Shown here: positions 1-63,198 of the stretch, in pieces
Layout: every line of letters begins with the position of its first letter
Position numbering within the stretch: position 1 is the stretch's first letter
NCBI GenBank assembly: GCA_030148775.1
Contig: JASBST010000070.1
Location: forward strand, 1 to 63,198
Reading direction: 5' to 3'
From: Thiogranum sp.
GTDB taxonomy: Bacteria; Pseudomonadota; Gammaproteobacteria; DSM-19610
DNA length: 63,198 bases
Program-made: the position numbers and the translations under genes
The notes under the pieces: generated by a model
Seen by the model: only the letters and a program-made list of their open reading frames with translations
Told to the model about the DNA's origin: nothing
Database searches by the model: none

Positions 1-39
1 CACAACAATCTTCTTGACGCGTTCTTCGACATTGCTCAT
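1..39 (-). CDS. acpP: Acyl carrier protein, N-terminal fragment (cut by window edge)
   Basis: Only the first 13 codons are in the window. They read MSNVEERVKKIVV, the typical start of bacterial AcpP, which carries acyl intermediates on a phosphopantetheine arm during fatty-acid synthesis. The serine that receives the arm lies outside the window. The gene follows fabG in the same direction, as in the standard fab cluster, and a GGAC/GAGGAC-like ribosome site sits just upstream of the ATG. The assignment rests on the N-terminal sequence plus the gene order. Confidence 0.85.
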   Translation of the reverse strand, partial: MSNVEERVKKIVV

Positions 40-137
40 CGCTGAAAAGTCCTCAGTTATATGTAATCAGTCCGGGCTGCGCGCGTATTTTAGTGAAAAG
101 GCGATTACCATGCCAGTCAACTGAACCCGAATCTTTT

Positions 138-155
138 CTCCGGTGGTTTCCGGAG
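138..155. other. Short GC-rich hairpin between fabG and acpP
   Basis: CTCCGG and CCGGAG form a perfect 6-bp stem around a 6-base loop. On the leftward (fab) strand the stem is followed by A residues, not T residues, so it is not a classic intrinsic terminator. It could be a processing or attenuation point that sets acpP above its upstream genes, since ACP is usually far more abundant than the Fab enzymes. That role is inference. Confidence 0.3.
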
Positions 156-226
156 TCGCGCAAGTTAGCAGATAATATTTCGTGTGTAAACAAAGCTCTA
201 TAAACGGAATCCGAGAGATTTTTGCA

Positions 227-994
227 TCATCCCATAAACATCCCACCGTTCACGTGCAGCGTCTGTCCGGTAATATAGGCCGCCTGTCCAGAAGCCAGAA
301 ACGCCACCGCGGCGGCGATATCCTGCGCCGCACCCAGGCAGCCCAGGGGTATTTGACCGATAAGCGCCGCACGCTGGCTGTCCGGCAACTCCCGTGTCAT
401 GTCGGTGTCGATGAACCCGGGAGCCACCGCATTGACGGTGATGCCGCGCGATCCGACCTCACGTGCGAGTGACTTGGTGAAACCCAACATTCCCGCTTTG
501 GCGGCGCAGTAATTCGCCTGACCAGGATTGCCGGTGGCACCGACCACCGAGGCGATATTGATAATACGCCCGTGCTTGGCCTTCATCATCCCGCGCAGAC
601 AGGCCCGGGTGAGGCGAAAAACCGACGTCAGGTTGGTGTCGATAACCGACTGCCATTCCTCGTCTTTCATGCGCATCAACAGATTGTCGCGGGTGATGCC
701 GGCATTGTTCACCAGAATGGTGGGCGGACCAAAACGATCGTTGGTGGTTTGCATCGCGGCTTCGATCGAGGCCGTATCGGTCACGTCCAGACACAGACCG
801 AGTCCTTCACAGGCGCTGGCGTCGAAATCCCTCTGTATGGCCTCCGCGCCCAGGCCGCTGGTCGCCGTGCCGACCACCCGGGCGCCAAGCGACGCCAGCC
901 GACGCGCGATCGCCTGCCCTATACCACGGCTGGCACCGGTGACCAGCGCAACTTCGCCCGCCAGTGTCATGGTTGTTTCCGCTTCCCCGCTCAC
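227..994 (-). CDS. fabG: 3-oxoacyl-[acyl-carrier-protein] reductase FabG
   Basis: This is the NADPH-dependent reductase that converts 3-ketoacyl-ACP to 3-hydroxyacyl-ACP in the fatty-acid elongation cycle. It is a short-chain dehydrogenase. The nucleotide-binding TGASRGIG is at residues 19-26, NNAG at 96-99, and the catalytic Ser149, Tyr162 and Lys166 are in place. I chose the GTG start because it overlaps the fabD stop in GTGA and has a GGAGGGG ribosome site about 5 bases upstream, which suggests translational coupling. An ATG eight codons later (position 970) would give a more usual 247 residues and cannot be excluded. It is cotranscribed with plsX, fabH and fabD. Confidence 0.95.
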   Translation of the reverse strand: MSGEAETTMTLAGEVALVTGASRGIGQAIARRLASLGARVVGTATSGLGAEAIQRDFDASACEGLGLCLDVTDTASIEAAMQTTNDRFGPPTILVNNAGITRDNLLMRMKDEEWQSVIDTNLTSVFRLTRACLRGMMKAKHGRIINIASVVGATGNPGQANYCAAKAGMLGFTKSLAREVGSRGITVNAVAPGFIDTDMTRELPDSQRAALIGQIPLGCLGAAQDIAAAVAFLASGQAAYITGQTLHVNGGMFMG

Positions 995-1938
995 GTCAGC
1001 CCCTCCTGTGCGGCTTTCAGTTCATCGGCGGTTTGGACCGCCAGATTTTCTATCGATTTCTCGATACGCTTGTTCAAACCAGTGAGAACCTTGCCTGGCC
1101 CCATCTCCAGAATCCGACCGATACCGCGCGCGTGCATGGCGCGGATCGTCTCGACCCAGCGCACCGGCTGATACAACTGCGCCTCCAGCGCCGTACGCAA
1201 CGCCTCGACGCTGTCGTGGCTGCTGACATCGACATTGTGCAGTATGGGGATTCGCGGGGTGTCGAAGGCCGTGGCCGTCAGCGCGTCCGCGAACGCCTCG
1301 GCTGCGGGACGCATCAAGGCGCAATGGGACGGCACCGAAACCGGCAGGCGCAGCGCGCGCCGGGCGCCGGCTTCGGTGGCGAGCGCCATGGCCCGTTCGA
1401 CCGCCGCCCGGTCGCCGGCAATCACCACCTGGCCCGGCGAGTTGAAATTCACCGCACTGACCACCTTGTCGCCGGCCGCCTGCGCGCACAAGTCGATCAC
1501 CTGAGCGTCATCCAGGCCCAGAATCGCCGCCATCGCACCGCTGCCTTCCGCCACCGCGTTTTGCATCGCCTGCGCCCGCGCCTCGACCAGGGCCACCGCC
1601 GCGGCGAAATCCACGGCGCCGGCGCATACCAGCGCGCTGTATTCGCCGAGACTGTGTCCGGCCATCAGCGCCGGTCGCAGATCGCTGACCGACTGCCAAC
1701 AGCGCCACACCGACACCCCCGCGGCCAGCATCGCCGGCTGCGTGACCGCGGTCTGGTTCAACAGCTCCGCGGGCCCCTCTTGAACCCGTCGCCACAGATC
1801 GTAACCGAGCACCTCGGAGGCCTGCGCGAAAGTCTCGCCCACCTGGGGAAAGACCTGCGCAAGCGGTGCCAGCATGCCGACGGACTGCGAGCCCTGGCCA
1901 GGAAACACCATGGCTAGTTGGTTGGCACTAGTCGACAT
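991..1938 (-). CDS. fabD: Malonyl-CoA:ACP transacylase FabD
   Basis: FabD moves the malonyl group from CoA to ACP, supplying the chain extender for fatty-acid synthesis in the cytoplasm. The active-site GHSLGE has the nucleophile Ser96. Arg121, which holds the malonyl carboxylate, and His205 in the PSHCALM stretch are also present. At 315 residues it is close to the usual 308-315. The N-terminal FPGQGSQ motif is intact. The gene starts two bases after fabH ends and overlaps fabG, so the three are one translational unit. Confidence 0.96.
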   Translation of the reverse strand: MSTSANQLAMVFPGQGSQSVGMLAPLAQVFPQVGETFAQASEVLGYDLWRRVQEGPAELLNQTAVTQPAMLAAGVSVWRCWQSVSDLRPALMAGHSLGEYSALVCAGAVDFAAAVALVEARAQAMQNAVAEGSGAMAAILGLDDAQVIDLCAQAAGDKVVSAVNFNSPGQVVIAGDRAAVERAMALATEAGARRALRLPVSVPSHCALMRPAAEAFADALTATAFDTPRIPILHNVDVSSHDSVEALRTALEAQLYQPVRWVETIRAMHARGIGRILEMGPGKVLTGLNKRIEKSIENLAVQTADELKAAQEGLT

Positions 1939-1940
1939 GA

Positions 1941-2909
1941 TCAGAATTTCAACAGCACGGAGCCCCAGGTGAAACCACCTCCGAAGGCCTCCATCAACAA
2001 GGTTTCACCGGCTTTGATACGCCCGTCACGTACCGCCACATCCAACGCCAACGGCACCGAAGCGCTTGACGTGTTGCCATGTTCGCCAACTGTGACCACC
2101 ACCCGGTCCATCGGCATTTTCAGTTTCTTGGCCGTGGCCTGAATAATGCGTATGTTGGCCTGATGCGGTATCAGCCAGTCGATGTCGCTTTTGTCGAGCG
2201 CATTGGCTTCAAGCGTTTCATCCACAATACGGCCCAGGGTGTTCACCGCGACCTTGAACACCTCGTTACCTTTCATTGTGACGAAGCCTTTGCCGTCCTT
2301 GAAACTCTCATATCCTTGGCTAACGCCACCGGGCACGGAGAGCAGGTGCTCGTAAGCCCCGTCGGCGTGAAGATGAGAGGAGAGGATACCGGGCTCCTCG
2401 CTGGCCTCCAGTACCACGGCGCCAGCACCGTCGCCGAACAGCACACAGGTGCTGCGATCTTTCCAGTCCAACACCCTGGACAGGGTCTCGGAACCCACCA
2501 CCAAGGCACAGCGCGCGCTGCCCGTACGGACGAATTTGTCGGCTACACCCAGTGCATACACAAATCCCGTACAGACCGCCTGCAAATCAAAGGCCGCGCA
2601 GCCGTGACGATCGAGTCGTTTTTGCAACAAACAGGCAGTACTGGGAAAAACGCGGTCCGGCGTTGTCGTGGCAACGATGATCAGGTCGACGTCCTGGGAA
2701 TCGCGGCCGGCCGCCTGCAACGCCTTCAATGCCGCCTGTTCGGCCAGATCCACGGTATTCTGCCCGTCCGCGGCGATGTGCCGTTCACGGATTCCGGTGC
2801 GCTCGCGGATCCATTGGTCGCTGGTGTCGACGATTTTCTCCAGATCCTGATTGGTCAACACCTTGTCAGGCAGATAACCACCCGTGCCCGTTATGCGTGA
2901 ATAAATCAA
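1941..2909 (-). CDS. fabH: 3-oxoacyl-ACP synthase III (KAS III) FabH
   Basis: FabH starts fatty-acid synthesis by condensing an acyl-CoA primer (usually acetyl-CoA) with malonyl-ACP. The Cys-His-Asn triad is visible: Cys113 in AVCTGF, His249 in PHQANIRI and Asn279 in GEHGNTS. The length of 322 residues is normal for a thiolase-fold KAS III. The start overlaps the end of plsX by four bases, so translation is probably coupled. The context is the conserved plsX-fabH-fabD-fabG-acpP order. Confidence 0.96.
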
Positions 2910-3934
2910 ACTGCCTGTCTCTCCACTATCGCCGCCTGCAACTGCGAACTGATCAGTTGCGGCACGTTACGCTCGACCACCACCGCGGCCACTTCGATCG
3001 CATGGCTGAACGCCAACGCATCCGCGCCACCGTGACTTTTGATGACCGAACCGCGCAGTCCAAGCAGACTGGCGCCGTTGTAGCGGCGCGGATCGATCTG
3101 TCGTTTGAAGGCCTTGAGAACCGGTAACGCCACCAGGCCCGCGATACGGGTAAAAATATTTCGCGTGAACTCGCGGCGGATGAAATGATAAATCAGCTTC
3201 GCCGCGCCCTCGGTACTCTTCAGTGAAATATTGCCGGCGAATCCGTCGCAGGCGACGACGTCGACCTTGCCGCTGTAGACATCGTCGCCTTCCACAAATC
3301 CGATATAATTTAGCGGGCTGGCCGACAGCAACGCCGCGGCCTCACGTAACGTGTCGCTGCCCTTCATTTCCTCCTGACCGATGTTCAACAGACCGACGCT
3401 CGGCTGCGGATTACCATCGACCGCACGCGCGAGGACTGAACCCATCAGACCGAACTGAAACAAATGTTCCGGTGAACTGTCGATATTGGCGCCCAGATCC
3501 AGCATCCAGGTGTGGCCGCTGATACTCGGCAATGAGGTACATATCGCCGGTCGGTCGATACCGGGCAATGTCTTGAGCACGAAACGCGCGGTGGCCATCA
3601 GCGCCCCGGTGTTGCCCGCGCTCACGCACGCCTGCGCGCGACCCTCCTTGACCATGTCAATGGCCACGCGCATGGAAGAATCCTTTTTGAAACGCAGTGC
3701 CCGTGAAGGCAACTCGTCCATCTCGACCGTCTGTGAGGCGTGCTGGATCCGCAGGCGCGCATGCTCCGCCGCACCGAGCTTTTTCAGGCCGACCTGGATG
3801 ACCTCTCGATCGCCCACCAGCAACAGATCGAAACCACTGCGTTTGCCGAGGAAACGCAGTGCCGCCGGGAGCACCACATCGGCGCCGTGGTCGCCACCCA
3901 TGACGTCGAGGGCAATTGTGCGCACTTCGGTCAT
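2906..3934 (-). CDS. plsX: Phosphate acyltransferase PlsX
   Basis: PlsX makes acyl-phosphate from acyl-ACP and phosphate. PlsY then uses acyl-phosphate to start phospholipid synthesis. The N-terminal [10 protein letters not shown] is the family hallmark, and GNTGALMA and the C-terminal [11 protein letters not shown] are also present. I chose the ATG that gives [11 protein letters not shown] (342 residues, the usual length). A GTG five codons upstream is possible but adds an untypical leader. The gene lies between rpmF and fabH, as in many gammaproteobacteria, linking membrane-lipid supply to ribosome production. Confidence 0.94.
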
Positions 3935-4021
3935 GCAATAAAAACACACGCCACTTCACGAAACAGGCGAAGCAGCGTGGTGGACGACCGGAAAGCGTAG
4001 GCGGACTGGCCGCGAGACGGT

Positions 4022-4201
4022 TTAATCAAGGTCCTTGCTGATGACCTTGCGGCCACGATAATAACCGTCGGGGCTTATATGATGACGAAGATGCTTTTCG
4101 CCCGTGGTCTGCTCGACCGACAAGGCATTCGTCTTGAGCGCGTCGTGAGAACGACGCATGCCCCGCCTTGAGGGAGTTTTACGGCTTTTCTGGACCGCCA
4201 T
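4022..4201 (-). CDS. rpmF: 50S ribosomal protein L32
   Basis: The reverse strand encodes 59 residues beginning [20 protein letters not shown] and ending RKVISKDLD, a normal bacterial L32. It belongs to the large ribosomal subunit near the peptidyl transferase region. There are no zinc-binding cysteine pairs, so this is the zinc-free type. It sits between yceD and plsX, the conserved place for rpmF, and is probably transcribed from the promoter upstream of yceD. Confidence 0.96.
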
Positions 4202-4229
4202 GACAATTCTCCTGCGTATAGCTGTCTGA

Positions 4230-4727
4230 CTAAGTTTTCAATTTTTCCAAAACGGAAAACGGATTGTCTCTTTCCTGTACCGGCCGGTTGCGGTAACCCG
4301 ACTCACACTGCGTCTCGCCGCCATGCATCGGCACCGCGGGTATGAGCAACAATATCTCGTCCTCCACTACATCCGCGGTACGCAGCAACTCGCCGTTGGC
4401 CAACAAGGGTTCGTACCCTTCCGGCAAACGATCGATTTCGGCCTCGCTGGCAACGATGCCGAGGCGAAACTCCACCTGCAACGGAAATTCAAGCGCCTGC
4501 AGGCAACGCTGACAGATCAACCGAAGTCGCCCTTCGATCAGACCCGTGAGCACACGCAAACGCCGCTCATCCCGCCGGAACGTCAGCAACACCCGCAAGC
4601 CGCCCTCGGTATCCGCCAGCAGTGGCCGCAAGCGCTCAAAGGCGGCGATCGCGATTTCACCGCGGAACGAACGCCCGGCGTCGGCAAGACCGATGGGCTC
4701 AACAGTCTCCGGGAGACAATCCAGCAT
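4230..4727 (-). CDS. yceD: YceD / DUF177 family 23S rRNA accumulation protein
   Basis: This 165-residue protein belongs to the DUF177 (YceD) family. It is encoded directly upstream of rpmF, as in Escherichia coli, where YceD affects 23S rRNA accumulation. The typical start ([21 protein letters not shown]) and the C-terminal [10 protein letters not shown] are recognisable. A CxxC-like pair (CQRC) in the middle and a cysteine near the C-terminal third suggest metal or structural roles, but the biochemical function is not established. Its promoter lies so close to the ATG that the message may have almost no leader. Confidence 0.88.
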
Positions 4728-4736
4728 AAGCGCGGA

Positions 4737-4766
4737 ATAATACGCTTAAACCGGGCGGGGTGTCAA
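4737..4766 (-). promoter_or_regulatory. Sigma-70-type promoter of the yceD-rpmF-plsX-fab operon
   Basis: On the reverse strand TTGACA is followed after 18 bases by TATTAT. The predicted start of transcription is about 3 bases before the yceD ATG at 4727, so the transcript would be nearly leaderless. The hexamers are close to consensus, which fits a strongly expressed ribosomal and lipid operon. Confidence 0.6.
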
Positions 4767-4821
4767 AGCTAACATGCTGATAAATGGACAGGTTAGGTCG
4801 CCGCTCCGGCGCCGGAATCGG

Positions 4822-4850
4822 TTGACAGCGCGGTCGGATTTGCGTAGAAA
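4822..4850 (+). promoter_or_regulatory. Sigma-70-type promoter of pycA-pycB
   Basis: TTGACA and TAGAAA are separated by exactly 17 bases. Transcription would start near 4857, about 60 bases before the GTG of pycA. It is divergent from the fab-operon promoter about 60 bases away, so one regulator could act on both. Confidence 0.5.
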
Positions 4851-4916
4851 AACAAGCTCTTTCGGTGAAAACCGCGAAGAGGCCGGAAACTGGCTGGCCG
4901 CAGGGGGCGCCGTCAC

Positions 4917-6335
4917 GTGTTCAAGAGAATCCTGATCGCCAACCGTGGGGAGATCGCGGTGCGCATCGTGCGTGCCTGTCAGGAGGCCGGCATCGAGTCG
5001 GTCGCCATCTACAGCGACGCCGACCGCCACGCGCTGCATGTCAAAAAGGCCGACGAGGCCTACAACATCGGCCCCGACCCGGTGGCCGGCTATCTCAACG
5101 CCCACCGCATCGTCAACCTGGCGGTGGCCACCGGCTGCGATGCCCTCCATCCGGGTTATGGTTTCCTGTCGGAGAATCCGGAATTGGCGCGTATTTGTGC
5201 CCGTCGCGGGGTCAAATTCATCGGGCCTTCCGAACAGGTGATCCGCAGCATGGGCAATAAAATCGAAGCCCGTCTCAGCATGCAAAAAGCCGCTGTGCCG
5301 GTGGTACCCGGCGGCGACAGCAGCCTGAGCAGCCTCGAAGAAGCCCTCGCGCTGGCGCAAAACATCGGTTTTCCCATCATGCTGAAAGCCACATCCGGTG
5401 GCGGCGGACGCGGGATCCGTCGCTGCAACGACCGGGGGGAACTGAAACGCAACTACGAACGCGTACTGTCGGAGGCACGCAAGGCCTTCGGCAGCGCCGA
5501 GGTTTTTCTGGAGAAGTGCGTCGACCGCCCGCGCCATATCGAGGTGCAGATCCTCGCCGACGAACACGGCAACGTCGTGCATTTGTTCGAGCGCGACTGT
5601 TCGATACAACGCCGACATCAGAAACTGATCGAGATCGCCCCCTCGCCACAGCTCGACGATGACCAGCGCCGGCTTATTGGCGAGTACGCCATTCGCGCGG
5701 CGCGCGCGGTGGGCTACCAGAACGCCGGGACAGTGGAATTTCTCATGGACGAGGACGGCAATTTCCACTTCATGGAAATGAACACCCGGCTGCAGGTGGA
5801 ACATACGGTCACCGAGAGCATCACCGGTATCGACATCGTCGGCGAACAGATCCGCATCGCCGAAGGCAAACCTCTGGGCTTCACCCAGGCCGAGATCCAG
5901 CGGCGCGGCTACGCCATGCAGTTCCGTATCAACGCCGAGGACCCGAAAAACGATTTTCTGCCCAGCTTCGGGCGCATTACGCGCTACTTCGCCCCCGGCG
6001 GACCGGGGGTGCGCACCGACGCGGCGATTTACACCGGCTATACCATACCGCCCTACTACGACTCGATGTGCGCGAAGCTCACCGTCTGGTCGCTACATTG
6101 GGAGGGACTGCTGCGCCGCGCCAGCCGTGCGCTGCAAGATACCGGGGTGTACGGTGTAAAGACCACGATTCCCTATTACCTGGAAGTCCTGAAGGTGGAT
6201 GCATTCAGATCCGGTAGATTCGATACCGGATTTGTTGCGCAGCACCCGCAACTGGTCAACTATAAAACCAGTCGGCCCGCGCGCGAGCTCGCCGCGGTGG
6301 TCGCCGCCGCGCTGGCGGCACACGCCGGTCATTGA
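4917..6335 (+). CDS. pycA: Pyruvate carboxylase subunit A (biotin carboxylase)
   Basis: The 472-residue protein is a biotin carboxylase of the AccC/PycA family. It carboxylates a biotin carrier using ATP and bicarbonate. The N-terminal KRILIANRGEIAVR, the ATP-grasp loop GGGGRGIRR near residue 160 and EMNTRLQVEH near 286-296 are intact. The start is a GTG. The next gene encodes a carboxyltransferase with a biotinyl domain, so this is subunit A of two-subunit pyruvate carboxylase, not the AccC of acetyl-CoA carboxylase. Automatic annotation often calls it AccC. It would refill oxaloacetate for the citric acid cycle. Confidence 0.88.
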   Translation: MFKRILIANRGEIAVRIVRACQEAGIESVAIYSDADRHALHVKKADEAYNIGPDPVAGYLNAHRIVNLAVATGCDALHPGYGFLSENPELARICARRGVKFIGPSEQVIRSMGNKIEARLSMQKAAVPVVPGGDSSLSSLEEALALAQNIGFPIMLKATSGGGGRGIRRCNDRGELKRNYERVLSEARKAFGSAEVFLEKCVDRPRHIEVQILADEHGNVVHLFERDCSIQRRHQKLIEIAPSPQLDDDQRRLIGEYAIRAARAVGYQNAGTVEFLMDEDGNFHFMEMNTRLQVEHTVTESITGIDIVGEQIRIAEGKPLGFTQAEIQRRGYAMQFRINAEDPKNDFLPSFGRITRYFAPGGPGVRTDAAIYTGYTIPPYYDSMCAKLTVWSLHWEGLLRRASRALQDTGVYGVKTTIPYYLEVLKVDAFRSGRFDTGFVAQHPQLVNYKTSRPARELAAVVAAALAAHAGH

Positions 6336-6358
6336 CTCATCGGAGAGGCGTTTGCGTC

Positions 6359-8176
6359 ATGTCTAGGGTTCATATCACCGATGTCATTCTGCGCGACGCG
6401 CATCAATCGCTCATCGCCACGCGCATGCGCACCGCGGACATGCTGCCGGTGTGCGCGCAACTGGATGAAATCGGTTTCTGGTCGCTGGAAGCCTTGGGTG
6501 GCGCCACGTTCGACGCCTGCCTGCGCTACCTCAAGGAAGACCCCTGGGAGCGTCTGCGCCAGTTACGCGCGGCGTTGCCGAACACACGTTTGCAAATGCT
6601 GTTGCGCGGACAGAACCTGCTCGGCTACCGGCACTATTCCGACGACGTGGTACGCGCCTTCGTCGACAAGGCCGCCGCTAACGGTATCGACGTATTTCGT
6701 ATCTTCGACGCGCTCAACGACGTGCGCAATCTGGCTACCGCCATTGAAGCCGTACTTGCCGCCGGCAAGCACGCCCAGGGTACTATTTGCTACACCACCA
6801 GCCCGGTGCACAGTACGGATCAATTTGTTGCCATGGCGCACGAACTCGCCGCCATGGGGTGTCACAGCGTGGCGATCAAGGACATGGCGGGACTGCTCAC
6901 GCCGAAGGTGAGCGCCGAACTGATCGCCAAGCTGGTGGCGGCGGTGGATATCCCGGTGCACCTGCACAGCCACGCCACTGCCGGAACCGCGGAAATGTGC
7001 CAGTTGAAGGCGATAGAGAACGGTTGCCGGCATATCGATACGGCTATCTCGGCCTTTGCCGGCGGCGCCTCGCACCCGCCCACGGAAAGCATGGTGGCGG
7101 CCCTCGCCGGGACCGAGTACGACACCGGCCTCGATCTGAAGAAACTGCAGACGATTGGTTTTTACTTTCGCGAAGTGCGCAGGAAATACCATCAGTTCGA
7201 AAGTGAAATGACCGGACTGGATACGCGGGTGCAGGTCTACCAGGTGCCCGGTGGCATGATTTCCAACCTCTATACGCAGTTGCGCGAACAGGCCGCACTG
7301 AACCGGATCGAGGACGTATTGGAGGAAATCCCGCGGGTGCGCGAGGATCTGGGCTATCCGCCGCTGGTGACGCCGACTTCACAAATCGTCGGCACCCAGG
7401 CGGTCCTCAACGTGCTCACCGGAGAACGCTACAAAACCATCAGCAATGAGGTAAAACTCTATCTGCAAGGTCGCTACGGGCGCGCGCCGGGCCAGGTCAA
7501 CGGCATGCTACGCCAACAGGCGATCGGCAACGAGGAGACCATCGACATCCGTCCGGCCGATCTGCTGCGCGACGAGATGCAGACGCTGCGCGAAGAGATC
7601 GGCGAACTGGCCCAAAGCGACGAGGATGTGCTCACCTACGCCATGTTTCCTGGACTGGGCCGCGATTTTCTCAGCCAGCGTGCCGCCGGCACGCTGCAGC
7701 CGGAGCCACTGGAAGAAAAAGCGCCCGGAACCGATGCCGGTCGCCACAAACCGACCGAATTCAATGTGACGCTGCATGGCGAAACCCACCATATCCAGAT
7801 CACCGGCAGCGGCCACCACACCCAGCAGGAGCGCCCTTTCTACCTGACTGTGGACGGCGTGCCCGAGGAAATCCTGGTGGAGACACTGGCCGAACTCGAC
7901 GATGGCGCTACCGACTCACCGGCAACGGTCAGCGGCAGCAAACGACCGAAGGCGACTGCGCCCGGCCATGTGACCACCTCGATGCCCGGCACTGTGATCG
8001 AGGTCCTGGTGCAAATCGGCGCCGACGTTGCAGCCGGCGATCCGGTATTGGTGACCGAAGCAATGAAAATGGAAACTGAAATCCAGGCGCCGGTGAGCGG
8101 CCGCGTCGAGGCGATTCACGTGGCCAAGGGAGACAGCGTCAATCCGGACGAAACCCTGATCGAAATCGTCTCTTGA
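6359..8176 (+). CDS. pycB: Pyruvate carboxylase subunit B / oxaloacetate decarboxylase alpha-type carboxyltransferase
   Basis: The order of parts is an HMGL-like carboxyltransferase domain (DVILRDAHQSLIATRMRT near residues 8-25), a conserved middle domain, a variable linker, and a C-terminal biotinyl domain with EAMKMETEIQ, whose Lys570 should carry biotin. The 605 residues match PycB and OadA, which are homologous. OadA needs the membrane proteins OadB and OadG for sodium pumping, and neither is nearby, whereas PycA is just upstream. Carboxylation of pyruvate is therefore more likely than sodium-driven decarboxylation. I chose the ATG with GGAGAGG eight bases upstream; a TTG nine codons earlier lacks such a site. 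Confidence 0.87.
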   Translation: MSRVHITDVILRDAHQSLIATRMRTADMLPVCAQLDEIGFWSLEALGGATFDACLRYLKEDPWERLRQLRAALPNTRLQMLLRGQNLLGYRHYSDDVVRAFVDKAAANGIDVFRIFDALNDVRNLATAIEAVLAAGKHAQGTICYTTSPVHSTDQFVAMAHELAAMGCHSVAIKDMAGLLTPKVSAELIAKLVAAVDIPVHLHSHATAGTAEMCQLKAIENGCRHIDTAISAFAGGASHPPTESMVAALAGTEYDTGLDLKKLQTIGFYFREVRRKYHQFESEMTGLDTRVQVYQVPGGMISNLYTQLREQAALNRIEDVLEEIPRVREDLGYPPLVTPTSQIVGTQAVLNVLTGERYKTISNEVKLYLQGRYGRAPGQVNGMLRQQAIGNEETIDIRPADLLRDEMQTLREEIGELAQSDEDVLTYAMFPGLGRDFLSQRAAGTLQPEPLEEKAPGTDAGRHKPTEFNVTLHGETHHIQITGSGHHTQQERPFYLTVDGVPEEILVETLAELDDGATDSPATVSGSKRPKATAPGHVTTSMPGTVIEVLVQIGADVAAGDPVLVTEAMKMETEIQAPVSGRVEAIHVAKGDSVNPDETLIEIVS

Positions 8177-8206
8177 GCGGCGACCGTCCGGCTGGGGCAG
8201 GCACCG

Positions 8207-9499
<1,293 letters not shown>

Positions 9500-9511
9500 T
9501 CAGGAGAGGAT

Positions 9512-9817
9512 TCAGGCATTCATCTGCGCGTGCCAGTGGACGATATGCCCCGCCTCGAATTTATCTTCCAGTTGCGGCAAAAGGGCGGCGATTTTCTCCG
9601 GGCTGTCGAAGAACTCGACGCTGACCGGCAGGTCGAGCGACAAATCCAGCAGCGACGAGGAATGGACGGTACCGCTACGGCCGAAACCGGACACCGCGCG
9701 AAATACCGTCACGCCGCGAACCCGGGCCTCGTCGTGCAGACAGCGCAGCAGGTCTTTTAAAGTCTTGTCCGCTTCTGTGAGGTAGATGCGTACAAAGGTT
9801 ACTGTTTCAAATTTCAT
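9512..9817 (-). CDS. DUF190 family protein paired with CrcB
   Basis: This is a 101-residue DUF190 protein. The family has a PII-like ferredoxin fold and is often encoded beside, or fused to, the fluoride channel CrcB/Fluc. Features are the N-terminal ETVTFVRIYLTEADK and the middle RGVTVFRAVSGFG, which resembles the ligand loop of PII proteins. It overlaps crcB by four bases (ATGA), so the two are translated together. A regulatory or sensing role in fluoride or anion handling is inferred from the pairing. Confidence 0.8.
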   Translation of the reverse strand: MKFETVTFVRIYLTEADKTLKDLLRCLHDEARVRGVTVFRAVSGFGRSGTVHSSSLLDLSLDLPVSVEFFDSPEKIAALLPQLEDKFEAGHIVHWHAQMNA

Positions 9818-10188
9818 AGCTGCCTCGCCAGCAACACGCCGAGGGTGGCGGCGCCCAGGCACAATACCACGCTCAGTAGCATATTCATCAGTGCCCGCCC
9901 CACCTGTCCGGCCTCGATCAGATTGAGTGTTTCCAGCGAAAAGGTCGAGAAGGTGGTAAAGGCTCCAAGCAGGCCGATAAGCAGAAATGCACGCCAGGCC
10001 ACCCCTACGGCCACCCGCTCGAGCAGCCAAACGCTGAAGAATCCGATCGCCAGACTGCCAAGGACGTTCACCACCAGGGTACCGTACGGAAAACCGCGCC
10101 CGGCCACGGCGTAGACCCAGCCCGAAACCCAGAAACGCAGCAACGCGCCGATGGCGCCACCGCCCGCTATCGCCAGCATCTGATTCAT
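9814..10188 (-). CDS. crcB: Fluoride ion channel CrcB/Fluc
   Basis: The 124-residue protein has four predicted membrane segments and the family signatures GGGAIGALLRFWVS at the N-terminus, NVLGSLAIGF and GAFTTFSTFSLE. Fluc channels work as dual-topology dimers that let toxic fluoride out of the cytoplasm. The FTTFSTF stretch supplies the pore phenylalanines. I see no room for a fluoride riboswitch in the 38 bases between rarA and this gene, so expression probably follows the upstream operon. Confidence 0.93.
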   Translation of the reverse strand: MNQMLAIAGGGAIGALLRFWVSGWVYAVAGRGFPYGTLVVNVLGSLAIGFFSVWLLERVAVGVAWRAFLLIGLLGAFTTFSTFSLETLNLIEAGQVGRALMNMLLSVVLCLGAATLGVLLARQL

Positions 10189-10226
10189 CGGGCGCCAATG
10201 TTACCGGAAGACCGGCGCGGCCGCAT

Positions 10227-11543
10227 TTATTTGTCGTCCCTGGCCGCGCGCCGGTCCAGCTCGCGCAAATGAGCCAGTTTCTGTGCGATGCGCTGCTCAA
10301 GTCCGCGTTCGACGGGCTGATAATAACGCGTCGGAGTCATCTCGTCCGGGAAATAACGCTCCCCGGCCGCATAAGCTTCCGGCTCGTCGTGGGCGTAACG
10401 ATAACGACGCCCGTAATCGAGTTCTTTCATCAGGCGTGTGGGCGCGTTGCGCAGATGCAGCGGCACATCCAGCGAACCGTGCTGACGGGCATCCTTCATC
10501 GCGGCCTTGAACGCGGTGTAGACGGCGTTACTCTTGGCGGCACAAGCCAGATAGACCACCGCCTGGGCGATCGCCAGGTCGCCCTCGGGGCTGCCGAGCC
10601 GTTCCTGCACCTGCCAGGCCTCCAGCGCCAGCGTCAACGCGCGCGGGTCGGCGTTGCCGATATCCTCACTGGCCATGCGAACCACCCGACGCGCCAGATA
10701 CAGGGCGTCACAACCGCCATCGAGCATGCGCGCCAGCCAGTAGAGGGCGGCATCCGGTGCCGAGCCACGCACGGCTTTGTGCAGGGCCGATATTTGATCG
10801 TAGAAGGCTTCGCCACCCTTGTCGAAACGCCGCACGCCACCCGCCAGCACTTCGTCCAGCGCGGTATCGTCGACGGCGCCCTGATCACTACTGAGATCGA
10901 AAATGATCTCCAGCATGGTAAGCGCCCGGCGCGCGTCGCCATCGGCGGCCACGGCGATACGCGTCATCTGCGCATCGGTAATCCGAGTGTGGGCCGCCCC
11001 CAGACCGCGCTCGCTATCGGTCAGCGCCTGCTGCAGGATTGCGCTCAGTTCATCCTTGCCCAGTCGCTTCAGGACATAGGTTCTGGCGCGCGACAACAGC
11101 GCGTTATTCAGCTCGAAAGACGGATTTTCCGTGGTGGCGCCCACAAACAGCACAGTGCCGTCCTCGACGAACGGCAGAAAGGCATCCTGTTGCGCCTTGT
11201 TGAAACGGTGCACTTCGTCTACGAACAACAACGTCTGACGCCGTTCGACCTGAAGCCGCTTTCGCGCCACTTCGACGGCCTGGCGCACGTCCTTGACCCC
11301 GGCGAGCACCGCCGACAAGGCGACGAATTCGGCGCCGGATCCTGTCGCCAGCAAATGCGCCAGCGTGGTTTTCCCCGTTCCCGGCGGCCCCCAGAACAAC
11401 ATTGAATGCAACTGGCCCGCGGCTACCGCCTGGCGCAGTGGCTTGCCGGCGCCGAGGAGATGACTTTGGCCGATGAACTCGTCCAGGTTGCGCGGCCGCA
11501 TGCGGTCGGCCAGCGGTCGGAACTGGCGCGGCGCGGCAGTCAT
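10227..11543 (-). CDS. rarA: Replication-associated recombination protein RarA (MgsA), AAA+ ATPase
   Basis: RarA is a homotetrameric AAA+ ATPase that acts at stalled forks and single-strand/double-strand junctions and interacts with SSB. Walker A is [10 protein letters not shown] at residues 51-60 and Walker B ends in DEVH at 109-112. The C-terminal MgsA/clamp-loader-like helical domain, with [13 protein letters not shown], is intact. The 438 residues are typical. The end of lolA overlaps its start by four bases, matching the common lolA-rarA-serS gammaproteobacterial order. Confidence 0.95.
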
Positions 11544-12181
11544 TGGTCGCGGCCGATGATATCGGTTCCTTCCGGCAGTTGAAGCTGAAACAGATCGTCA
11601 TCCAGTTTACGGTTGCGCTGCATGGCGCTAAAATGAATGCGCGTGTGGTTGCCGAAGCCGTCGACCACCTCGATGGTATCCAGCTGGCGTCCGGCGAATC
11701 CGATGCGCACCTGTTCCACCGAGGCATCCGCCGCCCGCGGACGCAGGCGGTACCAATTCAGCGGACCGGTTTTGGTATCCTTCTCCCAGGTCATGATCTC
11801 CTCCAACGGCCGGTAACCGCTCAGCAGCATGGCGGGCGTGCTGCTCAGTGTCGCGTCGAGATCCTTGACCGTGGCCTGTTCCAGATCCTCGTCGTAGGTC
11901 CAGAGCCGTTTACCGTCGGAGACAATCAGCTGACGATAAGGACTGCGATAATCCCAACGGAAACGTCCCGGGCGCTGGATCCACACCTCGCCCTGTGAAT
12001 CCTGCATCTGCTCGCCGGCACTGTCGAACACCTGTTGGGTGAAGTCGGCCTGTATCGACTCCAGGCCCGAGAACCATTCGCTGACCAGATCGGCCGCGGT
12101 AGTCGTAGCCGGGGTAAACCCGGACACCAACCAGGCCGCGACGACAAAGCTGCGCCAGTATCGCGTTATTCCAATCCGCAT
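11540..12181 (-). CDS. lolA: Outer-membrane lipoprotein carrier LolA
   Basis: LolA shuttles lipoproteins across the periplasm from LolCDE to LolB. A signal peptide (about residues 1-29, ending ATTTAADL) is followed by the half-barrel domain. Family stretches include [24 protein letters not shown] and the C-terminal ELPEGTDII-like end. The 213 residues are normal. It lies between ftsK and rarA, as in E. coli. Confidence 0.94.
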
Positions 12182-12194
12182 CCGTTTATACCTC

Positions 12195-14507
12195 TTATAC
12201 CTCGGGCGGTGGCGGCGCCAGCACTTCGCGGTTGCCGTTGGACTGCTGCGGCCCGACGATTCCGCAGGCCTCCATTTGTTCGATCATGCGCGCCGCCCGG
12301 TTGTAACCGATCTTGAGCCGGCGCTGCACACCCGAGATCGACGCCCGCCGGGTTTCGGTGACCACGCGCACGGCGTCATCGTACAGCGGATCGCTCTCCG
12401 CATCCTCCTCATCGCCCTGTGCGCCTCCTCCCGGCAGAAAATCAGTACTGGTGTGCAGAATATCGTCAATATAATCCGGTTCACCGCGCCCTTTGAGATG
12501 GTCCACCACGCGATGCACCTCCGGATCGTCGACGAAAGCGCCGTGCAACCGAGTGGGAATGCCGGTCCCGGGGGCGAGATAAAGCATGTCGCCATGGCCC
12601 AGAAGATTTTCCGCGCCGGCCTGGTCAAGAATGGTGCGTGAATCGATTTTGGACGATACCTGGAACGCGATACGGGTCGGGATGTTGGCCTTGATGAGGC
12701 CGGTGATGACATCCACCGACGGCCGTTGGGTGGCGAGAATCAGATGCACGCCGGCGGCGCGTGCCTTTTGCGCCAGGCGGGCAATCAACTCCTCGACCTT
12801 CTTGCCCACCACCATCATCATATCGGCGAGCTCATCGATAATGACCACGATGAACGGCAGGGGTTCCAGTGTCGGCGGCTCGGGATTCTCCTCGAGCAGT
12901 TCGTCGGGTTTGAACAACGGGTCCGGTATGGGTTGACCGTTGTCGATGGCGTCCTGCACTTTGCGGTTGTAGCCGCCGATATTGCGTACCCCTAGGGCGG
13001 CCATCAGACGATAGCGCCGTTCCATCTCGCCGACGCACCAGCGCAGCGCGTTGGCCGCTTCCTTCATGTCGGTGACGACCGGCGTCAACAGATGTGGAAT
13101 CCCTTCGTACACCGACAGCTCCAGCATCTTCGGGTCGATCATGATGATGCGCACGTCTTTCGGCAGGGTCTTGTACAACAGACTCAGCACCATGGCATTG
13201 ATGGCGACCGATTTACCCGAACCGGTGGTGCCGGCAACCAGCAGATGGGGCATTTTGGCCAGATCCACCACCGTCGGCAGACCGCCGATGTCCTTGCCGA
13301 GCGCCAGCGTCAACGGTGAATGCGAACCGTCGTACTCGGACGATTTCAAAATCTCGCTGAGCGACACGATCTCGCGCTGTTCGTTGGGGATCTCCAGTCC
13401 GATGACCGTCTTGCCCGGGATCACCTCCACCACGCGCACGCTGATCGCCGACAGGGCCCGCGCCAGGTCCTTGGCGAGATTACTGATCTGACTGACCTTC
13501 ACCCCGGTGCCCGGCTGCAGTTCAAAACGCGTGATCACCGGCCCCGGTTGCACGGCCACCACTTCGACTTCAATGCCGAAATCGGCCAGCTTCATCTCCA
13601 CCAGTCGCGACATGGCTTCCAGAGCCGCTTCGGAATACCCCTCGGTGTGTTCGTACGGATCGTTGAGCAGTGACAAAGGCGGCAGTTCAGTATTGGGCGG
13701 CGGATCGAACAACTTGACCTGACGTTCCCGTTCAACCCGGTCGCTGACCTCGACTTTTTTGATCACCGGCTCGATACGCGGCGGTTTGCGCGGCACGCTC
13801 TTGCGCTTTTCCTGCTTGGCGGCGACCGTCTCTTCACGCTGACGTCGCGCCCGGTAAGTCTGATACTGCATCCTCAGATCGCCGAGACGGGCATTGAGCC
13901 AGCCAAGTCCCAGCAAACTGACACGCCCGGTCCAGTCCATCAGACTGAGCCAGGAAAGACCGGTAAACAACGTCACCCCCGTCAGGAAAAGGGCGAGCAG
14001 AAACAATGTCGCGCCCATAAAACTGAACAGCGCATCCAGCTGATGGCCCACCAGGTTGCCGAATACGCCGCCGGCGTCCAGCGGCAAGCGCCCCGGCTCA
14101 ATGTGGAAATGCAGCGTGGCCAGCGCGCAACCGGAGGCGACCGTCAGCAGGAAACCGGCCCAGCGCACCGCGAGGACATGGATGTCGATGCCCCCGCTCG
14201 GGGTTCGACCACGGAAAACCAGCCAACCGCTGAACGCGACCATCAGCGGAAACAGATAGGCCAGATAGCCGAACAGATAAAGGAACACATCAGCGAACCA
14301 GGCGCCGACCACGCCACCGAAGTTGTGCACGGTCTCGGTCGGCCCGCGGTGGGACCATCCCGGATCACGCACATCGTAACTGAGCAACGACAACAACAGA
14401 TACAACGCCAGCGCAGCGGTGAGAAACAGCGTACCTTCACGCAAGCCCTTGCTGACGTGGGAATGGAGCTTGTGCGTTTCCGCTTTTTTTCGACGCGCTT
14501 GAGCCAA
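12195..14507 (-). CDS. ftsK: DNA translocase FtsK
   Basis: FtsK pumps DNA at the septum and helps resolve chromosome dimers with XerCD at dif. The protein has four or five N-terminal membrane segments (residues about 25-185), a short charged linker, the alpha-beta motor with Walker A GTTGSGKS near residue 428 and [10 protein letters not shown] as Walker B, and a C-terminal winged-helix gamma domain that reads KOPS sites. The 770 residues make it shorter than E. coli FtsK, typical of the short-linker form. The start is a TTG giving MAQARRKK; no ATG or GTG is in frame upstream before a stop. Confidence 0.95.
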
Positions 14508-15780
<1,273 letters not shown>

Positions 15781-15801
15781 ACCGCCAGCCGGGCGGTCCG
15801 G

Positions 15802-16542
15802 CTATTCCGAGTGCGCCTTCACTATCTGCTCGTAGACATAGCCATGGAGGGCGAACACGTCCTGCTCGTCGCGGGCGTTGAACTCCAGGCCGTGGTAACA
15901 ACTGCCGCCGCCGTATTCGTCATTCGGCCCACTGTGGATGCTGCGTATATGTGCCGGTAGCGACAGCAGCTTTTCCTTTCCGCCTATCTTCAGCGCGCAA
16001 CGTACCGCAACGGCGTCGCCGACTGCGCCGAGTGGCTCCGCCGCGACCATGAGCGCGCCACTGGTGCTGATATCGACGATCGTCGCCGAGCGCGGCTTGT
16101 CCGACGGATAATCCGGATTGCCGTTTTTCAACGAGGCATACAGCTTGACCCGCACCCGTTCGGCCTGGCGTACTGTAATCTGCTCGACTTCAAGCGGGTA
16201 CGCCAGATGCAGATAGGGAAAAGGCCTGGCACAGCTACGCAGTATGGTGGTGGTGAACCCGACGATCCGCTTGCCCGAGAGCATGCGCACGACGAACGGC
16301 TGCCCTTCGCGCATGATCATGGTCTTGCCGCCCACCGTGGGCGTGGTTACCAGCAGGCTGGCGCCCGGAACATACCCGATCAGCTTCACCTGCAGGCGGC
16401 GCGAATCCTCGCCATCGCGTGGTTGCAGCTGCAGCGTTTCACCCACCTGTATTTTCAGCTCGGCCTGGTCCACCAGGTTATTGTAAATCAAAAGGCTTGA
16501 TTCAAATATAGATATCTGGCGGCGAAGATTGGTTAAACTAAT
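15802..16542 (-). CDS. YcgR-like flagellar brake protein with PilZ domain (start codon uncertain)
   Basis: The N-terminal half resembles the YcgR PilZN domain (REGQPFVVRMLSGKRIVGF). The C-terminal half is a PilZ domain with both c-di-GMP elements: RQAER (RxxxR) and DISTSG (DxSxxG). It probably slows swimming or alters surface behaviour when c-di-GMP is high. The start is odd. The frame is open well upstream, but no ATG or GTG precedes the domain. The natural place, ahead of SLTNLRRQISIFESS, has ATT at 16542 (246 residues). The first conventional candidate is TTG at 16491 (229 residues, no visible ribosome site). I give the ATT form because it keeps the conserved N-terminus. Confidence 0.75.
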   Translation of the reverse strand: MSLTNLRRQISIFESSLLIYNNLVDQAELKIQVGETLQLQPRDGEDSRRLQVKLIGYVPGASLLVTTPTVGGKTMIMREGQPFVVRMLSGKRIVGFTTTILRSCARPFPYLHLAYPLEVEQITVRQAERVRVKLYASLKNGNPDYPSDKPRSATIVDISTSGALMVAAEPLGAVGDAVAVRCALKIGGKEKLLSLPAHIRSIHSGPNDEYGGGSCYHGLEFNARDEQDVFALHGYVYEQIVKAHSE

Positions 16543-16545
16543 GGC

Positions 16546-17688
16546 ATGGAACTGCGAGTACTCACTGCCGTCAGCGAACTCGAGCGCGACTCCTGGAACC
16601 GGGTCAGCGGAACCGACAACCCGTTTTTGCGTTATGAGTTTCTCGCCGCGCTCGAAAACAACGACTGCGTGGGACCGCGACACGGTTGGCTGCCCCGCCA
16701 CCTGAGCGCTTTCGAGGACGGACAACTGGTTGGTTTGGTCCCCTTGTATGTCAAGGACAACTCCTACGGCGAGTTCGTCTTCGACTGGTCCTGGGCGGAG
16801 GCCTACCAGCGCGCCGGGGTGCCGTACTATCCCAAAGCCGTGGTGGCGATACCCTATACGCCGGCGACCGGACCGCGCATTCTGACCGCCCCCGGCAGTG
16901 ATCGCGACGCGCTGGCAAGCGCGCTGATCGAGCTGGCGCAGGAATGGGCCCGAAGCGAACGGATGTCCTCGCTGCACTGGCTGTTCACCGATCCGGACGA
17001 CACCCGGCGGCTGCAAGAACAGGGCCTGTCATTGCGCCTGGGCTGTCAGTTCCACTGGCACAATCAGGGCTACCGCGATTTCGACGACTACCTGGACACG
17101 TTCAATGCGCGCAAGCGTAAGAAAGTCCGGCGCGAACGACGTTACGTCGAGCAAGCCGGCATCGGCACACGGGTCGTACACGGCCATGAAGCCAGCCCGG
17201 CCGAACTGGACCTCATGTACGGCTTCTACCGTTCGACCTTCGACAAGAAGTGGGGTTACGCCACACTCAGCCGTGGTTTCTTCGGTGAAATCGCCGCCAC
17301 AATGGGCGAGCAACTGGTCTTGATGATCGCCGAAAAGGCCGGACAAGCCGTGGCCGGCGCGATTTGCCTGCGCGGGAAAGATGCCCTTTACGGGCGCCAC
17401 TGGGGCTGTAACGAACACTATCACAGCCTGCACTTTGAGACCTGCTACTATCAGGGCATCGAATATTGCATTCGCCACGGCCTGGGTCTGTTCGAACCCG
17501 GCGCCCAGGGCGAGCACAAAATCAGCCGTGGCTTCCTGCCCGTCCCCACTTGGTCGGCGCACTGGATCGCCCATCAGGGGTTCCGAGGCGTCATCGACCG
17601 CTATCTGAGCCAGGAAACCGACGCCATGCGCGACTATATCGAGGAATTGTCGTGTCGTTCACCCTTTCGCGAAGGCGCTGCGGCGTGA
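16546..17688 (+). CDS. FemAB-like / COG3146-type N-acyltransferase (GNAT fold)
   Basis: The 380-residue protein resembles the DUF482/COG3146 family of predicted N-acyltransferases, which share the GNAT/FemAB fold. Recognisable stretches are NPFLRYEFLAALE near the N-terminus, NARKRKKVRRERR in the middle and GAQGEHKISRGFLP near the C-terminus. Its substrate is unknown. It overlaps aat in a GTGA junction and aat overlaps bpt, so all three are one translational unit. Aat and Bpt are also GNAT-fold enzymes that use aminoacyl-tRNA, so a related transferase role is an attractive inference. Its start is only 3 bases from the divergent PilZ start. Confidence 0.8.
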   Translation: MELRVLTAVSELERDSWNRVSGTDNPFLRYEFLAALENNDCVGPRHGWLPRHLSAFEDGQLVGLVPLYVKDNSYGEFVFDWSWAEAYQRAGVPYYPKAVVAIPYTPATGPRILTAPGSDRDALASALIELAQEWARSERMSSLHWLFTDPDDTRRLQEQGLSLRLGCQFHWHNQGYRDFDDYLDTFNARKRKKVRRERRYVEQAGIGTRVVHGHEASPAELDLMYGFYRSTFDKKWGYATLSRGFFGEIAATMGEQLVLMIAEKAGQAVAGAICLRGKDALYGRHWGCNEHYHSLHFETCYYQGIEYCIRHGLGLFEPGAQGEHKISRGFLPVPTWSAHWIAHQGFRGVIDRYLSQETDAMRDYIEELSCRSPFREGAAA

Positions 17689-18413
17689 CGGCGGTGGGAC
17701 CCCACTGGCTCAGGCCGGAGGATCCGGTAACCGGCTTTCCTGATGTCAGTCTGGCCATGCGTGACCCCAACGGTCTGTTGGCCGCCGGCGGTGACCTGAG
17801 CAGCGCCAGACTGCTGGCCGCCTATCGACGCGGGATCTTCCCATGGTACAACCCCGGACAGCCCATCCTGTGGTGGTCACCGGACCCGCGCGCGGTGCTG
17901 TTCGCGGCGCATTTGCGAGTCTCGCGCAGTTTGCGCAAGACACTCAATCGGCGTCGCTTCCGGCTGACCATGGATGAGGCGTTCGACCAGGTGATCGAGG
18001 CTTGCGCCGGACCCCGGCGGCAGAGCGAAGGCACCTGGATCACCGAAGCAATGGATACCGCCTACCGTCGGCTGCATCAACAGGGAGTCGCACATTCCGT
18101 GGAATGCTGGCATGACGGGACGTTGGCCGGCGGTTTGTACGGCGTCGCCATCGGCCGGGTGTTTTTCGGCGAATCCATGTTCAGCCGCGAGACCGACGCC
18201 TCGAAAGTCGCGTTCTGCCATCTGGTCAGACAGCTGAACCGGTGGGATTTCGGATTGATCGACTGCCAGGTCCATTCCGCCCACCTGGCCAGTCTGGGCG
18301 CGACTGAGATTCCCCGTGATCGCTTTGTGCAGTACCTGAACAGATTCTGCGAGCAGGCTCCGAGGGATTTGTGGCGCTTCGACAGCGCACTGCTGGAACA
18401 GGCCTGGGTCTGA
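17685..18413 (+). CDS. aat: Leucyl/phenylalanyl-tRNA--protein transferase
   Basis: Aat adds Leu or Phe from aminoacyl-tRNA to proteins with N-terminal Arg or Lys, making primary N-degrons for ClpS-ClpAP. Family stretches are FPWYNPGQPILWWSPDPRAV, VECWHDGTLAGGLYG and GRVFFGESMFS. I chose the GTG that overlaps the upstream stop (GTGA), giving 242 residues; Aat is usually about 234. An upstream GTG near 17652 lies deep inside the previous gene. bpt starts on the last base of this gene. Confidence 0.95.
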   Translation: MTAVGPHWLRPEDPVTGFPDVSLAMRDPNGLLAAGGDLSSARLLAAYRRGIFPWYNPGQPILWWSPDPRAVLFAAHLRVSRSLRKTLNRRRFRLTMDEAFDQVIEACAGPRRQSEGTWITEAMDTAYRRLHQQGVAHSVECWHDGTLAGGLYGVAIGRVFFGESMFSRETDASKVAFCHLVRQLNRWDFGLIDCQVHSAHLASLGATEIPRDRFVQYLNRFCEQAPRDLWRFDSALLEQAWV

Positions 18414-19144
18414 TGAGCGGCCGCCCTTCGCCCCGCGAGGACGAACTGCGCTTCTTCGCCACGTTGCCGCGCCCCTGCCCCTATCTCGAAGACCGTTCAG
18501 CTGTCTCGATATTTGCAGACCCGCAGACACGATTCTCCATGACACTGTATGCGCAACTCGCACGCTACGGCTTTCGTCGCAGCGGCAACGACCTGTATGT
18601 TCCGGCCTGTCCGGACTGTTCGGAATGCATCCCGGTTCGGTTGTCGGTGGCGCAATTTCTTCCCAGTCGCAGCCAGCGGCGGGTCTGGCGACGCAACCGC
18701 GACCTGGACTGGGAAATGCGCTGGCCGCGGGACTGCGAGGATTTGTTTCCGCTCTATCGCGACTATCTGCGGGCGCGCCATCCGGGCGGCGGCATGGACG
18801 AGCCCAGCGTAACGGATTACCGACAGTTTCTCGACAGTGACTGGAGTGATACCCGTTTTTTGGTCGGCAGTCTCAGCGGACGCGCGCTGGTAGTCGCGGT
18901 CACCGATATCATGCACAACGCCCTGTCGGCGGTTTACACTTTTTACGATACTTCACAACCGGAGCGAAGCCCAGGCACCCTCGCCGTCCTGCAGCAGATT
19001 GAACTGGCGAAATCCACTCACCGCGCCTGGCTGTACCTTGGCTACTGGATAGCGGACAGTAAAAAAATGGGCTATAAGAACCGCTTTCGCCCGCTACAAG
19101 GTTATCGCGACGGCCGCTGGCGCGAAATCGCCGCCGGCCGGTAA
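18413..19144 (+). CDS. bpt: Aspartate/glutamate leucyltransferase (Bpt, Ate family)
   Basis: Bpt transfers leucine from Leu-tRNA to N-terminal Asp or Glu, extending the bacterial N-degron pathway. The N-terminal CPYLEDRSAVSIFADP, the YVPACPDCSECIPVRL cysteine cluster and the C-terminal GYWIADSKKMGYKNRFRP are diagnostic. The 243 residues are normal. The ATG shares a base with the aat stop (TGATG), showing tight coupling. Having both Aat and Bpt means both basic and acidic N-termini can be targeted. Confidence 0.94.
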   Translation: MSGRPSPREDELRFFATLPRPCPYLEDRSAVSIFADPQTRFSMTLYAQLARYGFRRSGNDLYVPACPDCSECIPVRLSVAQFLPSRSQRRVWRRNRDLDWEMRWPRDCEDLFPLYRDYLRARHPGGGMDEPSVTDYRQFLDSDWSDTRFLVGSLSGRALVVAVTDIMHNALSAVYTFYDTSQPERSPGTLAVLQQIELAKSTHRAWLYLGYWIADSKKMGYKNRFRPLQGYRDGRWREIAAGR

Positions 19145-19188
19145 CCCTATCTCCTTTGGGGAAGTGCCATTTTTCGTCTAGAATCGGT

Positions 19189-19194
19189 TATACT
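19189..19194 (+). promoter_or_regulatory. Probable -10 element of infA
   Basis: TATACT lies 34 bases before the infA ATG. The -35 match (TGCCAT, spacer 18) is weak. It suggests infA can be transcribed apart from the aat-bpt unit. Confidence 0.4.
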
Positions 19195-19227
19195 CCGCGG
19201 CTGTCGTGAGCCAGATCCAGAGAAATA

Positions 19228-19446
19228 ATGGCAAGAGAAGACCACATTGAAATGGAAGGCACCGTTGTCGAAACGCTGCCCAATACGATGTTTCGCGTTG
19301 AACTGGAAAACGGTCACGTAGTGACCGCGCACATTTCCTGAAAAATGCGCAAGCACTATATTCGCATATTGACCGGCGACAAGGTGACCGTTCAGCTGAC
19401 GCCTTACGATCTCAGCAAAGGCCGCATCACCTACCGCGCCCGTTGA
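19228..19446 (+). pseudogene. infA: Translation initiation factor IF-1 with in-frame TGA at codon 38
   Basis: Read through, the frame encodes a complete 72-residue IF-1 ([22 protein letters not shown] and on, ending [10 protein letters not shown]). IF-1 binds the 30S A site and is essential in E. coli. Codon 38, in the invariant HISGKMRK stretch, is TGA at 19339-19341 where glycine (GGA) is expected. One G-to-T change explains it, and everything on either side is intact and conserved. An ATG two codons after the stop could restart a 34-residue tail that would not be functional. No selenocysteine-type element is evident. It may be a base error, a true nonsense mutation backed by another infA copy, or readthrough. 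Confidence 0.93.
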
Positions 19447-19467
19447 CGGGCAGCCGCCGGGCGCTGG

Positions 19468-21729
19468 TTACAGCACCTCTTCCTCAATATCCACCTCGTG
19501 TACCAGACGCCCTTCTTCAGCGCGAATAATCAAGTGTCCGCCGTTCGCTAAGCGACCGAACAGCAGCTCCTCCGCCAGAGGCTTCTTGATATGCTCCTGG
19601 ATCAGACGCGCCATCGGCCGCGCACCCATCTTGGCGTCGAAGCCGTGCTCGGCCAACCATTCACGGGCCGAATTCTCGACATCCACGGTGACACCTTTCT
19701 CCTGCAATTGCGCCTCCAGTTCGTAGATGAACTTGTCAACCACACGGGTGATGACCGCCGGATCCAGCGGCTTGAACTGGATGACCGCGTCCAGACGGTT
19801 GCGGAACTCGGGGGTGAACAATTTCAGGATCGCCTCCATGCCGTCGCTGGAGTGATCCTGTGGCGTGAAACCGATCGACGGACGACTCATTTCCGAGGCG
19901 CCGGCGTTGGTGGTCATGACGATGACCACATTGCGGAAATCGGCCTTGCGGCCGTTGTTGTCGGTAAGCGTGCCGTGGTCCATGACCTGCAACAGCAGAT
20001 TGAATACATCGGGGTGCGCCTTCTCGATTTCATCCAACAACAGTACGGCATGTGGATTGCGTGTGACCGCCTCGGTCAGCAGGCCGCCCTGGTCGAAACC
20101 GACATAGCCGGGCGGCGCGCCGATCAGACGCGATACGGTGTGGCGCTCCATGTATTCCGACATATCGAAACGGATCAGCTCGATGCCCATGATCATCGCC
20201 AACTGGCGCGTGATCTCGGTCTTACCCACCCCGGTGGGACCGGCAAAAAGAAAAGAGCCAATGGGCTTCTCCTCGGTGCCGAGTCCGGAACGTGACATCT
20301 TGATGGCGCTGGCCATGGTCTCGATCGCTTCGTCCTGGCCGTAAACCACCATTTTCAGATCGCGCTCGAGCGTGCGCAGCGCATCCTTGTCCGAAGAGGA
20401 CACGGTCTTCGGCGGTATACGCGCGATCTTGGAAATGATGCTTTCGATATCGGCTACACCAATGGTCTTTTTGCGCCGCGACGGCGGCAACAGGCGCTGG
20501 TTGGCGCCCGCCTCGTCGATGACGTCGATGGCCTTGTCCGGCAGAAAACGGTCGTTGATATAGCGCGACGACAACTCCACCGCGGCGCGCAGCGCCTTGG
20601 CCGAATATTTCACCTCGTGATGATCCTCGAAGCGCGACTTCAGCCCCTTGAGAATACTGTAAGCCTCGTCCACGGTGGGCTCGGCCACGTCGATTTTCTG
20701 GAAACGCCGCGCCAACGCACGGTCCTTCTCGAAAATACCCCGGTACTCGTGGTAGGTCGTCGAACCGATACACTTCAGCTCACCCGAGGCCAGCATCGGC
20801 TTGACCAGATTGGAGGCGTCCATGACGCCGCCCGAGGCCGCGCCTGCGCCGATGATAGTGTGGATCTCGTCAATGAACAGTATCGCGCCGGGTTCCTTGC
20901 GCAACTGCGCCAAAACACCTTTGAGACGTTTCTCGAAATCGCCGCGGTACTTGGTGCCGGCAACCAGCGAACCCAGATCCAGCGAATAGATCGTGCTGTT
21001 GAGCAGCACCTCCGGCACTTCGCCGTCGACGATCAACTTGGCCAGTCCTTCCGCCAGCGCGGTCTTGCCGACCCCGGCCTCGCCGACGTACAGCGGGTTG
21101 TTCTTGCGTCGCCGGCAGAGGATCTGGATGGTCCGCTCCACCTCCAGGCGGCGCCCGATAAGCGGGTCGATCTTGCCATTAATCGCCATTTCGTTGAGGT
21201 TGGTGGCGAAGCTTTCCAGCGGTTTCTTGGGCGAGTTGTCCGTCGTCGCAGCGCCTTCGGATTCCGCCGCCGCGTCGTCTTCGCTCTGTTCGCCGGCCAC
21301 CTTGGAAATACCGTGGGAGATATAATTGACCACATCCAGGCGGGTAATGTCCTGCTTGTTGAGGAAATAGGCCGCCTGAGACTCCTGCTCGCTGAAAATA
21401 GCGACCAGCACATTGGCCCCGGTCACTTCTTTTTTCCCCGAGGACTGCACATGAAACACGGCCCGCTGCAGCACACGCTGGAAGCCCAGCGTCGGCTGGG
21501 TTTCGCGGTTGTCGTGACTGGGTAGCAGCGGCGTGGTTTCGTCCAGGAACGCGACCAGTTCCTTCTTTAGCCGGTCGATGTCGACACCGCAGGATTTCAA
21601 CACTTCGGCCGCCGTGGGATTATCCAGTAAAGCCAGCAATAGGTGCTCTACCGTCATGAATTCGTGACGTTTTTCTCTGGCCTCTTTAAATGCCAGGTTG
21701 AGGGTGAATTCCAACTCTTTGCTCAGCAT
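19468..21729 (-). CDS. clpA: ATP-dependent Clp protease ATP-binding subunit ClpA
   Basis: ClpA unfolds substrates and threads them into ClpP. The order is an N-domain that docks ClpS (residues 1-145), a first AAA+ module with GEAGVGKT near 216, and a second with GPTGVGKT near 496 followed by the LIGAPPGYVGFDQGG pore region. A C-terminal D2-small domain ends the protein. The RPSIGF stretch corresponds to the ClpP-binding loop. The 753 residues match E. coli ClpA. It lies 21 bases downstream of clpS in one operon. Confidence 0.97.
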   Translation of the reverse strand: MLSKELEFTLNLAFKEAREKRHEFMTVEHLLLALLDNPTAAEVLKSCGVDIDRLKKELVAFLDETTPLLPSHDNRETQPTLGFQRVLQRAVFHVQSSGKKEVTGANVLVAIFSEQESQAAYFLNKQDITRLDVVNYISHGISKVAGEQSEDDAAAESEGAATTDNSPKKPLESFATNLNEMAINGKIDPLIGRRLEVERTIQILCRRRKNNPLYVGEAGVGKTALAEGLAKLIVDGEVPEVLLNSTIYSLDLGSLVAGTKYRGDFEKRLKGVLAQLRKEPGAILFIDEIHTIIGAGAASGGVMDASNLVKPMLASGELKCIGSTTYHEYRGIFEKDRALARRFQKIDVAEPTVDEAYSILKGLKSRFEDHHEVKYSAKALRAAVELSSRYINDRFLPDKAIDVIDEAGANQRLLPPSRRKKTIGVADIESIISKIARIPPKTVSSSDKDALRTLERDLKMVVYGQDEAIETMASAIKMSRSGLGTEEKPIGSFLFAGPTGVGKTEITRQLAMIMGIELIRFDMSEYMERHTVSRLIGAPPGYVGFDQGGLLTEAVTRNPHAVLLLDEIEKAHPDVFNLLLQVMDHGTLTDNNGRKADFRNVVIVMTTNAGASEMSRPSIGFTPQDHSSDGMEAILKLFTPEFRNRLDAVIQFKPLDPAVITRVVDKFIYELEAQLQEKGVTVDVENSAREWLAEHGFDAKMGARPMARLIQEHIKKPLAEELLFGRLANGGHLIIRAEEGRLVHEVDIEEEVL

Positions 21730-21750
21730 GGTGACTACCTCATTCCCCGT

Positions 21751-22071
21751 CTAGGCCTCCTCCATGGCACACAGCAGCGGATGTTGATTCTGGCGCGCAT
21801 AGTCGTTGACCTGCGCTACTTTTGTTTCCGCGATGTCCTTGGTAAATACGCCGCATACGCCCTTTCCCCGGGTATGCACATGCAGCATGACCTGTGTGGC
21901 CTTCTCCCGCGGCATGGCGAAAAACTGCTCCAGCAGCAGGACGACAAACTCCATCGGCGTATAATCGTCATTATGCAGCACCACCTTATACAAAGGTGGC
22001 CGCTTGAGCTCCGGCCTGGATTCCAGTACCGACAGGCCCTGATCCGGCGAATTTCGCGATTCCTTCCCCAT
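21751..22071 (-). CDS. clpS: ATP-dependent Clp protease adaptor ClpS
   Basis: ClpS recognises N-terminal Leu, Phe, Trp or Tyr and hands those proteins to ClpA. The 106-residue protein has the unstructured N-terminus followed by [27 protein letters not shown], which includes the Asn-Asp pair that binds the substrate amino group, and the [10 protein letters not shown]-like stretch ([11 protein letters not shown]). Order clpS-clpA is conserved. The transferases that create its substrates (Aat, Bpt) lie 3 kb away. Confidence 0.96.
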
Positions 22072-22205
22072 AACCCGATTTTAACCGATCCGGTCATCCC
22101 CGTGCCGGATTTCCAACGCTTGATTAACAGGATACACATGCTTTCGAAACAAGCAAGCACCCACCTAAGCTGGTGATCTGATGTGCTTTTCCCCGGCCTC
22201 AAGGC

Positions 22206-22355
22206 TTGACTATTTGAAACGACGGACTAACAATAGTCGTTGGCTCTTTGCGAGCCAGAGGAGGGGCTGTCCACACGCCAAAGAGCTTGGGATAGCGCGT
22301 TTAAAAATAAGCTGGGGTAACACCCACCAAAGAACGCAGTGAGGATGTAAGAGTC
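22206..22355 (+). promoter_or_regulatory. Promoter and structured 5' leader of the cold-shock gene
   Basis: TTGACT (22206-22211) and TAACAA (22228-22233) are 16 bases apart. The resulting leader of about 115 bases contains a perfect hairpin TGGCTC-TTTGC-GAGCCA at 22241-22257, then CCAA/TTGG and GGGT/ACCC inverted repeats. Long structured leaders are known to control cspA-type genes by temperature. That this leader does so is inference. Confidence 0.45.
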
Positions 22356-22571
22356 ATGGCGACAGGTATCGTTAAATGGTTCAGTAATGCCAAAGGTTAC
22401 GGTTTCATATCTCCCGACGAAGGTGGTGATGACATCTTCGCGCATTTCTCGTCGATCGAAATGGACGGGTACAAAAGCCTGAAAGAAGGTCAGCGTGTGC
22501 AGTTCGACGTCTCGACCGGGCCGAAGGGTCTTCAGGCCAGTAAAATCTGTTTCGCCGAAACCGTTAGTTGA
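22356..22571 (+). CDS. Cold-shock protein, CspA family
   Basis: The 71-residue protein is a single cold-shock domain that binds single-stranded RNA and DNA as a chaperone. RNP1 is KGYGFISP at residues 13-20 and RNP2 is DIFAHFS at 26-32. MATGIVKWFSNAKGYGF is the typical start. A long structured leader precedes it. It is divergent from clpS and convergent with icd. Which Csp paralogue it matches cannot be decided from the sequence alone. Confidence 0.95.
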   Translation: MATGIVKWFSNAKGYGFISPDEGGDDIFAHFSSIEMDGYKSLKEGQRVQFDVSTGPKGLQASKICFAETVS

Positions 22572-22644
22572 TTTCAGGGTAGCGGTATCCGCAGGAAGCG
22601 GCTGACCCGCCCGCCGTAGAGACGGGCACGTGAGCCTGTGTGCG

Positions 22645-23901
22645 TCACATATTGTCGACTATCGCCTGACCAAACGCGGAACAACTGAGTTTGGTCGCGC
22701 CGTCCATCAACCGTTCCAGATCATAGGTAACGGTCTTGCGCGCGATCGCCCCGGACAAACCTTTTACGATCAGGTCCGCCGAGTCGTTCCACCCCAGATG
22801 GCGTAGCATCATTTCCGCCGACAGAATCAGCGATGCCGGATTGACCTGGTCCTTGCCCGCGTACTTGGGCGCGGTACCATGGGTGGCCTCGAACAGCGCG
22901 ACGGTGTCGGAAAGATTGGCGCCGGGCGCCATGCCGATGCCGCCAACCTGGGCGGCCAGCGCATCGGAAATATAGTCACCATTCAGATTCAATGTGGCGA
23001 TGACACTGTACTCGGCCGGCCGCAGCAGAATCTGCTGCAGAAAAGCATCAGCGATAACATCTTTTACTATAATGTCACTGCCGGTATTGGGATTCTTGAA
23101 CTGACACCAGGGACCGCCGTCGATCTCGACCGCGCCGAACTCCTCGCGCGCCAATTCATAACCCCAGTTCTTGAAGGCGCCCTCGGTGAACTTCATAATA
23201 TTGCCTTTGTGCACCAGCGTCACCGAGTCGCGCTGCTGATCGATGGCGTATTGCAGCGCACGCCGCACCAGACGCTTGGTCCCTTCGGAGGAAACCGGTT
23301 TGACGCCGAGACCCGCCGTGTCGGGAAAGCGGATTTTGCTCACACCCATTTCGTTACGCAAAAAGTCGATAACCTTTTTGACTTCCGCGCTGCCCGCATC
23401 CCACTCGATACCGGCGTAAATATCTTAGGAGTTTTCCCGGAAAATCACCATATCGGTTTTCTCCGGCGCCTTCAGCGGGCTGGGCGTGCCGTCATAGTAG
23501 CGTACCGGGCGCAGACACAGATAAAGGTCGAGCTCCTGGCGTAAGGCGACATTGAGCGACCGGATACCGCCACCCACGGGCGTGGTGAGCGGTCCTTTGA
23601 TCGCGACGCTGAACTCCTTAACCGCCTGCAACGTTTCCTCAGGCAACCAGGTATTGTCACCGTAGATGCGATTGGATTTTTCCCCCGCAAAAATTTCCAT
23701 CCAGACGATCCGGCGTTGGCCGCCGAAAGCCTTTTCGACCGCGGCGTCCACGACCGCGCGCATCACCGGCGTGATATCCACCCCGATGCCGTCACCCTCA
23801 ATAAAAGGCACGATCGGCTGCGCCGGCACGTTAAGTGTCAAATCGTCATTGACGGTGATTTTTTCGCCCTCGTCGGGCACGACAATATTCTGATAACCCA
23901 T
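22645..23901 (-). pseudogene. icd: NADP-dependent isocitrate dehydrogenase with in-frame TAA at codon 159
   Basis: Read through, the frame gives a full 418-residue Icd, close to E. coli Icd (416). Icd makes 2-oxoglutarate and NADPH in the citric acid cycle. The AceK-phosphorylated serine is conserved (Ser115 in [10 protein letters not shown]), as are DGGPW and HGTAPKYAG. At 23425-23427 the coding strand has TAA where the family has GAA in [11 protein letters not shown]. Nothing else is broken. The C-terminal 238 residues could only start at a poor internal site. The start ATG gives [13 protein letters not shown] single G-to-T change, as in infA, explains the stop. Confidence 0.93.
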
Positions 23902-23936
23902 CTGCTTTCCCGGTTTCCTCAATGCAAGATCGCGGG

Positions 23937-23945
23937 ATTGTATCA
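23937..23945 (-). promoter_or_regulatory. Extended -10 promoter element of icd
   Basis: The reverse strand reads TGATACAAT, an extended -10 motif (TGnTACAAT), 36 bases before the icd ATG. The -35 region is weak, as is common for extended -10 promoters. Confidence 0.4.
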
Positions 23946-23988
23946 AATTGGGCGCACAATACACGGGCCATGACTGATCCCATACAAC

Positions 23989-24019
23989 AAAAAACCCCCG
24001 CACCTGTAAGGTGCGGGGG
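23989..24019 (-). terminator. Intrinsic terminator downstream of the secreted-protein gene
   Basis: On the reverse strand a perfect 10-bp stem (CCCCCGCACC with GGTGCGGGGG, 5-base loop) is followed by six T residues. It lies 30 bases past the stop of the gene at 24050-24967 and just before the icd promoter, insulating icd. It is the clearest intrinsic terminator in the window. Confidence 0.9.
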
Positions 24020-24049
24020 TCCGTTTACAGCTATTGTCGGTGGTCGGGG

Positions 24050-24967
24050 TTAAACTTTGCCGCCGGCCGCCTTGATCAGCGATTCCTCGATGGCATTCGG
24101 TGCACACATGATATTGAAGAACGTGGCACCGGTCTCGCTCTGGATCATCGGCAGATGCGGCCAGCTGATAGCGATGCGGAAACGTGCGTACAGCGCATAC
24201 ACGTTGCCATCCGACACCAGGATCTCATAAGGCAGATGACCGGTGGAGCGGATGTCGGCCTTGTCGATCCGGCTCATGATGTACTCGTCACCACTGCAGC
24301 CGCTGTCGTTCAGCGCCACACCGAAGACCGTTTCATCCTTACCGGGGATATCGATGCGATAGACTTTCGTCGCGCCGCCTTTACCCTGAGCCAAGCCGGC
24401 TTCGACCGCGGCGATAGCCTCTTCCTGATTGTCGTACTCCGCCAGTTCGCTCGGATCGTCGAAGTACTCCATGCCGAACATGTAGTGGTACTTGCGCAGA
24501 TCCTTGGCGGTCAACTGCTTGTCGCCGGTCCCATAGGCTTCTTTTTCGCCCAACGCCGATTTCAGACTGGCCAGTGCCGCTTCGGCACCAGAAGTATCCT
24601 CGAGGCGGTAAGCGTCCGCCAGATACACCGGGTTGGTGTAGGCCACCTGAACGTTGTCCCCCACTTTGGTCACGGTGACACGCTGACCGGCTTCATAACC
24701 ACCAAACTCGGAACTGGCAGCGGATTTTTTCAGATCGTCATTGGTGACGGCGATGATGATCGCACCGTCATAAGGGGAATAGGTGCCAACCACCTCGAAC
24801 CCCGCAGCCTGCACTTTACTTTTGGCCTCATCCGCCACGGCCTGAATGTCGCCCGTGGTTTCATACGCCAATACGAAAGGCTTCAATGCCTCTTCGGCAA
24901 ACGCATGGCCTAATGACAATGCCAGCAAGGCACTTGCAACAAAGATTTGCTTAACGACCATGAGCAT
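24050..24967 (-). CDS. Secreted protein of unknown function
   Basis: The 305-residue protein begins with a clear signal peptide (about residues 1-24, cleaved after HAFA), so it should be periplasmic or secreted. I do not recognise the family with confidence. The segment YETTGDIQAVADEAKSKVQAAGFEVVG resembles DUF302-like alpha/beta sandwich proteins, and a second related-looking half (about 130-240) may be a duplication. Two cysteines lie in the C-terminal half (GCSGDEY and NIMCAPN) and could form a disulfide. It is a one-gene unit with a strong GGAGGAG ribosome site, a sigma-70-type promoter with a palindrome, and a strong terminator, suggesting high or inducible expression. Confidence 0.75.
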   Translation of the reverse strand: MLMVVKQIFVASALLALSLGHAFAEEALKPFVLAYETTGDIQAVADEAKSKVQAAGFEVVGTYSPYDGAIIIAVTNDDLKKSAASSEFGGYEAGQRVTVTKVGDNVQVAYTNPVYLADAYRLEDTSGAEAALASLKSALGEKEAYGTGDKQLTAKDLRKYHYMFGMEYFDDPSELAEYDNQEEAIAAVEAGLAQGKGGATKVYRIDIPGKDETVFGVALNDSGCSGDEYIMSRIDKADIRSTGHLPYEILVSDGNVYALYARFRIAISWPHLPMIQSETGATFFNIMCAPNAIEESLIKAAGGKV

Positions 24968-25276
24968 GATGACTCCTCCTCACGTTTTAGTCGTGTTATT
25001 GGTGTGTCCGGAATCTGCGCGGGGCGATTCCAGCGTTATTATTATGGCCTCGGCGCTCTGCCGGTTCTCCGGGCCAGAACAACAGTTTGCCTGGAGAACC
25101 GGAGGCGAACCCGCGCAAAGCGGCTTTGGTCATGGAGCTTACTTTATGGGACCCTGACATAATGTCAAGTCTATGACGCCCCCATGAGGCAAAATTTTAC
25201 AAATTCACACGAATCGTGACAATTAACTACTTGTTTATACTTTAATTCACTAATAGATACAGCAGAGTCAAACACT
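24968..25276. other. Divergent promoter region between the secreted-protein gene and nudJ
   Basis: This 309-base stretch has no coding signal. It holds the leftward promoter and palindrome described separately. Its right part is AT-rich (25195-25260) and should hold the nudJ promoter; GTGACA and TATACT occur there but with a spacer of only 14 bases, so I do not assign it. Confidence 0.4.
25141..25168 (-). promoter_or_regulatory. Sigma-70-type promoter with overlapping palindrome
   Basis: On the reverse strand TTGACA and TAAAGT are 16 bases apart, reading toward the secreted-protein gene. The perfect palindrome TGACATAATGTCA (25155-25167) covers most of the -35 element, a position where a dimeric repressor could block RNA polymerase. 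The leader would be about 165 bases long. Confidence 0.5.
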
Positions 25277-25738
25277 ATGGTCTGGAAACCCAGAGTTACG
25301 GTCGCGGTCATCGCCGAACAAAGTGCACGTTATTTGATGGTGGAGGAAGTGGTCGCCGGGCGGCCTGTTTTCAACCAGCCGGCCGGACACCTGGAAGACG
25401 GCGAAAGCCTGGTCGCCGCGGCAGTACGTGAATGCCTGGAGGAAACCGCCTGGCAGTTTCAGCCGGAGGCTCTAATCGGCCTCTACCGCTGGCGCAGCGC
25501 CCGCAAACAGGACACCTTTCTGCGCGCCACCTTCTGCGGACACTGTATCGAGCGTCTCGCCGAAACCGAACTCGACACCGGAATTGTCGCGGCACACTGG
25601 CTGACATGGGACGAAATTGAAGCGCGTCAGACGCAGTTGCGCAGCCCGCTGGTCATGCATTCCCTGCGTGACTACGTCCGCGGCAAACGTTATCCGCTGG
25701 ACCTGCTGGTCGATATCGACGGCAACGCCGCGCCATGA
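25277..25738 (+). CDS. nudJ: Nudix phosphatase NudJ
   Basis: NudJ-type Nudix hydrolases cleave nucleoside tri- and diphosphates and, in E. coli, hydroxymethylpyrimidine pyrophosphate. The Nudix box runs from GHLEDGESL through [10 protein letters not shown] near residues 38-60. The metal-binding glutamates are present, but the box ends in Ala-Trp where Gly-hydrophobic is usual. The 153 residues fit. It overlaps mnmA by four bases (ATGA), the conserved nudJ-mnmA-hflD order. Confidence 0.9.
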
Positions 25739-26805
25739 AGGTGATGGTAGGGCTGTCAGGCGGGGTGGATTCGTCGGTGGCCGCCTACCTGTTGCTGCAA
25801 CAGGGTTATACCGTCGAGGGTCTGTTCATGAAGAACTGGGACGAAGACGATGAGCCCGGGTATTGCCCCGCCGAGGAGGATCTGGCGCACGCGCGCGCGG
25901 TGGCCGGGCAACTCGGCATTCCTTTGCACACGGTCAGTTTTTCCGCCGAGTACTGGGAGCGCGTCTTCTCCCATTTTCTCGCCGAGTACCGCGCCGGGCG
26001 CACCCCGAACCCGGACATCCTGTGCAATCAGGAAATAAAGTTCAGAGCCTTTCTTGATCACGCGCGGGGACTGGGCGCCGAGGCCATCGCCACAGGCCAC
26101 TACGCCCGGGTACGCGCGCAGCGTGAATCCCGCCAGCTGCTGAAGGGGCTGGACGCCGACAAGGACCAGAGCTATTTTCTTTATCGGCTGAATCAGCGGG
26201 CGCTTCGCCACAGCCTGTTTCCGCTCGGCGAATTGCGCAAACCCGAGGTGCGGAGCATCGCGGCCGGACATGGCTTCGCCAATGCTGACAAAAAAGACAG
26301 CACGGGCATCTGCTTCATCGGGGAACGCAAATTCCGCGACTTCCTCGCCCGCTACCTGCCGGCGCAACCGGGCGAAATCGTCAGCGTCGAGGGCCACCAC
26401 CTGGGGCGGCATCAGGGTCTGATGTTCCACACCATCGGTCAGCGGCAGGGGCTCGGCATTGGCGGAATTCGCGACAACAGCGGCGAGCCCTGGTATGTCG
26501 TCGACAAGGACCTGCAACAAAACCGCCTGGTCGTGGCCCAGGGCGCCAATCATCCCCGTTTGTATCAATCCCGACTGCTGGCGGGCGACCTGCACTGGAT
26601 CGACGAGCGGGCGCCACGCGCGCCGCTGAGCTGCGAGTGTCGCATCCGCTATCGTCAGCAGGTACAGCCGTGCACCGTGGATCTCGACGACGCTGGCGGT
26701 GCGCTGGTGGTGTTTCACCAACCACAGCGAGCCGTCACGCCGGGACAGGCGGTGGTGTTTTATGCGGGCGACGAATGTCTCGGAGGTGGTACGATTCAGT
26801 CATGA
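25735..26805 (+). CDS. mnmA: tRNA-specific 2-thiouridylase MnmA
   Basis: MnmA puts sulfur on U34 of tRNA-Lys, Glu and Gln, taking it from the TusBCD-TusE relay. The PP-loop SGGVDSS is at residues 8-14. The two catalytic cysteines are in [12 protein letters not shown] (near 102) and [13 protein letters not shown] (near 200). The 356 residues are standard. It overlaps both neighbours in ATGA junctions. Confidence 0.97.
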
Positions 26806-27440
26806 ACATCGACACCCACCACCACCGCACGCTGGCCTTTGCCGGCGTGTTGCAGGCGCTGCTGTTGGTGAAGCAGACGGCCTATGGACAAAGCTGCGAC
26901 AATGACAGTCTCGAAACCTCCCTGCGCAGCGTGCTGATGCTGGATGCCGACTCGGTGGAGGCGGTCTACGGCGGCAATGGCGGACTGCGCAGCGGTTTGC
27001 GGCTAATACAGACGCAACTGTTGGGCGACCGGCAGAAACCGGACCCCGAATTGAGCCGCTATCTGGTGGTGTTACTGCACCTTGAGCGCAAGCTCAGTAA
27101 ACGTGACGACCTGCTCGAGCGCCTGCGCACCGGTATTGAACACGCGCAGCGCCAGAGCGAACACTTCGATATTCAGCATCCCAACGTCCTGGCGGCGTTT
27201 GCCGACACCTACAGCGACACCATCAGCACGCTCCGTCCCCGCATCATGGTGAACGGCGACCCGCAGCGGTTGCAGGACACGAACGTTGCGCGACGGGTAC
27301 GCGCCCTGTTGCTCGCGGCCATGCGCTCAGTGGTGCTGTGGCGCCAGTGCGGCGGCACCCGGCTGAGCTTGTTACTGCATCGCACCAAACTGACGGAACA
27401 TGCCCGGGAACTGCTGAAAACAGGCTATAGCCTGCATTAA
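26802..27440 (+). CDS. hflD: HflD homologue
   Basis: The 212-residue, mostly helical protein matches HflD, a peripheral inner-membrane protein that in E. coli binds lambda CII and is routinely encoded after mnmA. Recognisable parts are [22 protein letters not shown] at the N-terminus and RAGIRSAVLWRQ-like ([17 protein letters not shown]) near the C-terminus. Its host function is not clear. Its last codons include the palindrome CAGGCTATAGCCTG (27421-27434), which could fold in the message but has no T run. Confidence 0.9.
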
Positions 27441-27591
27441 GAAAAATATATAATCTATTGTATTTTAATATATTATACGTGACTCGGTGTTTGCGCGTGT
27501 CTGTCCCCGGCCGCGCGGCCACCCCTACCCAGTGAAATTCAAATAGACCATAATGGCGCGCTAACTTTCGGTTCGCCAGCAGGAGCATTGA

Positions 27592-31634
<4,043 letters not shown>

Positions 31635-31638
31635 GGAA

Positions 31639-33339
31639 TCAGACGGTCTCCGTTTCCAGAGCTGGAGACGGTGTCCAGTACTCGCGATGCCACTCGCTGG
31701 AGCTGATCCAGTCGGCGAGGGCTTTTCCGGCCAACGGCGGACGAATGAGATAGCCCTGGGCGGTGTCGCAACCGAGCATCTCCAGCAGATCCCACACGTC
31801 GGTACTCTCGACGCCTTCGGCCACCACTTTCATGCCGAGATTGTGCGCCAGATCGATGGTAGCACGGACGATTACCGCATCGTTTTCGTCCTGATCCATC
31901 TGTGACACAAACGATTTGTCGATTTTGATCTCGTCCACCGGCAACTGCTTCAGATAGGCGAGCGAGGAGTAACCCGTGCCGAAGTCGTCGATCGACAGAT
32001 GGAAACCGATGTTCGACAGCCGCCGCATCACCCGCCGTGCGGTCATGGGGTCGGACATGATCGCGCTTTCAGTGATTTCGAGTACGACATTGGCCGGATC
32101 GACATGATGCCGATCGACCAGTGCCTGCACTTGCGCAGGTAGCCCCCGGTCCTGCAGGCAGCGCACCGACATATTGATGCTGATACACAGGTGCAAGCCG
32201 GCGTTCGCCCAGTGCTTGACCTGCTCCAGCGCCCGGTCGATCACCCATAGCGTTAACGGACGGATGGCGCCGGTTTGCTCGGCCAGGGGAATAAAGTCCT
32301 CCGGCGGAATCTGACCGATCGTCGGATGACACCAACGCACCAGCGCTTCGGCGCAGAAGATCCGGCCGGTCTTGACGTCAACCATAGGCTGGTATTCAAG
32401 CTTCAATTCGTTGTTGGCCACGGCGTCACCGAGATCAGCCGAAAGACCGAGCCGGCTGATAGCCTGGATATCGTCGCTGGGCCGGTAAAAGGCATAGCCC
32501 TGTTGCTTGCGTTTGGCTTCATACATCGCGATATCCGCTGTGCGCATCAACAGGGTCGCGTCCGCGCCATGGTCGGGATACAACACCACGCCGATGCTGA
32601 TCCCGGCGCGCAGACGTATCTCGTCGATGCGAATCGGGCGCTCCATGACCGCCAGAATACGGCGGCAGACAGCCTGGCTCCGCTGGCGATCCGCCCCGGG
32701 CAACAGCAGCGCGAACTCGTCACCGCCAAGCCGGGCGACGGTATCCATATCGCCCAGCACGGACTCCAGCCGGCGTCCCACCTGTTGCAGCAGACGGTCG
32801 CCCACATGATGCCCAAGCGTATCGTTGACTTCCTTGAAGCGATCGAGATCCATGATGAACAAGGCCAGCGACCTGTACTGAGTACGCGCCTGATGCAGCG
32901 CCGCCTCCAACCGCTCCAACAGCAAAGAGCGGTTCGGCAGACTGGTCAGCCCATCGTGTTGTGCCTGATATTCGAGCGCCGAGGTTTCGGCGATGACCTC
33001 CTCGCTGAACCGCTGCAGGCGACTCTCGAGCCGTGCGAGCGGGTCGCCGCGGGACTCGACCGGCAGCGGCACCCCCATGCGGCTGGCATAGTGCTCCAAC
33101 TGCGCATGAATCCGTCGCAGGCGGGATCTCCAGCGCAGCATCAAACAGACCAGCAGTGACAGCGAAACCGTCGCCGCGACCACGCCCGTATGCCTGGAAA
33201 GCAGTTGAAAATGCACCTGCAGCTGCCAGCCGGCGAACACCGTGCCGAGGACGAGCAACGGTATCTTGTAAATCGATACTGCGACGGGCAGCTTGATCAA
33301 CCCGCGCGGCGAAGTGGCCGCGCTGTTCGGTGCTGACAT
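31639..33339 (-). CDS. GGDEF-EAL c-di-GMP enzyme with two membrane segments
   Basis: The 566-residue protein has two N-terminal membrane helices (about 18-65), a short linker, a GGDEF domain with intact RLGGDEFALLL near residue 203, and an EAL domain with CAEALVRW near 330 and DDFGTGYSSLAYLKQLP. Both active sites look complete, so it could make and degrade c-di-GMP; which dominates cannot be read from sequence. There is no recognisable sensor between the helices. It is convergent with purB, with four bases between. A palindrome lies in its upstream region. Confidence 0.92.
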   Translation of the reverse strand: MSAPNSAATSPRGLIKLPVAVSIYKIPLLVLGTVFAGWQLQVHFQLLSRHTGVVAATVSLSLLVCLMLRWRSRLRRIHAQLEHYASRMGVPLPVESRGDPLARLESRLQRFSEEVIAETSALEYQAQHDGLTSLPNRSLLLERLEAALHQARTQYRSLALFIMDLDRFKEVNDTLGHHVGDRLLQQVGRRLESVLGDMDTVARLGGDEFALLLPGADRQRSQAVCRRILAVMERPIRIDEIRLRAGISIGVVLYPDHGADATLLMRTADIAMYEAKRKQQGYAFYRPSDDIQAISRLGLSADLGDAVANNELKLEYQPMVDVKTGRIFCAEALVRWCHPTIGQIPPEDFIPLAEQTGAIRPLTLWVIDRALEQVKHWANAGLHLCISINMSVRCLQDRGLPAQVQALVDRHHVDPANVVLEITESAIMSDPMTARRVMRRLSNIGFHLSIDDFGTGYSSLAYLKQLPVDEIKIDKSFVSQMDQDENDAVIVRATIDLAHNLGMKVVAEGVESTDVWDLLEMLGCDTAQGYLIRPPLAGKALADWISSSEWHREYWTPSPALETETV

Positions 33340-33613
33340 TTATCGTCCTCATCATGTAGCCGGAACGGCCACAGGTGCGTGCGCAGGACCCGCTATTGGC
33401 GGGCACGAGGGCGCAGCGCCCTGTCCGGCATGACAAAATACGCTGGATACTCCTGACCGAGACAGTCGGAGAAACATGATTTTCCTTATATTACTTGTAC
33501 TTGCGCGCCTTCCTTGAGAGCTTATACTTGCAAGTATCGATTAAATAACGGCGGCGGACCGGGAAAATTAACCCTGACTGTACAGCCGCCGGGCGGCACA
33601 GTAATCTGCATCC
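33340..33613. other. Intergenic region with ACTTG repeats and a 14-bp palindrome
   Basis: ATACTTGCAAGTAT (33524-33537) is a perfect palindrome. Two more ACTTG words lie at about 33493-33511 in TTACTTGTACTTGCG. The region separates the divergent GGDEF-EAL gene and the gene starting at 33614. It could be an operator for either. I see no RNA gene. Confidence 0.45.
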
Positions 33614-34144
33614 ATGAACCAACAGGAAAACTTCCGTCGCTTTACCGAACTACGTCTCGGTATCTCCGAGCTGGAGATCGAGCTCCACAGCCGCGACGAA
33701 ACCCGCCACGCCGCCACGCTGATGGTCGCCCAGTGCGAGGAATCGGTGGAAATTTTCAGTCGCGATCTCGACGCACCTTTATACGGCCAGGGCGATTTTC
33801 TTCAAGCGCTGGGCGCATTGTGCCTGCGCAACCGCAAAGCCCGGGTACGGTTGCTGGTGCAGATGCCGCTGGTTGCCGTCAGGCGCGCATATCGGTTTGT
33901 CGAGCTGGCGCGCCGGCTGAGCAGTTCCATCGAATTGCGTCAACCGCACACCGATTATCGGCAGCACAACGAAGCCTTCCTCATCGCCGATCAGTGCGGT
34001 CTCATCCAACGTCCCTTGTCCGATCGCTATGAAGGCAGCGCCAATTTCCATAATCCCGTCCACGCCGCCCGCAAACTCGAATTCTTTACCGAAGTGTGGG
34101 AGCGCAGTGAAACGCATCCCGAATTCCGCCGGCTGCACATCTGA
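33614..34144 (+). CDS. DUF7931-type protein (phospholipase D-like fold)
   Basis: The 176-residue soluble protein resembles the DUF7931 domain found alone or after acetyltransferase domains in gammaproteobacteria. Typical stretches are FSRDLDAPLYGQGDFLQALGALCLRNR, VRLLVQMP and DHNEAFLIAD-like (QHNEAFLIADQCGL). The general shape recalls half a phospholipase D fold, but the HKD catalytic motif is absent, so catalysis is doubtful. Its stop is 1 base from the start of the next gene, so the two form a unit. Function is unknown. Confidence 0.7.
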   Translation: MNQQENFRRFTELRLGISELEIELHSRDETRHAATLMVAQCEESVEIFSRDLDAPLYGQGDFLQALGALCLRNRKARVRLLVQMPLVAVRRAYRFVELARRLSSSIELRQPHTDYRQHNEAFLIADQCGLIQRPLSDRYEGSANFHNPVHAARKLEFFTEVWERSETHPEFRRLHI

Positions 34145-34145
34145 C

Positions 34146-34919
34146 ATGAAGCGGTTGATTTTCCTGTTGCTCACACTATGCGTAACATCGAACACGTACG
34201 CCAATCCCATCACCACCCTGGAGTTGCGTCACCGGCCCGCCGAGGAGCTGATCCCGATACTCCGGCCCCTGCTCGGGCCGGAAGACTCGATATCGGGACA
34301 GGGATTTGTACTGTTTCTGCGCTCATCGGCCGACACACGCCGGCAGATCCAATCGGCACTGCGTTCGCTGGACGTGGCGCCACGATCACTGCTCATCTCC
34401 GTATTTCAGGGTAGCGAACGTGATTTGCGCAACCTGCATCTGCAGGGCCGCCTGCGCCACTCCTTGGCGGATACCGATGCTGATGTCTCGATTGCCAGTA
34501 CCCGCGCACGGCTGCGCGACAACCCTATTCACCAGTTGCGGGTCAGCGAGGGCGTCGAAGGGTACATAGAGACCGGACGTTCCATCCCCTTTCTTTCAAC
34601 GCTGTTGATCGGTTCGAATGGTATCGCCGCAGGCCAGGAGTATCACGATGTCGGCACGGGCTTTTACGTGGTGGCGCACCAGCGCGGGGATCAGGTCCGC
34701 CTGCGCATCAGTCCGTTCCGAGAATCAGCCGACCCGCGGCGCGGCGGCGAAGTCAGCATCCAACGGGCACAGACGACGCTCAGTGGCCCGCTGGGGGAAT
34801 GGCTCCCAATTGGCGGAATCACACAAGGCACGACGCGCACATCGCGCGACAACGCTTACCATAGCACACGGGAACGAGACGACAGCGGCGTCTGGATCAA
34901 AGCGCAGCCCGCACCCTAA
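34146..34919 (+). CDS. Exported mini-secretin-like protein
   Basis: The 257-residue protein has a signal peptide (MKRLIFLLLTLCVTSNTYA) and then a domain like secretin N1 modules: TTLELRHRPAEELIPILRPLLGPEDSISGQGFVLFLRSS and a PRSLLISV-type strand. The later part has EGYIETGRSIPF, which recalls the start of the secretin core, but there is no room for a full beta-barrel. It could be a periplasmic ring protein or decoy related to type II/IV pilus secretins. It follows the DUF7931 gene by one base. Start ATG chosen because the signal peptide begins there. Confidence 0.7.
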   Translation: MKRLIFLLLTLCVTSNTYANPITTLELRHRPAEELIPILRPLLGPEDSISGQGFVLFLRSSADTRRQIQSALRSLDVAPRSLLISVFQGSERDLRNLHLQGRLRHSLADTDADVSIASTRARLRDNPIHQLRVSEGVEGYIETGRSIPFLSTLLIGSNGIAAGQEYHDVGTGFYVVAHQRGDQVRLRISPFRESADPRRGGEVSIQRAQTTLSGPLGEWLPIGGITQGTTRTSRDNAYHSTRERDDSGVWIKAQPAP

Positions 34920-34947
34920 TCACACAAGAAAAAGGAGTACCTAGCAC

Positions 34948-35880
34948 ATGTTCGGTTTTCAGGAGCTTGTCATACTTATTCTGGTGCTGGCGGTGGCACT
35001 GGTCATCATGGGCGTCAAGTCGGTGCCCCAGGGCATGGAATTCACCGTTGAACGCTTCGGTCGCTATACCCGCACACTGCGGCCCGGTCTGAATCTGATC
35101 ACACCGGTGATCGACCGCGTGGGCGCCAAGCTGAACATGATGGAACGCGTCATGGATGTTCCCTCCCAGGAGGTCATCACGCGCGACAACGCCATGGTGA
35201 CAGTCGACGGCGTTGTCTTCTTCCAGGTCCTGGACGCCGCCAAGGCGGCGTACGAAGTCAGTCAGCTGGAACTCGCCATTCTCAATCTGACCATGACCAA
35301 TGTGCGTACCGTGATGGGTTCGATGGATCTGGATGAGCTGTTGTCGCAACGCGATAAGATCAACGCCCAGCTCTTGCACGTGGTCGACGATGCGACGACG
35401 CCGTGGGGGGTCAAGGTCACACGTATTGAAATCAAGGACATCACGCCCCCTCGCGATCTGGTCGACGAGATGGCCAGGCAGATGAAAGCCGAACGCGAAA
35501 AGCGCGCCAACATTCTCGAAGCGGAGGGCTTTCGCCAGGCGGAAATACTTAAAGCCGAGGGCGAGAAACAATCCGCCATTCTGGATGCCGAGGGCAAACG
35601 CCAATCGGCGTTTCTGGAGGCCGAGGCGCGGGAACGGCTGGCGCAGGCCGAAGCCAAGGCCACCGAGATGGTTTCACAGGCTATCGCCAAGGGAGACATC
35701 AACGCGGTCAACTATTTCGTCGCCAACAAGTATATTGAGGCGCTTCAATCCATCGCCATGTCGCCAAACGAAAAACTGGTGCTGATGCCGCTGGAGGCCT
35801 CCAGCGTGATCGGCGCCCTGGGGGGTATCACGGAATTGGCCAAGGACGCCCTGGACCGGCAGAAAGGCGCACGCACATGA
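34948..35880 (+). CDS. qmcA: SPFH/band 7 (stomatin-like) membrane protein, QmcA type
   Basis: The 310-residue protein has one N-terminal membrane helix (about 3-22), an SPFH domain and a long alanine/glutamate-rich coiled coil (about 175-245) with repeated EAEGxRQAxIL units, as in QmcA/slipin. Such proteins form large oligomeric cages on the inner membrane, often with FtsH or NfeD-type partners. It overlaps the NfeD-like gene by four bases (ATGA), the usual pairing. An AAAGGAG ribosome site precedes the ATG. Confidence 0.92.
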   Translation: MFGFQELVILILVLAVALVIMGVKSVPQGMEFTVERFGRYTRTLRPGLNLITPVIDRVGAKLNMMERVMDVPSQEVITRDNAMVTVDGVVFFQVLDAAKAAYEVSQLELAILNLTMTNVRTVMGSMDLDELLSQRDKINAQLLHVVDDATTPWGVKVTRIEIKDITPPRDLVDEMARQMKAEREKRANILEAEGFRQAEILKAEGEKQSAILDAEGKRQSAFLEAEARERLAQAEAKATEMVSQAIAKGDINAVNYFVANKYIEALQSIAMSPNEKLVLMPLEASSVIGALGGITELAKDALDRQKGART

Positions 35881-36341
35881 CCACGCTGGCTCTGGACTAC
35901 TGGCACTGGTGGATCCTCGCCGTCGCGCTGGTGATTCTGGAAGTCTTCGCCCCAGGCGCGTTTTTCCTCTGGCTGGGCATCGCTGCGGCCGGGGTCGGCC
36001 TGCTGGTCTACTTGGTACCGTCGCTGGGATGGGAATACCAGTTACTGCTGTTCTCGTTATTGTCCGTGGTCAGCATCATTGTCTGGAGGCGTTACTTCCG
36101 CACGCGCCCGGCCGATACCGATCAACCCGCGCTCAATCGTCGTGGCGAACAGTATATCGGCAGGTGGTTCACACTCAGCGAACCGATGATCAATGGCGTC
36201 GGCAAAATCCAGGTCGACGATTCCACCTGGAAAATCCTGGGTCAGGACTGCCCCGCCGGTACCCGGGTGGAAGTCACCGGCGTCGATGGAACCGTGCTCA
36301 AGGTGGTGCGCAGAGACGACGACGCCCCCGCACCAGGCTGA
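35877..36341 (+). CDS. NfeD-like membrane protein partner of QmcA
   Basis: This 154-residue protein has two or three membrane segments in its first 75 residues and a small C-terminal OB-fold domain (LNRRGEQYIGRWFTL, then VDDSTWKILGQDCPAGTRVEVTGVDGTVLKV). This is the short NfeD (YbbJ) form without a protease domain. It is coupled to qmcA and probably anchors the SPFH complex. It runs directly into the convergent folE gene. Confidence 0.9.
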   Translation: MTTLALDYWHWWILAVALVILEVFAPGAFFLWLGIAAAGVGLLVYLVPSLGWEYQLLLFSLLSVVSIIVWRRYFRTRPADTDQPALNRRGEQYIGRWFTLSEPMINGVGKIQVDDSTWKILGQDCPAGTRVEVTGVDGTVLKVVRRDDDAPAPG

Positions 36342-36896
36342 TCACTTGCCGATCAGTTTGAGAAATTCGGTACGGGTACGGTAATTCTCACGAAAGGTGC
36401 CGGTCATCATCGAGGTGACCGTCTCGGAATTCTGCTTTTCCACGCCGCGCATCATCATGCATAGATGGGCGGCCTCGATCACCACACCTACGCCTTCGGC
36501 GCCGGTGGCTTCGTGAATGGCATTGGCGATCTGCGTCGTCAGCTGTTCCTGAATCTGCAGGCGCCGCGCGTACATATCCACAATGCGCGCTATCTTGGAC
36601 AGACCGATGACTTTGCCCTGGGGAAGATAAGCCACATGCGCCTTGCCTATGAACGGCAACAGGTGATGTTCGCACAGGGAGTACAACTCGATGTCCTTGA
36701 CGATCACCATCTGGTCGTTGTCAGAGGGAAATACCGCGCCGTTCAGCACCTCGTCGAGGTTCTGCTGATAGCCGCGCGTAAGAAAGGCCATCGCCTTGGC
36801 CGCGCGTTCCGGGGTCTTCAGCAACCCTTCTCGGGCAGGATCCTCGCCAATACCCTCGATAATTTTTCGATAACTGGCGGTGAAATCCTCGATCAT
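36342..36896 (-). CDS. folE: GTP cyclohydrolase I FolE
   Basis: FolE turns GTP into 7,8-dihydroneopterin triphosphate, the first step of folate synthesis. The zinc ligands are Cys75 and His78 in [11 protein letters not shown] and a second cysteine near 146 in [11 protein letters not shown]. The 184 residues from the ATG match the usual core. A TTG seven codons upstream would add MAARDNR; the ATG has AATAGG just before it. The stop adjoins the NfeD stop. Confidence 0.94.
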
Positions 36897-36985
36897 CCTA
36901 TTGTCCCGTGCAGCCAATGTTAACTACACAAGCTTAAACCGGTTATGGCACGGGAATCCAGTCAAAAAGAAACCGCCCACGGCCG

Positions 36986-38602
36986 CTATTCGTCGTCGGG
37001 CGTCGACCTGGGGGGAGGCAGCGGTCCGAACAGGGGCGGAGGTTTTCTATGGCGGGTCGCCTGTTCGTAAGCGTACGCGTACTGGATCAACTTGCCCTCG
37101 TCGAAAGGACGCCCCAGCAGTTGCAGACCCAGAGGCAGGCCGTTGCGGGTGAAACCCATCGGTACGGTAATCGCAGGCTGGCCAGTATGCGGCGCTATCA
37201 CCGGACTGTTATTGCCGTAAGGGCTGTCGTGATCGCCGATCTTGTGCGCTGGGTTGGTCCAGGTCGGGTAGATAATAGCGTCGATCTTCGCCTGCTCCAT
37301 GGCGCTGACCACACCGGCGAGAAACTCACGCCGACGCGGATCGTCCTGCACCCCGACGCAAGGCGGGTTTTGAGCCTGCGGCGGACCATCGAAGCCCATG
37401 GCCCACTGCATTGCCTGTTCATTTTCAGGCAAATACAGGCCGGCCTCGGCCACCTCGTCCAGGGAATGAATCGGCGCGGAAGACCCGCGCCCGGTCAGAT
37501 AATTTTTCAAATCATAGCGAAAACGGCTGCAAAAACCCGTAGCACTGCGCAATCGGCCGAAATCGGGTATACCGAAAGGGTCGACGATGGTCGCTCCGGC
37601 CGCCTTCAGTTCATCGATGGCGCGATCCATCGCCTGCACGACTTCAGGATCGGCGTCACTGGTATTGATCAAGGTACGCAGCACGCCCAAACGGGCGCCG
37701 ACCAGCCCGTCGCGTTTGAGATAAACACTGTAATCATCGGTGACCCGACCGGGCGCCGTGGCGGTCACCGGGTCGGCCGGATCGGCGCCGGCAATCACCG
37801 AAAACACCAGCGCGGTATCGGTAACCGTACGCATCAACGGCCCGCCGACATCCCGGTTTGACAACAAGGGTACGATGCCGGTCCGACTGGTGGCCCCAAG
37901 CGTCGAACGCAAACCCACCAGGTCGAGATGCGAAGCCGGGCCGCGGATGGAATTGCCGGTATCGGTGCCCATCCCGATAATTGCGAAATTAGCCGCGATC
38001 GCCGATGCGGTACCGCCGCTAGATCCCGCAGGCACCCGGGACAGATCATACGCATTGCGCGTTTCGCCGTGCGTGGAGCTGATCGTCTCGTAGGGGCTGA
38101 AGGCCCATTCGGCCATGTTCGATTTGGCAATCACGATCGCCTGCGCCGCGCGCAGACGCTTGACCATGAAGGCATCCTCCGGCGGTCGCGCGCCCCGCAT
38201 CGCGACTGATCCGGCTTCGGTCACCATATCCGCGGTATCGAAATTATCCTTCAGGATCACGGGCGCGCAAAACAATCTCTGCATATGTCCGGTCGCCGCG
38301 TACTGGCGATCCAGTGCCTGCGCGCGTCGCAACGCGTTCGGATTGACGGCGATAATCGCATTTAGACCGCTGGCCTGGTCATAGTGCGCTATACGCCGCA
38401 AATAGCGCCGGGTGAGCTGCTCGCAACTGATCCGTCGCTCGCGGATCGCCCGCTGGGCGTCGCCGATGGTAAGTTCGATGAGACTGAGCGGTGCGGACTT
38501 CTGCGTCGGCGACATGACACAGCCGCCGCCAACGACAAACAGGACGATGAAAACAGTGCGTGCAGCGACCGACACCATGGACGAGGATGCCAACTTTCTC
38601 AT
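36986..38602 (-). CDS. Exported amidase-signature hydrolase
   Basis: The 538-residue enzyme belongs to the amidase signature family. It has a signal sequence (about 1-28) ending VVGGGC, an imperfect lipobox, so it may be a lipoprotein or simply periplasmic. The Ser-cisSer-Lys triad is visible: Lys in VILKDNFDTAD, the GSSGGTASAI stretch, and the nucleophile in GNSIRGPAS. The substrate is unknown; relatives cleave amides, peptides or amino-acid amides. It is 21 bases downstream of the TlpA-like gene in the same direction. Confidence 0.88.
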   Translation of the reverse strand: MRKLASSSMVSVAARTVFIVLFVVGGGCVMSPTQKSAPLSLIELTIGDAQRAIRERRISCEQLTRRYLRRIAHYDQASGLNAIIAVNPNALRRAQALDRQYAATGHMQRLFCAPVILKDNFDTADMVTEAGSVAMRGARPPEDAFMVKRLRAAQAIVIAKSNMAEWAFSPYETISSTHGETRNAYDLSRVPAGSSGGTASAIAANFAIIGMGTDTGNSIRGPASHLDLVGLRSTLGATSRTGIVPLLSNRDVGGPLMRTVTDTALVFSVIAGADPADPVTATAPGRVTDDYSVYLKRDGLVGARLGVLRTLINTSDADPEVVQAMDRAIDELKAAGATIVDPFGIPDFGRLRSATGFCSRFRYDLKNYLTGRGSSAPIHSLDEVAEAGLYLPENEQAMQWAMGFDGPPQAQNPPCVGVQDDPRRREFLAGVVSAMEQAKIDAIIYPTWTNPAHKIGDHDSPYGNNSPVIAPHTGQPAITVPMGFTRNGLPLGLQLLGRPFDEGKLIQYAYAYEQATRHRKPPPLFGPLPPPRSTPDDE

Positions 38603-38623
38603 AGTGGATAAATCAGAATGGGG

Positions 38624-39145
38624 TCACTGGTTCGCCAGCCCCTTGATAAAGTTCAGATAGGGCGGCGTATCCCAGGGCCGACCGCCGAGCGCAAGGTAGC
38701 GCAGGCGCCCGTCAGGATCGACAAAAAACGAAGCGGGAAGACCTCGCGGCTGCCAGCGTTCCGTGACCTGGCCATCGGTGTCCATCAAGGGCACGATATC
38801 CGGCGCGACCGCCGCGAGAAAACTGAATACAGTGTCTTCGCTTTCGGCGGTGTTGATGATGGCCAGCTCCATTTTCTTCGGATCCAGTTGTGGCAGAATC
38901 GCCTGCAGCGTGGGCATCTCCTTGCGACACGGGCCGCACCAGGTGGCCCAGAAATGCACCAATACCCAGTGTCCGCGGGATTCACTCAGATCCCATCGTT
39001 CGCCGTCCATATTCTGCAGTACCAGCGGCGGCGCGGGGCGGCCATCCAGCTTGAGAATGCCTTTTGGCAAGGTGACGGCGGCGGCGGACGACAGTAACAG
39101 CCAGGCCAGGCCGAGCGTAAGGGCTAGGATGGATTGGCTGTGCAC
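38624..39145 (-). CDS. TlpA-like thioredoxin-fold protein
   Basis: The 173-residue protein has a signal peptide (about 1-23) and a thioredoxin fold with Cys70 and Cys73 in FWATWCGPC, and a cis-proline region GLPASFFVDPDG. It should reduce or exchange disulfides in the periplasm, as TlpA/ResA proteins do in cytochrome maturation or stress. It overlaps the upstream lipoprotein gene by 22 bases, so the two are probably coexpressed and may act together. Confidence 0.9.
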   Translation of the reverse strand: MHSQSILALTLGLAWLLLSSAAAVTLPKGILKLDGRPAPPLVLQNMDGERWDLSESRGHWVLVHFWATWCGPCRKEMPTLQAILPQLDPKKMELAIINTAESEDTVFSFLAAVAPDIVPLMDTDGQVTERWQPRGLPASFFVDPDGRLRYLALGGRPWDTPPYLNFIKGLANQ

Positions 39146-39738
39146 TGGAGGTCCTCGAAGACCACGGTTTTTACCGGGCCTTGTTTATCCGCGCCGGTGT
39201 GAAAGCGCATGGTTAAGGTAAAAGGCCGATCCTGGCGCGGGATCACCACGCTGCCGCCGGCGCCTTCATCGGGCCGCAGATCGCGCTCTTCCGGCAGCAA
39301 CGTCCAGCCGAAAGTCGCCTGGTGCGCCAGCGGCAAACCGGCGTCGGTCCAATGCGCCGGCCAGTAGTCGCGCTTGAGACGGGGAATCGGAGTATCGCCG
39401 CGGGTGAAGCGCCAATCGTCCAGTCTCAGCCATAAAACATCAAAGGTTTTGTTATGCACTATCGGAGTGATGAAACAGGTTTCCAGAATATGCGCAATGG
39501 CCGCCTGATTGAATCCCCGCCCCAGATAAAAGGCGGTCAGCTGGTCGGGAGTACGCATGACAATCCGCACACTCAGTGTGTCATCTTCATAACGCAGGTT
39601 GGGCTTGTTTTCGCTTTTCGCCGCGGACCGGGGCGCGTCCTGAGCCCCCTGGCTCTGATTTTCCTGCGCATTACAGCCCGCCGTCCCCCATGACAACAAA
39701 ACAATCCATATCAACACCATCAGCCTGGTTGTGTTCAT
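39124..39738 (-). CDS. Probable lipoprotein of unknown function
   Basis: The 204-residue protein has a signal sequence ending SWGTAGC, an imperfect lipobox, followed by a polar linker (about 24-45) and a compact domain. I do not recognise the family. Stretches such as LTAFYLGRGFNQAAIAHILETCFITPIVHNKT suggest one globular domain; one cysteine inside it (ETCF) and one near the end (LQCTA) could pair. It overlaps the tlpA-like gene, so a thiol-redox link is possible. Function not assigned. Confidence 0.7.
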   Translation of the reverse strand: MNTTRLMVLIWIVLLSWGTAGCNAQENQSQGAQDAPRSAAKSENKPNLRYEDDTLSVRIVMRTPDQLTAFYLGRGFNQAAIAHILETCFITPIVHNKTFDVLWLRLDDWRFTRGDTPIPRLKRDYWPAHWTDAGLPLAHQATFGWTLLPEERDLRPDEGAGGSVVIPRQDRPFTLTMRFHTGADKQGPVKTVVFEDLQCTANPS

Positions 39739-39846
39739 AAATCGAATCCTACCGGCAGGCGAGCCTGTCCGCCAGCCTTTGCCCCCCTCAACAGCGGCAA
39801 AGTAAAGCTGTTACAATAGACAACACAGTAGCTATTACACAAGTCC

Positions 39847-43548
<3,702 letters not shown>

Positions 43549-43611
43549 AAAACCAATGAACGCCGTAAGTGACACCGATTTTTCAGGCGCTGTTACTACA
43601 GCCGTTCAGGT

Positions 43612-44109
43612 CTAGTCACCGCAGCATTTCTTAAACTTTTTCCCGCTCCCGCACGGACAAGGGACGTTGCGTCCCGTCTTCGGGGAGGCGCGCTGAAACT
43701 GCACAGGGCCGACGTCCTTGCCGCCGCAATACAACCACGCGCCGTCCGTTTTCCGAAAGCGGGAGATTTCGTGATGTTCGTGCACTTTCCCATTGCGCTC
43801 ATAACAAGCGATGAACTCGACGCTACCCTCGCGGTCCGCGGGCCCGCCGGCCGTGGTGGCAACGACCTCCAGCCCTTTCCAGACCGAATCGCGCGCCCAA
43901 GCCGCGGTGCCTGGCTTATCAAAGCATTGCGCCTCGGCGGCATCCAATGTCGCCTGCAAATAACTGATGTTTTGCAGGGCATAAGCCGTATAACGGGAAC
44001 GCATCAACGCCTCGGCGGTCCGCGCCCGGACGCTGCCCCCGATTATCGGCTCACAGCAGTCGCATAGCGACAGCCCCGAGCCGCACGGACACGGCTCGAC
44101 CTGACTCAA
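43612..44109 (-). CDS. YchJ family (UPF0225) SEC-C motif protein
   Basis: The protein has cysteine-rich SEC-C zinc motifs at both ends: [15 protein letters not shown] near residue 5 and [15 protein letters not shown] at the C-terminus, around an NTF2-like middle ([31 protein letters not shown]). This is the YchJ arrangement. Function is unknown. I chose the TTG at 44109 because it is followed directly by the first zinc motif and preceded by GGAGATGAAGG; a longer frame upstream has no family likeness. Confidence 0.88.
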
Positions 44110-44140
44110 ACCTTCATCTCCAGTACGGGCAAACGTCGAC

Positions 44141-44572
44141 CTAACGGGTCCGGGGGCATAGCTCGTCCTCGCTGAAAAAGAACGCGATCTCGAGTTTGGC
44201 CGTTTCCACGGAATCCGAGCCATGAACCGCATTCTCGTCTATGCTGTCGGCGAAGGTGGCGCGAATGGTCCCCGCTCGCGCCTCCTTTGGATTCGTCGCC
44301 CCCATCACTTCCCGGTTTCTGGCGATTGCGTTGTCCCCTTCCAGCACCTGTACCATCACCGGTCCCGAAACCATAAAACGGACAAGTTCATTGAAAAACG
44401 GCCGCTGTTTGTGAACAGCGTAGAACCCTTCGGCTCGCTCACGGCTCAAATGCACCATTTTTGCCCCCACAATGCGCAGGCCCGACGCCTCCAGGAGATG
44501 GTAGATGTCGCCGATGTGATTTTTAGCCACTGCGTCGGGTTTGATGATAGAAAGTGTGCGTTCGATGGCCAT
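44141..44572 (-). CDS. ndk: Nucleoside diphosphate kinase
   Basis: Ndk balances nucleoside triphosphates through a phospho-histidine. The 143-residue protein has [18 protein letters not shown] at the start and the catalytic His117 in NAVHGSDS. A longer in-frame reading upstream is non-family, so the ATG at 44572 is the start. Its own promoter lies 40 bases upstream, and the YchJ gene follows after 31 bases. Confidence 0.97.
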
Positions 44573-44609
44573 ATCAGGTCTCCCAACTGCCTGAGTGGAA
44601 AGGCGGCCT

Positions 44610-44638
44610 AGCATAGAGAAGAAAGACGCGCTTGTGAA
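44610..44638 (-). promoter_or_regulatory. Sigma-70-type promoter of ndk
   Basis: The reverse strand has TTCACA and TATGCT with a 17-base spacer. Transcription would begin about 30 bases before the ndk ATG. Confidence 0.5.
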
Positions 44639-44661
44639 TAGCCCGTCGCGCCTGGAGCGGA

Positions 44662-44679
44662 ACTTTAAATACTTTAAAT
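44662..44679. repeat. Tandem 9-bp repeat ACTTTAAAT
   Basis: ACTTTAAAT occurs twice with no gap, between ndk and the histidine-kinase gene. Each unit includes the palindrome TTTAAA. It is upstream of the ndk promoter, a place where an activator or nucleoid protein could bind. No function is proven. Confidence 0.6.
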
Positions 44680-44829
44680 TACAGCTGGATATACAAAACA
44701 GGGCAGCAGCGCGTCGATCCCGCGCCGTGACAATCGGCGCGCCTGCCGCGATATGGTATCTTGGTCCCCAGCCACCCGGGCGAACCACCAGACCATTCTC
44801 CGTGATAGGGGAAGAGGCACCGGTTTTCA

Positions 44830-46137
44830 ATGGACCATAAGCCCAGCCACACGTCATCGGAATACCTGGCAGACGACGATCTCGCGCGCCGCTCGCGCAT
44901 GTCCGGCGTGGCTTATCTGGTGCTGTTCGGCATCATCATCTTTTTTACGCCCTACGCCGACGACCATCCCTGGGCGACCCGCCTGGTCAGCGCACTGATT
45001 CTGCTCTCGGCCTTGGCAAGAGCGTTGCTGATTTTCAGGTTTGATCGGCTCTATCCACGCAACCCGTCGCTCTGGCTTCACTGTTTCACAGTCTTCAGTC
45101 TGGCACTGGCGGCAACCTGGGGCCTGTTTTGTGCCCACACTGTGCTCCACTACAGTCTGCAGTGGACCGCAATGTTGACGCTCCTGAGCACCGCCGGTAT
45201 AGCTTCCGGCGCGATCACCACCTTATCAATCCGCAAGCCCCTGTCGATAGCATTCCTCACCCTGCTGCTGCTGCCGCCCACCATCGCCTCCGTCGTGCTG
45301 CCAACGCGCGAATCCTCGGCGGTCACGTTGATGTTCGTCAGCTATTATGTCTTCATGTTCATTGTAGCGACAAACATACACGCCGCCTATTGGCGGGCGA
45401 TAAATAACGCTCTGCTACTGGACAGCCGCAGTCGCGAACTCGAGGCCAGCAATCAGGAACTCGAATCCTATAGTTACTCCATCGCGCACGATCTACGCAC
45501 CCCACTGCGCTCCATCATCGGCTTCAGTCAGATACTGCAGGACAAACTCGGCGAGCGGCTCTCGGACGACGAAACCGATCTGCTGGATCGGATCGTGAAA
45601 GGGGGCAAACGTATGGCGGCGCTGCTCGATGACATACTACAACTGTCGCGTATCACCCGGCGTGAACTGGCGGTGAAAAACATCGATCTGAGCGCGCTGG
45701 CGCAGGCGCAAGTGGCCGCGCTGAGGCAGGCCGAGCCGCAACGATCGGTGGACATCCAGATACAACCGGGGATGCGCGCCACGGCCGACCCGCGGCTACT
45801 CGCTGTAGCGCTGCAGAACTTGTTGGAAAACGCGTGGAAGTTCACCGGCCATCAGGAATCGGCCGAAATCAGCTTTTCGTGCGAAAAAAGCGGCCAGCAG
45901 ACCTTGTACTGCCTGTCCGACAACGGCGTGGGCTTCGACATGATCCACGCCGGAAAACTTTTTAAACCGTTCGAGCGTTTACAGCCGCAGGACGAATTCC
46001 CCGGCACCGGCATCGGACTGGCTACCGTTCAGCGCGTGATCCAGCGTCACGGCGGCGACATCTGGGTCCAGTCCTCTCCCGGCGAGGGCAGCCGTTTCTA
46101 TTTCACGCTAGAGGGCAAGCCCACGCCTACCGGCTGA
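44830..46137 (+). CDS. Membrane histidine kinase with multi-helix input domain
   Basis: The 435-residue protein has about six N-terminal membrane helices (residues 24-195), then a HisKA domain with His220 in [14 protein letters not shown] and a HATPase domain with LLENAWKFT and [13 protein letters not shown]. It should autophosphorylate and pass phosphate to a response regulator, but none is encoded nearby. The membrane part resembles the N-terminus of the GGDEF-EAL protein encoded next (46555-48516), for example [10 protein letters not shown] against GMSAGAVTTL. The signal is unknown. Confidence 0.9.
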
Positions 46138-46554
46138 CCTCAAACCGAATCGGCCAGTGATCATTGCTCCGGGGTGCGGTCATCGCGCTACCCCCAAGCG
46201 ATCAATGTGACCTGATGCCAAACCAATTTGGCGGCAGCAACTCGGTTGCCCACCCGCTCCCCGCGCCGCTGTTCTTGTCTGGTGCACGCAAATCATCCGA
46301 TGTTCTGACACGGCGGTTCGGCAATCTGTTCGTCTAACAAAGTCTCACAATGAATGATATTGTGGACTTTACTAACCCGGACAAGACAGTCAAAATGCAT
46401 CGGTGCCAACTATACGGTTGTCCAGTTTCAGCGCACGTCCGCGGCAGCGTGTTTCGACTGCGACACCCTGTGACAGGAGTGCCCTGGAACCCGCCAGGGC
46501 ATCCGCCCTAATGTGTTAATTACGCTCGATAATCAAGAATAAAGGGCATTGTTT
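46138..46554. other. Intergenic region with hairpins upstream of the second GGDEF-EAL gene
   Basis: The 417-base stretch has an imperfect hairpin just after the kinase stop (about 46157-46203) without a T run, and a perfect 8-bp hairpin TGCCCTGG-AACCCG-CCAGGGCA at 46480-46501, about 53 bases before the next start codon. I checked for a c-di-GMP riboswitch and do not see its conserved core. A 53-codon frame at 46350-46511 lacks a ribosome site. Confidence 0.5.
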
Positions 46555-48516
46555 ATGAAACATTTCGGCACCGCGCCGGATCGACCTGCAGCCAATGATG
46601 CACGTCTGTTCTTAGCCGATCGGGTCACACTGCTGTACGACTCGCTGCCGTTGGCTCTGACGGCCGTCGTCATCAACGGCGGCATCCTGGCGGCGGTGCA
46701 ACGCTCGGTGATCAGCCAGCCGTTGATTTCCCTCTGGTTCGGCTCGCTGCTGGCGGTCACGCTGCTGCGCTTTGGCCTTTATCACGGCTACCGCCACCGC
46801 AGTCACAGCGCCGACCCGGTGCCGTGGTTCAAGCTGTTTCTCATCGGCGCGCTGGGCTCGGGGCTGATATGGGGCAGCACCGCCTATCTGATGTTTCCGG
46901 AGCGGGATCCCGTTCATCAGCTGTTTGTAATCTTCGTGGTCGGCGGTATGTCTGCCGGGGCGGTGACTACGCTCGCCGCCTCGTTTCTGGCGCTACTGTT
47001 TTTTCTGTTGCCGGCCATGGGGCCGGTCATCTTCCGGCTCTATCAGCTCGACGCGCCTTTAAGTGACGTCATGGCCGCCATGTTGGTGCTGTTTCTGGCC
47101 ATGATCTCAATCGCCGCACGGCGGTCGCGTAAACTGATCATGGAATCCCTGGTGCGGCGCTACGAACATCAGCGTACGGAGGCGGCCATGGAGCATCAGG
47201 CCCATCACGACAGCCTCACCGAACTGCCCAACCGGCGTCTGCTGGTGCACCGGCTCGAACAGGAGATCTCCCGGTCGCGGCGTCACCGGTTTCTCGCGGC
47301 GGTACTGTTCATCGACATCGACCGCTTTAAAACCATCAACGACTCGCTGGGCCACTCCGTCGGTGATTCGTTGTTACGCGAAGTCGCAATGCGGCTGAAA
47401 AGCAACGTCAGGGAAGAGGATACGGCGGCGCGGCTGGGCGGGGACGAGTTCGTGATCATATTATCGGAACTCGGCGACAACGACACGCTGGTGGCCCGAA
47501 AGACCCAGCGGCTGGCCGAAAAAATCGAGAACCTGCTTTCCGAGCCCTACCAGATCGAAGGCCATACCCTCCACGTCACCCCCAGTATCGGCATCGCCAT
47601 GTTTCCGGTCGACGACGCCGACGCCGAGGAGGTCCTCAAGCAGTCGGATATCGCCATGTATCGGGCCAAGCAGCTCGGGCGCAATACCATACAGTTCTAT
47701 CTGCCCGCCATGCAGCAGGCCGCCAAGACCCGCCTGGACATAGAGAACGAACTGCGCGACGCCGTCGAACGCGATGAGATGGAACTTTATTTTCAACCGC
47801 AGTTGGACGCCGACGGACGTATGGTGGGCGCCGAAACCCTGCTGCGCTGGAATCATCCGCAGCGCGGCATGATTTCACCGGCCGACTTCATTCCGGTGGC
47901 CGAGGACACGGGGACCATATTGATCCTCGGTGAGTGGGTTCTGCAGCGGGCCTGTCTACAGCTGAAAAGCTGGATGGACACGACCACCGACGAGGCCCTT
48001 TGCGCGTTTCCCTGTCTCGCCATCAATGTCAGCCCTAAACAGTTCCGTCAGCAGGATTTCTTCCAACGGGTCCAGCACATCATCAAACACACCGGCGTCG
48101 ACCCGCGGCATATCGAGCTGGAACTGACCGAAGGCATGCTGATCGAGAATATCGAGGACACCGCGGAAAAAATGGCGCAGCTGGCGGATCTCGGCATTCG
48201 CCTGGCGATAGATGATTTCGGCACCGGCTATTCGTCCTTGCACTACCTGACCCGACTGCGCCTGGACCGGATCAAAATAGATCAATCCTTCGTGCGCGAT
48301 ATCCCCCGGGCACGGCACAGTGAAGTCATCGTTGAAACCATCATCCTGATGGCGAAAAACCTTGGTCTGGATGTCATCGCGGAGGGCGTCGAGACCGAGG
48401 CCCAGCTCAATTTTCTGAAGCAACGCGGATGTTTTACTTATCAGGGGTACTACTTCAGCAAACCGCTGCCGCGGGATGCTTTTCAACGTTATTTGCGCAA
48501 CGGTTGCAAGTCTTAA
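46555..48516 (+). CDS. Membrane GGDEF-EAL c-di-GMP enzyme
   Basis: The 653-residue protein has six or seven N-terminal membrane helices (about 30-195), a GGDEF domain with RLGGDEFVIIL (GGDEF at 295-299) and an EAL domain whose signature is ETL (AETLLRW, Glu427) with DDFGTGYSSLHYLTRL intact. The metal-binding Glu is kept, so phosphodiesterase activity is still possible. The ATG was chosen over a TTG two codons earlier. The membrane part resembles that of the upstream kinase, suggesting the two sense the same cue. It converges on the SulP gene 6 bases away. Confidence 0.92.
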   Translation: MKHFGTAPDRPAANDARLFLADRVTLLYDSLPLALTAVVINGGILAAVQRSVISQPLISLWFGSLLAVTLLRFGLYHGYRHRSHSADPVPWFKLFLIGALGSGLIWGSTAYLMFPERDPVHQLFVIFVVGGMSAGAVTTLAASFLALLFFLLPAMGPVIFRLYQLDAPLSDVMAAMLVLFLAMISIAARRSRKLIMESLVRRYEHQRTEAAMEHQAHHDSLTELPNRRLLVHRLEQEISRSRRHRFLAAVLFIDIDRFKTINDSLGHSVGDSLLREVAMRLKSNVREEDTAARLGGDEFVIILSELGDNDTLVARKTQRLAEKIENLLSEPYQIEGHTLHVTPSIGIAMFPVDDADAEEVLKQSDIAMYRAKQLGRNTIQFYLPAMQQAAKTRLDIENELRDAVERDEMELYFQPQLDADGRMVGAETLLRWNHPQRGMISPADFIPVAEDTGTILILGEWVLQRACLQLKSWMDTTTDEALCAFPCLAINVSPKQFRQQDFFQRVQHIIKHTGVDPRHIELELTEGMLIENIEDTAEKMAQLADLGIRLAIDDFGTGYSSLHYLTRLRLDRIKIDQSFVRDIPRARHSEVIVETIILMAKNLGLDVIAEGVETEAQLNFLKQRGCFTYQGYYFSKPLPRDAFQRYLRNGCKS

Positions 48517-48522
48517 GGCCGC

Positions 48523-50055
48523 TTACCCCAGTTCGTTCACCGCAACCCGGTAGTGCGGGTCCTCGAGCACGTTGACTTCCACCAGGTCGCCGGCCCGGCG
48601 CAGCAGCTGACGGCATTCCGGACTGAGATGACGCAAGTGCAGCGTTTTGCCGGCACTCAGATAGCGCTCCGCCAGACTGTCGATCGCCTCGATCGCGGAA
48701 TGATCGACGACACGAGAATGCTGGAACTCGATGATCACGTCCTGGGGATCGTTTTTACAGTCGAACAGCTCTTGGAAATTACGCACCGAGGCGAAGAACA
48801 ACGGACCGTGCAGGGCGTACACCCGCGAGCCCTGATCGTCGAGATAACTTTCGACGCGAATGTGCTTGGCGTGCTCCCAGGCGAACACAAGGGCCGAGAC
48901 GATCACACCGATCAACACCGCCACGGCCAGATCGGTGGCAACGGTCACGGCTGAGACAAGCACCAGCACGAACAAGTCGCTTTTGGGTATCTTGCCGATC
49001 AGACGCAGACTGGACCACTCGAAAGTGGCGATCACAACCATGAACATCACACCGGTAAGCGCCGCCAGCGGAATCATCTCGATCAGTCCGGAGCCCACCA
49101 AGATGAATACCAGCAGGCACAAGGCGGCGGCGACACCCGACAGCCGGCCGCGCCCCCCCGAATTCAAATTGACCATGCTCTGCCCGATCATGGCGCACCC
49201 GCCCATGCCGCCAAACAGACCCGTCACCGTATTGGCCACGCCCTGGCCCACGCATTCACGGTTGCCCTGGCCGCGTGTCTGGGTGATTTCATCGATCAGG
49301 CTGAGGGTCAACAGCGATTCGATCAGGCCGATGGCGGCGAGGATCACCGAATACGGCAGAATGATACGCAGGGTTTCCAGGTTGAACGGCACCAGCGGCA
49401 GGTGGAACTCCGGTAAGCCGCCGGCAATGGAAGCCAGATCGCCTACGGTACGGCTCTCCAGCCCCAGCGCGATCACCAGCAGTGAGACGCCGACAATGGC
49501 CACCAGTGAAGCCGGTACGGCGCGGGTGAGTTTGGGCAGAAAATGTATAATCGCCATGGTCAGCGCCACCAGCGACAACATCAACCATAAGGCGTCACCC
49601 TGTAACCAGCGCATCTGACCGTCCGCGTCCTCGATCTGGAAGGCCTTCAGCTGGGCCAGAAAGATGACAATCGCCAGTCCATTCACAAAGCCCAGCATCA
49701 CGGGATGAGGTACGATGCGGATGAACTTACCGAGGCGCAGCATACCCACGCCGATTTGAATCACCCCCATCAAGACCACGGCGGCAAACAGATACTCAAC
49801 ACCGTGCTGCGCCACCAGACTCACCATGACCACGGCGAGTGCGCCGGTTGCCCCCGATATCATGCCTGGCCGTCCGCCAATCAACGCGGCGATCAATCCG
49901 ACCATGAATGCCGCGTACAACCCCACCAGCGGCGCCACGCCGGCGACAAAGGCAAAGGCCACCGCCTCCGGCACCAACGCCAGCGCCACCGTAAGTCCGG
50001 CCAACAAATCGTTTTTGGGACAACCTCTTTCGGTGCATTCGAAATTGAAGAGCAT
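48523..50055 (-). CDS. SulP family anion transporter with STAS domain
   Basis: The 510-residue protein has about 12-14 membrane segments and a C-terminal STAS domain (about 400-495). The N-terminal [25 protein letters not shown] and the [14 protein letters not shown] stretch are typical of SulP/SLC26. Members carry sulfate, bicarbonate or other anions, often with sodium or protons; the substrate cannot be fixed here. Bicarbonate would suit a cell with a biotin carboxylase pathway, but that is inference. It stands alone in its transcription unit. Confidence 0.92.
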
Positions 50056-50159
50056 GGTTCTCCCGGAGCGACGGACCAGCGTGGAAAACCCGAAATATTA
50101 ACATATTAGGCTTTTCTAAACAAACTGGGGGGTCAGACCCGTCTCCGGCACGGTCCCCG

Positions 50160-50165
50160 TATAAT
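50160..50165 (+). promoter_or_regulatory. Perfect -10 element overlapping the first ATG of the J-domain gene
   Basis: TATAAT here includes the first two bases of an ATG at 50164. Transcription would start near 50172, so only the ATG at 50173 could be used, giving a leaderless or nearly leaderless message. The -35 region is weak. Confidence 0.4.
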
Positions 50166-50172
50166 GCGGGGT

Positions 50173-50754
50173 ATGATCTCTTCCGATTCGCGCCTGTCGG
50201 CCGCCTTCTATCTGGCGCTCGAAGAAGCGCTGCGATGTCATCCGCAAGGCATCGCGGAATTCGATCTGCTGCGGCTGTTACGGCAGCAGGGGTTTTTCGC
50301 GTTTCTGCCACCACCGCCCGCCGCTCCCGCCGTCTTGTTTCGGGCACATTTCCTGTTATTTCACGCGCTTTATCGTTTTCATGATCATCTGATCGACACA
50401 CAACGGGGGCAATTGCGCATCGGCGCATTGTGCATCCGACGTCTACCCTGGGACGCCGGATGTTCGGCCTTAACCCGATCCGATCCGCTGCGCGAGTACT
50501 ATCTCGACTGGAATAATCTCGATGCGACCGACGCGCAGGCGGTCGCCGATCTACTGGCCGGTTTCTGGCGCCGTTTCAGCAAAATCGACGGCCGTGCGGG
50601 CGCGCTCGCCGAGCTGGGGTTGGTGGATCCCGTGGACGATGCCACGATCAAGTTGGCCTGGCGCCGGTTGGCGATGGAACATCATCCCGACCGCGGCGGA
50701 GATACCCACAACCTGCAGACGATCAACGCCGCGGTCGACTATCTGCTCGGTTGA
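50173..50754 (+). CDS. DnaJ-related protein with C-terminal J domain
   Basis: The 193-residue protein has an N-terminal DNAJ_related domain (LSAAFYLALEEALRCHPQGIAEFDLLRLL, then LFRAHFLLFHALYRFHDHL) and a C-terminal J domain (about 135-193) with the HPD motif in AMEHHPDRGG. It should stimulate a DnaK-type chaperone, with the N-terminal part probably choosing the client. Start ATG at 50173 was preferred because the earlier ATG at 50164 lies inside the -10 element. The usual J domain is complete. Confidence 0.88.
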   Translation: MISSDSRLSAAFYLALEEALRCHPQGIAEFDLLRLLRQQGFFAFLPPPPAAPAVLFRAHFLLFHALYRFHDHLIDTQRGQLRIGALCIRRLPWDAGCSALTRSDPLREYYLDWNNLDATDAQAVADLLAGFWRRFSKIDGRAGALAELGLVDPVDDATIKLAWRRLAMEHHPDRGGDTHNLQTINAAVDYLLG

Positions 50755-50847
50755 AGCCGTCGGAATCGCGCCGTCTTTCGTCGATCAAACACCGTAAAGC
50801 AGCTCCTACCGGATGATCGCGGTTGGCTCCGCCCGTAAAAACGTAAC

Positions 50848-51321
50848 TTATTCGGAAGCGGCCATCCGGCAGACGTACTGCGCCGGATCTATATCCATCG
50901 CCAGAAACCCAAGCGCCGTCGCCGCCGACGTCACGCCGTAGATCAGCGTGGCACAGGGTAGTTGCGTCAGTCGACTGACATAGGTTTCACACAAAAAAGC
51001 GCCCTGAAAGGCCGTGTTGTGCAACACCGCCGGAGGAATCGAATAAGGCCGCAGCGACAGATCCTGGCCATAGGCGCTGCGGTCGATACCGCCGCGGCTG
51101 ATATTGGAACTGACTTGCCGTCCGTCTGCGCCGATGGCGTAGATCAATTCATCGCCGAGACGGGGGTCCGCGGCGAGGGCGGCCGCCAAGGCTTTATCGA
51201 GACGCTCGCGATTGAACCACACCCGTACCGCACGCCGGGCCAGCGCGCGTAAAGCCCCCTCATACCACTCACAGACGGCGGCAGGATCGAGCGGCGGGAT
51301 TTCACGTTGAGCCAGAGTCAT
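50848..51321 (-). CDS. Solo Cache/PDC-like sensor domain protein
   Basis: The 157-residue protein has no signal peptide or membrane helix. Its core (DELIYAIGADGRQVSSNIS, then GQDLSLRPY and GAFLCETYVSRLTQLPCATLIYGV) resembles the PDC/Cache ligand-binding domains usually found outside the cell in chemoreceptors and GGDEF proteins. Here it is alone and apparently cytoplasmic. It might be a small-molecule-binding partner of one of the c-di-GMP enzymes. The family call is by pattern only. Confidence 0.65.
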   Translation of the reverse strand: MTLAQREIPPLDPAAVCEWYEGALRALARRAVRVWFNRERLDKALAAALAADPRLGDELIYAIGADGRQVSSNISRGGIDRSAYGQDLSLRPYSIPPAVLHNTAFQGAFLCETYVSRLTQLPCATLIYGVTSAATALGFLAMDIDPAQYVCRMAASE

Positions 51322-51525
51322 AGCAGCTGTCGGGTCGGCATCATGATATAAAGATCAAGCAGTATATATGCCAGCTTCTGCGATCTTGTTAAGCACCTGT
51401 CCCGGGAAGGAATTTCTCTTATCATCACACTGGCCGCCGGTTTCGCGCTGACAAATCACGGGGCAAAGCGCCCATAAGACGCCCAAACGAGGCGCATAAG
51501 GTCACCCATACAGAATCCTGTTTCG

Positions 51526-52287
51526 TCATTGCCGCAGGCGATAACCGGTCCGGAACATCCAGCCGACCACCAGCAGACAGACGACGAGAAACGCCAGCAC
51601 CATCGCCAGGCTGACGCCAACGCTGACGTCGGATACCTCAAAAAAACTCCAGCGAAAGCCGCTGATCAGATAGACCACCGGGTTGAACAGCGTCACCGTC
51701 TGCCAGATCGGCGGCAGCATGTTCACCGAATAAAAGCTCCCACCCAGGAACACCAGCGGGGTAATCACCAGCAACGGGATGAGCTGAAGTTTTTCGAAGT
51801 CATCGGCCCAGAGGCCGATGATGAATCCGAACAGGCTGAACGAGACGCACGTCAGCAGCAGAAACGCCGCCATCCACACCGGATGGGCGATTTCCAATGG
51901 CACGAAAAAGCCCGCGGTAGCCAGGATAATCAGACCGATGATCAGCGATTTGGTCGCCGCTGCGCCGACATAGCCCAGAAGAATCTCCAGAAAGGATACA
52001 GGCGCGGACATGACCTCATAAATGGTGCCGGTGAATTTGGGAAAGAAAATTCCGAACGACGCGTTGGCAATGCTTTGCGTCAACAACGCCAGCATCATCA
52101 GACCGGGGACGATGAACGAACCGTAGGGAACACCGTCGATCTGTGCGATACGCTCGCCGATCGCCGATCCGAAGACGACAAAGTAGAGCGCGGTGGAAAT
52201 CACCGGCGAGGCAAAACTTTGCAACAGCGTCTCCCACGCGCGCAACATCTCGTACTTGTAAATGACTTTGACTGCCTGCACGTTCAT
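51526..52287 (-). CDS. ABC-2 type transporter permease (YadH-like)
   Basis: The 253-residue protein has six membrane helices and the ABC-2 pattern ([39 protein letters not shown], then [17 protein letters not shown]). It resembles E. coli YadH, which pairs with the ATPase YadG. It overlaps the ATPase gene by four bases. The cargo of this exporter family is unproven; related systems move polysaccharides or drugs. Confidence 0.9.
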
Positions 52288-53210
52288 GACCGGCCCTTCA
52301 CCAGGCTGACGAAAATCTCCTCAAGGGAACTCTGCGTGGTTTTAAAATCCTTCACCGCCAGACCGGCCTCGCCGACGGCCTGCAGCAGATCCGGAATACC
52401 GGTACGGACACCGCGGGGATCATAGGTATAGGTGAGCTGAGACCCGTCGCCCGAAAGCTCTAGGCCCCAGCGGGCCAGCGTGTCCGGCACTTCGGCCAGA
52501 GACTCGTCCAATTCGATGATCATCGCCTTGCGGCCGAGCTTTTGCATCAGCTCCTGTTTGTTTTCCACCAGAATCAGTCTGCCGCCGTCGATGATGCCAA
52601 CACGGTCGGCGATCTCCTCGGCTTCCTCAATATAATGTGTGGTCAATATGATGGTAACGCCGGACTCGCGCAGTTCACGCACCAGCGCCCACATATCCTT
52701 GCGCAGTTCCACGTCGACGCCCGCGGTCGGTTCGTCCAGAAACAGCACTTTGGGTTCGTGCGCCAGCGCCTTTCCGATCAGCACACGACGTTTCATACCA
52801 CCCGAGAGCGCCATGATCTCCGTGTCCTTCTTGGACCAAAGCGAAAGATTTCTGAGCAGCCGTTCGATGTAGTCCGGATCGGGCGCCTTGCCGAAAAGGC
52901 CTCTGCTGAAACACAGAGTATTCCAGACTTTGTCAAAATGGCCGAGGGTGAGCTCCTGTGGCACCAGACCGATCAAACTGCGCGTGTGTCGGTAGTCGGC
53001 GATAATATCGTGGCCGTCGACCGACACCGAACCGTCGCTGGCGTTGACGATGCCACAGATGATCGAAATCAACGTGGTCTTGCCGGCGCCATTGGGCCCC
53101 AGCAGCGCAAGAATCTCCCCGTCCGCAATCTCGAGACTGACATCCTTGAGCGCCTCGTGACCGTCAGAGTAGGTCTTGGACAGATTGGTTACAGAAACTA
53201 TGGATTTCAT
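52284..53210 (-). CDS. ABC transporter ATP-binding protein (YadG-like)
   Basis: The 308-residue ATPase has Walker [10 protein letters not shown] at about residues 38-46, signature LSGGMKRR near 138, Walker [13 protein letters not shown] near 158 and a C-terminal regulatory tail, as in YadG. The ATG at 53210 is preferred over a GTG two codons upstream. It powers the permease encoded next. The DUF502 gene lies 34 bases upstream in the same direction. Confidence 0.92.
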
Positions 53211-53244
53211 AAACACGGAAATTGGTCAGCGACAGCGGTCCCGG

Positions 53245-53898
53245 CTACTGACGATAGCGGAAATGGTCCGGCGCGACCGCGCCGCCCGAGATAATGAATG
53301 TCATCGCCTCGTCCATCGTCCAGTCGGTTTGCACCAGATTTTTTACCGGCACAATCTCCAGATAACCGGAAGTCGGATTCGGTGTGGTCGGAACGTAAAC
53401 GGCCGCCAGCTCCTCTCCGGTATTGTCGTCGGTCAGAATTCGCATCACGAAACCCACCGCCTTCATCTCGGGTGAGGGAAATTCGATCAAGACCACGCGC
53501 TGTGCCCCCTCGGGCTTTTGCTGGATCGCGTGCATCAACTGTTTGGTGGAGCTATATATCTTATGGACGAAAGGAATACGTTCGATCAGACCGTCGAACA
53601 GCGCGATCGCACGCAATCCGATCACACGCGTGGCAACCCAGCCCAGCAGATAAAACGCCAGCAGCGTTAATAACACCGCAAGCGTCGACTGGAACCATGC
53701 CGCCTGCACCCAGCCGGTAAGATTCGGCCACTGCTCCTGGAACTGCTCGACCAGTGCATTCACCCAGGGCCGGCCGAGCCGCGAGAGTTGTTCCAGCGAA
53801 AACGCGAAAATCAGCCACGTGATCCACAAGGGGATGGCGGTGAAAATCCCGGTGATGACGTAGCGCTGGAACCGGCTCCAGAAAGTCTGCCCGCTCAT
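53245..53898 (-). CDS. DUF502 membrane protein
   Basis: The 217-residue protein has two membrane helices in its first 100 residues and a conserved soluble part. Family hallmarks are YVITGIFTAIPLWITWLIF, GLIERIPFVHKIYSSTKQL, VVLIEFPSPEMKAVGFVM and VYVPTTPNPTSGYLEIVP. Function is not known for bacteria. It is probably cotranscribed with the ABC genes and the two unknown genes upstream. Confidence 0.88.
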   Translation of the reverse strand: MSGQTFWSRFQRYVITGIFTAIPLWITWLIFAFSLEQLSRLGRPWVNALVEQFQEQWPNLTGWVQAAWFQSTLAVLLTLLAFYLLGWVATRVIGLRAIALFDGLIERIPFVHKIYSSTKQLMHAIQQKPEGAQRVVLIEFPSPEMKAVGFVMRILTDDNTGEELAAVYVPTTPNPTSGYLEIVPVKNLVQTDWTMDEAMTFIISGGAVAPDHFRYRQ

Positions 53899-53904
53899 AA
53901 ATAC

Positions 53905-54372
53905 TCACTCGGACCCGCGTTCGAGTCTAAATACCTGACCATTATTATCGAGATAACACTGATATGCCACGGTTTCCCGCCCGCCGTCCTCACCCAGAAC
54001 AGAAAAGGTCATTCGCGTCACGTAGGGCCCGTCCTGGGTGTGATGCAGCTTGCCCGCGCGTAACAGACGGACATAGCGGCGATCCCGCAGATCAGCACGC
54101 GCGGCCTGGCGGCAGGTCTGCCGCACGCCCCATTCGGCCGGCGTAAAGGCACGCGCCCACCAGTCGGCAACCGCGGGTATCTCCTGGCGCGCCACTATAA
54201 GAGCGAATGCCACCAGAATCACCAGTGCCAGTACCCGCGGCAGGCGGCGGCCACGTCCGGCCGCCGGTGGCGTACCGTAGGCGGGCTCCTCGGAGCGTGG
54301 CTCGCGCTCCATTACCGGCGGCTGCGAATCCCGGGGCCGGTTGCGCGGGTGACCCTTGCGCTCTTCCCCCAT
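53905..54372 (-). CDS. Single-pass membrane protein of unknown function
   Basis: The 155-residue protein has a polar, charged N-terminus (about 1-43, rich in Arg, Pro and Glu), one membrane helix (44-63) and a small domain outside (about 75-155) with two cysteines (VRQTCRQAA and AYQCYLDNN) that could pair. No family is recognised. It starts 14 bases after the upstream gene and ends 6 bases before DUF502. Confidence 0.6.
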   Translation of the reverse strand: MGEERKGHPRNRPRDSQPPVMEREPRSEEPAYGTPPAAGRGRRLPRVLALVILVAFALIVARQEIPAVADWWARAFTPAEWGVRQTCRQAARADLRDRRYVRLLRAGKLHHTQDGPYVTRMTFSVLGEDGGRETVAYQCYLDNNGQVFRLERGSE

Positions 54373-54385
54373 GCCGGCAACCGCG

Positions 54386-54874
54386 CTATTGGCCCGGCGT
54401 GCTGTCGCCGACCAGGGTCTGACTATCGATGGTCACGATTACCGGTCTGCCTTCTTCCAGCCGGTAACTGGCGTACTCCCGGACCTTGCTCACCATTTTT
54501 CTGCCGTCGATGTCGAAGGTCTCGATAATCGTGGAAAAGGACTCGCCACTGTCGCCTTTTGGCGATAGATTGATGACCACATCCTTTCGCCGGTAATCGT
54601 AGCTGTCGGTTTTCCGCCAGCCCTTTTCGATCATCCGTAGATACTGCTGCTTGTCGATCCTGGCGGTGGCCGGCATTCCCGCGGACGGGACGTCAATGTA
54701 TTTATAGAAATCGCTCGCCAGCGCCCCGCCGATCGCCGCCGCATCGCGCTGCGCTGACGCCGCGTCGGTGCGGTGCATCAGCTCCCGGATCATCTCCCGG
54801 GTCAGCGCTTCCCCGGCACCGGCGCCGGTACTCCACAATATCACAGCCGTTATTATCAGGCGCAGGATAGTCAC
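54386..54874 (-). CDS. Exported protein of unknown function, SnoaL/NTF2-like size
   Basis: From the GTG at 54874 the 162-residue protein begins with a signal peptide (MTILRLIITAVILWSTGAGA). The mature part is a compact domain with MHRTDAASAQRDAAAIGGALASDFYKYIDV, which recalls NTF2/SnoaL-like proteins, but the match is weak. A longer form from an ATG at 54901 would lengthen the n-region; the GTG has GAGGGGG upstream. It heads the leftward cluster and diverges from the glucan-synthase gene. Confidence 0.65.
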   Translation of the reverse strand: MTILRLIITAVILWSTGAGAGEALTREMIRELMHRTDAASAQRDAAAIGGALASDFYKYIDVPSAGMPATARIDKQQYLRMIEKGWRKTDSYDYRRKDVVINLSPKGDSGESFSTIIETFDIDGRKMVSKVREYASYRLEEGRPVIVTIDSQTLVGDSTPGQ

Positions 54875-55081
54875 CTCGGCCCCCTCGTTATTAAAATCCA
54901 TTGTGCGTCTCTACAGCAGTCGGCCGCGAAAGTAAATGCCCGGCAACGCGAACAACCGCGGACCTGGGTCGATTCTGAACGCTGGGACGCCGCATTTCCA
55001 GTCTCCGTATCGGTTATTTCAAATTCGGTCGCTTTACAGCGATAATGGGCGCCCGATGTTTCCGCCCCAGCCGTTGGTTCG

Positions 55082-57697
55082 ATGACCCGTTTCAACATTA
55101 TTATCGCCGTTACCGTTGCCGCCATCACCGTAACCCTCTGGGCATATATCAACCGTCCCGAAACCGAACCGCCCTGGCCCGATGTGATCCAGGGATTTTC
55201 CTTTTCCCCCATGCAGGCCGACGACGATCCGATCCGCAATAAGCTGCCAACCCGGGCGGAGATCGAAGCCGATCTCGCCTTGCTCGCCGGCACGACTTTC
55301 GCTGTGCGCACCTATCGGATGGAGGGCGCATTCGCCGACATTCCAGCCATGGCGCGAAAATACAATATCAACGTGGCGCTCGGCGCCTGGCTGGACAAAG
55401 ACTCGAAGCAGAACGAAGCCGAGGTGCACCGTCTAATCGAATACGCGGACCGCTACCGCCGCAACGTGGTGCGCGTGCTGGTCGGCAACGAGGTGCTGTT
55501 GCGCAAGGACCTCCCGGTGGACAAGCTCATCGAATATATTCGCCGTGTACGGGCCCAGGTCGGCATGCCGGTGAGCACCGCCGAACCCTGGCACGTCTGG
55601 CTCAAACATCCGGAGCTGGTCAAGGAGGTCGACTACATCGGCGTGCACATGCTGCCCTACTGGGAAGGCGTGAACATCGACGATGCCGTGAATTTCGTCG
55701 TCGAACGGATGAACGATCTGAAGGCCAAATATCCCGACAAGCCGATCGTCATTGCCGAGGTCGGCTGGCCAAGCAACGGTCGCACGCGGCGTGGCGCGGT
55801 AGCCTCGGAGGCCAACGAAGCGGTTTTTCTGCGCCGTTTTCTGCAACGGGCAGACCAGGAAAATTATGTCTACTACGTCATGGAAGCCTTCGATCAACCC
55901 TGGAAGACCCGTATCGAAAGCGGTGTCGGGGCCTATTGGGGCGTATTCGACACCTATCGAAAACCCAAGTTTGAATTCACTAAACCGATCGTCGAGATCC
56001 CGCAGTGGCGTGAACTCGCGGCGTTGTCGGTAGTGATCGCGCTGATCGTATTCGCGCTGTTGTTGATAGACGCGAAGACGCTGACCAATCGCGGACGAAG
56101 TTTTCTCGCCGTGGTCGCCTATGCCCTGGCGACCGCAATGGTTTGGATTGTGTACAACTATACTCAGCAATATCTGTCGGTGAGCGCGGTCATCGTCGGC
56201 GTATTGATGCTGGTGGGAATGATCGGCGTCATCCTCGTGGTGCTGGTCGAAGCCCACGAATGGGCCGAAACCTTGTGGGTCAAAGAGCGTCGCCGGCAAG
56301 TGATTCCCAAACCGGTCGACGACAGTCGGCTGCCGCTGGTGTCGATTCACGTACCCGCCTACAACGAGCCACCGGAAATGCTGATCAAGACACTCGATGC
56401 GCTGGCACAATTGGATTATCCGCGTTACGAGGTGCTGGTCATCGACAACAATACCGAGGATCCATCGGTATGGGAACCGGTGGAGGCGCATTGCCGGACG
56501 CTGGGCGAACGGTTCCGCTTCTTTCACGTCGCCCCACTGAGCGGATTTAAAGCCGGCGCGCTGAATTTCGCCCTGCAGCGGACTTCGCCGGAAGCGCGCA
56601 TCATCGGCGTCATCGACAGCGACTATGTGGTGACCTGCAACTGGCTGCGCGACCTGGTACCGCAATTCGAACGCGAAAAGATAGCCGTGGTGCAGGCGCC
56701 GCAGGACTATCGCGACGTCGACGAGAACGCTTTCAAGGCGATGGCCTACGCCGAGTACCGCGGGTTCTTCTACATCGGCATGGTGACCCGTAACGAACGT
56801 AACGCCATTATCCAGCACGGAACCATGACCCTGGTGCGGCGCGAGGTTCTGCAATCGGTCGGTGGCTGGAGCGAGTGGTGCATCACCGAGGATGCGGAAC
56901 TGGGTCTGATGATTTTCAGCGAAGGCTACGAGGCGATCTATATTCCGAAGAGCTATGGCAAGGGGCTGATGCCCGACACCTTCCTGGGCTACAAGAACCA
57001 GCGCTTTCGCTGGGCCTACGGCGCGGTGCAGATCATCCGCCACCACATCGCCGACCTGCTGGGCTTCAACGGCGGCAAACTGACACCCGGGCAGCGCTAC
57101 CACTTCATCGCCGGATGGCTGCCGTGGCTCGCCGACGGCGTCAATCTGCTGTTCAATTTCGCCGCGCTGGCCTGGTCGTTGGGTATGATTTTCTATCCCC
57201 TGCAGATCGATCCGCCCTTGATCATATTCTCCGCGCTACCACTGGTGTTGTTCAGTTTCAAAATCGCCAAGGCGATATACCTCTACCGGGGGGCCCGGAT
57301 CGTAGGCACCATCAAACAGACCCTGGCCGCCTCCCTGGCCGGTCTGGCACTGTCGCACACCATCGCCCGCGCCATGTGGCAGGGCCTGTTCACCCGCAAC
57401 AAGCCGTTCATGCGAACGCCGAAAATGGAACGCGCCAGCGCCCTGTTCAAGGCCCTGGGTGTGGCGCGACAGGAACTGTTGCTGTTGCTCGCGCTTTGGG
57501 GCAGCGCCTGGGTACTGGCCCAACGCTATGAGACCGGCACGCTCGATCTGTTGTTATGGATCATCGTTCTGCTGGTACAGTCGATTCCGTATCTGGCCAG
57601 CCTAATCGTTTCGATCGTCAGCGCCTTCCCCCGCCTGGGCGCCGATCTGATCTGCGGCGGCTCCTGCGAGGACCAACGGACGCGCCCGGCGCGCTGA
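55082..57697 (+). CDS. ndvB: NdvB-like GH17-GT2 beta-glucan synthase
   Basis: The 871-residue protein fuses a GH17-like domain (residues 25-300) to a processive GT2 glycosyltransferase. GH17 glutamates are Glu137 in VGNEVLL and Glu226 in IAEVGWPSNG, ready for beta-1,3-glucanosyl transfer or ring closing. GT2 has DSD at 512-514, TED at 602-604 and QRFRW at 640-644. Helices at the start and around 310-395 and 680-850 place it in the inner membrane. This matches Pseudomonas NdvB, which makes cyclic beta-1,3-glucans linked to biofilm drug tolerance. The product here is inferred. It stands alone on its strand. Confidence 0.85.
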   Translation: MTRFNIIIAVTVAAITVTLWAYINRPETEPPWPDVIQGFSFSPMQADDDPIRNKLPTRAEIEADLALLAGTTFAVRTYRMEGAFADIPAMARKYNINVALGAWLDKDSKQNEAEVHRLIEYADRYRRNVVRVLVGNEVLLRKDLPVDKLIEYIRRVRAQVGMPVSTAEPWHVWLKHPELVKEVDYIGVHMLPYWEGVNIDDAVNFVVERMNDLKAKYPDKPIVIAEVGWPSNGRTRRGAVASEANEAVFLRRFLQRADQENYVYYVMEAFDQPWKTRIESGVGAYWGVFDTYRKPKFEFTKPIVEIPQWRELAALSVVIALIVFALLLIDAKTLTNRGRSFLAVVAYALATAMVWIVYNYTQQYLSVSAVIVGVLMLVGMIGVILVVLVEAHEWAETLWVKERRRQVIPKPVDDSRLPLVSIHVPAYNEPPEMLIKTLDALAQLDYPRYEVLVIDNNTEDPSVWEPVEAHCRTLGERFRFFHVAPLSGFKAGALNFALQRTSPEARIIGVIDSDYVVTCNWLRDLVPQFEREKIAVVQAPQDYRDVDENAFKAMAYAEYRGFFYIGMVTRNERNAIIQHGTMTLVRREVLQSVGGWSEWCITEDAELGLMIFSEGYEAIYIPKSYGKGLMPDTFLGYKNQRFRWAYGAVQIIRHHIADLLGFNGGKLTPGQRYHFIAGWLPWLADGVNLLFNFAALAWSLGMIFYPLQIDPPLIIFSALPLVLFSFKIAKAIYLYRGARIVGTIKQTLAASLAGLALSHTIARAMWQGLFTRNKPFMRTPKMERASALFKALGVARQELLLLLALWGSAWVLAQRYETGTLDLLLWIIVLLVQSIPYLASLIVSIVSAFPRLGADLICGGSCEDQRTRPAR

Positions 57698-57728
57698 AAA
57701 CCGGCGGCCGGCCCTCGCGCTCCGATCA

Positions 57729-59306
57729 CTAGGCGAACGTGACCACGAGTGCGGCCGTGAGCGCCAACAACAATGTCGCCTGCAGGCGAAAGTCCGCGTA
57801 CCAAGCCCCGCGGCCGGGTCGCCCGGCCGCGGGTTCTTTACCGGTCCACATCAAAGCGTCGATATCCTCACGCCGGTCGGCGGCGCGGCTTCCAATCACC
57901 AACAACAGCAGACTGAACACAAACAGGATCGCCGGCACATAAAGAAAATGGATAGTCAGCCAACCGGCGACGGCATTGAAATAGAACAACAGCGCGCCGG
58001 CCACCAATCCGCCCAGCAATGCCAGGACCGCGCCGTTTGCCGAGGCGCCATGCCAGAACACCCCGGCCAGCAACACCGCCACGACCGGACTCACACTATA
58101 GGCCAACACCTGCTGCAGATAATTGAACAGGGAACTGAATTGGGAGATCTGCGGCGCCCAGAGCATGGCCAGCAGCATGAACAGCAGCGTCACGCCGCGG
58201 CCGATCCACATCAGAGCGTGACGGCTGAGGTGCGGCGCCCGGGTATGGACAAAATCCATCGTGACCAGCGTAGAGGCTGAATTGAGGGTGGAGTCGATAC
58301 TCGACATCAGCGCGGCCAGCAAACCGACGAACACCAACCCTAACAGTCCCGGCGGCAAAAGATCGAACATCATCACGGGAAACACCAGATCCTGGTCGGG
58401 CAGATCCGGGTAGAGCACGCGCGCCATCAGCCCGGGCATCACCATGACGAAGAGTACGGAAAGCTTCAACAGCCCCGCGAACAGGGCGCCACGGCGCCCC
58501 TGCTCCAGGCTGGCGGCACTGAGCAGACGCTGCACCATGAACTGATTCATACCCCAGAAGTAGAAACCGATCAGCAGCACGCCGGTGAACAGTCCCGGCC
58601 AGGGTAGATGCGGATCGTCCGCCGGCAAAATCAGCGACAGCTGTTGTGGCGAGGTGACGGCGAGAATGGACTGCCAACCGTCGATCCGTTCCCACGCGAT
58701 CCAGGCGATCACACAGGCGCCGATTCCCAGCAGCAGCGCCTGCAGCGCATCGGTAACCATCACCGCCGCCAGCCCGCCGGCGGCGGTATAAAGCCCGGCG
58801 ACCAGGGTCAGCGCGGCGATGATCTGCCATAACGGCATGTCGGGGAAAATCAGTTGCACCACCAAACCACCGGCATACAGACTGCCGGCGGTGTCCACAA
58901 CGATATTCAGAAACAACGTCAGCGCGGAAAAATAATAACGCACCCGACGGTCAAAACGACGCTCGAGAAATTCGGGAATGGTATAGACGAGGGCGCGCAG
59001 ATAGGCCGGCAGGATGAACACGGCAATGAACACCAACACCAGCGCCGCCATCCACTCGTAGTTGAACACGGCGATGCCTTCGCCATAGGCGTTGCCCGAC
59101 AGGCCGATCAGCGTGGTGCTGGAGATATTGGACGCAAACAGCGAAACCCCAATCAACGGCCAGCCCATGCGCCGGCCGGCGAGAAAATATTGTTCCGCAT
59201 CGTGTTCCCGCCGGGCAAAGTACAAACCGATGGCCAATACCACCGCCGCATACAGCGCGATCGTGAAATAGTCTGCCGGGCTGAGCGTAAACCTTGGCAA
59301 TGTCAT
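57729..59306 (-). CDS. Sodium/solute symporter (SSS family)
   Basis: The 525-residue protein has about 13-14 membrane helices. FASNISSTTLIGLSGNAYGEGIAVFNYEW, GLYTAAGGLAAVMVTDALQ and LLAALMSSIDSTLNSASTLVTMDF are SSS/SLC5 signatures, the last carrying sodium-site serines. Near relatives resemble SGLT-type sugar or inositol symporters; the substrate is unknown. I chose the ATG at 59306, which overlaps the upstream lipoprotein stop in ATGA. A longer frame upstream has no family likeness. It converges on ndvB. Confidence 0.92.
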   Translation of the reverse strand: MTLPRFTLSPADYFTIALYAAVVLAIGLYFARREHDAEQYFLAGRRMGWPLIGVSLFASNISSTTLIGLSGNAYGEGIAVFNYEWMAALVLVFIAVFILPAYLRALVYTIPEFLERRFDRRVRYYFSALTLFLNIVVDTAGSLYAGGLVVQLIFPDMPLWQIIAALTLVAGLYTAAGGLAAVMVTDALQALLLGIGACVIAWIAWERIDGWQSILAVTSPQQLSLILPADDPHLPWPGLFTGVLLIGFYFWGMNQFMVQRLLSAASLEQGRRGALFAGLLKLSVLFVMVMPGLMARVLYPDLPDQDLVFPVMMFDLLPPGLLGLVFVGLLAALMSSIDSTLNSASTLVTMDFVHTRAPHLSRHALMWIGRGVTLLFMLLAMLWAPQISQFSSLFNYLQQVLAYSVSPVVAVLLAGVFWHGASANGAVLALLGGLVAGALLFYFNAVAGWLTIHFLYVPAILFVFSLLLLVIGSRAADRREDIDALMWTGKEPAAGRPGRGAWYADFRLQATLLLALTAALVVTFA

Positions 59307-59644
59307 CGTGCCGACCCACCGGTCGCGGGACATCGATACACGGCAAAGGACTGACTGCCACGATTTATTTTGTCGATTGCGACAATCGCATTGCCCCCCA
59401 GCTGCACGGCGCTGCGGCGCGCCAGCGCCGTAAGCTCGCGCTGGAGTCCGCCCTCGACCTGCTCCAATACATGCAGTCGGTCCTGCACCGAGACCTGCGT
59501 CGACCCCGCTTTCGTGCAATCGGTCACCTGCGCGGCGCTCAACAGCCGCACACCCGCCGCCTTTTGTTCGGCGGACATACCGGCGCAACCGGCCAATACC
59601 GCGGAAAACACCAGGGAAGCGATGATTCTTAACCAGTTTTCCAT
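59303..59644 (-). CDS. DUF4156-like lipoprotein
   Basis: The 113-residue protein has a signal sequence with a good lipobox (AVLAGC). The mature part, with LLSAAQVTDCTKAGSTQVSVQDR, AVQLGGNAIVAIDKINRGSQSFAVYRC, matches DUF4156 small lipoproteins. Two cysteines (TDC and YRC) should form a disulfide. It overlaps the symporter gene by four bases; a link between them is possible but unusual for this family. Confidence 0.85.
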   Translation of the reverse strand: MENWLRIIASLVFSAVLAGCAGMSAEQKAAGVRLLSAAQVTDCTKAGSTQVSVQDRLHVLEQVEGGLQRELTALARRSAVQLGGNAIVAIDKINRGSQSFAVYRCPATGGSAR

Positions 59645-59775
59645 GATCTTCAGGCTCACTTTGCGGCCCGTCATCGGCGCTGGCGCCGGCCGCCCGGGAT
59701 TTCGCCGCCGTTGTCACCCTTTCGGCGGCTGCGGCGTTAAGACCTATACTGTAAAACAGGAACAGGAGAAGCTCT

Positions 59776-60237
59776 ATGACGCCGCGTACCGCCCGAATCG
59801 GATCCCAGGTCCTGGCCGCCGCGCTGCTTAGCGCCGGAAGTATTCAAACCGGCTGGGCAGACCGCTATTCGCGCCACCACAAGCCGGGGCACGGCTACCA
59901 CCATTATCCTCACGCTCCCAGACACTATCGCCTACGTGACAGCGACGACAGTGAGAAACTGGTCTACGGCCTGTTGGTGGGCGGTCTATTCGGTTACGTC
60001 ATCGCCAATTCGCGAAATAGCGAAAGCTATCCACCGCCCGCCAGCTATCGACGCCCCGCCTACCCGCCGGTGCAAGGTCGCTACGGCCCCGTTCCGCCCC
60101 TGGAAAGCTGCCTGCAGGAACGGGAGTACCAGATGACGGTCATCGTCGGCGGCAAGGAGGCGCAGGCCTATGGTACCGCCTGTCTGCAGCCCGACGGTTC
60201 CTGGTATCGCGGACCGGCCCAGGTCGTGGCGCGCTGA
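59776..60237 (+). CDS. Exported His/Tyr-rich protein of unknown function
   Basis: The 153-residue protein has a signal peptide (cleavage after GWA, about residue 28), a histidine/tyrosine/proline-rich segment (RHHKPGHGYHHYPHAPRHY) that could bind metals, a short glycine-rich helix GLLVGGLFGYVIANSR, and a C-terminal domain with one cysteine pair (ESCLQERE and GTACLQPDGSWY). The last part resembles envelope proteins with DGSW-type repeats. An AACAGGAGAAG ribosome site precedes it. Function unknown. Confidence 0.75.
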   Translation: MTPRTARIGSQVLAAALLSAGSIQTGWADRYSRHHKPGHGYHHYPHAPRHYRLRDSDDSEKLVYGLLVGGLFGYVIANSRNSESYPPPASYRRPAYPPVQGRYGPVPPLESCLQEREYQMTVIVGGKEAQAYGTACLQPDGSWYRGPAQVVAR

Positions 60238-60283
60238 AACCGTCCCGGCAGGTGTCGCTGTCGTTGCGCAAACCCGTCGGCAG

Positions 60284-61156
60284 ATGCCGCTTCCGGCGGT
60301 TCAGCCACTGATATTGGCCGATGGCCGACGGCTCGGCTACGCCCGCTATGGCGCCGCCGACGGTCGCCCGGTGTTTTACCTCCACGGTCTGCCCGGTTCC
60401 CGCTTCGAGTGTCGCTTGATCGACCGTGCCGCGCAGACGGCCGGCGTATGCGTGATCGCACCCGAGCGCCCCGGCTATGGCCAGAGCTCACCACGCCCGG
60501 CCGACGGGTTGCTCAACGATGCCCGCGACATCCGCGCCCTGGCCGACGCGCTGCACATCGACTGTTTCGCCGTGATCGGTGTTTCCGGCGGCGCCCCCAG
60601 CGCGCTGGCATGTGCCCACGCCATGCCGGATCGCGTGCTGAAGATCAGCCTGGTTGCGGGGCTGGGCCCATTGTATGTCGCCGAGCTGCGCGCGGACCTG
60701 CGGCGCACCCTGCGGCTGCTGGTACGACTGGCCAGCGCCCGTCCGCGACTGTTCAGCCTGGCGTTCGGTCGGCCAGTGGCGATGCTGGGGCGACACTGGC
60801 CGGGCCTGCTGATACGGCTGATGGCGATGCTCAACGGCGCCCCTGACCGGCGTACCCTGTTGCAACCTTCTACGGTGAGGCATTTCGCGCCGAGCCTGCG
60901 CGCCTGCTTCGCGCAGGGCGATCGGGGTGGGCTGAGAGACCTGCGTCAATATCGCCGCCGGTGGGATTTCGAGCTAGGCGCCATCGCTCAGCCCGTGCAG
61001 CTGTGGCACGGCCTGCGCGATCGGGTGGTGCCGCCGAGCCATAGTCGCTATCTGCATGCCCGATTGCCCGCCTCGACGCTGGAACTCGTCGCCGACGCCG
61101 GTCATTTTTCGCTACCGATCGAGCATCAGCAAGAAATACTCACCGCCCTTCGATAA
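60284..61156 (+). CDS. Alpha/beta hydrolase
   Basis: The 290-residue protein has the alpha/beta-hydrolase fold: oxyanion stretch YLHGLPGS, nucleophile Ser101 in GVSGGAPSA, Asp246 in LRDRVVP and His274 in DAGHFSLP. The substrate is unknown. The ATG at 60284 gives MPLPAVQPLILADGRRLGY; the frame extends further upstream into the preceding gene without a family-like sequence. It follows the exported-protein gene by 46 bases and converges on the rhodanese gene. Confidence 0.88.
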   Translation: MPLPAVQPLILADGRRLGYARYGAADGRPVFYLHGLPGSRFECRLIDRAAQTAGVCVIAPERPGYGQSSPRPADGLLNDARDIRALADALHIDCFAVIGVSGGAPSALACAHAMPDRVLKISLVAGLGPLYVAELRADLRRTLRLLVRLASARPRLFSLAFGRPVAMLGRHWPGLLIRLMAMLNGAPDRRTLLQPSTVRHFAPSLRACFAQGDRGGLRDLRQYRRRWDFELGAIAQPVQLWHGLRDRVVPPSHSRYLHARLPASTLELVADAGHFSLPIEHQQEILTALR

Positions 61157-61167
61157 CACCGGGCCGG

Positions 61168-61581
61168 TTATTTCGCTCCGGCGTCGCCGGTCACCGGCAG
61201 GTTTTCCCGGGTCCAGCGATCGAAACCGCCATCGAGGCTGCTGACCCGGCCGAAACCCATTTGTTGCAGCGTATCGGCTGCCATCGCTGAACGACCGCCC
61301 GAGGCGCAGTACGTCACCACCTGCCGGTCGCGGGCCGCGGCAAGTTCCGGTACGTGCCCTGGAAAAGCGGGATCGGCCGCCGCCTCCAGCACACCGCGGG
61401 GTACCAACAACGATTTTTCGATATGCGCCTGCTGATGTTCGTTGGGTTCACGCACATCGACCAGCAGCAGATCGCTGTTCTCGGCGAGCAGACGCTGCAA
61501 ATCCTGTGGACTCACTTCCCGGATGCGGGATTTGGCGGTCTTGACAAAATCCATTAACGACAGGGGGGTTGGGTTAGACAT
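61168..61581 (-). CDS. Rhodanese-domain sulfurtransferase
   Basis: The 137-residue protein is a single rhodanese domain with the active Cys92 in TYCASGGRS. It has no signal peptide, so it should act in the cytoplasm, carrying persulfide sulfur. The DVREPNEHQQAHIEKSLLVPRGVLE stretch is typical. GGAGGTAGC before the ATG is a strong ribosome site. Confidence 0.92.
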   Translation of the reverse strand: MSNPTPLSLMDFVKTAKSRIREVSPQDLQRLLAENSDLLLVDVREPNEHQQAHIEKSLLVPRGVLEAAADPAFPGHVPELAAARDRQVVTYCASGGRSAMAADTLQQMGFGRVSSLDGGFDRWTRENLPVTGDAGAK

Positions 61582-61701
61582 GAAAGCTACCTCCGGGAAT
61601 TGATTGGCGCGCAGAAAACGGCCGCTGATTTTACCGCAGCGACCCGCGGTGGCAAGCCGGATCCGGTATGATAATGGCGTGTCTTCGATTCCTACAGCCG
61701 C

Positions 61702-62727
61702 ATGACTTCGCGCCCGGATTCAAAAACCGAAGCCGAGACCCTGCGTTCACCGGCGCTGTATCTCGGCCGCGTCGTCGTTCCCACCCGCGCCGACGACCGC
61801 GGCGCCCTGCTCAGCGGCACCCGGCTTAAAGGCGCGGCCTTTCCGGCGCTGCACTGGTTGATCCGGCACACACCGCGCCCGGTCGCGCTGCTGCCCGCGC
61901 GCCTGGTCACGGTGCTGCTGCGCTTGCGCTACTTTTTGCCGGGCTACCGCCTGCGTGCCGCGTGCCTGGCCATCTCCCATCTGCGTGGACACGGCGACGC
62001 CCGCCGGATACACCGCCGCTTCCTGGGAAACGCACTGGATGTTATCGCCAACTTTGTCTGCCTCTACCAACAAGGTCGAGCCTCGGTACTGCCCCGGATC
62101 TATATCGCCGACGAGGACGTGGAACGCGTGCGGCGGCTGACGGGGCAGCACGGCGGAGTGATTCTGGCGGTACCGCACAATGTGGCGAGCGCCTTCTCCG
62201 CGCTGCGCATAGGGCACTGTTTCGATATGTTACTGGTGGCAAAAAATCCGCGCACCGCCGCGCGCACGCGCATCGCGCTGGACTTCTATGAACGCATGCA
62301 CCTCAGCGTACTGATGGTGCGCGGCGGCAATCCCTTCGAGCTGTCGCGCACATTGTTCTCGGTCCTGCGCAAGGGCAAGCTGGTTGCGGCCACGCTCGAC
62401 AACCAGGATCGCTCCGCCAACGCGGTGCAGGTGCGCATGTTCGGTCAGACAGTCGGCCTGCCGGGATGGGCGGCACGTATCGCCGCGCGCAGGCAAGTGC
62501 CGGTGGTCCCGGCCTGGTTTCATTCCACCGGCCGCGATATCCGTGTGCTAATCGGCCGACCGATCCTCAGCGATGATGTCGCACGCATCGTTCAGCATTA
62601 CGCGGACTTCTTTCAACAACATATTCTGGAAGACCCGGAAAGCTGGGCCTATCTCGCCGACAAACACTGGCAGGCGCTGCTCGCCCGGGCTTGCGAGTCG
62701 GCACAAGTTCAGGCGTCCTCTTCGTGA
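61702..62727 (+). CDS. LpxL/HtrB-like acyltransferase lacking the catalytic acid
   Basis: The 341-residue protein resembles the lysophospholipid/lipid A acyltransferases. The block GVILAVPHNVASAFSALRIG has the catalytic histidine (His159), but the acidic residue expected five positions later (HX4D/E) is Ala164. Later elements are in place: KNPRTAARTRIALDFYERM, VRGGNPFELSRTL, GKLVAATLDNQDRS and PVVPAWFHSTG. There is only weak hydrophobicity at the N-terminus. It may be an altered or inactive acyltransferase, or use another acid. Substrate unknown. Confidence 0.8.
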   Translation: MTSRPDSKTEAETLRSPALYLGRVVVPTRADDRGALLSGTRLKGAAFPALHWLIRHTPRPVALLPARLVTVLLRLRYFLPGYRLRAACLAISHLRGHGDARRIHRRFLGNALDVIANFVCLYQQGRASVLPRIYIADEDVERVRRLTGQHGGVILAVPHNVASAFSALRIGHCFDMLLVAKNPRTAARTRIALDFYERMHLSVLMVRGGNPFELSRTLFSVLRKGKLVAATLDNQDRSANAVQVRMFGQTVGLPGWAARIAARRQVPVVPAWFHSTGRDIRVLIGRPILSDDVARIVQHYADFFQQHILEDPESWAYLADKHWQALLARACESAQVQASSS

Positions 62728-63198
62728 ACGATCCGTAGACAACTGTCCCGCGCGGCATCGAATGTCAACCGCGGTGCCGGCGCCAGCTTCCCTCGCCAAG
62801 CATCGCCTCGTTGGCGAACCCGTGACCGGAACGCCGCGGCGCGCCCGCGCTTCCAGGCATCACACCGGCGTCGACCCGCCGTCTCAGTCCCGCTGTTCCC
62901 GACCTTGCCTCACGCTGGGTTGTAACGTCCGGATTCTGTGTATTTCTCGCCAGACGTCAGCCGTGCCGATCGGCGGTCGTCGGCTATGACAGTTTGTCCC
63001 GTGACAAAATTTTCATGCTCCGCTTTCCAACTCCGGATAAAATAACCGGGTCCAAATGACTCAAGCCGAACCGGCTCGGAAGCCCGCCATCGACTGCAGC
63101 TCGACAAATCCTCGATCTAATATTAAGTAATATTTGTATATAATTGATATACATAAATATTAGCATGTTTGCTTTGTGTCTGACAAAGGGGTCGAGGC
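62728..63198. other. Non-coding right end with AT-rich palindromes
   Basis: No coding frame is convincing in these 471 bases. AATATTA-AG-TAATATT (63119-63134), GTATAT-AATTG-ATATAC (63136-63152) and two TTTGT/ACAAA inverted repeats (62993-63008 and 63173-63187) lie here. The last 80 bases are far more AT-rich than the rest of the window and probably form the control region of a gene beyond the edge. Confidence 0.6.

Follow-up and report, generated by a model that had tools for sequence, protein, structure and literature searches.

The infA gene, which encodes IF-1, lies at 19228..19446 on the plus strand of the DNA analysed here (the window, a stretch of 63,198 nucleotides) and spans 72 codons plus a stop. 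Its frame runs from the ATG at 19228 to the TGA at 19444-19446 and is interrupted at codon 38 by an in-frame TGA at 19339..19341 on the same strand. An arginyltransferase-family gene lies upstream, and clpA and clpS are encoded on the opposite strand. The window is part of an assembly of 3,108,229 bases with an estimated completeness of 86.7%, whose source is a Thiogranum-like gammaproteobacterium; the protein of the gene upstream of infA shares 84% identity with its counterpart in Thiogranum sp. BWSM_145, the nearest named relative found. The assembly is fragmented into 111 contigs and, on that account, would be metagenome-derived.

On either side of the premature TGA the gene is a recognizable infA. 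The two pieces cover positions 1-35 and 37-68 of the 69 positions of TIGR00008, the NCBIfam model for infA, so that a single position is absent between them. Scored alone, the pieces reach 53.2 and 60.3 bits, each just below the cut-off of 61.15. Pfam family PF01176 is matched above its cut-off over positions 1-64 with one TGA inside the match, and when the stop is written as X the frame can be aligned with a solved IF-1 along its full 72 residues. As a member of TIGR00008 the gene therefore has the full-length family match, with a reading frame broken by the TGA at codon 38. The ATG at 19345, two codons past the stop (TGA AAA ATG), is capable of serving as a start, and the downstream half of the gene is intact.

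Codon 38 encodes glycine (GGC, GGT, GGA or GGG) in all 30 related loci that were read, which bears out the claim of an earlier note on this DNA that an in-frame TGA occupies an invariant glycine of IF-1. That note also held the gene to be conserved on both sides of the stop, and the comparison with the nearest congener agrees: 17 codons differ synonymously, one has become a stop, and there are no other amino acid differences. This pattern demonstrates that infA outside the stop is under purifying selection and shows no sign of decay. Therefore, unless the base is wrong, selection must have preserved the protein up to a very recent time. The proposal that one G-to-T change separates the TGA from GGA holds relative to two congeners that carry GGA (L010 and L011), but not relative to the nearest congener, where the codon is GGC and lies two bases from TGA.

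The same gene was followed through wider sets of genomes. Among 16 congeners, 14 have exactly one infA match and two have none; genus-wide, 15 of 17 genomes have one match and two lack one, and a stop occurs in the focal genome only. In 56 relatives an infA match was found in 54, with no stop in any of the 53 others with a match, and a class-wide family search gave a match in 353 of 369 genomes. That search, read for the presence and number of matches and not for a rate of stops, showed two or more family matches in a few genomes, among the matches listed. The earlier note had raised the possibility of a second infA; a genome-wide check gave no other match in the assembly, at its completeness of 86.7%. 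Among the papers listed by literature searches, none was pertinent to stops in infA or in assembled metagenomes.

Five further genes of the assembly are interrupted by premature stops. Within the window, icd (NADP isocitrate dehydrogenase; 22645..24003, minus strand) contains an in-frame TAA at 23425..23427 on the same strand, where four of four congeners (G001, G007, G012 and G013) have a glutamate codon. The RF2 gene, prfB, carries a TAG on contig C76 (L151 / L170:12742-12744) at a serine conserved in 14/14 congeners read. On contigs C60 and C4, respectively, gmk and xseA are stopped at positions that encode glutamate in 16/16 congeners each. Finally, purC on contig C77 has a stop where 6 of 13 congeners have glutamate; the nearest congener has GAG there, with neighbours otherwise identical. 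This site is not conserved (CAG in 3/13 congeners), so the purC stop may stem from another substitution. For all five genes, relatives of high identity have a sense codon at the site and an unbroken frame. Family searches of 17 genomes gave no stops inside the congener matches of prfB, gmk and xseA, and two purC stops flagged in congeners by such a search proved to be normal gene ends.

Four of these genes (icd, xseA, gmk and purC) came from a coding-potential search for stops flanked on each side by coding signal in the same frame. It covered the window together with 20 stretches from elsewhere in the assembly (354,500 bases) and then 60,000 bases more, for a total of 414,500 bases or ~13% of the assembly. 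A targeted RF2 search, made to assess a possible changed code, identified prfB, and its stretch was then sampled knowingly. The infA gene is below the length that the scan can handle and was itself the prompt of the search. Substitution class played no role in picking any of the six genes. The scan returned 62 candidates in the full sample, 52 of them within the initial 354,500 bases that include the window; 28 of the 62 were in the best-scoring frame. Candidates were first sorted by eye, not blind, and those 28 were then aligned with relatives. Five of the 28, prfB included, showed a high-identity run-through with a sense codon in a relative. Ten had no match in the other genomes compared and were judged by eye to be junctions or wrong-strand frames. 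In the remainder the stop is also present in the nearest relative, or the run-through is found only at low identity or with gaps. Among the rejected candidates, L155:12335 has its stop in the nearest congener too, though more distant relatives align through it; in the doubtful L159 and L164 the sequences before and after the stop match different families or no family; and one on contig C76 that looked broken by eye was dropped as an apparent wrong-strand frame with a 50% alignment to the nearest congener. A broad homology scan for stops yielded mostly wrong-strand frames, and only its results for infA and prfB were used. A pattern search of viral contigs gave no match.

As a control, 444,516 bases from five congeners were scanned, giving 68 candidates, of which 23 were in the best-scoring frame. 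One clear premature stop was found, a TAA in G006 (L123:4832-4834) where relatives have acidic residues, in a gene that looks to encode an EAL-domain protein. A second gene, in G012, is possibly broken by a TAG (L113:6799-6801): its upstream piece matches Pfam MetOD1 and ends 17 positions short, and its downstream piece matches nothing. The other control candidates were judged to be junctions or wrong-strand frames by eye or by alignment, some of them with no relative for comparison. The contrast in rate between the focal assembly and its congeners is thus modest, five genes besides infA against one clear and one possible case. This assembly stands out for having its stops in core genes, all within a single substitution class.

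Of the six stops, one is TGA, two are TAA and three are TAG, and at these sites the nearest congener has Gly, Ser or Glu. Each is compatible with a single G:C-to-T:A change. Among the single changes that make stops from this genome's codons, 35% are G:C-to-T:A, or 14% when weighted by the genome's own synonymous spectrum; the chance that six of six would fall in this class is about 0.002 under uniform changes and 7e-6 under the synonymous spectrum. With outgroups used to polarise changes across the window and contig C76, lineage-specific G:C-to-T:A changes number 157 in the focal lineage versus 83 in the nearest congener (Fisher p 1.6e-5). Changes in the focal lineage also include more G>A and fewer A>C, so some of the G:C-to-T:A excess may reflect real evolution or drift in base composition. 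The NCG/CGN context reported for oxidation artefacts is found at five of the six stops, which is not a significant enrichment (52% of targets expected, p 0.13). In clpA, two adjacent codons (21178..21183, minus strand) read Ile-Asn where four of four congener loci have Met-Lys, with one G-to-T change in each codon. This double change is of the same substitution type and is possibly the same kind of error.

Stops made by the same kind of base change in five or more other genes of the assembly lead us to conclude that the infA TGA is very probably an error in the consensus of a metagenome-derived assembly and belongs to a set of G:C-to-T:A errors scattered through it. A wrong base was among the readings offered in the earlier note, and it is now the best supported. 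The living population would most likely carry a glycine codon at position 38 and make an ordinary IF-1, and the T at 19339 would not be the allele supported by the population's reads. Costello et al. in 2013 reportedly described C:G>A:T sequencing artefacts that arise from guanine oxidation. That guanine oxidised during shearing leads to C:G>A:T errors is documented (PMC5521083). In the present case, oxidation in the sample or during library preparation would create the wrong bases, and thin read cover would let them into the consensus. The implied consensus error rate is near 5e-4 per target site, a figure that would need low coverage.

If this is correct, false premature stops in the assembly probably number in the tens: six stops in 414,500 bases, or four when only the scan's own finds are counted, extrapolate to about 30 to 45 over 3.1 Mb. 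Claims of gene loss based on this assembly need care. The case also serves as a warning. A stop created by one base in a core gene of a metagenome assembly can pass for recoding, and even without reads that reading is strongly disfavoured once other core genes are examined for the same class of substitution.

Were the TGA a genuine nonsense mutation, carried by some or all of the population, this infA would be a decaying copy and IF-1 would come from a second infA outside the assembled 86.7%. The incompleteness of the assembly leaves room for such a copy, as do the few genomes of the class with two or more family matches among those listed. We nevertheless consider this unlikely, given that 14 of 16 congeners have exactly one match and two have none, and that the gene shows purifying selection. 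Moreover, with like stops in icd, prfB, gmk, xseA and purC, a spare copy would be required for each essential gene among them. Both prfB and gmk are essential in E. coli. The same is true of infA (PMC9398171).

Alternatively, the TGA could be real and read through, or translation could stop and restart at the ATG two codons further on, giving the protein in two halves. The start-capable ATG at 19345 and the intact downstream half would suit a restart, but this methionine is simply part of the conserved GKMRK or GRMRK stretch in all 30 related loci read. Read-through had been listed as an option in the earlier note; it loses ground here, since the five TAA and TAG stops in the other genes would each require similar rescue, and no stop anticodon is present among the tRNAs found by ARAGORN, a set that is incomplete. 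With stops in several core genes, read-through or decay of each is unlikely, and we regard read-through or restart at infA as very improbable. The fuller version, in which the lineage makes a two-polypeptide IF-1 by stop-restart, or relies on strong read-through, and tolerates nonsense more broadly in its core genes, is likewise very improbable.

The shared substitution class would also be expected of a real mutator strain that had lost GO repair and truly carried the stops through oxidative damage. All six stops fit G:C-to-T:A, and the lineage-specific excess of such changes points in the same direction. Yet mutY and fpg, the two genes checked for stops, are both present without any, so loss of GO repair is not indicated. 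A living cell could also hardly bear stops in infA, prfB and gmk together. A mutator origin is accordingly given very little probability, and consensus error remains our preferred explanation for the six stops.

Reassignment of TGA to glycine in this lineage, as in Gracilibacteria and Absconditabacteria, has a negligible probability: such a code would suit the glycine found at codon 38 in each of the 30 related loci read, but the five remaining stops, TAA or TAG, stand at Glu and Ser, and the 53 other genomes with an infA match have no stop in the gene. A changed code is excluded: the premature stops include all three stop codons at sites of three different amino acids, the assembly contains an RF2 gene, although an interrupted one, with RF2 matches above the family cut-off in 14 congeners, and TGA is a common terminator, ending 28 of the 52 window genes listed. 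The same evidence upholds the earlier opinion that a changed code was unlikely. The infA stop is almost certainly ordinary and involves no new way of reading the genetic code.

The reassignment of UGA to glycine is known from Gracilibacteria and Absconditabacteria (PMC4032931; PMC8629427), and the likeness to infA here is a TGA at a conserved glycine. In a code of that type TGA is unused as a terminator and RF2 is absent. In contrast, only one of the six premature stops of this assembly is a TGA, the others being TAA or TAG at other residues; the RF2 gene, itself interrupted, is present; and TGA commonly terminates genes. A tRNA with a UCA anticodon would belong to such a code; the incomplete set that ARAGORN found at 26 tRNA places contains none. 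The oxidation artefacts of PMC5521083 provide another comparison. As presented in that report they are low-fraction variants in deep reads, whereas the changes in this assembly are consensus bases whose context enrichment is not significant. Like those artefacts, the changes described here belong to the one substitution class and are scattered over unrelated genes, and the infA stop lies in the CGG>CTG context that is named for them.
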